The position numbers were made by a program, and so were the translations under genes. DNA of 50,814 bases from Thermoclostridium sp. (GTDB lineage Bacteria > Bacillota > Clostridia > DSM-8532), in NCBI GenBank assembly GCA_017995215.1, contig JAGOJH010000008.1, positions 1-50,814 of the forward strand, read 5' to 3'. Under the pieces are notes generated by a model that was given only the letters and a program-made list of their open reading frames with translations, was not told where the DNA came from and made no database searches. This document shows positions 1 to 50,814 of this stretch, one piece after another; the first letter of the stretch is position 1, and the number at the start of each line of letters is the position of its first letter.

Positions 1-416
1 CCTTTGTTGAGCCCCCCGAATTTCACAAGAAAACTATTGGTATTGAAGCCGGCGCATCCAAATTCCTCTATTACCTGAAAACCTTTTTTCAGTAGTTTTT
101 CTTTCAAAATGAGGTGATTCTTTAGAACGAATTCTCGATTTGCTATAAGCTTTGGAGCACCGAAGGTTGAGAATAAAAAGGCTTTTTTGTTTTTGACCTG
201 AGGCAATTGATCGGCGAAATCAAGCAGCTTCTTATGATGATGACCATCATAAATTCCCGAACCAAAACCGATCAAATCATATTGAGCGATTTCATCCGGA
301 CTGATCTGCTGGGGTGACTTAATCTGTGCATCGATGACATTGGCAATAGTTTTTGCAATTTTCTCAGTATTTTTGTGGTGATAGGACATTAAAAGAATCA
401 ATGATTTGTTTGGCAT
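1..416 (-). CDS. flavodoxin-like protein, 3' end cut by window edge
   Basis: The protein begins MPNKSLILLMSYHHKNTEKI, the strand-1 and FMN phosphate-loop pattern of short-chain flavodoxins (hydrophobic strand, then S-Y-H-H-K-N-T-E-K). It continues with DLIGFGSGIYDGHHH and FLFSTFGAPK, matching the later flavin-contact loops. About 138 residues are visible and the C-terminus lies outside the window. An in-frame ATG at 431 would add five residues, but the AGAAGGG stretch is too close to it, so I prefer 416. It sits 19-34 bases after the Xre-type regulator gene on the same strand and is probably the last gene of that operon. Family knowledge suggests a low-potential electron carrier or flavodoxin-domain oxidoreductase; the partner is unknown. 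Confidence 0.8.
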   Translation of the reverse strand, partial: MPNKSLILLMSYHHKNTEKIAKTIANVIDAQIKSPQQISPDEIAQYDLIGFGSGIYDGHHHKKLLDFADQLPQVKNKKAFLFSTFGAPKLIANREFVLKNHLILKEKLLKKGFQVIEEFGCAGFNTNSFLVKFGGLNK

Positions 417-450
417 AATTTGTTTAACCATTCCCTTCTCTGCTTATTAT

Positions 451-672
451 TTATTTATCGTTTTCTTCATAGGAGAAAATTTCCTCTACACCGGCATTAA
501 AAACTCTTGATATTTTGAAAGCCAGCTCCAGCGATGGATAGTAGGCACCCTTCTCTATGGATAGGATCGCCTGCCTGGTCACGCCTGCCTTATCGGCCAG
601 TTCCTGCTGCGACATTTCATTATTTTCAAATCTGTATTTTCTTATGTTGTTTTTGATGATGAGTTTTTTCAT
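451..672 (-). CDS. Xre/Cro-type helix-turn-helix repressor
   Basis: A 73-residue protein that is almost only a DNA-binding domain. Residues about 18-40 (EMSQQELADKAGVTRQAILS) are a textbook Cro/C1 helix-turn-helix, followed by IEKGAYYPSLELAFKISRVF, typical of short Firmicute regulators. Its start lies 2 bases past the stop of the upstream membrane protein gene, and its Shine-Dalgarno (AGAGGAG) lies inside the last codons of that gene, so the two are translationally coupled. Such regulators commonly pair with a small membrane protein and repress their own operon. The palindrome over the operon promoter at 1157-1172 is the obvious candidate operator (inference). Confidence 0.9.
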   Translation of the reverse strand: MKKLIIKNNIRKYRFENNEMSQQELADKAGVTRQAILSIEKGAYYPSLELAFKISRVFNAGVEEIFSYEENDK

Positions 673-674
673 GA

Positions 675-1121
675 TTAAACTCCTCTATGGTAATAAACAA
701 GTTCTGATAGTTCTTTAGTCAATCCGCATAAAGCAAAACCAAAGAACATCATGTAGAACATGGAAATAATCGGTAACCCTATAGCCAGCAAAGCCATAGA
801 GCAGAAAAATGTAACAATGAACCCGTAAAACGCATTCCTTGTAGATTTTAGCATTATGGATTTATCAAGCTCATCAGAAAAAGTTGGCTCCTGCTCCTTG
901 GTTACAACCCAATTGACTACTGAGAATAGGATCTGTACGATAATCCTCGGTACAATCTGTACTGGGATCATAAGAACCATCACGAATCCCCAATACTTTA
1001 TTGTTCCTTCAATTGTTCCGCTTTGATCAGGATTTATCTTGAAAACCCATAGACAATATATCCCCCAAATCAGCAAGCTGCTACAAATTGATACAATTGA
1101 CTTTCTTTGCTGGTACGTCAT
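675..1121 (-). CDS. small multi-pass membrane protein paired with Xre regulator
   Basis: Start chosen at the ATG beginning MTYQQRKSIVS. It has AGAGG upstream, and the two earlier in-frame ATGs (1157, 1166) fall at or before the predicted transcription start about 1160. The resulting 148-residue protein has about four hydrophobic segments: one near the N-terminus (SICSSLLIWGIYCLWVF), one around VMVLMIPVQIVPRIIVQILF, and two in the C-terminal half (AFYGFIVTFFCSMALLAIGL and IISMFYMMFFGFALCGL). No catalytic motif is visible. It is the first gene of an operon with an Xre-type repressor and a flavodoxin-like protein. The family resembles the unnamed membrane partners of small Xre regulators; function unknown. 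Confidence 0.75.
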   Translation of the reverse strand: MTYQQRKSIVSICSSLLIWGIYCLWVFKINPDQSGTIEGTIKYWGFVMVLMIPVQIVPRIIVQILFSVVNWVVTKEQEPTFSDELDKSIMLKSTRNAFYGFIVTFFCSMALLAIGLPIISMFYMMFFGFALCGLTKELSELVYYHRGV

Positions 1122-1156
1122 TTGGTCACCATCCTCTGCTCTTATTAAGTAATTCA

Positions 1157-1172
1157 TACAATACACATTGTA
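1157..1172. promoter_or_regulatory. 16-bp palindrome, putative operator
   Basis: TACAAT-ACAC-ATTGTA is an inverted repeat with perfect 6-bp arms and a 4-bp spacer. One arm is exactly the -10 hexamer of the operon promoter. A bound repressor dimer would block RNA polymerase. The small Xre protein encoded by the second gene of the same operon is the natural candidate (inference). Confidence 0.6.
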
Positions 1173-1195
1173 ATTTAAAAGTTACTTGATGTCAA
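1167..1195 (-). promoter_or_regulatory. sigma-A promoter of membrane protein-Xre-flavodoxin operon
   Basis: On the minus strand the -35 TTGACA (1190-1195) and -10 TACAAT (1167-1172) are separated by exactly 17 bases, so 11 of 12 consensus positions match. Transcription would start near 1160, leaving a leader of about 40 bases before the ATG at 1121. This supports the shorter start of the membrane protein. Confidence 0.8.
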
Positions 1196-1270
1196 CTATA
1201 GATTACATTAAATTAAAAAAATGCAAAACGCGTACTCACCTTAATTAAAATCTTCATAGTAATGGTTTAG

Positions 1271-1402
1271 GAGGAATGGAACTGTCCTCCTTCGGTTTCA
1301 AGAGGGAAATTGATTGATACGACAAACTTGCCGGGTTTTGTGTTTGTTGAAGACCATGTGATAAAGGGAATCATTACGTATGATATAGAGGGTGATGATT
1401 AG
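1271..1402 (+). pseudogene. GNAT acetyltransferase fragment
   Basis: Plus-strand frame with no start codon of its own, reading EEWNCPPSVSRGKLIDTTNL then PGFVFVEDHVIKGIITYDIE and a TAG stop. The pattern SRGK-x-x-D-T-x-x-L-P-G-F followed by a short turn and IKG-x-ITY-x-I is the early strand region of GNAT N-acetyltransferases. An in-frame TAG (1268-1270) stands just upstream, and the frame stops where the acetyl-CoA-binding half should begin. I read it as a decayed internal piece of about 43 codons, not a functional gene. Confidence 0.5.
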
Positions 1403-2286
1403 AACCATCCCCTGGACATGTCATCAAACAGCGACATTTGTTGGTTTTTCTGTTCGAACTTATGTAAATACGAGAAGACATCATCAATCATATAAACAAT
1501 GCCCTGCTTTCGGCACACATCATGAAAAATCTCACCTAGCCGGGCATTATTCGGACTAACACACTCATAGGCATTGCCATATGTGCGGATATACTTTTGT
1601 TTCATGCCGGGGAAATGCTCGTCCAGTTTGGTGTAGAAATATTCCCGGTCTCCCTCACGCAAGGTCACACCGAAGCCAAAGCAAATGATACCATATACTT
1701 TTGCTCGCACACAGTAATCTAAAATACCATGCAGGTTTTCTTCCGTGTCGTTGATGAACGGCAATATCGGCGAAAGCCAGACCACGGTAGGAATGCCGGC
1801 GTCTCGGAATGATTCCAGCGCTGTAAAGCGCTCAGCAGTGGTTGATACGTTTGGTTCAAGAATACGACATAGGGTTTCATCATAGGTTGTCAGTGTCATC
1901 TGCACCACGCATTTGGCCTTTTTATTGATGGCGGTTAGTAAGTCCATATCTCTTAGGATTCGGGCGGATTTTGTCTGAATCGCCAGGCCAAAACCGTAGC
2001 GTTCAATGAGTTTAAGGCATTGTCTGGTCAGCTGAAGCTCTTCTTCCAACGGGATATACGGGTCGCACATCGCCCCTGTGCCAATCATACAGGGTTGACG
2101 CCTACTTTTAAGCTGCGATTCTAAAATCATCACAGCATTTTGCTTGACCTCAATGTCCTCAAAATCGTGCTTCATCTGGTAACAGGCAGAACGCGCATCA
2201 CAATATATGCAACCGTGCGAACAGCCCCGGTACAGGTTCATTCCGTTTTTGGGAGATAGTATTGTTTTATATTCCGCATAATGCAT
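1399..2286 (-). CDS. SPL-type radical SAM protein (DNA repair photolyase-like)
   Basis: Radical SAM protein of about 295 residues. The cluster motif is C-SHG-C-IY-C at residues 22-29 (C-X3-C-X2-C), preceded by SPKNGMNLYRG, the signature of the SPL/Rv2578c-like group related to spore photoproduct lyase. GTGAMCDPYIPLE and VVWLSPILPFINDTEENL are typical of the barrel of this group. The enzyme should bind a [4Fe-4S] cluster and S-adenosylmethionine; the substrate is not known. AAGAGGG lies about 10 bases before the ATG at 2286; a GTG three codons upstream directly abuts the Shine-Dalgarno and is less likely. The 3' end overlaps the GNAT relic on the other strand by four bases. Confidence 0.88.
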   Translation of the reverse strand: MHYAEYKTILSPKNGMNLYRGCSHGCIYCDARSACYQMKHDFEDIEVKQNAVMILESQLKSRRQPCMIGTGAMCDPYIPLEEELQLTRQCLKLIERYGFGLAIQTKSARILRDMDLLTAINKKAKCVVQMTLTTYDETLCRILEPNVSTTAERFTALESFRDAGIPTVVWLSPILPFINDTEENLHGILDYCVRAKVYGIICFGFGVTLREGDREYFYTKLDEHFPGMKQKYIRTYGNAYECVSPNNARLGEIFHDVCRKQGIVYMIDDVFSYLHKFEQKNQQMSLFDDMSRGWF

Positions 2287-2386
2287 CGATCGCACACCCT
2301 CTTATACTCTATTATAGCCTATAAATATGACAACAAGGAGTCATATTCTAAACATCTAAAGGCGGACGATCCATCTAAACCATTGT

Positions 2387-5074
2387 TCACTTTCTTTTTT
2401 TCGCTCTGATGAAGAAGGAACTGACAACTGGCGCCAATAAGCTCGTTCCCGCAACAACCAGCCATTGATCTCCCAACAGTGGCACCGTCTTGAACAGGTT
2501 CTGTAAAAAAGGTATATATAAAACTGCAAGCAGCACACCAAGAGAAATGAGCACAGATACGACCAACCACAAATTGTTTAAAAACGGAATTTGAAAAATG
2601 GATTTCTTTTCCGACTTGCATTCGAACACATGGATCAACTGGCTTAATACAAGTGTTACCAGCGCGCCGGTTCTCGCGCATTCAAGGTTCCCTGTCATTT
2701 CCTGTACCAGAACAAAGGACAAAAGGGTTGACAGGCCGATGAAAATTCCCCTGATAATAATCAGACGCCACAGACCGCCGGAAAAAACATGCTCGTCCGG
2801 CCGTCTGGGTTTTTGGCTCATCACCTCGTCAGATCCTGGTTCCATACTTAACGCGATAGCCGGCAGGCCATCTGTCACAAGGTTTACAAGCAAAATCTGC
2901 ACGGCCAGCAGGGGAACGGGTAAGCCTGCCAGCATACCAAGGAACATGGTCAGCACCTCGCCTAAATTGCACGATAAAAGATATCTGATAAACTTTCTGA
3001 TGTTGTTATAAATGTTACGCCCCTCCTCCACTGCGGCAACAATGGTGGAAAAATTATCATCCATCAGGATCATCGATGCAGCCTGACGGGTTACATCTGT
3101 TCCAGAGCACCCCATCGCTATGCCAATGTCAGCCTCCTTCACGGCAGGGGCATCATTCACGCCATCTCCCGTCATCGCCACAATATGCCCCTCTTCCTTG
3201 TAAGCTTTCACAAGCCTCAGCTTGTGCTTTGGCAGTACCCTGGCAAAAACAGCCGTATCCTTCAGACGTTTTTTCAAATCCACATCATTAAGGTTTTCCA
3301 TTTCATTTCCGGTAATAACTTCCTGGTTTCCATCGATAATCTTCAGTGCTTTGGCTACGGCACGGGCTGTTTCTTTGTGATCACCCGTGATCATCACCGG
3401 CCGTATACCCGCAATTCTGCATTGCTCAACCGCATCATAGGCTTCCTTTCTCGGCGGATCCATCATACCGGCCAGGCCAACGAACATGAGGTTTTGTTCC
3501 AGATTCTTGGGAAGGTCCGAACCTTTTCCAAGGCTGCGAACTGCCATGCCGATTACACGGAGCGCATCATGGGCCATGAGGTTGTTTTCATTCTCGATTC
3601 TGTACAGGTCATGAGCCTCCATAGGCCTTTCCCTGTCCGCAACCATTACTGTGGAGCATCTTTGTAGTATAACCTCCGGAGCTCCTTTGGCAAAGATAAT
3701 CCTTTCGCCGGAAGGCATTTGGCACACTACCGACATCATTTTGCGCTCGGAGTCGAATGGTATTTCCTTCAGCCTTTTATACTCCTTCGTAATCATCAAC
3801 GGGTAGAAGCCTGCTTCCATGGCTGCCTGAACCAAAGCAACCTCGGTTGGGTCACCAAGGAACACTTCTGCGGGGTTGTTCTGTGTTTCCTTAGATATTT
3901 CCTGTACATTCACATTGCTGCAAAGAACCCCGGTGAGCATCATCCAGTTCAGTCCGGATATGCTTGCAGGGACGATTGGTTTGCCCTGCAGCGTGAATTT
4001 ACTTTTTTCCATCCCTTTCTCATGAAGGATTTGGTATTTTGATCTGCCTGAATACAGCGAGACTACCCGCATTTTGTTTTCAGTCAGCGTTCCTGTTTTA
4101 TCCGAGCAAATCACGGTTGCACATCCCAACGTTTCCACAGCAGGAAGCTTTCGGACCAGGGAGTTCCGCTTAACCATGCGCTGAACGCCCAAAGCGAGCG
4201 CTATTGTAACAACGGCAGGCAGCCCTTCGGGAACAGCAGCAACAGCCAGGCTTATCCCCGACAGCAACATTGTAAAGACGGCTTCGCCCCTTATAACTCC
4301 AGTTAATGCAACAATTATGCAAATGATAAAGCAACCCGTTACAATATAGCTACCAAGCGCCTCCAGTTTTTTCTGAAGTGGTGTGTCCTGGCTTTGCGCC
4401 TGTTGGATCATATGGGCGATTTTTCCCATTTCAGTTTCCATGCCGGTTTTGGAGATAATGGCCTTGCCTGTTCCGGCTGTAGCGATACATCCCATATATA
4501 CGCAGGTTTTTTTATAGGCGTCCGGGGCTATTTCTGCCACAGCCTCTTGAGGTGAATACTGCTTTGCAACGGGCATTGATTCACCTGTGAGCATGGATTC
4601 ATCCACCTGCAGATCATTGGCTTCCACAAGGAACCCATCTGCTGGAATTCTGTCCCCGGCCTCCAACAGGATCAGATCTCCCGGAACGATTTCTTCCGCC
4701 TGAATCTCACGCAGTTCATTGTCCCTGAACACCTTTGCCTTGGGTGCTGCCAGTTTTTCCAATGCCTCCATTGTTTTTTCGGTATGTAATTCCTGATAAA
4801 AACCCAAAAAAGCATTGATAAAAACGATGGCCAACACCGTCATTGCTTCGGTGATCTCCCCCATGATCATGGAAATAGCCGTAGCCGCCAAAAGCACCAA
4901 AACCATAAAATCCGTGAATTGTGAGAACAACAGCAGAATCCAGGACTTCTTCTTTTTTTGCTCCAGCTTGTTTTTTCCATAGATCTCTAGCCTTCTTTTA
5001 GCCTCTCTGTCCGCCAGGCTCAGATCTCTTTTCCTGTTTTCCGCATGACTGGGTAAAACCTTTACAGCATTCAT
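2387..5074 (-). CDS. calcium-type cation-transporting P-ATPase
   Basis: P-type ATPase of about 895 residues, imported by family as a SERCA-like (P2A) Ca2+ pump. Start at 5074 is set by AGGAGG seven bases upstream; 39 extra in-frame codons upstream do not look like the family. Visible in order are the N-terminal [20 protein letters not shown] motif, the TGES loop (about 163-166), PEGLP in TM4 (about 282-286), the phosphorylation motif DKTGTLT (about 325), the TGDGVNDAP hinge, NLGEVL in TM5 and NLVTDGLPA in TM6. The TM4, TM5 and TM6 residues are the ion-coordinating set of Ca2+ pumps. It would export Ca2+ (or Mn2+) across the plasma membrane using ATP. Monocistronic by spacing. Confidence 0.92.
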
Positions 5075-5233
5075 AACAACGCCTCCTGATGCCTTATGGG
5101 TTGCTTTGAAGATGAATTTCCCTGTATCATAAGGCCTGTGCAAACCCCGGATACTCTTTTTTACATGAAACTCTACAGAGCTATGGTTCATCTTATGCTT
5201 GTATGAGGTTGATTAGTACAAGCCACAGGCATC

Positions 5234-5262
5234 AAAAAAGAACTCACAAAATGCGAGTTCTT
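5234..5262 (-). terminator. intrinsic terminator downstream of exonuclease III gene
   Basis: On the minus strand AAGAACTC, a 9-base loop and GAGTTCTT form a perfect 8-bp stem followed by TTTTTT. It lies about 140 bases past the stop of the exonuclease gene and before the Ca2+-ATPase gene, so it would separate the two transcripts. The stem is AT-rich, hence moderate confidence. Confidence 0.55.
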
Positions 5263-5400
5263 CGTAACTTCCACAGCAAAAGGTTCTTTAGAAAAGGCTT
5301 GAAACACCTGTATATGTTCACCAAACGGCAGCAGTTGATGAAATGCTGAAAAATAGAAACCGGTGATGCTATCCTTACACAACCTTTTCAGTCAATTTCT

Positions 5401-6156
5401 TCAGATTGCAATCTCCAGCCCGACAGGGCAGTGATCAGAGCCCATGACATCGGCATATATCACAGCATCCTGAATTTTATCACAGATTCTGTTGGACACC
5501 ACGAAGTAATCGATGCGCCACCCCACATTCTTCTGCCTTGCGTTGAACATATAAGACCACCAGGTGTATGCGTCCTTCTTATCCGGGTACAGATATCGGA
5601 AGCTGTCGGTAAAGCCACTTTGCAGCATGACAGTCATTTTTTCACGTTCCTGATCGGAAAAACCTGCATTGTTTCGATTTGAGGAGGGGTTTTTCAAGTC
5701 GATTTCCTGATGCGCCACATTCAAATCACCGCAGAAAATGATTGGCTTGTTCTGATCCAACCTGGCAACATAAGCACGGAAATCGTCCTCCCATTGCATC
5801 CGGTAATCCAGCCGGGCCAGCTCGCGTTGTGAATTGGGGGTATAAACTGTTACTACATAATAGTTTTCATATTCGGCGGTGATGACCCTGCCCTCACTGT
5901 CGTGAATATTTAAACCGATGCCGTCAACAACAGAAACAGGCTTTTGCCTGGAGAAAATCGCTGTTCCTGAGTAACCCTTTTTCACAGCATAATTCCAATA
6001 TTGGTAATAGCCTTCCAGTTCCAGATTGATCTGACCGTTCTGCACTTTTGTTTCCTGAAGGCAGAATACATCCGCATCCATCTGCCTGAAAAAGTCCATA
6101 AAGCCTTTTTCCAGACAAGCCCTGATTCCATTCACATTCCAGGATACCAGCTTCAT
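5401..6156 (-). CDS. xth: exodeoxyribonuclease III / AP endonuclease
   Basis: A 251-residue enzyme of the exonuclease-endonuclease-phosphatase fold that cleaves at abasic sites and removes 3' blocking groups in base-excision repair. Conserved elements are complete: WNVNGIRA (N7), LQETK with catalytic metal ligand E35, YTPNSQ (Y105), CGDLNVAH (D144, N146), the DNA-contact WWSYMFNARQKNVGWRIDYF and the terminal GSDHCP with catalytic H242. Length matches the family (about 250-270). AGAGGGATTT directly before the ATG is a good ribosome site. It has its own promoter and sits between a Ca2+ pump and a polysaccharide ligase-like gene without a functional link. Confidence 0.96.
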   Translation of the reverse strand: MKLVSWNVNGIRACLEKGFMDFFRQMDADVFCLQETKVQNGQINLELEGYYQYWNYAVKKGYSGTAIFSRQKPVSVVDGIGLNIHDSEGRVITAEYENYYVVTVYTPNSQRELARLDYRMQWEDDFRAYVARLDQNKPIIFCGDLNVAHQEIDLKNPSSNRNNAGFSDQEREKMTVMLQSGFTDSFRYLYPDKKDAYTWWSYMFNARQKNVGWRIDYFVVSNRICDKIQDAVIYADVMGSDHCPVGLEIAI

Positions 6157-6233
6157 AAATCCCTCTATTCCGCCGTAAACGGCATTCAGTTCTCTTAAAA
6201 CTCTATAATTGAGGTAATTCTCACAGTTAACTC

Positions 6234-6263
6234 ATTATAGCAATAGTATGGCTTCGTTTGCAA
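6234..6263 (-). promoter_or_regulatory. extended -10 promoter for exonuclease III gene
   Basis: Minus strand: TTGCAA (6258-6263), 18-base spacer, TATAAT (6234-6239), with TGC directly before the -10 (extended -10 TGnTATAAT). The leader to the ATG at 6156 is about 70 bases. Confidence 0.6.
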
Positions 6264-6284
6264 ATTGTTTAGTATATGGTGTTT

Positions 6285-8078
6285 TCAATGCACCGGCTGC
6301 GCAAGCCTTACCCCAAAGCCGCAAAGCATCCACAGGATCGGTGAGACTGACACTACGCTGTCGTTAAAAATGCTGATTATCAGATACCCGATCACACTGG
6401 CAAGAACAGCGAAAGCCGTCAATGCTCTTTCTCCCTGGACTGAGCGCAGATGTAGCAGAATGGTTTTTATCATAAGCCACCCAAAAAATATAAGAAGACA
6501 AGCAAGGGATAATATGCCCGAACCCAGGGCAACCTGCAGGTACCAGTTGTGGGGTTTTCCGATGATAACCCAAATGCTGCCGTAGTTTAGTTTCCCAACG
6601 ATGTCGTTCTGGGGGAAAATATAAGCGAAGGTGTCCGGGCCGTAACCCCACAATAAAGCGTTTTTCAATAACGGTATGGACCTGGACCAGATATAGCCCC
6701 GTCCCGAGGCAAAGGATTCATTTTGAATCCCCATAAAGGTTTTAATTGGTACAATGTCAGTCAGAACACTGTTAAAGCCAACCACCTTCATGCTCTCCCC
6801 TGTGTGCACAAACTCAATATCCTTTTCTCCCATCTCCAGTAGGATCCACTGAACCTCATCCTTCTTTTGTATCCATGCGCGGATGTTTTCATACGTTTTC
6901 TCTGTCAGCATCAAGCTCTGGCTGTTTTCATCAAAAACAGAAGGGATCAGATTTCCTGCTTCATCCTCAAGCCTGAAGCCATTATACTCGCTCTGGACGA
7001 CCAAGGTCCACTGATTCGTTTCGATCACCGCACTGTCTTCATTCAAACGTATGTCATGAAAGACAAGCTTACTGCCCTCGCTGATTTTCATTGCGAATGG
7101 ATTCAAGTTTTTAACCTCTTTCAGCAAAATGCCTTCCGTGGCTGCGTTCATGGCGATAAAAATAAAGCATGTATATAACAAAGCGGCCAGCACCCACAGA
7201 ACCTGCTTTTTCAGGCTTTTCCAAAAGAAGATCACCATCATCGGGCAGACTGCCAGAAAGCTGATATATGCCGCTCTGGACAGTGACCCCAATAACAGAA
7301 AAACTGCAGAACCGAAATATATGATTAATGAAAAGACTTTTTGCAGCAACCTTTTCTCCCTCAGAACCATAAGAACCGACAGGGGCATCAGCAGCACCGC
7401 GTAGGTGCCTGTGTAGTTGGAGTTTCCGATGGTTGAGGTTATCCCCGATATATCCGTTTTTCCCTGGAATGATGTATACTGCAGGCCCCCACCGGGTATC
7501 AGGCTGCTGATCAGCGGGCTGCCTGCAAGCTGAAGCAACCCAATCAATGCTACAGCCGCTGCGCCCCACAACACGAATTTTACTGCAATCAGGATTCTAT
7601 CCTCACTTTGTGCAAAACAACAGGAAAAAATGAGAACAAGCGCATAACAGATCTGGGTAAGACCGCCCTCGTAATGGTCTGCCAAACCAAAAACAGAAGT
7701 AACAATTGTTTTTGAAAAGCATACCGAAAGGATGAGCAGGCTGATGTAAGGAATGAAAACTGTAAAAACCCGGGGAAGGGTTTCTCCCTTTTTCAGTAGA
7801 AATGCCAGAAACAGCATGAAGGAAGCCGCATAAAGCACCCACACCTTAATTAAATGAAAATAATCATCGTACCCTTTTGCTGTGACAATAAAGCTGCGCA
7901 TTTCAGCAGGATAAGCCACGGGAATGCGAAGGACGATGATGGGAATGACAAAGGCGATCAAAAAAAGTGGGATGAACTCCCAGTGAAAAACGAACGAGTT
8001 GTGTCTGCTTTTATTTCCAGCCGGGTAATCATTATTCATGAACCCTGTAGATCGTTTTATCAGGGCAATCACCCCCAT
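6285..8078 (-). CDS. O-antigen ligase/polymerase-like membrane protein
   Basis: Large polytopic membrane protein (597 residues as drawn) with about ten hydrophobic helices and one long polar region at roughly residues 325-470. The C-terminal half carries the Wzy_C/O-antigen ligase pattern: LLWGYGPDTFAYIFPQND, then KPHNWYLQVALGSGILSL. Such proteins polymerise or ligate undecaprenol-linked glycans on the outer face of the membrane; in a Gram-positive host the target would be a cell-wall or S-layer glycan (inference). The large central domain is longer than in minimal ligases. No glycosyltransferase neighbours exist here, so it is an orphan. Start uncertain: ATG 8078 lacks a Shine-Dalgarno, while ATG 8039 has a weak AGGG close by. 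Confidence 0.8.
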   Translation of the reverse strand: MGVIALIKRSTGFMNNDYPAGNKSRHNSFVFHWEFIPLFLIAFVIPIIVLRIPVAYPAEMRSFIVTAKGYDDYFHLIKVWVLYAASFMLFLAFLLKKGETLPRVFTVFIPYISLLILSVCFSKTIVTSVFGLADHYEGGLTQICYALVLIFSCCFAQSEDRILIAVKFVLWGAAAVALIGLLQLAGSPLISSLIPGGGLQYTSFQGKTDISGITSTIGNSNYTGTYAVLLMPLSVLMVLREKRLLQKVFSLIIYFGSAVFLLLGSLSRAAYISFLAVCPMMVIFFWKSLKKQVLWVLAALLYTCFIFIAMNAATEGILLKEVKNLNPFAMKISEGSKLVFHDIRLNEDSAVIETNQWTLVVQSEYNGFRLEDEAGNLIPSVFDENSQSLMLTEKTYENIRAWIQKKDEVQWILLEMGEKDIEFVHTGESMKVVGFNSVLTDIVPIKTFMGIQNESFASGRGYIWSRSIPLLKNALLWGYGPDTFAYIFPQNDIVGKLNYGSIWVIIGKPHNWYLQVALGSGILSLACLLIFFGWLMIKTILLHLRSVQGERALTAFAVLASVIGYLIISIFNDSVVSVSPILWMLCGFGVRLAQPVH

Positions 8079-8255
8079 AAATGATTATTCTCAAAAAGCC
8101 TGTGCATAAGACAAACCTTTTGAGAATAGTTCGACGTTCATCGCAGTCACACCTTGACATGCAGCCTGGCTGCGACAGAACAATATTGGCAGATAAATTT
8201 CAGTGCGGTAAACCGGTGCTTATAGTTTCATTGGAAAGAGAATAAGCCCCGTAGC

Positions 8256-8555
8256 TCATTCAATCTTAACAAACTTATAGGGAGAACCGGAAACAAAGAC
8301 ATAGCGTCTGCCTTCCTTGTCCTCAAAAATGGCGTTGTTTAAGGAATTAACCCGTTTCAGATCAATGACATTTCCGGTATCATCGGTGATTTGGTAACGG
8401 ACAGCAGACACGTTTTCAATATTATAGCTTGACCCTTCTGCAAGGACCGCAGCAGGTTCCTCGTGTAAACTGAGAAGTATTACAATGCCTATACCAATCA
8501 CAACAATAGCCCCTAAAATGATAAACATAAGCTTTGGGTTTCTATTAGAATTCAT
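8256..8555 (-). CDS. small membrane-anchored protein of unknown function
   Basis: 99 residues: a short positive N-terminus, one strong transmembrane helix (about residues 9-29, LMFIILGAIVVIGIGIVILL) and a hydrophilic extracellular tail of about 65 residues with alternating strand-like segments (VRYQITDDTGN, RRYVFVSGSPYKFVKI). AGGAAA precedes the ATG. I recognise no family. The tail looks like a small beta domain. It stands alone between the PFOR terminator and the O-antigen ligase-like gene and could be co-transcribed with the latter. Confidence 0.7.
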   Translation of the reverse strand: MNSNRNPKLMFIILGAIVVIGIGIVILLSLHEEPAAVLAEGSSYNIENVSAVRYQITDDTGNVIDLKRVNSLNNAIFEDKEGRRYVFVSGSPYKFVKIE

Positions 8556-8640
8556 TTGGTTTCCTTTCTATTCCGCATTCTGCATACTATAAATTCTACA
8601 TAAGGTTTGTCCTGAATAAAGCCATCACTAATAAGTATAC

Positions 8641-8668
8641 AAAAACCCCCGGTTTTGTCAACCGGGGG
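8641..8668 (-). terminator. intrinsic terminator of PFOR gene
   Basis: On the minus strand CCCCCGGTT, a 5-base loop and AACCGGGGG make a perfect 9-bp GC-rich stem followed by TTTTT. It starts 15 bases after the stop codon of the PFOR gene. Confidence 0.9.
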
Positions 8669-8683
8669 CTTATTAAATCTTTT

Positions 8684-12223
<3,540 letters not shown>

Positions 12224-12383
12224 CTATGTGAATGAATTTTGCTTCATGAAAACTGCCGCATCAGCATATTTTCAATGGTTTAATGTGCTTGATTGATTGT
12301 GATACCAATGATTTATCAATTTTAATTTTGTACTTTGTATACACAACTATTATTATACACAATAACAGCCTTAAAGCAAAGCT

Positions 12384-12413
12384 ATTATATCATATAATTT
12401 ATCTGCGCGTGAA
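12384..12413 (-). promoter_or_regulatory. candidate extended -10 promoter for PFOR gene
   Basis: Minus strand TTCACG (12408-12413), 18-base spacer, TATAAT (12384-12389) with TGA before it (TGATATAAT). A second TATAAT with TTGTGTATA repeats lies about 30 bases closer to the gene, so the start site could be either. The leader would be about 110-170 bases. Confidence 0.45.
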
Positions 12414-12416
12414 TAG

Positions 12417-12464
12417 AAAAACGAAAAGTTGGGTACCCAGATTGATAAATTTTTAACTTTTTCG
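12417..12464 (-). terminator. weak terminator-like hairpin after RDD gene
   Basis: Minus strand CGAAAAAGTT and AACTTTTCG pair with one bulge around a 24-base loop and are followed by TTTTTC. It is about 45 bases past the RDD stop codon. The loop is long and the stem AT-rich, so this is tentative. Confidence 0.3.
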
Positions 12465-12506
12465 GGGTATGCCCTGTTATTTCCACAAATTGCCGCCTGG
12501 ATTTAC

Positions 12507-13253
12507 CTATTGTAACCCAATGTGTTCCATCAGCTTGTCAAGGTATTGCTTTCTGGTAAAGTTATCCGGAAGGTTTGGCACAAGACCGACCTTCTGGTAA
12601 AAATGCTGGTACAGTTGCGCTTCCAGGGTTTGAGAGCTGAACTGGTTTTTTGGATCCCGACTTCTTATGGAATACTCTGTCAGCAAGGCTTCTTCTTTTT
12701 GTGAAAGGATAAGGCTTCTTAGTTCAGCAGGAATAACCGAAGGCTGGACCAGGCTGTTTTTCTTTCCCCTTACCTTTACGACAACCGTATTGGCTGCAAG
12801 GTCACCCACCCTCATATATCTGGTGGAGAAAAGAACTGTGATCACACCAACAGCATAGATTCCCGGCAGCATATCCCCAATGCGGATGAGGTTGCGGATG
12901 AGTGCTGCGGTTGTTGAGACAGGTTCGCCATTAGCCATTATCACCTTCAGCCCCACAATTTTCTTCCCCGGTGTGGCGCCCTTCATAAAAACCTCAAACA
13001 GGAAGAAGTAACCAAATTGAAGAACAAAGGTCAGCAGCAGGACGATTACGATATACAGCGTGTTTTCCTGAACCACCATCAGGTCCAGAGAGGTCTCGCC
13101 TGCAATCGCAAGCAGTATGATGGTGATGATACCAATAATGGTTCCCTGTATGATCGTATCAATTGCAACTGCTACACCACGGGAACCCGGGCCCGCAAGC
13201 TCAAATTCCAGGGAAACATTTTCCGGGGTCTGTACATAATACACATTTCTCAT
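12507..13253 (-). CDS. RDD family membrane protein
   Basis: About 248 residues. The N-terminal half is an RDD domain: GPGSRGVAVAIDTIIQGTII (Arg and Asp of the family signature), two hydrophobic helices, then FEVFMKGATPGKKIVGLKVI, the diagnostic end of the RDD fold, and STRYMRVGDLAANTVVV. The C-terminal about 90 residues are soluble and helical. RDD proteins are membrane transport-like proteins of unclear substrate. Start at 13253 chosen from GGGAG eight bases upstream. RDD genes frequently neighbour SpoIIM-domain genes, and here that gene is divergent on the other side of the shared promoter region, which supports a joint function. Confidence 0.9.
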   Translation of the reverse strand: MRNVYYVQTPENVSLEFELAGPGSRGVAVAIDTIIQGTIIGIITIILLAIAGETSLDLMVVQENTLYIVIVLLLTFVLQFGYFFLFEVFMKGATPGKKIVGLKVIMANGEPVSTTAALIRNLIRIGDMLPGIYAVGVITVLFSTRYMRVGDLAANTVVVKVRGKKNSLVQPSVIPAELRSLILSQKEEALLTEYSIRSRDPKNQFSSQTLEAQLYQHFYQKVGLVPNLPDNFTRKQYLDKLMEHIGLQ

Positions 13254-13308
13254 CTTTGTTACTCCCATTCAGCCATTGGCAGGCATAAGATGAATCTTTT
13301 CCAGAATC

Positions 13309-13336
13309 ATTGTAACAGATATTTCTATTTGGTAAA
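13309..13336 (-). promoter_or_regulatory. promoter of RDD gene
   Basis: Minus strand TTTACC (13331-13336), 16-base spacer, TACAAT (13309-13314) with TGT in front (extended -10). Its two hexamers occupy almost the same bases as the hexamers of the divergent SpoIIM promoter. Confidence 0.5.
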
Positions 13337-13338
13337 AT
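13310..13338 (+). promoter_or_regulatory. promoter of SpoIIM-domain gene
   Basis: Plus strand TTGTAA (13310-13315), 17-base spacer, TAAAAT (13333-13338) with TGG in front (extended -10). The leader to the ATG at 13393 is about 48 bases. It is superimposed head-on with the RDD promoter. Confidence 0.55.
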
Positions 13339-13392
13339 AGATTCTACAGAAGTTAACTGTTTTTATGTGAAAAGATCTGAATTGGAGAAAAC

Positions 13393-14352
13393 ATGAACGA
13401 GACAAATTTTATTCATACTCATCAAGAAACCTGGCAGGATCTGGAGGATGTTCTGAAGCAGGTAACGGATAAGAAAAAGCTGCGGAAGAATACCGAGCTG
13501 CTTCACCACCTTTTATTTTTGTATCAGACTGCCTGCGGGCATCTGTCCATCGCACGCACCCGATACGGCAGCACAGGTACCACAGAATACCTGAATGGTC
13601 TGGTGACGCGTGCCCATCAGTCCATCTATGTCTCCAAACCAAACAGCTTATCGAAGATCCTGCGGTTTTTTACCCACAATTTCCCTGCCATGTTAAGAAA
13701 AGAAGTGGTTTTACTGCTGATTTCCACTGGTATCTTTATGTTCGGCTTCCTGTTCAGCTTTTTCTTTACCCTGGCTCAGGAAGATTACGCTCTATCCTTT
13801 GTAACCTCCGATTACGTGGAAGGGGTGAAGGGAGTTGGCGAAGGAGCGACCGACATAAACAACTCGGTCGCTTCGGTGGTCATTTTTACAAACAATATTC
13901 AGGTTGGCATTGTTGCTTTTGCCCTGGGAATAACCTTTGGTATCGGAACGGTTTTCGTTCTGGTGAAAAACGGGATGATGCTCGGAGCCCTCGCAGCTCT
14001 TGCGTTAAACGCAGGGAACGGTTATCATTTCTGGGCACTGATCCTCCCCCATGGTGTACCAGAGCTGCTTTGCATTTTTATCTGCGGTGCAGCAGGCCTT
14101 TTAATTGGAAAATCCATGCTCTTCCCCGGCCTTTTGTCCCGCCGCAGTTCTTTTGCAGAAGGTGGAAAAACGGCGCTGCGTCTTCTTATAGGAACCATTC
14201 CGCTGTTTGTGCTGGCCGGGCTGACCGAGGGTTATTTTACTCCGCTGCCAATTCATCCGTTATGGAAATACATTGTGTCCGTTGTCTGGTTGCTAGTATT
14301 GCTGTTTTATGTGGTTCTTCGAAAAAAGAACACAACCCCCGCTAAACAATAG
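13393..14352 (+). CDS. SpoIIM-domain membrane protein
   Basis: 319 residues. A soluble helical N-terminus of about 100 residues (MNETNFIHTHQETWQDLEDV, coiled-coil-like) is followed by a stage II sporulation M-type membrane domain: TM helix about 115-138, FTNNIQVGIVAFALGITFGI, ALALNAGNGYHFWALILPHG with the family's conserved H-G-x-x-E (HGVPELLCIF), and further helices. True SpoIIM of the DMP engulfment complex is shorter, about 200 residues. This longer form is the COG1300 type usually found beside RDD, MoxR and DUF58 genes, so the role is more likely envelope-related than engulfment. GGAG precedes the ATG. Confidence 0.85.
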   Translation: MNETNFIHTHQETWQDLEDVLKQVTDKKKLRKNTELLHHLLFLYQTACGHLSIARTRYGSTGTTEYLNGLVTRAHQSIYVSKPNSLSKILRFFTHNFPAMLRKEVVLLLISTGIFMFGFLFSFFFTLAQEDYALSFVTSDYVEGVKGVGEGATDINNSVASVVIFTNNIQVGIVAFALGITFGIGTVFVLVKNGMMLGALAALALNAGNGYHFWALILPHGVPELLCIFICGAAGLLIGKSMLFPGLLSRRSSFAEGGKTALRLLIGTIPLFVLAGLTEGYFTPLPIHPLWKYIVSVVWLLVLLFYVVLRKKNTTPAKQ

Positions 14353-14360
14353 CAGGGGTT
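14334..14360. terminator. hairpin between convergent genes
   Basis: AACCCC-x-GCTA, loop AACAA, TAGC-x-GGGGTT: an 11-bp stem with one mismatch that overlaps the SpoIIM stop codon. On the minus strand a TTCTTTTTT tract follows after a few bases; on the plus strand TTTTTTT follows about 20 bases on. Likely a weak bidirectional terminator. Confidence 0.5.
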
Positions 14361-14384
14361 GCGATTGCAAACCAGACGATTTTT

Positions 14385-15290
14385 TTATTTATACAGCTTC
14401 AGCATTTTTCTGTATTCTTCAAGCCGCTCCCTGCTGATTGAATTCAATGGTTCCCGAATGCTTGAAATAATGATGCTATCATGCACACCTTTTTCCAGAA
14501 TGCCGGTTAGCTCGATAATGTTTGTACCGTCATCCGGGTATGTCACGCCGTACATGTCCAGCCTGCGAACCCGGGAGTATCCGAACATTCCTTCAAAGGC
14601 TTCACGTATTTTCTTCTCAACCTCGATAAGGTATGATTTCACGGTAAACGGACAAACCACAATGACGGTATGATAATCATAGCTGATGATCCTGTCGGTG
14701 TCGCGCATATCCTTTTTCAATTTGTCATAAAATTCATGTATCGACCCCACATTTATGCCTGTAAACCTTCCCATGACAAACGATATGGAATATTTGCCCC
14801 TTACAGCCCTGTTAATCTCGCGCTTTATAGCTTCATCGGTAGTTAAATCGGCTGTACCATACGCCTTCTGAAGCTCGTGTTCATGTATTGGCTCTTCATG
14901 TGGTAATGTCTTAACGAATTCAGTAATGCGCGTGTAAAAGATATCCCGCATTTGTTCTCTCTTCTCGGGAATCAGAACAACGTCCTCAATTCCCGCTTTT
15001 TTCGCACCACCAACAAATTCACTGACATCATCGGGGATGATAGCCAGAACAGGGAAATCTGTTGCAGATTCTTCCTTCATTTTTCGTACAAATTCATACT
15101 GCTCCTTGCTGGTTTCCCTTCCGATTTGAATGATTTGAAAAAAAATCGTATCCTGAAAAATGTCGAGCTTTAACTGAATATCGTTTATATCCAGACCTTC
15201 CAAAAATTCCAGACCATTATCGTGAAGGATCTTCAAAACGATTCCCTTGATCACCCTGTCTTCAATATAGATTAAAACTTTTTTCGCCAT
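14385..15290 (-). CDS. degenerate receiver plus GGDEF-like protein
   Basis: About 301 residues. Residues 1-130 have the alternating strand-helix pattern of a response-regulator receiver (KKVLIYIEDRVIKGIVLKIL ... FPVLAIIPDDVSEFVGGAKKAG) but no obvious phosphoacceptor Asp at the end of the third strand. After a linker with HEEPIHEHELQ, residues about 150-300 resemble the diguanylate-cyclase fold (LKKDMRDTDRIISYDYHTVIVVCPF). The GGDEF signature is replaced by a hydrophobic strand, so catalysis is unlikely. It may bind a nucleotide or a partner. Start at ATG 15290 rather than the GTG three codons upstream. Annotated as a signalling-like protein of unknown role. Confidence 0.6.
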   Translation of the reverse strand: MAKKVLIYIEDRVIKGIVLKILHDNGLEFLEGLDINDIQLKLDIFQDTIFFQIIQIGRETSKEQYEFVRKMKEESATDFPVLAIIPDDVSEFVGGAKKAGIEDVVLIPEKREQMRDIFYTRITEFVKTLPHEEPIHEHELQKAYGTADLTTDEAIKREINRAVRGKYSISFVMGRFTGINVGSIHEFYDKLKKDMRDTDRIISYDYHTVIVVCPFTVKSYLIEVEKKIREAFEGMFGYSRVRRLDMYGVTYPDDGTNIIELTGILEKGVHDSIIISSIREPLNSISRERLEEYRKMLKLYK

Positions 15291-15415
15291 ATAAACCACT
15301 CACTTCATATCTGAATCCGTATTTTATATCGACGCATTATTGCTTGCAGTTTAATATTGCCCGATATTTCTGATTTTAGCTTCGTTACTTTTTTGTCAAT
15401 CAAGCTGAAATCCCG

Positions 15416-15444
15416 TTGCGTTCAATTCTTGTTTATGGTATATT
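15416..15444 (+). promoter_or_regulatory. promoter of phosphofructokinase gene
   Basis: TTGCGT (15416-15421), 17-base spacer, TATATT (15439-15444) with TGG in front, an extended -10. The leader to the ATG at 15575 is about 125 bases; no riboswitch was recognised in it. Confidence 0.55.
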
Positions 15445-15574
15445 TATTTTTGGCAATGAAAGGCTTTTTATCGAAAAATCTGATTGCAGTTGGCTATCAG
15501 GCTGGTGAATGAAACTGACATTCTTATATGTTCAGAAATACCCGGCCTGTATCATAAACACAGGAGGCGTAGAT

Positions 15575-16825
15575 ATGTCAAAATTAGTTGGAAACGCAAT
15601 TTTTGGCCAGTCCGGCGGGCCTACATCGGTAATTAATGCAAGTGCAGCCGGTGTTTTTACGGAAGCGTTAAAGCAGGAAAGCATCCCGAAGGTTTTCGGT
15701 GCTGCGAATGGCATCAAGGGAATTCTTGAAGAAAAATTTTATGATATGAGCTGTGAAGGCGCATATGAACTGGAGCTGATGAAAACCACCCCTTCCTCGG
15801 CATTGGGCTCTGTTCGCTACAAGCTGAAAAAAGCCGAAGATGATGAAACCGATTACAAGCGCCTGCTTGAGGTCTTCAAGAAGTATGATATCCGTTATTT
15901 CTTCTATAATGGCGGAAACGATTCCATGGATACCTGCAACAAAATAAGCAAATACATGCAGAAGGTCGGCTATGAATGCCGTGTTATGGGCGTTCCGAAG
16001 ACAATCGACAACGACCTGACCGGAACCGACCATTGCCCCGGTTATGGCAGCGCTGCACGCTACATTGCAACAGCAACCATGGAGGTTTATCTGGACGCAC
16101 GTGTTTATGACACACCCATGGTTTGTGTCCTTGAGGTAATGGGAAGAAATGCAGGTTGGCTCACAGCCGCTACTGCTCTGGCTGCATACAAGGGTGCAGG
16201 GCCGGATCTCATCTATCTGCCGGAAATTGAATTTGACATGGATAAATTCATTGAAGATGTTAAGGAAGTTTATCAAAGAAACAGCGGAAAAGTAATCATT
16301 GCAGCTTCTGAAGGCATCAGGGATAAAAATGGAAAGTATATCTCGGAGTATGGTTCTGACCTTGCAAAGGAAAAGGACTCTTTCGGTCATGCACAATTGG
16401 GTGGTACTGCAGCGGTTCTTGCCGATATTCTGAAGAAGGAACTGAAATGCAAAACCCGCGCTATTGAATTCAGCCTGTTGCAGCGCTGTGCAGCCCACTG
16501 CGGCTCAAAGACCGATGTGGAAGAAGCTTTTACGGCCGGACAACTGGCTGTCAGGTATGCAGTTGAAGGCATTACCGATCAGATGGTAGCCTACGAAAGG
16601 GAGCCGGGAGAAAAATACAATTGTGATTTCAAGCTGGTGAATCTGTCCACCGTGGCCAATACCGAAAAGAAAATTCCGCGTGAGTGGATTAATCAACAGG
16701 GAACAGGCCTGACCCAGGATTGTATCAATTATGCGCTTCCGCTGATTCAGGGTGAATCCACACCTCCAATGGAAGATGGGCTGCCCCGCTTTGCAAAACT
16801 GAAAAAGGTGTGGGCAACAATTTAA
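15575..16825 (+). CDS. 6-phosphofructokinase, probably pyrophosphate-dependent
   Basis: 416 residues, start set by AGGAGG seven bases before the ATG. The phosphofructokinase fold begins NAIFGQSGGPTSVINASAAG. The donor-site loop is GGNDSMDT (113-120) instead of the GGDGS of ATP-dependent enzymes; an acidic or amide residue here is the known discriminator for pyrophosphate use. The catalytic PKTIDNDL (141-148) and the MGRNAGWL fructose-6-phosphate site are present. It would interconvert fructose-6-phosphate and fructose-1,6-bisphosphate with PPi, reversibly, as in many Clostridia. Monocistronic with clear promoter and terminator. Phosphoryl-donor preference is inferred, not shown. Confidence 0.9.
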   Translation: MSKLVGNAIFGQSGGPTSVINASAAGVFTEALKQESIPKVFGAANGIKGILEEKFYDMSCEGAYELELMKTTPSSALGSVRYKLKKAEDDETDYKRLLEVFKKYDIRYFFYNGGNDSMDTCNKISKYMQKVGYECRVMGVPKTIDNDLTGTDHCPGYGSAARYIATATMEVYLDARVYDTPMVCVLEVMGRNAGWLTAATALAAYKGAGPDLIYLPEIEFDMDKFIEDVKEVYQRNSGKVIIAASEGIRDKNGKYISEYGSDLAKEKDSFGHAQLGGTAAVLADILKKELKCKTRAIEFSLLQRCAAHCGSKTDVEEAFTAGQLAVRYAVEGITDQMVAYEREPGEKYNCDFKLVNLSTVANTEKKIPREWINQQGTGLTQDCINYALPLIQGESTPPMEDGLPRFAKLKKVWATI

Positions 16826-16840
16826 TGCTTTTGGTAAACT

Positions 16841-16868
16841 AAAAAAGAAGGGGTTTCCCTTCTTTTTT
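16841..16868 (+). terminator. intrinsic terminator of phosphofructokinase gene
   Basis: AAAAAAGAAGGG, loop GTTT, CCCTTCTTTTTT: a perfect 12-bp stem that includes its own T tract, 15 bases past the stop codon. Confidence 0.9.
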
Positions 16869-16923
16869 GTTTGCCTGTAAGGCTTATTTTGATTCTTATT
16901 CCAGGTACCAATGTAAAATATGG

Positions 16924-18096
16924 TCAGGTGCCGGAAATGGGTTTCCCATCGGCGATTTCCTTTAAACGTACTGCAGCATAGGAGCTGTATTGGCTGGCAG
17001 GGAAATTGTCGATGATAGCCTCGAACAATTCAACGGCTCTGTCTATTTCTTCACATCTTGCGGCAGCTTTTCCGGCCTGATAATACAGGTTCGCCTTATA
17101 ATTGGGCTTGTCTGCCTGTAAATAAGTGATAGCGCTTTCAAATTTCTCGAAAGCCTGCCTGTAAACCTCTGGATCTTTTAGCGTGTTACCGTCATACAGC
17201 TCGCCTGCTTCCTTATATAGCAGATTGGCGGCCTCCAGCCTGACCTTATCTAACAGGTTTTTATGCTCGAGTGTAAAACCAGCAGGAACCGGGCTCGGGT
17301 TTTTCGTCAGCAAGTCGGCGGCTTGAATGAAGTTCCCGGCTGTAAACTCAGCTTCAGCTTGTTCCAAAAGCACCGACCAACCCTTATATTGCTCGAAACT
17401 TTCCGATAAGCTGAGGTTTTCATCCTTGCTGGCCTGAAGATCGATTTCAAGGTTTTTGATCCGCTCGTTCAGCTTGTTAATTTTTTCTACCAATTGGGGA
17501 TCCTGCTGAATGTTTTCAACCCTCTTTACCGTAAACAGGGATTTATTGGTTGGAACCATCCACCAGATGAAAAGCACCAGTACCATGCCCATCAGCATAC
17601 CGGCAATATATTTCAAACCATAGATATTATTGTTCTCCTTCCCCAGCCCCTTGGCCAGAAAGGATGAAAAATCCCCTTGCGTTTGCTGAGGCTTGTGTTT
17701 TACGGGTTTTTCCTTTTTCTTTGCTGGATGGGTGTCATTTCTTGGAGCATCGGGTGCCAGACCCTTCATTTTATTCAGGTATTCCAGTGCCCTGATGCTG
17801 CTGTCATCGGCATCGATGACCTGCTTGAAGGCGTTCTCGGCCATATCTTCCTTGCCAATGGCCATATAGCATATCCCCATCAGGTTCATGGCTTCATAAA
17901 AAACAGGATGCAACGAAATCGCTTTTTTTAAAGCGATCACCGCCATATCTTCATTTCCGAACCGGACATCTTCCAAAGCTTTGTTAAACAGCACAATGGC
18001 TTCTACTACATTTTCAGGCAATGTGCCGGAGCTTTCCTGAACGGATTCCAGATCGATTGGTTGATATCCTTCAAGCTCCATTTTTGTATCCAACAT
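16924..18096 (-). CDS. membrane-anchored TPR protein
   Basis: 390 residues in a TPR-TM-coiled-coil-TPR layout. Residues about 35-110 form two TPR-like repeats (FGNEDMAVIALKKAISLHPV, GKEDMAENAFKQVIDADDSS) predicted in the cytoplasm. A basic proline-rich linker (KKKEKPVKHKPQQ) follows, then one TM helix (YIAGMLMGMVLVLFIWWMV, about 165-185), a coiled coil (VEKINKLNERIKNLEIDLQA) and an outside TPR/TolA-like C-terminus (KFESAITYLQADKPNYKANL, IDRAVELFEAIIDNFPASQY). It follows folC and secA on the same strand 73 bases downstream. A scaffold linking inside and outside of the membrane is plausible; function unknown. Confidence 0.8.
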   Translation of the reverse strand: MLDTKMELEGYQPIDLESVQESSGTLPENVVEAIVLFNKALEDVRFGNEDMAVIALKKAISLHPVFYEAMNLMGICYMAIGKEDMAENAFKQVIDADDSSIRALEYLNKMKGLAPDAPRNDTHPAKKKEKPVKHKPQQTQGDFSSFLAKGLGKENNNIYGLKYIAGMLMGMVLVLFIWWMVPTNKSLFTVKRVENIQQDPQLVEKINKLNERIKNLEIDLQASKDENLSLSESFEQYKGWSVLLEQAEAEFTAGNFIQAADLLTKNPSPVPAGFTLEHKNLLDKVRLEAANLLYKEAGELYDGNTLKDPEVYRQAFEKFESAITYLQADKPNYKANLYYQAGKAAARCEEIDRAVELFEAIIDNFPASQYSSYAAVRLKEIADGKPISGT

Positions 18097-18169
18097 GATT
18101 CCTACCCCCGAACCTGTTTGTTTACATAATGTCGATTAACCATGCAGTAATGGCATATGTAAACAGGCT

Positions 18170-19459
18170 TCAATTTTTGGGCCGCGCACGAACAAGTGTA
18201 CGTACCTGTCCGATATAGTAAAGTGAACCCAGGGAAGCGATTATATCATCGGCAGACGACAGTTTCAAGGATTTTTCCACTGCTTCCTTTATTGTAACAC
18301 TTATTTCAACAAATTGACAATACTTCACCATCACTTGTGCCAGGTTTTCAGCCGGAAGTGCCCGGGGTGTGCAGGGAGTGACGGCAATAAACCGTGAAGC
18401 GATTTCTGAAAGCTCTGCGACCATGGTTTCATATTCCTTGTCGCGCATGACGCCAAAGATGATAATGGCTTTTCTGCCAGGATATATTGCCTTGAAGGTT
18501 TCCACAAAGGAACGGATTCCGTCGGGATTATGCCCACCGTCAATATAAAAGTCGGGATGGGTCTGCAAAAGCTCAAAACGACCCGGCCACGAAGCATTTT
18601 GAAACCCCATGCGCACTTTTTCATCAGGAAGGCTGTAGCCCATTTCAACTAAAACTTCAATGGTTTTCAATGCAACCGCAGCATTATAAACCTGATGCAC
18701 CCCGACAATGGGGGTTTTAAAACTGCCCAGGCGCGGATGGATGAAGGAAAGTCGCCCTTTTTTTAGCTTCACATCGATTAATTCTGCAGGATTGACACGG
18801 TAAAGGGTGGCTTTTTGGTTATTACACACTTGTTCAATAGTATCCAGCGCTGATTGTTCCTGCGGATACGTGACCACACGGCCATTATCCTTAATGATAC
18901 CAGCTTTCTCATAGGCGATCTTTGCCAGGGTATCCCCCAGAATAGCCATATGATCCATTTCAATCTTTGTGATCACCGATACCAGCGCTGCAGCTATGAT
19001 GTTGGTTGCATCAAACCGCCCGCCCAGGCCTACTTCCAGAATAACCAGGTCGCATTTCTTTTCATAATAATATAAAAAAGCCAATGCGGTAATAACCTCA
19101 AACTCGGTGGGATGTTCCAGGCCCTGAGAGATCATTTCATCGATGACCCCTTTGACCCTGGTGACATATTCAGCCAGTTCTTCATCGGAAATATCCTTTC
19201 CGTCAAGGTTTATCCTCTCGTTAAAACGGACAATAAACGGGGAGGTGTAACGCCCCGTTCTGTAACCGGCAGCAGATGTCACAGACGCTATAAAGGCTGC
19301 AGTGGACCCTTTGCCGTTGGTTCCCGCAATGTGAATGAACTTTAACCGGTCCTGTGGGTTCCCCAGCCTTTGGGTCAGGGCCCTGATTCTTTCCAGCCCC
19401 GGCTTGCTTCCAAACTGCTCCAGGCTGTGTATATAGTCGATCGCTTGCTGATAATCCAT
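18170..19459 (-). CDS. folC: folylpolyglutamate/dihydrofolate synthase
   Basis: 429-residue Mur-ligase-fold enzyme adding glutamate to dihydropteroate and folates. The P-loop is HIAGTNGKGSTAAF (about 43-56), followed by the folate-binding SPFIVRFNERI. VILEVGLGGRFDATNII provides the catalytic Glu and Mg2+ contacts; MDHMAILGDTLAKIAYEKAGIIK and the C-terminal DGGHNPDGI complete the family set. Length matches Firmicute FolC. The gene begins 15 bases after secA and has AGAAGGA before the ATG, so it is in the yerC-secA operon. No other folate genes are nearby. Confidence 0.95.
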   Translation of the reverse strand: MDYQQAIDYIHSLEQFGSKPGLERIRALTQRLGNPQDRLKFIHIAGTNGKGSTAAFIASVTSAAGYRTGRYTSPFIVRFNERINLDGKDISDEELAEYVTRVKGVIDEMISQGLEHPTEFEVITALAFLYYYEKKCDLVILEVGLGGRFDATNIIAAALVSVITKIEMDHMAILGDTLAKIAYEKAGIIKDNGRVVTYPQEQSALDTIEQVCNNQKATLYRVNPAELIDVKLKKGRLSFIHPRLGSFKTPIVGVHQVYNAAVALKTIEVLVEMGYSLPDEKVRMGFQNASWPGRFELLQTHPDFYIDGGHNPDGIRSFVETFKAIYPGRKAIIIFGVMRDKEYETMVAELSEIASRFIAVTPCTPRALPAENLAQVMVKYCQFVEISVTIKEAVEKSLKLSSADDIIASLGSLYYIGQVRTLVRARPKN

Positions 19460-19474
19460 ACGATTTCCTTCTGA

Positions 19475-22210
19475 TTAATTTTTACCACAACACATTTTGT
19501 ACTTTTTGCCGCTGCCACAGGGGCATGGATCATTCCGGCCAACCTTTTCAACATCCCGCTTTTTCGGTTTTTTTACGGTTTCTCCGTCACCGCCGTGAGA
19601 TGCTGTCACAGGCTTTGCCACCTGGGTTCTTTGGACAACAATGTTCTCCTTGCGGATGCGCAACAGTTCAGTCACCGAATCGTGCTGAATATTACGGATC
19701 ATGTCATCAAACATGTCGAAGCCTTCCATGCGGTATTCAACCACCGGATCGCGCTGCCCGTATGCCCTTAACCCGATGCCATGCTTCAGCTGATCCATGG
19801 CGTCGATATGATCCATCCACTTTTCATCCACCGACTTTAACAGGATGCGGCGCTCAAGCTCACGCATGATTTCGCTGCCAAACATCTCTTCATGCCGATT
19901 GTAGTTTTCAATAGCCTTCTCATTTAATATTTTCTTCAAACCCTCGATATCCAGGTTATCCATGTCCAGGGCATTGTGGTTGAAGGAGCCCTTTTCCAAA
20001 ATGGTGTCTTCAACATTGGCCTTCAGCGCAGCCCATTGCCAGTTTTCAGGATAGGGGCTTTCCTTGCAGTATTGATTGATTACATAATCGATGATGCCGT
20101 CGATCATCTTGATGAAGTTGTCTTTCAGGTTCTCGCCGTTGAGCACCTTGTAGCGCTCCTTGTAGATCAGCTCACGCTGCTGGTTCATGACATCGTCATA
20201 CTGCAGCACAGTTTTACGGCGGTTAAAGTTGATGCCCTCAATTTTTTTCTGAGCAGTTTCAATGGCATTGGACAGCATGCGGTGCTCGATGGGCTGATCC
20301 TCTTCAAGGCCAATCATGGTTACCATGGCCATCAGCTTATCAGAGCCGAAAAGGCGCATCAAATCATCCTCGAGGGAGATATAGAAACGGGATTCACCCG
20401 GGTCACCCTGACGGCCGGAGCGGCCACGCAGCTGGTTATCGATACGTCGTGATTCATGCCTTTCGGTACCGATAATTTTTAGTCCGCCGGCTTCGATAAC
20501 CTGTTTCTTTTCCTGATCGGTTTCCTTTTTATACTGTTCGTAAAATTTCTTAAAAATAACCCGGGACTTTAAGATTTCCTGATCGTCGGTTTCATTGAAG
20601 CTGGTGGACATGTTGATGTAATAATCATCCATGCCCTGTTTGCGCATCTCCTGCTTTGCCAGAAATTCCGGGTTGCCGCCGAGCATGATGTCGGTACCGC
20701 GGCCGGCCATGTTTGTAGCAATGGTCACCGCAGCGTATTTTCCTGCCTGTGCCACAATTTCTGCTTCACGGTCGTGGTACTTCGCATTTAACACATTGTG
20801 CTTGATGCCCTGCTTCTTTAAAAGAGCACTTAGGAATTCTGAGGTTTCGATGGAGATGGTACCTACCAGCACCGGCTGACCTTTCTTGTTGCTTTCCAGA
20901 ATATCCTGAATGACAGCATTAAACTTTCCGCCAATCCCCTTATACACCACATCGGAATGATCCTGGCGGGCAATCGGCAGGTTCGTGGGAATGACAATGA
21001 CATCCAGCTTATAGATGGCCTGGAATTCCTGTTCTTCGGTGAGAGCGGTACCTGTCATGCCGGCCAGCTTCGTGTACATTCTAAAATAGTTCTGGAAGGT
21101 AATGGTCGCAAGGGTTTTGCTTTCCCTTTCCACCTTCACGCCTTCCTTGGCTTCGATGGCCTGGTGCAGACCTTCACTGTATCTTCTTCCATACATCATG
21201 CGTCCGGTGAACTCATCGACGATAATGATTTCCCCGTCCTTTTCGACGTAGTCTACATCTTTTTTCATCAGACCGTGGGCACGGATAGCCTGGTTGACAT
21301 GATGAGAAATGGTCATGTTTTCAGCATCGGACAGGTTTTCGATATGGAAAAACTGTTCGGCTTTTGCAACACCCTTAGGGGTAAGCGTGGAGGTGTGCCC
21401 TTTTTCATCGACAATGTAGTCGGCGTCTGAATCATCGTCAAAGGTTTTATCATCGGTCTCGATCAAAACCTTTTTTCTTAGCTTTCTCACCAGAATATCG
21501 GCCTGCTGATACAAATCGGTGGATTTGTCGCCCGGTCCGGAAATGATTAGCGGCGTACGGGCTTCATCGATGAGGATCGAGTCCACTTCATCGACAATGG
21601 CGTAATGATGGCCGCGTTGAACCATGTGCTCCTTGTAAACCACCATGTTGTCACGCAGGTAATCAAAACCGAATTCATTGTTTGTTCCGTATGTGATGTC
21701 GCAGTTATAAGCTTTTCTGCGCTCGTCGTTGTCCAGATCATGCACGATGACGCCCACCGAAAGGCCAAGGAATTGATATACCTTTCCCATCCATTCGGAG
21801 TCGCGGCGGGCAAGGTAATCATTTACGGTAACAACATGAACCCCTTTTTCCTCCAGAGCGTTCAGATAAACCGGCAACAAAGCAACCCAGGTCTTACCTT
21901 CACCTGTTTTCATTTCAGAAATGCGGCCCTGATGAAGGACAATCCCACCGATTAATTGAACGCGGAAGTGTTTCGATCCAAGAACACGTTTTGTAGCTTC
22001 CCGTACCACGGCAAATGCTTCGGGAAGAATGTCGTCCAGGGTTTTGCCCTCATTCAGCAATTGTTTGAAATAAGGGGTTTTCTTTCTGAGTTCTTCGTCG
22101 GAAAGCCTTGTCATGTCGCTTTCCATGGCCTCTATTTTATCAACTATGGGCTCCAGCCGTTTTACTTCCTTATCGCTGTAGCTTCCAAAAATTCTTTCTA
22201 AAAATTTCAA
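19475..22210 (-). CDS. secA: preprotein translocase ATPase SecA
   Basis: 911 residues; drives post-translational export through SecYEG. Seen in order: [20 protein letters not shown], Walker [15 protein letters not shown], the DEAD-type [18 protein letters not shown], preprotein cross-linking domain, [13 protein letters not shown] and [15 protein letters not shown] motifs of the second motor domain, helical scaffold/wing, and a C-terminal zinc site [13 protein letters not shown] (SEC-C) that contacts SecB-like partners or phospholipid. The start is an unusual TTG (22208-22210): family alignment begins exactly at MKFLERIF and AAGGAGAG lies upstream. The yerC stop is only 4 bases away, inside the Shine-Dalgarno region, so translation is probably coupled. 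Confidence 0.97.
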
Positions 22211-22214
22211 ATGA

Positions 22215-22517
22215 TTACTCTCCTTCCAATTTGCCTTTCAGCCGTTCTAGTATTAGCCGATACCCGTCCGCACCATAGTTCAGCGAGCGACTGACCCTGC
22301 TGATAGTCGCTTCGCTTGCGCCGGTTTTTTCATGGATATCGCGGTAGGTCCTTCCCTGATCCAGCATTTTTGCAACCTCCAGCCGCTGGGCGAAAGCCTT
22401 TATTTCGGAGATAGTGCCAACATCCTCGAAGAAATTGTAGCACTCCTCCCTGGTTCTTAAAAGGAGGATTGCATCAAACAGCTTATCGGTTAATTCATCC
22501 TGCAGTTTTTTACTCAC
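22215..22517 (-). CDS. YerC/YecD family TrpR-like regulator
   Basis: 100 residues with a TrpR/DnaA-type helix-turn-helix: [20 protein letters not shown] followed by [14 protein letters not shown], diagnostic of the YerC family of short DNA-binding proteins in Firmicutes. GTG start with GGAGTG seven bases upstream. It is the first gene of the yerC-secA-folC-TPR operon and may regulate it or an amino-acid pathway; YerC targets are poorly defined. The tight spacing to secA means that secretion ATPase expression is tied to this regulator's transcript. Confidence 0.92.
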
Positions 22518-22588
22518 AAAAATTCACTCCATCAAGATATACTGATTCATTTTGAAAAAGTCTATTCTACAGAAGCCATACGGTTCAT

Positions 22589-22617
22589 ATTTTATCGGAT
22601 AAGTCAAATAAAGTCAA
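22589..22617 (-). promoter_or_regulatory. sigma-A promoter of yerC-secA-folC operon
   Basis: Minus strand TTGACT (22612-22617), 17-base spacer, TAAAAT (22589-22594), 10 of 12 consensus positions. The leader to the GTG at 22517 is about 65 bases. A second TTGACT 10 bases nearer the gene has no matching -10. Confidence 0.75.
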
Positions 22618-22859
22618 ACCGTTCAGGGAGACGAGTTCATCTGCACGGTAAGATCTTTCATTCCTTACTGTATCAGATAATTCTTTTCTCTTCAATACTT
22701 TACATCAATAAAGTCTTTCCGGAAGATAGGATCCTATTCCGGTTCCTCTATATTGTTCGACGCCGGCATCATGGGCCGTGAATATAATGAACAACCTTCC
22801 TGAAGACTTAATATATACCCCAACAGAGCCTTTAGAAAAAAGTAATAAAAGAATAATCG
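22618..22859. other. intergenic stretch between greA and yerC operon
   Basis: No gene seen. It contains an imperfect palindrome at 22719-22742 (CCGGAA ... ATAGGATCCTAT ... TCCGG, two unpaired bases) and a 6-bp hairpin ACTTTA-6-TAAAGT just beside it. No U tract follows, so these are not clear terminators of greA. An operator for the yerC operon is possible but unproven. Confidence 0.4.
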
Positions 22860-23324
22860 TTAGATGATTTCCAGAATTTCAACCAGATAAGTTCCCTGCG
22901 GGGCATTTACTTCCACGGTTTCTCCAGCCTTGCGGCCTGTTAATACCCTGCCCAGATCCGACTCGATGCTGATGCGCATATTGGCCGGATCGATATCCAG
23001 TGTGGTGACAAGCGTTACAATGGTTTCGTCCTCATCCTCGACGAACCTGATTTTAGCTTTGCTGTTCAGCCCCAATACCGATTGATCCTGGTGCTCATCA
23101 TCGATAATCGTCGCCGAAGCAATCATATTGTACAGATATTGGATTCTGTCATCGTTTTCGTGATATCTTTCGCAGGCATCCTTGTATTCCGCATTTTCGG
23201 ATCGATCACCAAAAGCGGCTGCGATTGCCTTTTCTCTGGCGATTTGACCCCTTACAACAGACATCCTGTAATCCAATTCCTCATGCAGTTTTTTTATATC
23301 TTCCTGTGTTAACGCATTGTTCAT
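22860..23324 (-). CDS. greA: transcription elongation factor GreA/GreB family
   Basis: About 154 residues starting MNNALTQEDIKKLHEEL; AAAGGA stands upstream. A longer frame exists but does not fit the family. The N-terminal antiparallel coiled coil carries the acidic tip GDRSENAEYKDA (the D and E that act with the RNA polymerase active site to cleave backtracked RNA). The C-terminal FKBP-like domain reads IVTLVTTLDIDPANMRISIE, SDLGRVLTGRKAGETVEV. Length is typical (about 158). It follows polC by about 75 bases on the same strand and could share its transcript. Confidence 0.93.
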   Translation of the reverse strand: MNNALTQEDIKKLHEELDYRMSVVRGQIAREKAIAAAFGDRSENAEYKDACERYHENDDRIQYLYNMIASATIIDDEHQDQSVLGLNSKAKIRFVEDEDETIVTLVTTLDIDPANMRISIESDLGRVLTGRKAGETVEVNAPQGTYLVEILEII

Positions 23325-23399
23325 TCTGGGTAATCCTTTCGCTGATGACTTAAAGGTTCTATTTGACATAATTGTTGGATCAAAAAAACTGTGAAGTGA

Positions 23400-26300
23400 C
23401 TAAAAAAAGCATATCTGGTTGCTTTGCTGCATTCCGCAAAGACATCCGTGGTTTTCCATGATTTCAATAACCGATTTGCTGACCCCTGCGCGAATTTTCA
23501 GATCGTCCACAGAAAGGAACAAGCCCTTTTCTCTGGCTTCGACGATGTTTGCCGCAGCTGCCGTACCCAGGCCGGCAAGCGCGTTTAAAGGCGGAAGCAG
23601 GCCATGGTCGGTTATTTTGAATTTTGTCGCATCCGACTGGTACAGGTCGACCGGCAGGCACTTGATACCACGGGCATACATTTCATTGGCAAGCTCGAGA
23701 ATGGTCAGCATGCTCTTTTCCTTTGCCGTCGCGTCGTTGCCCTTCCTTTCAATTTCGAGCATCGCGCTTTTCACTCTGTCCTGCCCCTTTGAAACAATTT
23801 CGGCGTCAAACACATCGGCGCGTACTGTAAAATAGGCTACATAGAAGGCTTCGGGGTGATACACCTTGAACCAGGCTATGCGGAACGCCATCATCACATA
23901 CGCCGCAGCATGTGCCTTTGGAAACATGTATTTGATTTTGTTGCACGAATCGATATACCATTGCGGAATACCCGTGGTCTTCATCAGTTCTTCATACTCT
24001 GGCTTCAACCCTTTGCCTTTTCTGACATCTTCCATAATTTTAAAGGACTTTAATGGCTCCAGGCCGTTTTGGATGAGATACAGCATGATATCATCACGGG
24101 TGCAGATGACGTTGGGGAGGGTTGTTACACCATTTCGCACCAGATCCTGTGCGTTGTTTGTCCACACATCGGTGCCGTGGGACAGGCCCGAAATACGAAT
24201 TAACTCGCCAACGGTGGTGGGCTTTGTATCCACCAGCATCTGACGGACAAATTTCGTTCCAAACTCTGGCACACCATAGGTTCCCACTACACTGCCAATG
24301 TCATCGGGGGTTACCCCCAACGGTTCTGTGCCACGGAAAATCTCCATGACACGCTTTTCGCCAATGGGGATTGTCTTCGCGTCGATCCCGGTAAGATCTT
24401 CGAGCATTCGAATCATCGTGGGGTCGTCATGGCCTAGAATATCCAGCTTTAAAATTCTGCCGCTGATGGAATGGTAGTCGAAATGGGTGGTGATGATATT
24501 CGAATCGGGATCATCGGCAGGGCGCTGTATCGGAGTAAAATCACAAATATCCTTGTTATGCGGCACAATCATAACCCCGCCGGGATGCTGGCCTGTAGTG
24601 CGCTTTATTCCGGTACACCCTGAAACCAGCCTGTTCACTTCAGCATTGGTTGCTGTCTTCCCTCTTTCGTTCAAGTACCCTTTGACATAGCCGAAAGCAG
24701 TTTTTTCAGCCACCGTCGCAATGGTTCCCGCCCTGAAAACATGGCCCTCGCCAAACAATTCCTCGGTGTATTTATGGGCATTGGATTGATATTCCCCAGA
24801 AAAATTCAGGTCGATGTCGGGCTCTTTGTCGCCGTCAAACCCTAAAAAGGTTTCAAACGGAATGTCATAACCATCTTTGATGAGGGGTTGCCCACAATTT
24901 GGACAGGTTTTTTCAGGCAGATCAAAGCCGCAGCTAACTGTGCTGTCTTTTTCCAGGAACTCTGCATGCAGGCAGTTATCGCACCGATAGTGGGCAGGAA
25001 GCGAATTTACTTCGGTAATACCTGTTAAATAGGCCACGAAGGAAGAACCCACAGAGCCCCTTGAACCGACAAGGTATCCGTCGGCCATGGATTTTGACAC
25101 CAGCTTCTGGGCGATGATATACATCACCGAAAAACCATTTTTGATGATGGAGGTGAGTTCCTTGTCCAGCCTTGCCTGCACCAATGGCGGGAGGGGCGAG
25201 CCATACAGCTGGGCTGCCCTTTTCTCGGACATGCTGCGGATGTCTTCTTCGGCACCGGCAATAAACGGTGGGAAGGTGCCGTCGGGAATGGGCTGGACTT
25301 CCTCAATCCAATCGGCAATGAGAACCGTGTTTTTTACAACCACCTCATAAGCAGTTTCTTCACCCAGGTATGAGAACTCTTCAAGCATTTCCGCCGTAGT
25401 ACGTAAAAAGAGCGGAGCTTGCCTGTCGGCATCGTCAAAGCCGCGACCGGCCTGAAGAATGCGTCGGAAGGACTCGTCCTCGGGATCGAGGAAATGCACG
25501 TCGCAGGTTGCCACGGTGGGTTTACCCAACTGGCGCCCCAGCTCGATGATGCGTTGGTTGATCTCTTTCAGCTGCTCATAGCCTGTAACCGCACCAGAGT
25601 CTATTAAAAAGCGGTTGTTTCCAAGAGGCTGAATTTCCAGGTAGTCATATAAACTTGCAACTTTTAACAGATCATCTTCCCGCTTTTGCAGCAGGATGGC
25701 TTTGTAGACTTCCCCTGCCTCGCAGGCACTGCCAAGTATCAAGCCTTCGCGGTATTTCGCCAGCAGTGACTTTGGAACCCTGGGAGTTTTATAGAAGTAA
25801 TCCAGATGGCTTTCAGAGATTAATTTATAAAGGTTTTTCAGCCCGGTTTGATTTTTCACTAGCAATATGGCATGGTAGAAATCGCAGTTTTTATAGTCCA
25901 GCTTTCCATCGGCTTTGTGTATTTCTTCACCAAGCAGATAAATCTCAACGCCGTACAGTACTTTGATACCCGCCTTTTTTGCAGTGCTATAGGCATCGGG
26001 ATATGCCTGAACAACACCGTGGTCGGTGATCGCGATGGCCGGGTGCCCCCACTTCGCAGCACGCTCTATCAGATCCTTCACAGGGGTTATCGCGTCCATT
26101 TGACTCATCTGTGTATGCAAATGAAGCTCAACACGTTTTTCAGGGGCATTGTCCATTTTTTCTGTAACGGTGGTTTTCCGGATGCCTTTGGCCAGAATGG
26201 ACAGATCCTTGCTGAAGGGATCAAACTGGGCATCCCCATTCACGACAAACCACTGGCCCACCTTGATGTTCTCCTGCAGGTCGGGAAGGTTCTTGTCATC

Positions 26301-27161
26301 AGCAAACAGCTTGATGGCGATGGAGTGGGTGAGGTCGGTCATATCGAAATCAAACAGGGTTTTTCCGCTTTTCGTCACCTTTGTTTCCAGTCGGATAACC
26401 CTGCCCTTCACCGAAATGCGCCCGGAGTTGATTGACACCTCGGACATGGGAATGGGCTGGTCGTCAAAACCCCTGCCATAAACGATGTTGGGATCGGAAG
26501 ACTTGGTGCTTTTCTTTTTGGCCTGATATGGAACAAAGGTGGCGGCTGCTTTTGCCGGTGGTTTTTTCGGTGTTTCCACAGGGTAACATACCACCTTTTG
26601 AATGGTTTTCTGTTCCTGGGTTTGTTTGTGTTTTAAATAAGCCTCCTTCTCTTTCTCATCGAGGGGAGGGTCGATAAAACAGACTGAAATATCACGTTGA
26701 AAGCTGGTTTGAATAAAATCCTCCAGCAGCTTGTGGCAGTTTCCGGACTGAAGAATTGTTTTTGCATTGGAATTAAGCAGAATATTCAGCTTGCAGCCTT
26801 CAACACGAAAAACAGCATCCTCAAGCAAACACTCATAATGCTTTGACTTTTTTGAAACGACCTGCAAAAGTTCATTTTTACAGGTTTCAAGAATGTCTGT
26901 ATCGTCCTGGGGAAGACAAAAGCAGGGAACCACACGGACGCTGGTGTTCAGGTGGCGCCCCAGGACCTTTTCGAGGGAATAAACCCTTTTCATCTCAACC
27001 AGGCGGGGCAGTTGAAGCCTGATTTCCACCTGTCCGGTGGCTTTAATATATTGAAGCTGCGAAACATATGCCTCACAAAAGGTATCCCGCAGCTTCTGAT
27101 CCATATTCACATCTTTGAACACAGTGTTAAACCCCTGTGTTTTGTCTATTGTATGGTGCAT
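23400..27161 (-). CDS. polC: PolC-type DNA polymerase III alpha, lacking inserted exonuclease domain
   Basis: 1253 residues, main replicase of low-GC Gram-positives. In order: N-terminal domain (1-235), OB fold (about 240-330, SGRISVKGRVIRLETKVTKS), first PHP half (RVELHLHTQMSQMDAITP, AIAITDHGVVQAYPDA, GVEIYLL, about 343-410), second PHP half (about 428 on, FYHAILLVKNQTGLKNLYKL), zinc-type cysteines (CDNC, CPNCGQ), palm (KEPDIDLNFSGEYQ), fingers and helix-hairpin-helix end (GVSKSVIEIMENHGCLCG). Usual PolC (about 1430-1450) carries a DnaQ-like 3'-5' exonuclease between the two PHP halves. Here about 20 residues join them and no DxE-type exonuclease motif exists. Start backed by GAGGGG. It has its own promoter. 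Confidence 0.95.
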   Translation of the reverse strand: MHHTIDKTQGFNTVFKDVNMDQKLRDTFCEAYVSQLQYIKATGQVEIRLQLPRLVEMKRVYSLEKVLGRHLNTSVRVVPCFCLPQDDTDILETCKNELLQVVSKKSKHYECLLEDAVFRVEGCKLNILLNSNAKTILQSGNCHKLLEDFIQTSFQRDISVCFIDPPLDEKEKEAYLKHKQTQEQKTIQKVVCYPVETPKKPPAKAAATFVPYQAKKKSTKSSDPNIVYGRGFDDQPIPMSEVSINSGRISVKGRVIRLETKVTKSGKTLFDFDMTDLTHSIAIKLFADDKNLPDLQENIKVGQWFVVNGDAQFDPFSKDLSILAKGIRKTTVTEKMDNAPEKRVELHLHTQMSQMDAITPVKDLIERAAKWGHPAIAITDHGVVQAYPDAYSTAKKAGIKVLYGVEIYLLGEEIHKADGKLDYKNCDFYHAILLVKNQTGLKNLYKLISESHLDYFYKTPRVPKSLLAKYREGLILGSACEAGEVYKAILLQKREDDLLKVASLYDYLEIQPLGNNRFLIDSGAVTGYEQLKEINQRIIELGRQLGKPTVATCDVHFLDPEDESFRRILQAGRGFDDADRQAPLFLRTTAEMLEEFSYLGEETAYEVVVKNTVLIADWIEEVQPIPDGTFPPFIAGAEEDIRSMSEKRAAQLYGSPLPPLVQARLDKELTSIIKNGFSVMYIIAQKLVSKSMADGYLVGSRGSVGSSFVAYLTGITEVNSLPAHYRCDNCLHAEFLEKDSTVSCGFDLPEKTCPNCGQPLIKDGYDIPFETFLGFDGDKEPDIDLNFSGEYQSNAHKYTEELFGEGHVFRAGTIATVAEKTAFGYVKGYLNERGKTATNAEVNRLVSGCTGIKRTTGQHPGGVMIVPHNKDICDFTPIQRPADDPDSNIITTHFDYHSISGRILKLDILGHDDPTMIRMLEDLTGIDAKTIPIGEKRVMEIFRGTEPLGVTPDDIGSVVGTYGVPEFGTKFVRQMLVDTKPTTVGELIRISGLSHGTDVWTNNAQDLVRNGVTTLPNVICTRDDIMLYLIQNGLEPLKSFKIMEDVRKGKGLKPEYEELMKTTGIPQWYIDSCNKIKYMFPKAHAAAYVMMAFRIAWFKVYHPEAFYVAYFTVRADVFDAEIVSKGQDRVKSAMLEIERKGNDATAKEKSMLTILELANEMYARGIKCLPVDLYQSDATKFKITDHGLLPPLNALAGLGTAAAANIVEAREKGLFLSVDDLKIRAGVSKSVIEIMENHGCLCGMQQSNQICFF

Positions 27162-27192
27162 GCAGATATCCCCTCAAACCTTCTTACCATTT

Positions 27193-27221
27193 ATTTTATC
27201 ACAATGAGGGCAATCTGACAA
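27193..27221 (-). promoter_or_regulatory. promoter of polC
   Basis: Minus strand TTGTCA (27216-27221), 17-base spacer, TAAAAT (27193-27198) with TGA in front (extended -10). The leader to the polC ATG is about 25 bases. Confidence 0.7.
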
Positions 27222-27286
27222 AGAAAAACAAACGAATTTTGAAACAAAGGGCGGTGAAACAATTCCTGCCTAAAAAGAGCATGCAA

Positions 27287-27835
27287 TTACTGCAGCAAGC
27301 CGAACCTGCGCAACGGGAACAGCCGGAAAACCGCTTTACCGGCGATCCGTTTCACCTCAACGGGGCCGAAGGTTCTGCTGTCCCTGCTTTCACCGGGAAG
27401 ACGGTTATCACCCAAAAGGTAGATGCATCCAGGCGGAACTGTCAAATCATCGTGCAACCCGGGGGCAATTTGCGTATCACTTCCGAGAATATAGGTTTCG
27501 TGCAGCTTTTGTCCAGCCACGTAAACCTCTCCGTCACGTATAGCTATTTTCTGCCCCTCTGTGGCAAGGATCCGTTTTATAGCGTAGGTTTTTCCATCCT
27601 CCAGGTACTCTGGAATTTTTACTACAACAATATCTCCCTGTTTAAACTGGCCGAACCTCTGTGTCAGCTTTTCGATAACCAGAATGTCATTGTTCTCCAG
27701 GGTTGGAAGCATGGAATTACCGAGGACAATGGTGAACTGCCCTACAAAATTAACGATGACCAGGGTAACCAGGATGGCCAGCCCGATATGGGTCAGCCAG
27801 CTGATTACCTCTTTCATCACACGATCGCGCTCCAT
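27287..27835 (-). CDS. lepB: signal peptidase I
   Basis: 182 residues, single N-terminal membrane anchor (about 12-36) and an outside catalytic domain, the small Gram-positive (SipS-like) type. Catalytic Ser41 lies in GNSMLPTL and the general-base Lys87 in YAIKRILA; box E is GDNRLPGESRDSRTFGPV. It removes signal peptides from Sec/Tat-exported proteins such as the SLH protein here. GGAGG lies seven bases before the ATG. It starts 21 bases after aspS and is probably read from the hisS-aspS transcript, an unusual neighbour for this gene. Confidence 0.95.
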   Translation of the reverse strand: MERDRVMKEVISWLTHIGLAILVTLVIVNFVGQFTIVLGNSMLPTLENNDILVIEKLTQRFGQFKQGDIVVVKIPEYLEDGKTYAIKRILATEGQKIAIRDGEVYVAGQKLHETYILGSDTQIAPGLHDDLTVPPGCIYLLGDNRLPGESRDSRTFGPVEVKRIAGKAVFRLFPLRRFGLLQ

Positions 27836-27856
27836 TCAGTCGCCTCCAAAACGGGT

Positions 27857-29650
27857 TCATGCCTGCCCGCGGATTGCAATATGCAGTTCCTTCAGCTGCT
27901 TTTCTTCAACCGTGTCCGGAGCCCCTGTCATCAGGCAGGATGAATTCTGAACCTTTGGAAATGCGATGACATCACGGATGGAATCCCTTTTTGCCATCAG
28001 CATGATCAGCCTGTCAAGCCCAAAGGCCAGTCCGCCATGGGGCGGTGTGCCGTATTTAAAGGCATCCAGCAAAAAGCCGAACCTTTCGTTTGCTTCTTCC
28101 TGAGACAAACCGATCATGGAGAAGATTTTGCTTTGCAGCTCCTGATTGTGGATACGGATGCTCCCGCCTCCCAATTCAACACCGTTCAAAACAATATCAT
28201 AAGCCTTGGCGCGAACCTTACCGGGGTTGGTATCCAGCATTGGAAGGTCTTCATCCATCGGTGAGGTGAACGGATGGTGCATCGCAACCCATCGGTTCTC
28301 CTCGGCGTCATGCTCAAACATCGGGAACTCGGTGACCCACAGGAAATTTGCCCTGCTGTCATCCATAAAGCCCAGCTTTTTTGCAATCTCCAGCCTTAAG
28401 TGCCCCAAAGCATCGAATACAACTGCGTTGGTATCTGCTATCAGGCAGATCAGATCTCCCACCCTGGCGTCTGTTCTTTCAAGAATCTGTTTGACCTCAT
28501 CCTCGGTGAGGAACTTCGTAATCGGTGATTTCAGGTTGCTTTCTTCGATAACGATCCAGGCCATTCCCTTGGCCTTGTAGGTTTTTGTGAATTCTCCCAG
28601 TGCGTCGATCTCACGCCGGGAAAACTTTTCCCCGCAGCCTTTGGCATTCAGTGCCCTCACGCTGCCACCCTTTGCAACTGCGTCTGAAAACACTTTGAAG
28701 CCGCAGTCTTTCACCAGATCGGACACATCCACCAATTCCAGCCCAAACCGGGTATCGGGTTTATCGGAACCAAAGCGCTCCATCGCCTCCTGATAGGTTA
28801 AACGTGGGAACGGAGTCTGAACCTCGATACCAAGCACTTGCTGGAAACAGCGCTTTACAAAGCCCTCGTTTATTGTAATAATATCGTCAACCTCGACAAA
28901 GGACATTTCAAGGTCGATCTGCGTGAACTCAGGCTGCCTGTCGGCACGCAAGTCTTCGTCACGGAAGCATTTGGCTATCTGCATATAGCGGTCGAAGCCC
29001 GACACCATCAGAATCTGTTTGAACAGCTGCGGGGACTGGGGCAGCGCAAAAAACTTCCCGGGGTGAACCCTGCTGGGAACCAGATAGTCCCTGGCTCCTT
29101 CAGGGGTGCTCTTCATTAAAACCGGAGTTTCGATCTCCAGAAAACCGTTTTCATCGTAATAATCCCGCGCTATTTTTGCCACGCGGTGGCGCAGCATCAG
29201 GTTGGCTTGCATAACAGGCCGGCGCAAATCCAAATACCTGTATTTCAAGCGAAGGGCTTCATTGGAATCAATATCGTCTTCAATTTGGATGGGCGGCGTC
29301 TCAGCCTTGCTTAGGATTCGCAGTTCCTTAACGAGAACCTCCCATTTTCCGGTGATCATGTTGAGGTTAATGGCCTCATCCGAGCGATTGACCAGGGTTC
29401 CTCTGACCGCAAGAACAAATTCATTGCGGATCTGCACCGCCTTGCTGTGGAGAGTGCTGTCCAGTTCATTGTGGAACACAATCTGCAAGAGGCCGCTTCT
29501 GTCGCGTAAATCGACAAATATAACACCACCCAAATCCCTTCTCTTATGTGCCCAGCCCATGACCACCACTTCCTGCCCCACATTGTCTGCAGTGACCTCT
29601 GTGCAGCGATGTGTGCGTTTCATTCCCGCCAGATTTTCAGCCATAACCAT
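27857..29650 (-). CDS. aspS: aspartyl-tRNA synthetase
   Basis: About 597 residues, bacterial type. N-terminal OB anticodon-binding domain (VVVMGWAHKRRDLGGVIFVD), class II motif 2 region (QIAKCFRDEDLRADRQPEFT), the bacterial GAD insertion (about 300-420) and motif 3 (HGGLAFGLDRLIMLMAKRDS, followed by IRDVIAFPK). It charges tRNA-Asp, or tRNA-Asp and tRNA-Asn if non-discriminating; the sequence alone does not settle that. Start at 29650 based on AAGGAAG; ATG 29644 is an alternative. It follows hisS by about 96 bases without a strong terminator, so the T-box upstream of hisS likely controls both. Confidence 0.96.
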   Translation of the reverse strand: MVMAENLAGMKRTHRCTEVTADNVGQEVVVMGWAHKRRDLGGVIFVDLRDRSGLLQIVFHNELDSTLHSKAVQIRNEFVLAVRGTLVNRSDEAINLNMITGKWEVLVKELRILSKAETPPIQIEDDIDSNEALRLKYRYLDLRRPVMQANLMLRHRVAKIARDYYDENGFLEIETPVLMKSTPEGARDYLVPSRVHPGKFFALPQSPQLFKQILMVSGFDRYMQIAKCFRDEDLRADRQPEFTQIDLEMSFVEVDDIITINEGFVKRCFQQVLGIEVQTPFPRLTYQEAMERFGSDKPDTRFGLELVDVSDLVKDCGFKVFSDAVAKGGSVRALNAKGCGEKFSRREIDALGEFTKTYKAKGMAWIVIEESNLKSPITKFLTEDEVKQILERTDARVGDLICLIADTNAVVFDALGHLRLEIAKKLGFMDDSRANFLWVTEFPMFEHDAEENRWVAMHHPFTSPMDEDLPMLDTNPGKVRAKAYDIVLNGVELGGGSIRIHNQELQSKIFSMIGLSQEEANERFGFLLDAFKYGTPPHGGLAFGLDRLIMLMAKRDSIRDVIAFPKVQNSSCLMTGAPDTVEEKQLKELHIAIRGQA

Positions 29651-29746
29651 CAACTTCCTTTCCAACTGAAGTATCAAAATATTCTTCAAATGTATCTATT
29701 CACCGTTTTTTTCGTCTGAAAAAACCTTCCCCGATGCCGTGAGGTT

Positions 29747-31018
29747 TTAGGCCATTCCCTGCCTGGACTTGAGTAATCTGTCCAACAGGGTGTCGATATG
29801 AATATCCCTTCCCTCACCAGTGGCCATGTTTTTCAACTCGACCTTTCCTGTCTCCACTTCATTATCCCCAATCATCACAGCAAAACGGACGTTCAGCTTG
29901 TTCGCAAATTTCATCTGCGCTTTTACACTGCGCCCTATGATATCTTTATGACAGGAAATTCCTGCTGCTCTAAGCTTAAGTGCCAGCCCTTCCGAAAACT
30001 GCTCTGCCTTCTCACCGATGACGCCAATGAATATATCCGGTGCTTCGGGCTGCGGGATGGTAATACCCTGACTGTCTATTTCAAGCAGCAGCCTTTCTAT
30101 CCCAAGGCCGAAACCAATGCCTGGGGACGGATTTCCTCCGCATGCTTCAATCAACCCGTCATAACGCCCGCCGCCGCATACGGTTCCCTGTGATCCGATG
30201 TTCTTTGAAACGAACTCAAATACAGTCCTTGTGTAATAATCCAGGCCGCGGACAATTCCCTTATCGATAGAAAAAGCGATGTCCATGGCGGTCAGCTTTT
30301 CCTTCACCTTTTCAAAATGCTGTGCGCAATCGTCACAAATATAGTCCAGTAAAGCTGGAGCATCGCTTAATTCCTGAGTGCATCTTTCTTCCTTGCAATC
30401 AATAATGCGCATGGGGTTTCGTTCAAAGCGCTCTTTACAGGTATGGCACAGCTTATCAAGCTTGGGCCTGAGATATTCCTTAAGCCTTTCATTATAGGCA
30501 GCCCGACAAGTGGGGCAGCCTATGCTGTTCAGGTTCAGCGACAAGTTCTGGATACACAGCCTTTTGAAAAACAGATGCAGCAAGGAGATGACCTCAACAT
30601 CCGCACTGGGCTCGGCAGCACCGAACAGCTCTATACCAAACTGATGGAACTCGCGGTAGCGGCCCTTCTGAACATTCTCATACCGATAAGCGGTAATGTT
30701 GTAGAACAGCTTCACCGGCTGGGGCCATGAGGCCATGCCATTTTCAATATAGCTTCTGACAACGCCCGCCGTACCTTCCGGTCTAAGGGAAATGCTTCTG
30801 CCCCCCTTGTCGTCAAAGGTGTACATTTCCTTTTGCACGATATCGGTCGTATCCCCGACTCCTCTTTGGAAAAGCTCGGTGTGCTCGAAAACCGGGATGC
30901 GTATTTCACGGTAGCCGAACTGATGGCAGAGTTCTCTGAATTTATCCTCGACAAAATACCATTTGAATATTTCATCCGGTAAAATATCTCTTGTTCCCTT
31001 CGGTGCTTTCGTTAACAT
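29747..31018 (-). CDS. hisS: histidyl-tRNA synthetase
   Basis: About 423 residues. Starts MLTKAPKGTRDILPDEIFKW, with GGGAGGA six bases upstream; 44 upstream in-frame codons belong to the T-box leader and are not translated. Class II motifs: RPEGTAGVVRSYIEN (motif 2), the histidine-specific GLDYYTRTVFEF and GGGRYDGLI, GFGLGIERLLLEI (motif 3), and the C-terminal anticodon domain (KLNVRFAVMIGDNEVETGKV). Charges tRNA-His. First gene of a hisS-aspS operon, a common arrangement in Firmicutes. Confidence 0.96.
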   Translation of the reverse strand: MLTKAPKGTRDILPDEIFKWYFVEDKFRELCHQFGYREIRIPVFEHTELFQRGVGDTTDIVQKEMYTFDDKGGRSISLRPEGTAGVVRSYIENGMASWPQPVKLFYNITAYRYENVQKGRYREFHQFGIELFGAAEPSADVEVISLLHLFFKRLCIQNLSLNLNSIGCPTCRAAYNERLKEYLRPKLDKLCHTCKERFERNPMRIIDCKEERCTQELSDAPALLDYICDDCAQHFEKVKEKLTAMDIAFSIDKGIVRGLDYYTRTVFEFVSKNIGSQGTVCGGGRYDGLIEACGGNPSPGIGFGLGIERLLLEIDSQGITIPQPEAPDIFIGVIGEKAEQFSEGLALKLRAAGISCHKDIIGRSVKAQMKFANKLNVRFAVMIGDNEVETGKVELKNMATGEGRDIHIDTLLDRLLKSRQGMA

Positions 31019-31111
31019 ATCGCATCCTCCCATTATATTTGTCCCTGTCTGATTTCCGATTATTCCGCTGAATAACCATAAAACCAGCCGGGCATTTGAA
31101 AAATACGGATC

Positions 31112-31148
31112 AAAAAAGCCTCGCGTCCACAATGAAGGGACGAGAGGC
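31112..31148 (-). terminator. T-box-controlled terminator before hisS
   Basis: Minus strand GCCTCTCGTCC, loop, GGACGCGAGGC with one mismatched position, then TTTTTT. It directly follows the T-box sequence, so antiterminator pairing would disrupt it when uncharged tRNA binds. Confidence 0.88.
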
Positions 31149-31364
31149 ATTCCCGCGGTACCACCCTAATAGAAGAAACTCTTCCGCTTTTGTCTTTAAC
31201 GCAGACGCATACGGGTCGGATTACTTGTAAACCCTTTCATCCGATCGGCTCCGGGCTGTCTTTCGCCGTTTTTGCATTTCCAAAAGCGTTCTCAGTCGCG
31301 ACGCTTTCTCCCTGTGGGCAATTACGGTTACTCTGTCCTTTCATTGCCTTTTTGTTGATGATTT
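31112..31364 (-). promoter_or_regulatory. T-box riboswitch of hisS-aspS operon
   Basis: Minus strand leader. The conserved T-box element AGGGTGGTACCGCGGG is at 31152-31167. Near the 5' end CAATGAAAGGACAGAGTAACC shows the K-turn/AGTA elements of stem I, and CCGT (31324-31327) pairs with ACGG (31266-31269) above the specifier loop. The 3' side of that loop reads GAAAGACAGCCC; the likely specifier is GAC (31258-31260), followed by the usual purine. GAC is an Asp codon, although hisS is the first gene. Uncharged tRNA-Asp would favour readthrough into hisS-aspS. Presence of a T-box is clear; the specifier assignment is inference. Confidence 0.92.
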
Positions 31365-31370
31365 GTATTG

Positions 31371-31399
31371 ATTATAATGAAATTACTTCCTCTTGTCAA
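31371..31399 (-). promoter_or_regulatory. consensus sigma-A promoter of hisS-aspS operon
   Basis: Minus strand TTGACA (31394-31399), 17-base spacer, TATAAT (31371-31376): a perfect 12/12 match. Transcription would begin about 31364, giving a leader of about 345 bases that carries the T-box. Confidence 0.9.
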
Positions 31400-31474
31400 T
31401 GGGGGTGTTTTCGCTAATACAACCGTTGACAGCCCCATCGGAGGCCCATTTTCCATCCCCAGCCTTCCAGTGAA

Positions 31475-32407
31475 TCACAGGCCACACCTTTCAATCATTC
31501 TTTTTGATAATTTCAGCTGCTTCATTTGTAATATTGAACTTTTTTTGTTTGTTTCGCTATTCAGGGCTTTCTCAGCCATATACGAGCTTCTGACCAGGGG
31601 CCCGGAGGCGGCATGAAGAAAACCCATTTCATAGGCTTTTACCTTGTAAAAATCAAACTGATCCGGGTGGATGTATTCCACCACAGCGTGATGCCTGGCG
31701 GAAGGTGCCAAATATTGCCCGATAGTTAGAAAATCACAATTGACCTTCCGTAAATCAGATAAAACCTGGAGCACTTCCTCGGGTTTTTCACCCAGGCCCA
31801 CCATAATGCCAGATTTCGTATAGATCGAAGGGTCCATTTCCTTTACACGGCTAATTAATTCGAGTGAGCGGTGGTAATTGGCCTGTGGCCTAACTTCGGA
31901 ATAAAGTGCAGGAACGGTTTCAATGTTGTGATTGATGATCTGAGGGTTTGCTTCAACAACTTTACGAAGCGCATGGGAATCTCCCTGAAAATCTGGAATT
32001 AAAACCTCGATGGTCACCTGCGGCGATTGATTACGAATAGCTATCACAACGGAGGCGAAATGACCTGCGCCACCATCGGGCAAATCATCACGAGTAACCG
32101 ATGTAATCACAGTATGCTTCAGGTCTAGTGCTTTCACAGCCTGTGCCACATGATTCGGTTCATTCTGATCCACCGGCTGTGACTTGCCCTTTGTTACATT
32201 GCAAAAAGTGCAGCCTCGCGTGCAAACACTTCCCAGTATCATAAAGGTGGCGGTTTTACGCCCGAAGCATTCCCCGCGGTTCGGACAGGCTGCTTCGTCG
32301 CAGACTGTATTGAGATGAAGCTTCTTAAGTATTTCTTGTACATGTTCATAACCAACCGTGGAATGGGCTTTTACCCGAAGCCATTGCGGTTTTGGCATTC
32401 TGTTCAT
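31475..32407 (-). CDS. lipA: lipoyl synthase
   Basis: 310 residues. Two [4Fe-4S] sites: the auxiliary cluster [12 protein letters not shown] (C36, C41, C47), sacrificed as sulfur source, and the radical SAM cluster CTRGCTFC (C62, C66, C69). The C-terminal serine ligand sits in [11 protein letters not shown]. It inserts two sulfurs into octanoyl groups on lipoyl domains. It lies 12 bases after lipB with GAGG before the ATG, so the two form an operon. With PFOR as the pyruvate enzyme, the likely target here is glycine-cleavage H protein or another 2-oxoacid complex encoded elsewhere (inference). Confidence 0.96.
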
Positions 32408-32419
32408 GTTCAGCCTCTT

Positions 32420-33067
32420 TCATATTGAATCTGCTTCAAAGCATTCACAAAAAACCTCGGCTGTTCTTTGAAATAGTTTATCCATATCCTGCTTTTGTCC
32501 GGTCAGCTTTTCCAGCGAGGTTACTCCTCTGTCTGAAAGCCCGCAGGGAACAATCCATTGGAAATGGGAAAGGTCAGTGTTCACATTGAAGGCAAATCCA
32601 TGCATCGTCGTCCATTTTTTCACCTGTATGCCGATAGCTGTTATTTTTTCAGCGCCCACCCATACACCGGTATAGGTTTTATCTCCCCGCTGGGCGTTTA
32701 TGCCATAATCCTGCTGCAGCAAGCGGATAAAAGTGTTTTCTATTCTTCCGACAAAATGATGAATATCCCTGCCCCAGCGGTTCAGGTTCATAATTGGATA
32801 GCCAACAATCTGCCCGGGGCCATGATAGGTAACATCCCCACCGCGGCTGACCTGAACCGTCGAAACCCCAAGCTTCATCCGCTCTTCTTCCGGCAAAAGA
32901 ATGTGTTCCTGCATACCCCGCACCCCAAGTGTGATCACAGGAGGGTGCTCGACCAGAAGCAGGGTATCCCTGCCATCGCCGGATGAAACCTTCTGCCACA
33001 GTTCGGTTTGAACCTCCAGTGCTTCCCTGTAGTCCATTCTGCCAAGCTTTATAATTTCCAGCTTCAA
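32420..33067 (-). CDS. lipB: octanoyl-(acyl carrier protein) transferase
   Basis: 215 residues. Transfers octanoate from acyl carrier protein to lipoyl domains. RGGDVTYHGPGQIVGYPI (about 75-92) is the acyl-binding core. The catalytic pair is Lys141 in GAEKITAIGIQVKK and Cys175 in WIVPCGLSDRGVTSL, both present. The length is normal. It is the first gene of a lipB-lipA operon, so de novo lipoate synthesis is possible in this organism. Confidence 0.95.
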   Translation of the reverse strand: MKLEIIKLGRMDYREALEVQTELWQKVSSGDGRDTLLLVEHPPVITLGVRGMQEHILLPEEERMKLGVSTVQVSRGGDVTYHGPGQIVGYPIMNLNRWGRDIHHFVGRIENTFIRLLQQDYGINAQRGDKTYTGVWVGAEKITAIGIQVKKWTTMHGFAFNVNTDLSHFQWIVPCGLSDRGVTSLEKLTGQKQDMDKLFQRTAEVFCECFEADSI

Positions 33068-33115
33068 TCGAAAAACCTCCAGGTAAATGTTCAGGTAAAA
33101 AACAGTACTTCCTGC

Positions 33116-34657
33116 TTATTGTATTTGGAGGATTGTTTTTGCCATTTCAACATACTTTTCAGTTCCTTCCCCCAAAGGCACACTGATGGACAGATTATAG
33201 GCCAGTTCCTCATTCTCTATCGGAACCCATGCGTAAACCAGCTCATAGGTTGAGAACTCTTCCGTTTTCAACTCTTCTGACAGGATGTCACATTCTAAAA
33301 CAAAGAGCTCACCTTTACCTAATATCGTGTCGCCTTCATAAACCTTGGCCTTTACCGAAGAATGGCTGGGGAACCTTTCAGTATCAGGTTTTTTTCTGTA
33401 ATAGTTTGTATCATAAAACCAGCCGGCAAGACCTTCCGTTCCATAAAACCTGAACTTGCTCTTATCTGCCATACTGTGTATCTCAAAGCTGTAGACGGTA
33501 TCAATAGCCTTGTTTTTCTCGGCCTGGTACTCGAAATTCGGAGCTTTCGGAAAGGCCAGTTTTTTAACGCTGAAGCCTTCAGGAAGGGTGAGAACCACGG
33601 AAGCATTCTTGTCATCATTCATATTCATGATTTCGATGGTGTTCAGGTTCTCAACAACCTCAGGTCTCTTCAGGTCTGGGAACTCCCCTTTAACCTTTAA
33701 CAGCCAGTCCTGCTTGAGCTTGACTTCACTTTTTTCAAGTTTTCCCAATTCATTTTTAAAGTTCTTAAGAAGCCCCTGCTTGCTGAAATCAAAAAGGGAC
33801 GGATCGCCGGTGGATTGGCTGGAATCGATATAGAAACGCTTTTCATCCGCATTCCACACATAACGGACATTCCTGTTGGCATTAAAAAGGAAGGCATCCC
33901 ATTCATCAGCCATGGTTAATGCACTGCTGTCATGGAATTGAAGTTGGTATTGAACATCGACATAAAACTGAGGCATGTTCGGTTGATAGATATTCACATG
34001 GTTTTGTGTGGAGACTTTCCCGTCAACTGCGTAAAAAACCAGCTGACTGAGCGACATCCATTGATGCATTTTGACGATATACTGAAGATCCTTGACGATC
34101 AATTTGTCTGAAACCCTATACCAGACCTCATTGTATTGGGAAATACCCGTGCCGTGTCCTGCCAGCTCCTTCATAACAACCCATACCGTGCCCGATATGG
34201 GGTCTTCAATAATGCGAAAGTCTTGGCCGGAAGCAGCCTGACCGGGTAGAATAATACTTCCTTTATATGTAACAGCCTTGGAATTACCACAAAGTATGAT
34301 GTAATGCCAGTTGATTCCCGTCTGACCAAGCTCGAGAAGATAAATATCATCGGTGCTTTGCAGAAGGCTGTTCCGGTATAAATTTGTTTGCATTATTTCA
34401 TTGTTTGGATATAAATCTCTGTTGAATTCAAACTGATATGGTGATAGCGCAGACAGAACCTCATCGGGGGTTTTTCCGTTTACTTTTTCATATAGCTCTG
34501 CCGGGACAAGAGGCGTACCCAGCAGCTCCTGCTGTTCGTTGCCAACGGTATTATTTTGAATGGCTGCCGGCTTGGCGTCAGGCTTCCATTGCAGGCTGAA
34601 AAGAAGAACACATATTAAGAATGCAGTAGAAATAATCACAACGCGGCTTTTGGACAT
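33116..34657 (-). CDS. membrane-anchored exported protein of unknown function
   Basis: About 513 residues from the ATG at 34657, which has GGGAG nine bases upstream; ATG 34681 is an alternative. It has one N-terminal hydrophobic segment (VVIISTAFLICVLLFSL) without a lipobox Cys or clear cleavage site, so it is probably anchored, with the rest outside. The body is a mix of strand-rich segments (ISGTVWVVMKELAGHGTGIS, YVWNADEKRFYIDSSQSTGD, ASVVLTLPEGFSVKKLAFPK) and a helical linker near 325-350. No catalytic motif recognised. It lies between the SLH gene and lipB, all leftward, and may serve the envelope. Confidence 0.75.
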   Translation of the reverse strand: MSKSRVVIISTAFLICVLLFSLQWKPDAKPAAIQNNTVGNEQQELLGTPLVPAELYEKVNGKTPDEVLSALSPYQFEFNRDLYPNNEIMQTNLYRNSLLQSTDDIYLLELGQTGINWHYIILCGNSKAVTYKGSIILPGQAASGQDFRIIEDPISGTVWVVMKELAGHGTGISQYNEVWYRVSDKLIVKDLQYIVKMHQWMSLSQLVFYAVDGKVSTQNHVNIYQPNMPQFYVDVQYQLQFHDSSALTMADEWDAFLFNANRNVRYVWNADEKRFYIDSSQSTGDPSLFDFSKQGLLKNFKNELGKLEKSEVKLKQDWLLKVKGEFPDLKRPEVVENLNTIEIMNMNDDKNASVVLTLPEGFSVKKLAFPKAPNFEYQAEKNKAIDTVYSFEIHSMADKSKFRFYGTEGLAGWFYDTNYYRKKPDTERFPSHSSVKAKVYEGDTILGKGELFVLECDILSEELKTEEFSTYELVYAWVPIENEELAYNLSISVPLGEGTEKYVEMAKTILQIQ

Positions 34658-34853
34658 TTTTGTTCGCTCCCGATTTTTCATTGATACTATTATAGCATGT
34701 CTGCCCCGGATCGAACATTATAATAAAAAAATAAAAGCTTCTATAGAAGACCTTCCTGCAATAAACAGTTTCCTATGGTTTACTTCGTTTTGAAATATTA
34801 TTAATAATCAGGCATCAAGGGTATGGGTAGTTCTACGAATCTGGTGCCATTGA

Positions 34854-34883
34854 AACAGCGCTACCAGTTTTGATAGCGCTGTT
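34854..34883. terminator. stem-loop downstream of SLH gene
   Basis: AACAGCGCTA, 10-base loop, TAGCGCTGTT: a perfect 10-bp stem, 36 bases after the SLH stop codon. No T tract follows on either strand, so it may be a 3'-end stabilising hairpin or a factor-dependent terminator. Confidence 0.45.
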
Positions 34884-34919
34884 CAGAAAACAACGGAATA
34901 TATACATGTTTTACTAGCC

Positions 34920-36482
34920 CTACTTAATTTCCTTGATCTTTTCCACTGTACGCACACTCATTGCCAACGCCTGTTCTCTGGAAGTGTTTGCATACCCGAT
35001 CGCCTTTTGGGCATCGCTGACGGCTCTTGGCATAAACTTGCCGTCGCTGCCCTTGATAATTCCGATTTTCGCCATAAACAGGCAATCGTTAAGCGCCCAG
35101 CCCGAAATATCCTTCTGGTCACTGAAAGCAGGCGCGCCTGTTGTCGAATAATCCGCATCCGGAGCAATAAGCTTGATAGTACGGGTCAGCATAGCGGAAA
35201 CCTGTTCCCGGTTGATCAGTGCATCGGGAGCAAACTCCGTTGTACTGACCCCCTTTACGATGCCCAGCTTGAAAGCCTTCAGGATCCGCGGATTCGTAGT
35301 ATCCTTGAAAGGATTTGGCGATATGGGCGCGGTGTCTGCTATACCCGATGCCTTTTCATACATCAGCAGCGCAACCTCTGCAAATTCATCACGAGTAATA
35401 TTCTTTGTCATGTCCGCGCCCTTCAGGGAATCGGGGATGAGACCCAGATCGGAAGCTTTCTGCAATTCACCGGAAGCCCATGTGGACGCCTCGCTCCACG
35501 CCGGCATATTGTAGGAAAGCGTATTAGAGTACGGGGTATACAGTAAATTTTGATTTTTTACACCGGAGTGCGCGTAATTTTGTTCATCAACACAATACCG
35601 GATTTTTATTTCGTATGCTGCGGCATCGTAGCTTTGTTGGGTATTGCCAAAATAGTCTTGCACGTTCACCATGAGGATTTCCCTGTTGAAAAAGTGGGCA
35701 TCGACTTTTTTGAACTCCTTGTCATCTTTCATCCTCAGCCAGATTTCCGTCCGGGATCTGTTTCCCATCATCGCATTCAATTTTTGAATTTCGGCCGGGT
35801 GTCTATCCAGCTGCAAAACAAGATACGGTCTTTGCGTATTCTCCTGTTTCTCAATTTTTGAGGATTTCAGTACGGGCGGATTTGCGGCAAGAATTTTTTT
35901 ATAATCAACCTTGTTGCTGTCCGACAGGACATATTCGTCCGACCAGTCGGAAAACAGGAGTTTCCCTCCCCCGACGTCCAGGGAAAAGCGCGCCCGGAAT
36001 GTCACCTTGTGGCTTTTAAACCACTCCCAGCTGTTGCCGCCCGTCACAGGCAGATTCTCATCATCCGGGAACATGTTTTTATAGGTCAGGTCCTGTCTAC
36101 CAAGATATTCTCCGAAGGTCCCCCCATTAAAAGCGTTAGAATAAAGCAATGTGTAATTCTTGTATGTATTCGGATCATCCCAGGCGGCAGTGTAATGCCA
36201 GTTACCGTTATCTACTTTGAAATCAACCTGACCCAGTACACCCAGGTTATAGCCCCGCTGCTCCGTCGTTTGATCCATAAGCGCCCGTAAATCCTCGGGG
36301 GCGCTGAGTGTACACTCGGCATAATATCCTTCAAAATTGGAAGCAGCGAAATTCATTGGAGGGCTTATCGTGGTCGGAGGCGTACCAGCCGCAAAAACGG
36401 GGGTAAGAGGAAGAAGCGTCATCAGAATCAGGATTAGTGCCAGAGTTACCATGAACAACCTGCGAAAAATTTTGATTTGCAT
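34920..36482 (-). CDS. exported protein with C-terminal S-layer homology domains
   Basis: About 520 residues from MQIKIFRRLF (AGAGAGGTG upstream). It has a signal peptide (hydrophobic LFMVTLALILILMTLLPL, cleavage likely after PVFAA). The middle part (about 40-330) is strand-rich with many aromatic residues (NGNWHYTAAWDDPNTYKNYT, YEIKIRYCVDEQNYAHSG) and is not a domain I recognise. The C-terminus carries three SLH-like units: ITRDEFAEVALLMYEKASG, LINREQVSAMLTRTIKLIAP with PFKDTTNPRILKAFKLGIVK, and a last unit ending SREQALAMSVRTVEKI. SLH units bind pyruvylated wall polymer, placing it on the cell surface. It is transcribed away from the LuxR-type gene. Confidence 0.88.
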   Translation of the reverse strand: MQIKIFRRLFMVTLALILILMTLLPLTPVFAAGTPPTTISPPMNFAASNFEGYYAECTLSAPEDLRALMDQTTEQRGYNLGVLGQVDFKVDNGNWHYTAAWDDPNTYKNYTLLYSNAFNGGTFGEYLGRQDLTYKNMFPDDENLPVTGGNSWEWFKSHKVTFRARFSLDVGGGKLLFSDWSDEYVLSDSNKVDYKKILAANPPVLKSSKIEKQENTQRPYLVLQLDRHPAEIQKLNAMMGNRSRTEIWLRMKDDKEFKKVDAHFFNREILMVNVQDYFGNTQQSYDAAAYEIKIRYCVDEQNYAHSGVKNQNLLYTPYSNTLSYNMPAWSEASTWASGELQKASDLGLIPDSLKGADMTKNITRDEFAEVALLMYEKASGIADTAPISPNPFKDTTNPRILKAFKLGIVKGVSTTEFAPDALINREQVSAMLTRTIKLIAPDADYSTTGAPAFSDQKDISGWALNDCLFMAKIGIIKGSDGKFMPRAVSDAQKAIGYANTSREQALAMSVRTVEKIKEIK

Positions 36483-36812
36483 ATAAACACCTCTCTTAAA
36501 TTGATTTGTTACCAACCCATTTCATTGGGTGACCAGCCGAAATCTGGAAAGCCTGCCTATAAATGCAGTCAATATCATTATTACATGGAAGGAAGTAGCC
36601 CGCATCGGTAATTTTACCTATTTTAATGCTTCACTGAAAAGGGCGGCTAGCTACGTGGTGTTTGTAAATTCATTATGTTAATACAGAAAAGATATAGTAT
36701 AATTACAATAGTTATACCGAACAAGCAATGGGTTACACCGCAAAGCTGGTTCTGCCCTTTCTTCTTTGTTGAGAGCCAAAATCATCCCAGCTAAAACAGG
36801 GAGATAAATAAT
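36483..36812. other. divergent intergenic region between SLH and LuxR-type genes
   Basis: No gene seen. Two short hairpins occur at about 36518-36556 (CCCA/TGGG and CCAG/CTGG). A plus-strand TATAAT lies at 36698-36703 but without a good -35, as expected for an activator-dependent promoter. The leader of the LuxR-type gene (about 100 bases) contains CGCAAAGC but does not fold as a known riboswitch. Confidence 0.4.
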
Positions 36813-38297
36813 ATGGATGAACAAATTATCCAGGGTAAAGTAAAAGCAACCTTAATGAATGTCTTAACAGAATCTTCGGGGTTCAAAGAGGATGAAAAAA
36901 GAGATATATTAGTGACAGCATCTTGCAGCGAGTGTTCAGATGAAGGATTTATGATACCCAGCGTTGAGAATGAATCCTTCTCAGCATGCCAGCCTCCATT
37001 GATCGGACGTGAAACAGAAGTAACGGCCATCCAGAACAGGCTGTTCCAAAAGGAAGTCCGGTTTCTGACCCTCACCGGTACGGCCGGAGTTGGAAAGACA
37101 CGCCTTGCGCTGTCGATCCTGAACAATATGCGTTCCTCGTTTTCTCAGATCATCTACGTCGATCTTGCGCCGCTGGAAGGGGCTGAGCAGGTATTGCCCT
37201 CCATTGCCCGTGCCTGCGGCGTCGTGGAAGGAATACCCGGTTTTCTTCCTGAGCGATTGGTTAAGTCTATCGGATCCCGTCATTTACTGCTTGTATTGGA
37301 CAATTGCGAACATGTGCTGAAGGCAAAATCCGAGCTGATATTTATGCTTAACGCCTGTCCCAATCTTAAAATTCTTGCAACCAGCAGAGAAATATTTCGA
37401 ATGAAATGGGAGAGTATCTTCCCTGTTTCTCCGCTGCAACTCCCTGACCTGGATGACTTGCCTGATCTTGATACTTTGATTCGGATTCCTTCGGTGGATC
37501 TTTTTGTGCAGCAAGTGAAAATCCAAAAAAATGACTTTACACTTACAGACAAGAATGCATCTTTTGTAGCGGAGCTCTGTGTCCGGCTGGATGGTTTACC
37601 GCTTGCTATTGTGTTAGCTGCGAGTCAGGTTGGAATATTGAAACCGATGAGGTTTCTGGAATCTTTGAATAACAGGCTTAGTCTGGAGGGATCCAGAAAT
37701 ATTCAATACAGGCACCATACACTGCGGACAGCTATTGATTGGAGTTTTGCACAGCTTACCGATCCGGAAAAGATACTATTTTGCAGACTTTCTGTTTTTT
37801 CAGGGCCCTGGACACTTCAGGAAGCGGTAGGAATCTGCAATGGAGACGGGCTCGAAGCAAAAGACATATTTCTTATATTGGAACACCTTGTTGAATGCTC
37901 TCTTGTCCATACCAACAAGCAGGCTGCGGGAGGAAAAAAGTACCGTTTCCTGGAAACCATCCGTGACTATGCCAGGGAGAAAATGCAGGAAACCGGAAAA
38001 GAGGAAATACTTCAACGTCGGCACCGAGATTGGTTCCTGGTACTCGCAGAACAGGGAGAACTCAATATCTGGGGACCGGGAGCTCCGGAATGGCTGGAAC
38101 AAATTGAAATGAATTTCAGCAATTTCCGATCTGCAATGGAATGGTGCCTGGTTACACAACAGGAAGCGCAAACTGGTCTGCGGTTATGGGCGGCTATAGC
38201 CAGTTTCTATGATCTGAAGGGACATGTTGCCGGTGGTATCGAAATGGCCAGAAAATTGTTGGCGGTGACTTCCGAGCCTACGACAGAGAGAGCATGA
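36813..38297 (+). pseudogene. LuxR-family ATPase regulator, N-terminal part (ends at in-frame TGA)
   Basis: First 494 codons of what reads as one gene running to 39275. After a variable leader of about 60 residues come LIGRETEVTAIQNRLFQKEV and the P-loop GTAGVGKTRLA (about 91-101), a Walker B-like LLLVLDNCEHVL, ILATSREIFRMKWESIFPVS (sensor region) and GLPLAIVLAASQVG, the STAND/NB-ARC type ATPase module seen in large LuxR regulators. TPR-like helices start after residue 400. The frame stops at TGA 38295-38297, yet the same frame continues with TLVQASVLARSQNELEVSRL, family-like sequence. A single C-to-T change (CGA to TGA) would explain it. GGGAG precedes the ATG. Likely a recent pseudogene or a two-piece product. 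Confidence 0.75.
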
Positions 38298-38339
38298 ACT
38301 CTGGTACAGGCAAGTGTCCTGGCCAGGAGCCAGAATGAA

Positions 38340-39275
38340 TTGGAAGTCTCCCGCCTTTTAGCGGAAGAATGTCTGACATTTTCCGCCGATATGGGAGATA
38401 TACTGAACACAGTAGGTGCTCTGTGCACCTTGGGATCTTTGGAGCAGATCCTGGGTAATAAGGATAAATCAGAATCATTTTTTAAAGAAGCCTGCACACT
38501 TTCCAGGGTGCAATACGAGCTTGAACCCCGTGCGCTATATGTAAGCCTTTTTTGGATGGGATTGTTAAATTGCTTTGAAGGTCAGAATGAGCGGGCGGTT
38601 TTGATTTTAGAAGAAGCTTTAACCGCAGCCAGGCGTCAGGGTGATATATTATTCGAGGCGAGGATTCTTGCCGTATTAGGGCGGGCGTTGATCGGACAAG
38701 GCAATTTTGCGCGGGCTGAATCCACGCTTATTCAGGGAATTATGGTTTCAAGGAAACTCAATTATTATGAAATTATTGCACTTTGTTTCGATTACTTTGG
38801 TCAGGCAAGCTGGTTCCAAGGGCAAAAGCTGCGAACCGTCCGGCTTCTTGGCGCAGCAGCGGCCCTAAGAACTCATGTTGGTGTTGTTTCCTGGTTTCCT
38901 GATCCGAATTATACTGTAATTACTGCAGAACTTGGAGGTGAGGTGGATAAGGTGGCACACGAGTTTGTTGACAACCTGATTCCGGAACAAATCATTTCCT
39001 GGGTATTTAACCCTGATTTGGCGCAAATTAAAGTTTCCAAACTCCAAAATGCTGCGTTTGATTTGCCATCTTCCCTGACGATCCGTGAGCTGGAAATTAC
39101 CCGGATGATCACCTGCGGACTCAGCAACCGCCAAATTGCAGAGAATCTCTTTATTTCAAGACGTACTGTTGATGCCCATGTCCAGCATATTCTCCTGAAG
39201 CTGGACCTAAATAACCGTGCCCAGGTATCGGCCTGGTACACCCAACATTACGATAATTACCTCTGCAACATATAA
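38340..39275 (+). pseudogene. LuxR-family regulator, C-terminal part (TPR and helix-turn-helix)
   Basis: Same reading frame as the part upstream of the TGA; the first possible start is a TTG at 38340 with no Shine-Dalgarno. It holds TPR-like repeats (SLEQILGNKDKSESFFKEAC, NERAVLILEEALTAARRQGD, ALIGQGNFARAESTLIQGIM) and a C-terminal LuxR/GerE helix-turn-helix: LTIRELEITRMITCGLSNRQ, then IAENLFISRRTVDAHVQHIL. All key positions of the DNA-binding domain look intact, so decay is recent or the piece is still used. Without the sensor ATPase it could act as a constitutive DNA binder if translated (inference). Confidence 0.75.
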
Positions 39276-39624
39276 GAAACGTAGTTTTCGACCAATCAAA
39301 GAATCTTCTTTGAACCTATGCGTTAAAAAATCAATAGGTAATATTACCGATGTCGGCTGCTTCCTTCTATTCAATAATGATGTTGAATGCTTTTGTATAG
39401 AGTCTTTTGAAGTAGAGTTAACATAAGTAAATTTCACAACATATATTAGAATATAGTTGTCTCTCGGATAGTCGCAATTTGGCTTTCTGATGCAATTTAG
39501 CCCTTCCTGTATTGCATTAGAGCGTGTCGCAGCAGCTGCTTTCAGCAGGACAATTTGCAGGGAAAATCCGATCTTCGACTTTCCTGGGAGACTTCAGATT
39601 ATATAATATATGGAGTGTATAACG
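39276..39624. other. gene-free stretch after the LuxR-type gene
   Basis: No gene seen. It holds a perfect 8-bp hairpin TCAAAGAA-2-TTCTTTGA (39296-39313) near the LuxR stop and a plus-strand TATAAT at 39602-39607 just before the relic ORF. It is AT-rich with scattered stops in all frames read. Confidence 0.4.
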
Positions 39625-39738
39625 ATGATTATACATGTTGTAAATGGCGATGCTCTGCCGGGTACAAATATCACAACCCTTGAAAAAACATTTCCCTATC
39701 TGACATATCTGGCCATCTTCAGCTATAATGTAAACTGA
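39625..39738 (+). pseudogene. relic of LysM/GH18 spore-germination protein
   Basis: A 37-codon ORF with good ribosome site (GGAGTG, seven bases before ATG). It starts MIIHVVNGDA, like the opening LysM strand of YaaH/SleL-type proteins. It continues TTLEKTFPYLTYLAIFSYNV, matching the start of their glycosyl-hydrolase 18 domain (PYLTYL-x-IFSY). The LysM repeats between these points and the whole catalytic domain are missing. I read it as an internally deleted and truncated remnant that kept its translation start. The assignment rests on motif memory only. Confidence 0.5.
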
Positions 39739-39819
39739 GAGGAATCAGCTATTGGGGACATACTTCCCTCAAAACTGGCTTGTTCTGAAGAGTATGTACA
39801 AGATTAAAAAAATAAGCTT

Positions 39820-39980
39820 GTAACCTCATTCCAGAACTTCATCATTTCCTATTTTAGGTTCATGAGCGAACTGGTGGCTGACGCTCACTTTTTTCTGCTG
39901 ACGAACTTGTATAATTATACTCAGCTGTTCCTACGATATGAGGTTACGGATCGTGTCATGATGCAAAGAAAAACAGCTGA
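39820..39980. repeat. nested inverted repeats upstream of aquaporin gene
   Basis: GTAACCTCAT (39820-39829) is the exact reverse complement of ATGAGGTTAC (39938-39947). The second arm lies inside another set: TCAGCTGTT (39921-39929) with AACAGCTGA (39972-39980), and ACGAT (39933-39937) with ATCGT (39950-39954). The two pairings are mutually exclusive, as in switching RNA. CTGACG also occurs twice (39879 and 39898 areas). No known RNA family recognised. Confidence 0.45.
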
Positions 39981-40058
39981 ATAATCTGATGAGATGAAAT
40001 CTTTGGTTGAGAACTAAAGGTTTAAGTAAACATTACTATATTCACGCCGTAATTATTA

Positions 40059-40086
40059 TTGTAAGTTAATAGGAATAAGATATAAT
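40059..40086 (+). promoter_or_regulatory. promoter of aquaporin-GlsB operon
   Basis: TTGTAA (40059-40064), 16-base spacer, TATAAT (40081-40086). The leader to the aquaporin ATG is about 130 bases. Confidence 0.55.
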
Positions 40087-40222
40087 GATATTAAAATTAT
40101 GGCCGCTGCAAAAAACAAACCGGGATAGGAACAAAATCAACCGCCATCGCTGCGGTAATGGTTTCTGTTTTGGTCCTGACAGGTTCTGAAGGGCAGGGTT
40201 AACAGGTAAGGAGGGTTTTTGT

Positions 40223-40891
40223 ATGAGTAACATCAAAAAGTATGCCGCTGAGTTTATTGGTACGTTCGTTCTTGTTCTGATCGCTTGTGGGGTCGCTGCT
40301 GTGACCGGTTGCAATGGGGAGGCCAATGCATCATACATTTTAACAGCTCTGGCCTTTGGAGGAGTCATTGTTGCAATGGCTTATTCCATCGGTAATATTT
40401 CAGGCTGTCATATTAACCCTGCTGTTTCTATCGCTGTTTGGATGAATAAAGGAATGACAACAACAGACTTTATCGGATATGTCATCGCGCAGTTTCTCGG
40501 TGCTATCGCCGGGGCTGCAGTTTTAATGAGTCTTATCGGCACCGGGCTAGGGCTTGGCGCAAACGGCTTGTTTGATGCAAGTATTGGAAAGTCCCTGATT
40601 GTGGAAATTATTCTAACCTTCATTTTTGTTCTTGCTGTGCTTGGAGCGACCAGTAAAACAGAAAACAGTAAGGTCGCCGGTTTGGTCATAGGCGGTTCAC
40701 TCACACTCGTACACCTGTTTGGTATTTATTTCACCGGAACCAGTGTGAATCCAGCACGTTCATTCGGTCCTGCCCTAATGCTGGGCGGTGATGCTCTCGC
40801 CAATGTATGGGTGTTCATAATAGCTCCACTTGTTGGGGGCATTGCAGCAGCTATCGTGTGGAAACTGCTGAATAAATCCAAAAAGGCGTAA
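40223..40891 (+). CDS. MIP-family channel, aquaporin type
   Basis: 222 residues, six membrane helices and two half-helices with NPA boxes: GCHINPAVSIAVW (about 63-75) and SVNPARSFGPAL (about 175-186). The second box is followed by R-S-F-G-P-A-L, as in AqpZ-like water channels, whereas glycerol facilitators usually have NPARD and are longer (about 235-280). The size and the missing Asp therefore favour water or small neutral solutes over glycerol. AAGGAGGG precedes the ATG. It is followed 30 bases later by a GlsB-type gene and a shared terminator. Confidence 0.93.
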   Translation: MSNIKKYAAEFIGTFVLVLIACGVAAVTGCNGEANASYILTALAFGGVIVAMAYSIGNISGCHINPAVSIAVWMNKGMTTTDFIGYVIAQFLGAIAGAAVLMSLIGTGLGLGANGLFDASIGKSLIVEIILTFIFVLAVLGATSKTENSKVAGLVIGGSLTLVHLFGIYFTGTSVNPARSFGPALMLGGDALANVWVFIIAPLVGGIAAAIVWKLLNKSKKA

Positions 40892-40921
40892 GAAAATTAT
40901 TAGGAAAAGGAGATAAAGCAA

Positions 40922-41173
40922 ATGATTTGGACTATTATCATCACAATACTTATAGGGGCTCTCGTCGGTTGGTTGGCCGGAAAGCTCATGAATTACACGG
41001 GTAGTTTCTGGCGTAATTGTCTGTTGGGTATTGCCGGGTCCTTTGTTGGCGTGTTTCTTGCATCGCTCATTGGCATTTCAGCCAAGGCGCTCAGTCTGGG
41101 CGGCATCATCATTTCCGTTCTTGGTGCTTGCCTCGTGATTTGGATAGTACGTAAATTAAGCGACAAGAAATAG
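40922..41173 (+). CDS. GlsB/YeaQ/YmgE family membrane protein
   Basis: 83 residues with three hydrophobic helices rich in glycine: IWTIIITILIGALVGWLAGK, NCLLGIAGSFVGVFLASLIG, GGIIISVLGACLVIWIVRKL. This is the pattern of the transglycosylase-associated or stress-response small membrane proteins. The molecular function is unknown; several members are induced by envelope or osmotic stress. AAGGAG is nine bases before the ATG. Pairing with an aquaporin fits an osmotic-stress operon (inference). Confidence 0.88.
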   Translation: MIWTIIITILIGALVGWLAGKLMNYTGSFWRNCLLGIAGSFVGVFLASLIGISAKALSLGGIIISVLGACLVIWIVRKLSDKK

Positions 41174-41228
41174 AAGCAGGGACGGTGGGATTACACTTAG
41201 CCTTTCACTTGTTTTTGCACATGAAAAT

Positions 41229-41270
41229 AAGGCACACTGCTACAAATCTGGCAGAGTGCCTTGGTTTTTT
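41229..41270 (+). terminator. terminator of aquaporin-GlsB operon
   Basis: AAGGCAC-A-CTGC, 10-base loop, GCAG-A-GTGCCTT (12-bp stem, one A-A mismatch), then GGTTTTTT. Confidence 0.85.
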
Positions 41271-41324
41271 CGTGCTTATATCTGTCGGTAAATACGGGAC
41301 GACAATGGAAGTCCTGTGAGTATA

Positions 41325-41369
41325 AAAAAGCGCCATACATATCAAGAGAATGCGTGTATGACGCTTTTT
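41325..41369. terminator. bidirectional terminator
   Basis: AAAAAGCG-C-CATACA, 15-base loop, TGTATG-A-CGCTTTTT. It starts 9 bases past the stop of the leftward truncated gene and gives T tracts on both strands, so it serves that gene and backs up the operon terminator. Confidence 0.75.
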
Positions 41370-41377
41370 GTGAAAGC

Positions 41378-42298
41378 TTATTGCGAAACCTGGCCATTCC
41401 AGTCGAACTGAGTGCCATTTCCGAGCGTACCCTTCCCTACAAAGGATTGCCCACTGGCATCCATGGTGAACTCAAATTCGCCAGGCTCAGAGTTATAAAG
41501 AAAATCTCCCTTCAGTATACCTCCATCCATGGTACCAACGATATAATCGGATAGTGAAGACGTTATTTTTGTATTGTTATCCCATACCCACGAACCCAGA
41601 AGGTATCCGTTAACAAGTTCAAAAATCATCCTGCCATAATCAGTCTCCCAGCCCTTTCCAATCCAAGCCTCTGCCTGTGCCTGTGTTACGTTTCCCGGTG
41701 CAAGGGCTTCAGCGACCGAAATATTATCTTCCGTTGATTCAGTATCATCGGAGCCGTTTTCCAGTGTGATTGTTTCAGAATCCGGCGGCGGTTGTATAGC
41801 GGTATTATTAATACCGGTGACGTCATCTTCCAGAACAACCTGCTGGTTCGAGTGTAGGAGATTCCCTTCATTATCCTTATATTCAACCGTTTGCATATCC
41901 GCATTTAAAGTAACCCTCTGGCGGATGATGACCTCTTTGATGACAGGATCGGATGAGATCCAAACCTCCCCTGAACCGGAAAGAGTAATGCGGAATAAAA
42001 TGTCCAAATTATCCGTATATTCGTCGTCATATTCGCCGGAGAGAGTGTATTTTATGCAATCTACACCATTTACTTTTTCGTTACCGGAAGGCGTTAGAGT
42101 AAGTTTGCCATAATCAATGGGGAAGTATTGGTTGCTCAGTTCATATCGGAATTCAGGAGTGCGCTCGGTAAACCAGTTGCCCGGCAATGACTTTGTCCAT
42201 TTTTCATCATTCATCCGACCCCAGTAAATATCCCCGATGATCAATGATTCACTTGTTGTGGAAGCTGAAGGATAAGAGATAATACCCTTAATAGATAG
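41378..42298 (-). pseudogene. 5'-truncated exported protein
   Basis: Open frame of about 306 codons with no plausible start: the only start-like codon is TTG at 42244, without a Shine-Dalgarno. The frame runs further upstream (GIISYPSASTTSESL) to a TGA at 42299-42301. The product is acidic and strand-rich (YFPIDYGKLTLTPSGNEKVN, IKYTLSGEYDDEYTDNLDIL), has a Thr/Asp/Glu-rich linker, and ends in a small repeat-like module (TMDGGILKGDFLYNSEPGEF). It looks secreted, but no signal peptide remains. The 5' end with promoter and signal sequence is missing at a junction shared with the next gene. Family not recognised. Confidence 0.65.
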
Positions 42299-42827
42299 TC
42301 ATCAAGATAAATCTTTAGCAAAAATTTCGAAAAGAGATCTTGCTCCATTAACAAGAATAGAGAAATTAGAAAAAGAAAATTCAGACTTGAAAAAGCACAA
42401 TAAGAAATTGCAGAAGCAACTAGACGAATTAATTCTATCCAAACAGAAAAATACCTATAACCATATATCTGTTGCTTTTGATGATTATGAGAATACCCCT
42501 CCGAAAGCTCTTATAGAAATATTGGATAATTGTAGTATTGTTGTTATTGGCTTAAATGAACATGACAACGCATATCATTTTTTCTCAAAATTGCATAAAA
42601 ACCTAAAGATTATTGATGGATTCACAAAAAGCTATGATCCAAAATTGATAAAAAAGACCAAATTCGTTTTTAAAATTATTGGATTTATGTCTCATACTGT
42701 TGGATTTAGAGCAAAAAATGAACTCTGTGATAAGCCATACTGCGAATTACAAAATCACAAAAATACAAATTTATTAATGAATGCAATAGCTAATGTGCTT
42801 TGCCGATATTTCAATCTTAAAAAATAG
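42276..42827 (+). pseudogene. 5'-truncated coiled-coil protein resembling DUF2325
   Basis: Open frame of 183 codons with no ATG or GTG near its start; the first start-like codon is TTG 42387, without a Shine-Dalgarno. The N-part is a basic coiled coil (LTRIEKLEKENSDLKKHNKK, LQKQLDELILSKQKN). The C-part has alternating strands and helices (CSIVVIGLNEHDNAYHFFSK, FVFKIIGFMSHTVGFRAKNE) that resemble the small Rossmann-like DUF2325 domain, including the 'SH-x-x-G-x-R-A-K' helix. The base composition is clearly more AT-rich than the flanks, a sign of foreign origin. It lost its beginning at the same point as the gene on the other strand. Function unknown. Confidence 0.5.
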
Positions 42828-42846
42828 TTGCGCCCAAGTTAAGCAG

Positions 42847-42884
42847 TACTTCGCACAAGAGCTGTAACGATCTTGTGCGAAGTA
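42847..42884. repeat. perfect 14-bp inverted repeat (hairpin)
   Basis: TACTTCGCACAAGA, 10-base loop, TCTTGTGCGAAGTA. It is placed between the convergent DUF2325-like and GGCT-fusion genes. No T tract follows on either strand, so it is not a classic intrinsic terminator; a bidirectional hairpin terminator or a recombination site are alternatives. Confidence 0.6.
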
Positions 42885-42905
42885 AGAATTCTCAAAAGTT
42901 ATTAA

Positions 42906-44621
42906 TTAGCTTCCAATAACTGCATCAATAGACTCTCTTTTATCCGGAACTGTATAATATACTGACTCTGGAGCATTCCAGGCAATTCCTTCTCTGATGC
43001 TTCTTCCGTCTTGCCGAATAATCCCTGCAGCTTTCAGATCTTCTATAAGGGGTATAAGGTTTTGAAGACTGTTCCCGGCTCCTTCCGACATCCTGGCTAT
43101 TGATATACCATGTTCCTGAGCCCGGAGATATGATAATACCTTCTTATGCTCATTGGTTAAAAAACTGCGATAAAGATAAGCGTGCGCATCTGTAACAGAC
43201 ATATCTGGGTATGTAACGCAAAGACCTTTAACGATTATGTTAATATAAGCGTATGCCGGAACCACATCTTCTATATACCGGGTGGAATGTGTAAAGCTTT
43301 TAATGAGTATTCCCATGTCATGACCAAGTTCTAGCATTCTATCATAGCAGCCACCTTCATTCATCGCTATTTCAGAAAACTGCTCCTGGGTGATTAAATA
43401 CATTTTACAGTAAGATAATCCTTCTTTACTTGTATCGAGAAACGCAATGCCCCTATTATCCCATCTCCTACTCTGATTCGCAAAATAAATTGGATGGTTC
43501 AGGATAAGTTGTTTTTCAGCCCTGGGGGGAGTCTTGTCCCGGCAACCTCCACTGCTGCACAATCTACCGGTTTCATCCCCTAAAATGTACTTCATGAACC
43601 GTTCCCTGTCTAAATTGGAACCATAGCATGCATACCAGACAAAGTTTTTCATATAATCTGTAATTCCCTCAAACCATGGTTGGAAGCAAAAATCAATCTT
43701 CCTTTTCCCTGAAACTGATCGGTTATACACATAAGTAAAGGTCTCTTTTTCATTGTTTTCTTCGTCATGTACCATTACCTTCAATCGCCTATATAACGAA
43801 CCTTCACCCTCATAAACATCAATTGCATCTATCATTTCCTGTGTAACCGAATACAGTTCACCTTTCACTTTTTCATTTCCGTCTTCTACAATCCCTGGAT
43901 AGTAATCAAGATCATACAGTGCATACCCCGAGAGAACGAAATCCCCAAGAAAATCTGCTCTGCCAAGATAAGTGTTCCCTTTCCTGCTGCTGCGCATTAA
44001 AGAGCCATATACGAATAAATTGAAGGTTTCCTGTGTTTCCATCATCTTTAACAATCTCCTCATAGTATCCGCGCTTACGGAACAATACTTTGATTCACCA
44101 TGACTCAATATTTCTTGAATGTTCTCCTTGTTTTGAACGATCATCTGGTTAAATGCTTTGTGAGTATCAGGATACTGATTTATGAAACGCATCACACCGG
44201 CATGAAGCAGCAATTCCAATGCGTCCATTCTGAAATTGAAGGAATCAAAGCCGTGTCCTGTAAGCCTTCCCTGTTCCACAATATCCAGAGCTCGCACGAA
44301 TGTCTCCTGAAAGCCTTCAAGCTTGGTGCATTCTTTGGGATAATCAAGCTTGAACCGTATCATGGTTGCAGTAAACAATATCGTTGGATACTTCCAGTAA
44401 TAAACTTTTGCATCATACGGCATGTCCTCACTGAAGATTAACCTCCAGAAACCGTCGGAATCTTGTTTCGCGATCAGTTGCTTCATGAACTCGTTTACTT
44501 CGTTGAAGTACTCATCATCCCAAGTATGTCTGTAAAGTAAAGCTTTGCTGCCCTTCATAAGACTTTCGTATTCTGAGAAACTCTTGTCGTCTGGTGGTAA
44601 TTTAGTGAATAATTTCATCAT
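42906..44621 (-). CDS. tandem gamma-glutamylcyclotransferase-like fusion protein
   Basis: 571 residues in four parts. (1) About 1-195: helical, toroid-like (AKQDSDGFWRLIFSEDMPYD, YPTILFTATMIRFKLDYP). (2) About 198-310: GGCT/AIG2-like fold with LFVYGSLMR and the glutamate segment DVYEGEGSLYRRL. (3) About 326-475: a second GGCT-like domain with WYACYGSNLDRERFMKYILG, a Cys pair (CSSGGC), FANQSRRWDNRGIAFLD and YLITQEQFSEIAMNEGG. (4) About 480-565: winged helix (NEHKKVLSYLRAQEHGISIA, RMSEGAGNSLQNLIPLIEDL). GGCT folds release 5-oxoproline from gamma-glutamyl compounds or reverse gamma-glutamyl adducts; the substrate here is unknown. AGGGAGGG lies seven bases before the ATG. The gene lies 86 bases downstream of a WYL-like regulator, same strand. 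Confidence 0.75.
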   Translation of the reverse strand: MMKLFTKLPPDDKSFSEYESLMKGSKALLYRHTWDDEYFNEVNEFMKQLIAKQDSDGFWRLIFSEDMPYDAKVYYWKYPTILFTATMIRFKLDYPKECTKLEGFQETFVRALDIVEQGRLTGHGFDSFNFRMDALELLLHAGVMRFINQYPDTHKAFNQMIVQNKENIQEILSHGESKYCSVSADTMRRLLKMMETQETFNLFVYGSLMRSSRKGNTYLGRADFLGDFVLSGYALYDLDYYPGIVEDGNEKVKGELYSVTQEMIDAIDVYEGEGSLYRRLKVMVHDEENNEKETFTYVYNRSVSGKRKIDFCFQPWFEGITDYMKNFVWYACYGSNLDRERFMKYILGDETGRLCSSGGCRDKTPPRAEKQLILNHPIYFANQSRRWDNRGIAFLDTSKEGLSYCKMYLITQEQFSEIAMNEGGCYDRMLELGHDMGILIKSFTHSTRYIEDVVPAYAYINIIVKGLCVTYPDMSVTDAHAYLYRSFLTNEHKKVLSYLRAQEHGISIARMSEGAGNSLQNLIPLIEDLKAAGIIRQDGRSIREGIAWNAPESVYYTVPDKRESIDAVIGS

Positions 44622-44628
44622 GGTTTTT

Positions 44629-44666
44629 CCCTCCCTGTTTTAATATAAGCTTATTTTAACAGGGAG
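44629..44666 (-). promoter_or_regulatory. hairpin over the Shine-Dalgarno of the GGCT-fusion gene
   Basis: In the minus-strand mRNA CTCCCTGTT and AACAGGGAG pair perfectly (9 bp) around an 18-base loop containing ATAAGCTTAT. The 3' arm contains most of the Shine-Dalgarno AGGGAGGG (44629-44636) of the GGCT-fusion gene. Folding would hide the ribosome site, suggesting translational control, for instance coupling to passage of ribosomes or a factor that melts the stem (inference). Confidence 0.5.
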
Positions 44667-44707
44667 TAGATATTAAAGATGTGAGCTCAGCTCTCAACTT
44701 TTCCGAA

Positions 44708-45724
44708 TCATATGTATTCTAGTTTTATATCAACAACTTCATTGATGTTAAGCTTTCGTCTGTTGTCACGCTGGTTCGGTTTGTAGATAAAGGCTTCCTT
44801 TGTTTTTATATCATAATCGACATGAACATTCTGGATTGGCTCTGAATCCTTGTTTTTTAAGATTATCGTGCATAGAGCACCTGACTTCCAAGCATAACTT
44901 AAAGCATTATCAATGCTTTGAGTTGCAACTGTTTCTTCATCTCTGCTACCATTAAACAAATGAAAATTATTTTCCTCCGGAAAACATATACCTTGATCGA
45001 TGCCCTTCCTTCGGATAACCTCTCTGGCATATTCAGACAATTGGCAAAAGATGTTGTCAGCAATATAGGATAAGGTCTCACCCATAATAGTATTTTGTGA
45101 ACGTTCCAGTAGTTTTAGGCCCACAGTCATCTGATAAACTTCGGTCAGGTTCAACGGGAGAAATATTGGATGCACAGTAGATTGATATGTAATTTTTCTG
45201 TTCTCTTCCTGAATATTGCGTATTTTTACTTTCTGTCCAAGAATTTTTGTTCCGTATATCAAAGCATCCATGTCTTTTCGAAGCGGATTATTACTGATGC
45301 TGTAATGCTCCCTCAATTCTTCTCTGGTTTTTCCCTCCTGCAAAACCTTCAGCAGATCTACAAGCCGCTCATAAGGGTTTAGTGCCTCTCTTCTAAAAAC
45401 TGTATCCAAAACCAGAGGGATATCTCGAGCTTCTAAATACTTCGAAAAGTGCAGCAATCTCTTCTGGGTAGCATCCTTTGTGTTTGTAGTTGTACTCAGC
45501 AATTCCAACAATAAGTCCGCCAGCATTAATCTGAATCTTTCGTTTTCCTTAAGAGTTTCAATGTTCATGTTTAAAATGAGGTCTACATCTATTTTTTCAT
45601 CTTCTATTCTGCTTTTCACATTTTTAAGGTTTTGAATATCTGTTGTTAAAAGCTGAATGACTGCCTGCTTGTCATCGGATTTATAGTTTTCAAGATAATC
45701 ATTGATAAGATCTGATAATTTCAT
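44708..45724 (-). CDS. HTH/WYL-like transcriptional regulator
   Basis: About 338 residues from ATG 45724 (AAAGGAG nine bases upstream; the 29 upstream codons are unlikely). The N-part is helical (MKLSDLINDYLENYKSDDKQ). A DeoR/HTH_11-like motif follows (LKVLQEGKTREELREHYSIS, NNPLRKDMDALIYG), then a helical dimer-like block, then a C-terminal small beta domain (SIDNALSYAWKSGALCTIIL, YDIKTKEAFIYKPNQRDNRR). That layout matches WYL-type regulators, which bind nucleic acid or nucleotides and often control defence or stress genes. No WYL triad is visible, so it is a divergent member. It probably controls its own transcript and the GGCT fusion. Confidence 0.6.
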   Translation of the reverse strand: MKLSDLINDYLENYKSDDKQAVIQLLTTDIQNLKNVKSRIEDEKIDVDLILNMNIETLKENERFRLMLADLLLELLSTTTNTKDATQKRLLHFSKYLEARDIPLVLDTVFRREALNPYERLVDLLKVLQEGKTREELREHYSISNNPLRKDMDALIYGTKILGQKVKIRNIQEENRKITYQSTVHPIFLPLNLTEVYQMTVGLKLLERSQNTIMGETLSYIADNIFCQLSEYAREVIRRKGIDQGICFPEENNFHLFNGSRDEETVATQSIDNALSYAWKSGALCTIILKNKDSEPIQNVHVDYDIKTKEAFIYKPNQRDNRRKLNINEVVDIKLEYI

Positions 45725-45847
45725 GAGGAACAACTCCTTTCTATACCTAATCCATCTCATCTCGCAGTGCAGGAATGCCTTTGCAACTGTGTCTTGATCA
45801 AGGAACTTCAAACGCTTTACGATCTCTCTGGTAGGTAGCGGTCGGAC

Positions 45848-46006
45848 TCAGTCTTCTCTCCAGCGGAGCCTCTGTATTTTGTGAACTCTTTTGTTTCCTT
45901 CGCTGTTAATATATTTTCTCTTCCGGCTATCAATCACTGAAAACTGCCCGCCACAACACGGGCAAGATAACTGCTCCAGACTCCTAACGAAAAACGCCTG
46001 ATTCAC
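45848..46006 (-). pseudogene. DUF6431-like zinc-finger fragment (mobile-element associated)
   Basis: GTG-started frame of 52 codons reading MNQAFFVRSLEQLSCPCCGG, QFSVIDSRKRKYINSEGNKR, VHKIQRLRWRED, stop. The CPCC zinc knuckle followed by x-V-I-x-SRKRKYINSEG and a beta strand R-L-R matches the start of DUF6431 proteins, which accompany IS elements in Firmicutes. The frame stops where the second Cys pair and IHHELPD stretch should follow. It is a truncated remnant. Confidence 0.55.
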
Positions 46007-46020
46007 TCTTTTCAATCAGC

Positions 46021-46239
46021 TCATAATTTGATACAATAACCATACCGTGGATGGCGCTTCTGGTACCCTTGCTCTAACAATGGTACATCAAAATAGGAGC
46101 GTTTTCCTTTTTCTATGATATGGACATTATATCCATCAATCTTTGGACAGGCAATACCGTCAGCTTGGAGATGCGGACATTTTGCGGCGGCGAAAACAAT
46201 ATTGAATAGAACAAATATGAAAAGAGTTGAGCAAATTAT
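46021..46239 (-). pseudogene. start-less open frame, probable gene relic
   Basis: 72 codons between a TAA (46240-46242) and a TGA (46021-46023) with no start codon. It begins hydrophobic (CSTLFIFVLFNIVFAAAK) and ends in a protein-like stretch (CPHLQADGIACPKIDGYNVH, KRHPRYGYCIKL). It ends 14 bases before the DUF6431-like fragment. No family recognised; grouped with the neighbouring mobile-element debris. Confidence 0.3.
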
Positions 46240-46254
46240 TTAAGATGCAAGTTT

Positions 46255-46370
46255 AAAGGCCACAGCATCCATGCTGTTCGCGCTTCGCGGGACCATTCAA
46301 GGACCACTGAGAGCCAACGTTGTACGATATGATGCGCGGAAGACGCGCCTTCCATGGCGCGGATCATCAT
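46255..46370. repeat. GC-rich palindromic patch
   Basis: In an AT-rich setting this segment is GC-rich and foldable: ACAGCAT-2-ATGCTGT (46262-46277), a CGCG-rich stretch, and a compound hairpin 46329-46367 (ATGAT-x-CGCG outside, GGAAG/CTTCC inside). It looks like a dispersed palindromic repeat unit or the end of a lost mobile element. No second copy in this window. Confidence 0.45.
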
Positions 46371-46375
46371 AATTT

Positions 46376-46966
46376 TTGAAAGGATTGATAAAATATTTGA
46401 AAAGCAAACAGTTTTTTTGTTTAAGGAATGTAATTTTTTCATTTGCGCTTTTTATGCTTATGTATTTCTTAATAAAATACTCTCCTTTTGGATTATCAAA
46501 ACTTGTTGAGATAACAGGTGGACATAGTATTCTCGATATGGAGATGAAGGGATACTCTGTAGACAGGGCATATGAAGTTTTAGATGCACTTGGGGGTGAA
46601 GGAAGAGCTTTTGATATGAAATATATTATACCTCTTGATTTCCCCTTTCCTCTGTCATACGGATTATTTTACTTTGTTACTTTAACTCTAATATGGAAAA
46701 ACATAAGAAGTAAGACTGGAAGGCCATGGATTATTGGACTTATCGGTCTTTGCGCAACAATTTTTGATTGGTTGGAAAATATTATGATAATAAATCTGTT
46801 GCATAACTATCCACAACGAAATAATGAAGTTGTTAAAATCGCAAGTATATTTACGCAATTAAAAAGCCTTTTCATTAGTATTAGTATTCTTTTAATTGTT
46901 GTAGGCATATTAGTATTATTGTTTAAAAAGTTTAAACTAAAGATACAAACTAAGCAGATTGAATAG
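46376..46966 (+). CDS. multi-pass membrane protein of unknown function
   Basis: Up to 196 residues. Four to five hydrophobic helices: VIFSFALFMLMYFLIKYSPF, LSYGLFYFVTLTLIWKNI, PWIIGLIGLCATIFDWLENI, and SLFISISILLIVVGILVLLF. Between the first two is a polar loop GHSILDMEMKGYSVDRAYEV, DALGGEGR. The ILDM, LGGEGR and DWLEN elements look conserved rather than random, but I do not recognise the family. The start is unclear: TTG codons at 46376, 46385 and 46397 are possible; AAAGGA lies upstream of the last. AT-rich like the rest of the accessory segment. Confidence 0.6.
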   Translation: MKGLIKYLKSKQFFCLRNVIFSFALFMLMYFLIKYSPFGLSKLVEITGGHSILDMEMKGYSVDRAYEVLDALGGEGRAFDMKYIIPLDFPFPLSYGLFYFVTLTLIWKNIRSKTGRPWIIGLIGLCATIFDWLENIMIINLLHNYPQRNNEVVKIASIFTQLKSLFISISILLIVVGILVLLFKKFKLKIQTKQIE

Positions 46967-47057
46967 GGTCAGTGATGTGAATATTTTTTATCATAAAAAT
47001 TCCCATTCAATTCAGATTCAATTCTTCTTCATTTGTTATTCTCAAAAAGAGTAAGGA

Positions 47058-47090
47058 AAAGCCTTGAAAACATAGTGTTTTCAAGGCTTT
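47058..47090 (-). terminator. terminator of tRNA cluster
   Basis: Minus strand AAAGCCTTGAAAAC, 5-base loop, GTTTTCAAGGCTTT: perfect 14-bp stem, then TCCTTACTCTTTTTG. It lies 4 bases after the CCA end of tRNA-Lys. Confidence 0.85.
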
Positions 47091-47093
47091 CCT

Positions 47094-47169
47094 TGGTGAC
47101 CCACCGGAGATTCGAACTCCGGACACCTTGATTAAAAGTCAAGTGCTCTACCGCCTGAGCTAGTGGGTC
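47094..47169 (-). tRNA. tRNA-Lys (TTT)
   Basis: 76 bases including encoded CCA. Acceptor GACCCAC pairs with GTGGGTC; the D arm is GCTCAGGCGGTAGAGC; the anticodon stem-loop CTTGA-CTTTTAA-TCAAG gives anticodon TTT; the T arm CGGAG-TTCGAAT-CTCCG is complete. Last gene of the His-Gln-Lys cluster. Confidence 0.97.
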
Positions 47170-47175
47170 AAATTT

Positions 47176-47251
47176 TGGCTGGGATGGCAGGACTCGAACC
47201 TACGAATGCCAGAGTCAAAGTCTGGTGCCTTACCGACTTGGCTACATCCCA
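47176..47251 (-). tRNA. tRNA-Gln (TTG)
   Basis: 76 bases including encoded CCA. Acceptor TGGGATG pairs with CATCCCA; the anticodon stem-loop CCAGA-CTTTGAC-TCTGG gives TTG; T loop TTCGAGT. The U1-A72 start is typical of bacterial tRNA-Gln. Only six bases separate it from tRNA-Lys. Confidence 0.96.
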
Positions 47252-47333
47252 CCGTCAGTCGTTGTACAGTCAGTTATAGAAGTCGGAAACCGGAGAAACT
47301 CGCAGCCTCCGCCCTCTTTTTTTCTGACTATTA

Positions 47334-47410
<77 letters not shown>

Positions 47411-47472
47411 CAAAGCTTTAAATACAAGCCTTTCGGGGCTTTTTCGCATCCCCTGAAAAAAGACACAAATGT

Positions 47473-47501
47473 ATTTTATGATAGAACGCTATAATTGTCA
47501 A
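47473..47501 (-). promoter_or_regulatory. promoter of tRNA cluster
   Basis: Minus strand TTGACA (47496-47501), 17-base spacer, TAAAAT (47473-47478), 11 of 12 consensus positions. Start about 47466, some 55 bases before tRNA-His. Confidence 0.8.
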
Positions 47502-47625
47502 GTAAAATCTCTTCTTGTCTTATTCTTTTTCTTCATTCTTTTCTTTGGGGCTATTCTCCAGCCGGTAAAAAACGCGTAACACTTGTTTATCGTTTCCATC
47601 TCCGGTTCGTTTTATCACCTTGCTT

Positions 47626-47654
47626 ATGTTAACAAAAACCCTGGTCCTTGTCAA
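47626..47654 (-). promoter_or_regulatory. possible second upstream promoter of tRNA cluster
   Basis: Minus strand TTGACA (47649-47654), 17-base spacer, TAACAT (47626-47631). Perfect -35, weak -10. Reads in the same direction as the tRNA promoter about 150 bases further upstream. The interval 47411-47789 holds no convincing gene. Confidence 0.4.
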
Positions 47655-47732
47655 CTTTTTATTGATATACTTAATGTTTCAAACGAAGTTGCACCTTAAA
47701 AACTTCATGGGCACCCGTTATGGGGTATCACA

Positions 47733-47761
47733 TAAACAGGACAGTCTACATAAAGTATAAT
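47733..47761 (+). promoter_or_regulatory. promoter of ymaF-like gene
   Basis: TAAACA (47733-47738), 17-base spacer, TATAAT (47756-47761), just 29 bases before the start codon, so the leader is very short and contains mainly the AAGGAGG ribosome site. Confidence 0.5.
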
Positions 47762-47789
47762 AAAACATATCGTAAGGAGGTTGACCAAC

Positions 47790-48134
47790 ATGTATACCAC
47801 GATGAACGTAATCAAAACCCGTGACGACAGACAAACACACACCCATGAGTTTTTAGGCAGCACAGAATTTGCCGAGTCAGGTGAAGAGCGGCATAATCAT
47901 CGGTTTGCGAGTGTCACGGGGGAAGAGATTCCCATAGGAAGAGGAAAACATGTTCATGAGTACCGAAGCAATACAACTTTCGTAGAAGATCATTTCCACA
48001 TGATCAAGGGAAAAACAGGTCCAGATATTGAATTGCCGGACGGGAACCATATTCATTATGAAAATACACAGACAACTATAAGTGATGGACATAAACATGA
48101 TGTTGAGTTTGCAACCCTGATCGCAAAAGATTAA
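47790..48134 (+). CDS. YmaF family His-rich protein
   Basis: About 114 residues from ATG 47790 (AAGGAGG nine bases upstream; the TTG three codons earlier is too close to it). Repeated beta-hairpin-like units each carry His-x-His pairs: THTHEF, RHNHRF, KHVHEY, DHFHM, NHIHY, GHKHDVEF. This is the pattern of the YmaF family, whose function is unknown; the His pairs suggest metal binding or a structural role, possibly in spores (inference). Monocistronic with its own promoter and terminator. Confidence 0.85.
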   Translation: MYTTMNVIKTRDDRQTHTHEFLGSTEFAESGEERHNHRFASVTGEEIPIGRGKHVHEYRSNTTFVEDHFHMIKGKTGPDIELPDGNHIHYENTQTTISDGHKHDVEFATLIAKD

Positions 48135-48160
48135 TGGAGATGAAGCTTTAGCTTTGGCAG

Positions 48161-48203
48161 AACGAGGCGGGAGAAGAAGATTCTGCGCTCTTACCTCGTT
48201 TTT
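48161..48203 (+). terminator. terminator of ymaF-like gene
   Basis: AACGAGG (48161-48167) pairs with CCTCGTT (48194-48200), with inner GAG/CTC pairing, followed by TTTC. It overlaps the 3' end of the convergent rRNA methyltransferase gene. Confidence 0.5.
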
Positions 48204-49543
48204 CTCCAACCCTTTGGATAAAGGTTCTTCAGTCCGTTTTCTCCAAGCTTTCCCCAACCAAGGGGGAATTGTTCGACGCCAATTGCAATATAGCCTTTAT
48301 CGCCTTCCAGTGGCAGGGTCTCCCCCTTCAGGTATCGAAGCAGCTGCGGATCATTCACGAAAAATGATTCCCCGCGTCGGATGTTCTCCCATTTCAAGGA
48401 CATCAGCAGCGATTGCGAGGGCTCGAAAACACCTCTTTCTTCAGAGCCGGCGTAAAGGCCGGTTTTAGCTGTCTTCAAACCCGGCTTGCTTTGATACCCC
48501 TGTGGCAGGATATTCAGCTCAGAGTTCTCCATATGATAATAACCCTGAGGTACACGGTCAATCATGGCATCACAGAACTTTCTGAAGTTCTTCGTGGGTT
48601 CCGTATTGGTGAAGGACACTATTTCATGACCATCTTCCCCAAGCCTGCCAAACAATGCTGTAAAATGGCCTTCTCCCTTTGCCTTATGGGGCCAAACCCG
48701 TGCTGTTTTCAACAATTCCGGGTTATCGTCCGCCCATTCGGGGCGACCCGGCTCAATGCCGAATTGCTTTGGAATCTCTTTCAAATATAGATCGGGATAA
48801 TTTTTCAGAAAATAGGCGATGTTCTGTTCATTCTCCTCGGGATTGAAGGTGCAGGTGGAATAAACCAGCGTACCGCCCGGGGAGAGCATACGGTATGCCG
48901 AATCAAATATTTCCCGTTGAAGCCCCTGTAACTCTTCACCCATATACCTGCTCCAGCTTTTAACCATTTCAGGGTCCTTCCGAAACATTCCTTCACCGGA
49001 ACAGGGAACATCGAGAAGAATCTTGTTGAAATACTGCTCATAAACCCGGGACAGTTTTCCCGGGCTTTCATTGGTAACAACCGTATTTGTAATACCACTG
49101 ATTTCAATGTTCTTCATCAGCACCTTCACCCTTTTGGGGTTAATATCATTGGAAACAAGCAAGCCCTGGTTTTTCATATCGGCTGCCAGCTTCACGGTCT
49201 TCCCCCCGGGCGCTGCGCATAAATCCAGGACCCTGTCCCCGGGCTGTGCCGACAGCAGATGTGCAGGAAGCATCGCACTGGGCTCCTGAATATAATAGAT
49301 ACCTGCATGATAATATGGATGTATGCCGGGGCGGTCATCCTCTTCAAGATAGAAGCCATCACTGGTCCAGGGAACCGGTTCTGTCTGAAACGGAGATATC
49401 TCATGCCAGTGCGGCAGATCCAGCTTCAGGCGGTTTATCCTCAGGCCTGCCACCCTTGGCTGATGAAGCGCTGATATAAATTCGTCATATTCCGATAAAT
49501 TCATCAGTGTTTGGAACTTTTTTTCAAAATCAATCGGGAAATT
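48191..49543 (-). CDS. RsmF/NOP2-type rRNA cytosine-C5 methyltransferase
   Basis: About 450 residues from MNFPIDFEKK (GGAG upstream; the preceding 26 codons are unlikely). Rossmann methyltransferase with SAM motif VLDLCAAPGGKTVKLA, the acidic NDINPKRV, KILLDVPCSGEGMFRKDP holding the general Cys, and motif VYSTCTFNPEENE with the catalytic Cys: the two-cysteine scheme of RNA m5C enzymes. The C-terminal about 150 residues correspond to the RsmF C-terminal and PUA-like domains (FFVNDPQLLRYLKGETLPLE, GYIAIGVEQFPLGWGK). Likely modifies 16S rRNA. Monocistronic; its start region is near the divergent anti-sigma-type gene. Confidence 0.92.
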   Translation of the reverse strand, partial: NFPIDFEKKFQTLMNLSEYDEFISALHQPRVAGLRINRLKLDLPHWHEISPFQTEPVPWTSDGFYLEEDDRPGIHPYYHAGIYYIQEPSAMLPAHLLSAQPGDRVLDLCAAPGGKTVKLAADMKNQGLLVSNDINPKRVKVLMKNIEISGITNTVVTNESPGKLSRVYEQYFNKILLDVPCSGEGMFRKDPEMVKSWSRYMGEELQGLQREIFDSAYRMLSPGGTLVYSTCTFNPEENEQNIAYFLKNYPDLYLKEIPKQFGIEPGRPEWADDNPELLKTARVWPHKAKGEGHFTALFGRLGEDGHEIVSFTNTEPTKNFRKFCDAMIDRVPQGYYHMENSELNILPQGYQSKPGLKTAKTGLYAGSEERGVFEPSQSLLMSLKWENIRRGESFFVNDPQLLRYLKGETLPLEGDKGYIAIGVEQFPLGWGKLGENGLKNLYPKGWRKTR

Positions 49544-49662
49544 CATTTCTTTTCTGCTCCATTTCAGGTATAATAACGTGTAAGCTGATGCTTTGTGTGT
49601 ATGACTGTATCCGTACTGCATTTTTTATCGGAAAAACAAGACGAAAGCCAACCGGAGGAGAC

Positions 49663-50085
49663 ATGCCGCCAAAAAAGTTCTCTATTTCTGCCGTATTGGA
49701 ATATAATGCAGAGCTCCTGGAAGCCTTTATCCAAATGATCGAAACCGTCATTGATTCAATCGAGATCGATGAAAATATCCGTTTCTTTTTAAAAATAGCT
49801 ATCAATGAACTGATCGTAAACGCTATAGAGCATGGTTATAACAAGCTTGGAGGGCCTGTATCGGTATATCTTCTCAGGCTTTCAGACTCTATTGTACTGG
49901 AGGTTTCTGATTCGGGAATTGGAATCCATCCCGAGCTTTTAAACCTGGAAAAGATGATCCAGGGCATGGATGATCTGACAATCCGGGGCTGGGGGCTGTC
50001 CATTTTGAAAAAGGTGTCCTCCAGCTTTATGATTCGACCCAATGAACCGAATGGAACCATCATTTCCATGACGATGCCGGTTTAA
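49663..50085 (+). CDS. HATPase_c protein, RsbW/SpoIIAB-like
   Basis: About 140 residues from MPPKKFSISA (GGAGGAG upstream; the 52 upstream codons overlap the methyltransferase start and are unlikely). A single GHKL ATP-binding domain: N box FFLKIAINELIVNAIEHGYN, G1 box VLEVSDSGIGIHP, G2-like IRGWGLSILKKV, terminal strand GTIISMTMPV. No dimerisation or membrane part, so it is an anti-sigma factor-type serine kinase rather than a sensor kinase. No sigma factor or antagonist gene is adjacent, so the target is unknown. Its stop overlaps the stop of the convergent gene by 3-4 bases. Confidence 0.88.
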   Translation: MPPKKFSISAVLEYNAELLEAFIQMIETVIDSIEIDENIRFFLKIAINELIVNAIEHGYNKLGGPVSVYLLRLSDSIVLEVSDSGIGIHPELLNLEKMIQGMDDLTIRGWGLSILKKVSSSFMIRPNEPNGTIISMTMPV

Positions 50086-50814
50086 ACCTTACAAAAGCCG
50101 CTTTCCAGGCACAATCTTGCCCTTTTTGCCGTCTTTTCGTCGGCTTTCAGTGCGTTTTCGATAAACTCCGGATGCTCCATAAAGAAAGCTTTCATAAAAC
50201 CATCCGGATCCTCCATATAGTGAATGACCATATCATATTGTGCAGAATTGATATAATTTTTATCACAGGCTTCCCGGAACACGTTTTGGTCAATCCTGAC
50301 AAGGGCATGTGAAGCCACACCCATGCTTTCCAGCAGTTCATGGCCTCCCTGCATCCTGTCGATGATGACAAAGGAATCTTTCATATCGCCCATAGCCTTT
50401 TTGATTACAGGAACCCAAGCCCGTTCATAGCTGGAAGCACTGGTGATCAGATCGGCGATATGTAATACGAGTGCTCCCTGCAGGGAACCTATCTTCTCAG
50501 ACTTTCCCCTGTAAAAAATTGTCGCGTCCAAATCCTTAAAAATAGTGATATGAGGTTTGTTCAACAGTTCGGAAGCAACCAGTGAGAAAAACCAGTCCCG
50601 CCGCTCACCACCTGAAATATAGTCGATGGAACCCACCGGAATTGTTTCTTGAATGGTTTCCAGAAGCGTATCCATACAGCTTCTATAAATAGGATCCTGT
50701 CTGTAGTTTTCCATAACCTGCGCAGCTACGATTCCCGAGCACTGTTCCTTGTTTACAGCTGCAGCATCAATTATTTTCAGAAGGGCATTCGCCTTGTCTT
50801 CGCTGCCGTAAAGA
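50082..50814 (-). CDS. orotate phosphoribosyltransferase-like protein, 5' end cut by window edge
   Basis: The frame stays open to the window edge (reading LYGSEDKANALLKIIDAAAV before the internal Met at 50714), so the real start is outside and at least 243 residues exist. Core: TIPVGSIDYISGGERRDWFF, then ELLNKPHITIFKD, and the PRPP-loop-like VLHIADLITSASSYERAWVP, where the usual D-x-x-T-T/S-G appears as D-L-I-T-S-A-S. This matches the larger Clostridial 'orotate phosphoribosyltransferase' relatives rather than classical PyrE. The altered loop leaves the substrate uncertain. The C-terminus adds about 90 residues (DPDGFMKAFFMEHPEFIENA). Confidence 0.7.
   Translation of the reverse strand, partial: LYGSEDKANALLKIIDAAAVNKEQCSGIVAAQVMENYRQDPIYRSCMDTLLETIQETIPVGSIDYISGGERRDWFFSLVASELLNKPHITIFKDLDATIFYRGKSEKIGSLQGALVLHIADLITSASSYERAWVPVIKKAMGDMKDSFVIIDRMQGGHELLESMGVASHALVRIDQNVFREACDKNYINSAQYDMVIHYMEDPDGFMKAFFMEHPEFIENALKADEKTAKRARLCLESGFCKV

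Follow-up and report, generated by a model that had tools for sequence, protein, structure and literature searches.

A WYL-linked protein with two GGCT-like domains in Thermoclostridium sp. and its modular relatives

Tandem GGCT folds are known, YkqA of Bacillus subtilis (PDB 2qik) being a protein of this kind. The fold itself is defined by a YGSL motif and a catalytic glutamate, Glu98 in GGCT and Glu82 in GGACT, and the GGCT-fold enzymes known so far use small gamma-glutamyl compounds (PMC7022552). Among the WYL-type regulators, SiwR is experimentally known to act on an adjacent operon via a 19-bp palindrome located between this operon and siwR (PMC10693628), and the DriD sites are found at a constant distance from the -10 box, overlying the -35 box (PMC12340889). 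WYL regulators also co-localize with defense systems, and one WYL relative, BrxR, is a repressor (PMC9122601).

Here we describe a two-gene cassette from Thermoclostridium sp., found in a stretch of 50,814 nucleotides (contig JAGOJH010000008.1, hereafter the window), in which the gene of a WYL-type regulator, REG, adjoins the gene of a four-part protein, called here the effector. The best reading of the data, which we consider fairly likely, is that of an accessory gamma-glutamyl cyclotransferase effector activated by the WYL-type regulator and probably responsive to stress or phages. If true, this would give a role in the stress or virus response to a fold known from small-molecule metabolism.

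Domains of the effector

The effector gene (42906..44621, minus strand) encodes a protein of 571 amino acids with the order NTD, GGACT-like domain, GGCT-like domain (D2), and winged helix. The open reading frame is real, with an ATG start and a good ribosome-binding site, GGGAGG, upstream. Four domains are visible in the AlphaFold2 model, which was built on an alignment of 49 relatives and has a mean pLDDT of 92.7: an all-helical segment (residues 1-197), two GGCT-like segments (199-310 and 327-487), and a winged helix (490-571). In the Foldseek comparison of this model with PDB, YkqA is the top match (280 columns), followed by YtfP-like proteins, human GGCT, GGACT, and ChaC2, with MarR-type winged helices ranking after the GGCT-fold proteins. 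Pfam recognizes domain 1 alone, and no NCBIfam profile matches the effector. The initial annotation had proposed a four-part protein with two different GGCT-like domains, and AlphaFold2, Foldseek, the PF06094 match, and the D2 profile all agree with it: both middle segments come out GGCT-like, and the motifs LFVYGSLM and WYACYGSNL are found where it had placed them, at residues 202-209 and 329-337. Its statement that GGCT proteins are normally single-domain was too strong, considering that the top fold match, YkqA, is a tandem protein. The four-part architecture is real. Two cyclotransferase domains in one protein have a precedent in YkqA; what is new is the cassette with a WYL-type switch.

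The first cyclotransferase domain (residues 199-310; 43692..44027, minus strand) is of the GGACT/AIG2 type. Its PF06094 match (E 5e-23) spans residues 202-308 and scores 82.4 bits against a cutoff of 22.8; the YG[ST]L motif is present in 34 of 34 alignment rows, and the catalytic Glu271 (codon 43809-43811) is invariant in 37 of 37 sequences. The second, GGCT-type domain D2 (residues 325-487; 43161..43649, minus strand) is assigned from its predicted fold and from a profile match to human GGCT. In Pfam there is no family for the D2 of the window, and two of the 24 D2 proteins match weakly. The D2 profile finds human GGCT with E 2.6e-7, independently of the AlphaFold2 model, and places YGSNL over YGSNL. 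The catalytic Glu422 (codon 43356-43358), invariant in all 46 sequences, falls on chain position 98 of human GGCT, as counted along the printed alignment, that is, on the catalytic Glu98. The GSN triplet is kept in 45 of 45 sequences and the complete YGSN in 43 of 45.

Since catalytic glutamate and YGS motif alike are conserved in the two domains, both look, as far as sequence tells, like catalytic ones rather than like an enzyme and a reader. This does not favor the earlier suggestion that one domain writes or removes a mark that the other reads. For the GGCT fold in general, a mark of the gamma-glutamyl or isopeptide type would still be expected.

The cassette also makes D2 a definable family, at present unrecognized by Pfam or labeled "histone deacetylase". 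The latter annotation, carried by some actinobacterial D2 relatives (records H3-H5 and H15), is apparently a propagated misannotation. Three free-standing D2 genes (L022 4419-4922, L024 1958-2455, and L025 5142-5639) adjoin genes labeled by eye as M55 D-aminopeptidase-like, GntR-type regulator, and citrate-synthase-like, and these neighbors are a possible lead to the D2 substrate.

The N-terminal domain, NTD (residues 1-197; 44031..44621, minus strand), belongs to no known family and has the conserved motifs P-x-D-x-[RK]...PT[YI] and GHG[FY]. Of its earlier description as a toroid-like helical N-terminus, the helical part stands and the toroid label is not established: when its profile was compared with solved structures, the sole toroid match was a weak one to lanosterol synthase (E 0.21). 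The NTD also pairs with another type of GGCT (L026). The C-terminal winged helix (residues 490-571; 42909..43154, minus strand), likewise proposed in the initial annotation, is confirmed by the AlphaFold2 model and the MarR-type Foldseek matches, and the HTH matches of relatives L034 and L035 support the assignment. Downstream of the effector gene, a 146-aa open reading frame without a family match (42387-42827, plus strand) lies in a low-GC region.

The WYL-type regulator and distribution of the cassette

The REG gene occupies 44708..45811 on the minus strand. Homology begins at residue 30, and the likely true start is the ATG at 45724, preceded by AAGGAG, which yields a protein of 338 aa. 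In a Foldseek search with the AlphaFold2 model (pLDDT 87.5), PafBC (E 1.7e-4) and DriD (E 1e-3) are the top two molecules, with low TM-scores. REG has no match to PF13280 (WYL) in Pfam and a weak WYL match in PADLOC (E 0.003).

The linkage to REG, established computationally, is obligate: by a profile-based count REG is adjacent in 29 of 29 loci that fuse NTD with D2, against none of 43 D2-only and none of 21 GGACT-only loci. A constant WYL-like neighbor, for which a check had been proposed, is thus seen at these fusions, which come from several bacterial lineages. The REG profile was trained on many of the counted loci, its first version on five; the held-out locus L057 still matched it (1.9e-12). 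Directly upstream of the regulator in L031 (1064-2637) and L032 are a DUF434/DUF5616 gene and one that, judged by eye, is ADP-ribosylglycohydrolase-like.

Full-length homologs of the effector are rare. In the class, five of 391 genomes, including that of the window, have a match over most of the protein (G000, G372, G236, G024, and G216), and full-length homologs from other families within the class are 46-47% identical to the effector; neither of two searched genomes of the same genus has a near-full-length homolog. A scan of genome contigs with a single protein query found nothing, and it was the alignment-based scan that detected the loci, 80 in its wider form, with further ones added from a phylum sample. 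Architectures were sorted with separate profiles for NTD, GGACT, D2, winged helix, and regulator. The same four-part domain order, for which a search had been proposed, is found in the window and in L018, L019, L031, L032, L034, L110, and L111. Other proteins have three parts and no winged helix (for instance, L020, L039, L049, and L056) or combine NTD, D2, and winged helix (L035, L046, L047, and L058); further forms are fusions of GGACT with D2, split genes next to each other, and, in many phyla, D2 or GGACT encoded on their own. Separate, unlinked homologs, which the initial annotation had named as a finding against its reading, do exist (the 43 D2-only and 21 GGACT-only loci), and the modules are therefore mobile; still, the fused NTD+D2 design together with the regulator is a conserved unit.

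The distribution of the cassette is patchy and modular. No neighbor other than REG is conserved widely among the NTD+D2 loci. The GC content of the cassette in the window is 39.0%, against 45.4% in the flanks, with no consistent direction of this difference at other loci. One IMG/VR scan for the full design returned only GGACT-type proteins without the NTD; on the viral contigs L143 and L144 (5323-6396 in both), a protein of 357 aa contains two domains of the GGACT type. A second copy of the cassette within one genome (L171 3335-6157, G633 C1) has an effector broken by a stop and lies approximately 20 kb from the intact copy, adjoining the gene for Wadjet JetA.

Nuclease fusions, neighbors, and alternative functions

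Several relatives of the effector contain additional domains. A C-terminal HNH domain of the type IV restriction type is present in L034 and L035 (E 1.6e-20), an ASCH domain is fused in L062, and L055 has a HEPN-like RxxxxH stretch, noticed by eye and matched to HEPN by neither Pfam nor PADLOC. Defense genes are found near a number of loci. L039 is accompanied by brxA-brxB-brxC (PADLOC), and the brx genes of L049 are 71-76% identical to those of L039, with the effectors of these two loci only 52% identical. McrB/McrC-like genes with DUF2357 and PD-(D/E)XK neighbor L055, and McrBC-like genes are recognized by similarity at L034; DrmB (DISARM) is near L059 and Csx1 (CRISPR) near L020. The JetA gene of Wadjet adjoins both L171 and L028, an NTD-GGCT gene.

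These contexts agree with a dedicated anti-phage system, in which REG would sense infection and the effector would kill the infected cell or attack the nucleic acid of the phage, with a gamma-glutamyl-type modification as the target of the cyclotransferases. The nuclease, HEPN-like, and ASCH fusions and the BREX, McrBC-like, DrmB, Csx1, and JetA neighbors all point this way, as do the co-localization of WYL regulators with defense (PMC9122601) and a random-gene control drawn from two of the genomes, in which the PADLOC matches were, among those listed, only generic. However, D2-only loci lacking REG likewise have defense neighbors, so that the neighborhood alone does not single out the cassette, and because of this we hold the defense reading only tentatively. 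PADLOC gave no specific match of P0001 to a known system, and the window copy contains no nuclease domain and, on an unsystematic look, no recognized defense genes in its flanks.

A broader form of this idea seems to us doubtful: a new class of anti-phage or DNA-damage effectors, where a WYL activator would sense infection-derived nucleic acid and induce a two-site cyclotransferase protein that removes or exploits a gamma-glutamyl-type modification. It is a similarly weak possibility that this modification would be on nucleic acid or protein and that the nuclease domains (HNH, HEPN-like) would be attached to such effectors in some lineages.

Enrichment of PADLOC families was considered as decisive evidence for defense and rejected. 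The counts, which are of models and not genes, were 179 families in the test set, 120 in the D2-only control, and 73 in the random control, so the D2-only control is also rich. Separately, L020, L038, L045, and L060 share a nearby protein family resembling an HNH restriction endonuclease; the masked copy from L020 has no PADLOC match.

An unlikely alternative is a metabolic enzyme for salvage of gamma-glutamyl compounds derived from polyamines, peptides, or the cell wall, controlled by a ligand-sensing WYL repressor or activator and unrelated to DNA damage or phages. It accords with the small gamma-glutamyl substrates of the known GGCT-fold enzymes (PMC7022552) and with the M55 D-aminopeptidase-like gene (by eye) beside three D2-only genes. 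Against it stand the winged-helix, HNH, and ASCH fusions, the patchy distribution, and the absence of conserved metabolic neighbors from the NTD+D2 genes.

The effector promoter and relation to known systems

The space between the two genes contains an imperfect 17-bp palindrome, TGAGAGCTGAGCTCACA (44680..44696, minus strand), a putative REG operator; across loci, the intergenic palindrome is of the type TGGAA-N7-TTCCA or TGAAGCTGAGCTTCA. The core GAA-N7-TTC follows the REG stop in 17 of 31 loci, with 1.4 expected from shuffles, and control stops in 14 of 188 cases (7%; Fisher p 3e-9). Upstream of effectors, it is found at 13 of 33 loci with REG and at one of 67 without (p 9e-7). The strict palindrome is absent from about half of the REG loci, and in the genome of the window a regulon search yielded one exact operator copy only. 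The predicted -10 box of the effector's own promoter, TAAAAT (44653..44658, minus strand), is 21 bp from the palindrome and has an extended -10 TGT and no -35 consensus. At 18 of 25 loci the best -10 hexamer is located 21-22 bp past the palindrome (mean 1.75 and maximum 7 in 1000 shuffles); the choice of palindromes was made in part by eye, with no selection for the spacing to the -10 box. The -35 boxes are poor, with a mean of 2.2 matches out of 6, and the extended -10 occurs at 10 of 19 loci. A palindrome at fixed spacing from a -10 box with no -35 consensus is, by analogy to SiwR and DriD, best read as an activator-type promoter.

At L053, where the two genes are divergent, the palindrome is before the effector and not after the REG stop, and Coriobacteria also keep a palindrome before the effector. 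T-runs follow the palindrome in L019, L035, L039, and L112, where a hairpin with a T-run could double as a REG terminator; a plain terminator was set aside because of the L053 placement and the fixed -10 spacing. That the palindrome is a terminator or a repressor site of REG, the two genes being co-inherited neighbors and nothing else, is quite improbable: the T-runs and the repressing activity of the WYL relative BrxR (PMC9122601) speak for it, and the spacing, the placement in L053 and Coriobacteria, and the 29/29 linkage over several lineages speak against it.

An inverted repeat, CTCCCTGTT...AACAGGGAG (44631..44666, minus strand), overlaps the effector ribosome-binding site with one arm. 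The mean unpaired probability of the ribosome-binding region is 0.29, against 0.39 with shuffled upstream sequence, and about one third of the loci are individually convincing. The arm could mask the ribosome-binding site in read-through RNA, which is suggestive only. Similar repeats, hinting at such masking, are present in L034, L052, and L111.

Returning to the accessory cyclotransferase effector under a WYL activator, we suggest the following scheme. REG would be a ligand-responsive activator rather than a repressor, and the analogy to PafBC, DriD, and SiwR makes ssDNA or another nucleic-acid sign of damage or infection its probable signal. The signal-bound REG would occupy the palindrome just upstream of the -10 box and recruit RNA polymerase despite the missing -35 box. 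The GGACT-like and GGCT-like sites of the effector may then release 5-oxoproline from gamma-glutamyl-linked substrates, and the NTD and winged helix (in relatives, the HNH, HEPN-like, and ASCH parts) may position it, plausibly on nucleic acid; a role in the stress or phage response is proposed as well. The cassette is a conserved mobile one, with two GGCT-fold domains under a WYL-type switch, nuclease fusions, and defense-island neighbors, and it is directly testable, since its regulator, putative operator, and predicted promoter are named along with the two catalytic glutamates.

A literature search limited to open-access papers found no described system of this composition. YkqA resembles the effector as a tandem GGCT-fold protein and its best fold match; however, its 269 aa correspond to about two GGCT domains and thus cannot also accommodate an NTD, a winged helix, and further parts. 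It superposes poorly on the effector (rmsd 15.6), which suggests that the domains are arranged differently. Domain 1 belongs to the GGACT/AIG2/YtfP family (PF06094) by its sequence and conserved glutamate, whereas the known members of this family are small single-domain proteins; the regulator partner is absent from all 21 GGACT-only loci. D2 aligns with human GGCT (C7orf24) across YGSNL and Glu98 but is divergent and unnamed in Pfam. Like REG, the defense-island regulators BrxR and CapW are WYL regulators near defense systems; BrxR, however, is a repressor, unlike the proposed activator REG, and is a weak fold match (E 0.23). Finally, SiwR with its DinB-like target operon, PafBC, and DriD share with REG the WYL type and a palindrome in the target promoter. 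SiwR, like REG, has an adjacent target gene, and DriD, as in the cassette, has a fixed distance to the -10 box over the -35 position. The effectors of these three differ from the one described here, REG has an extra helical N-terminus and no recognizable PF13280, and the palindrome of the cassette is placed further upstream than that of SiwR.
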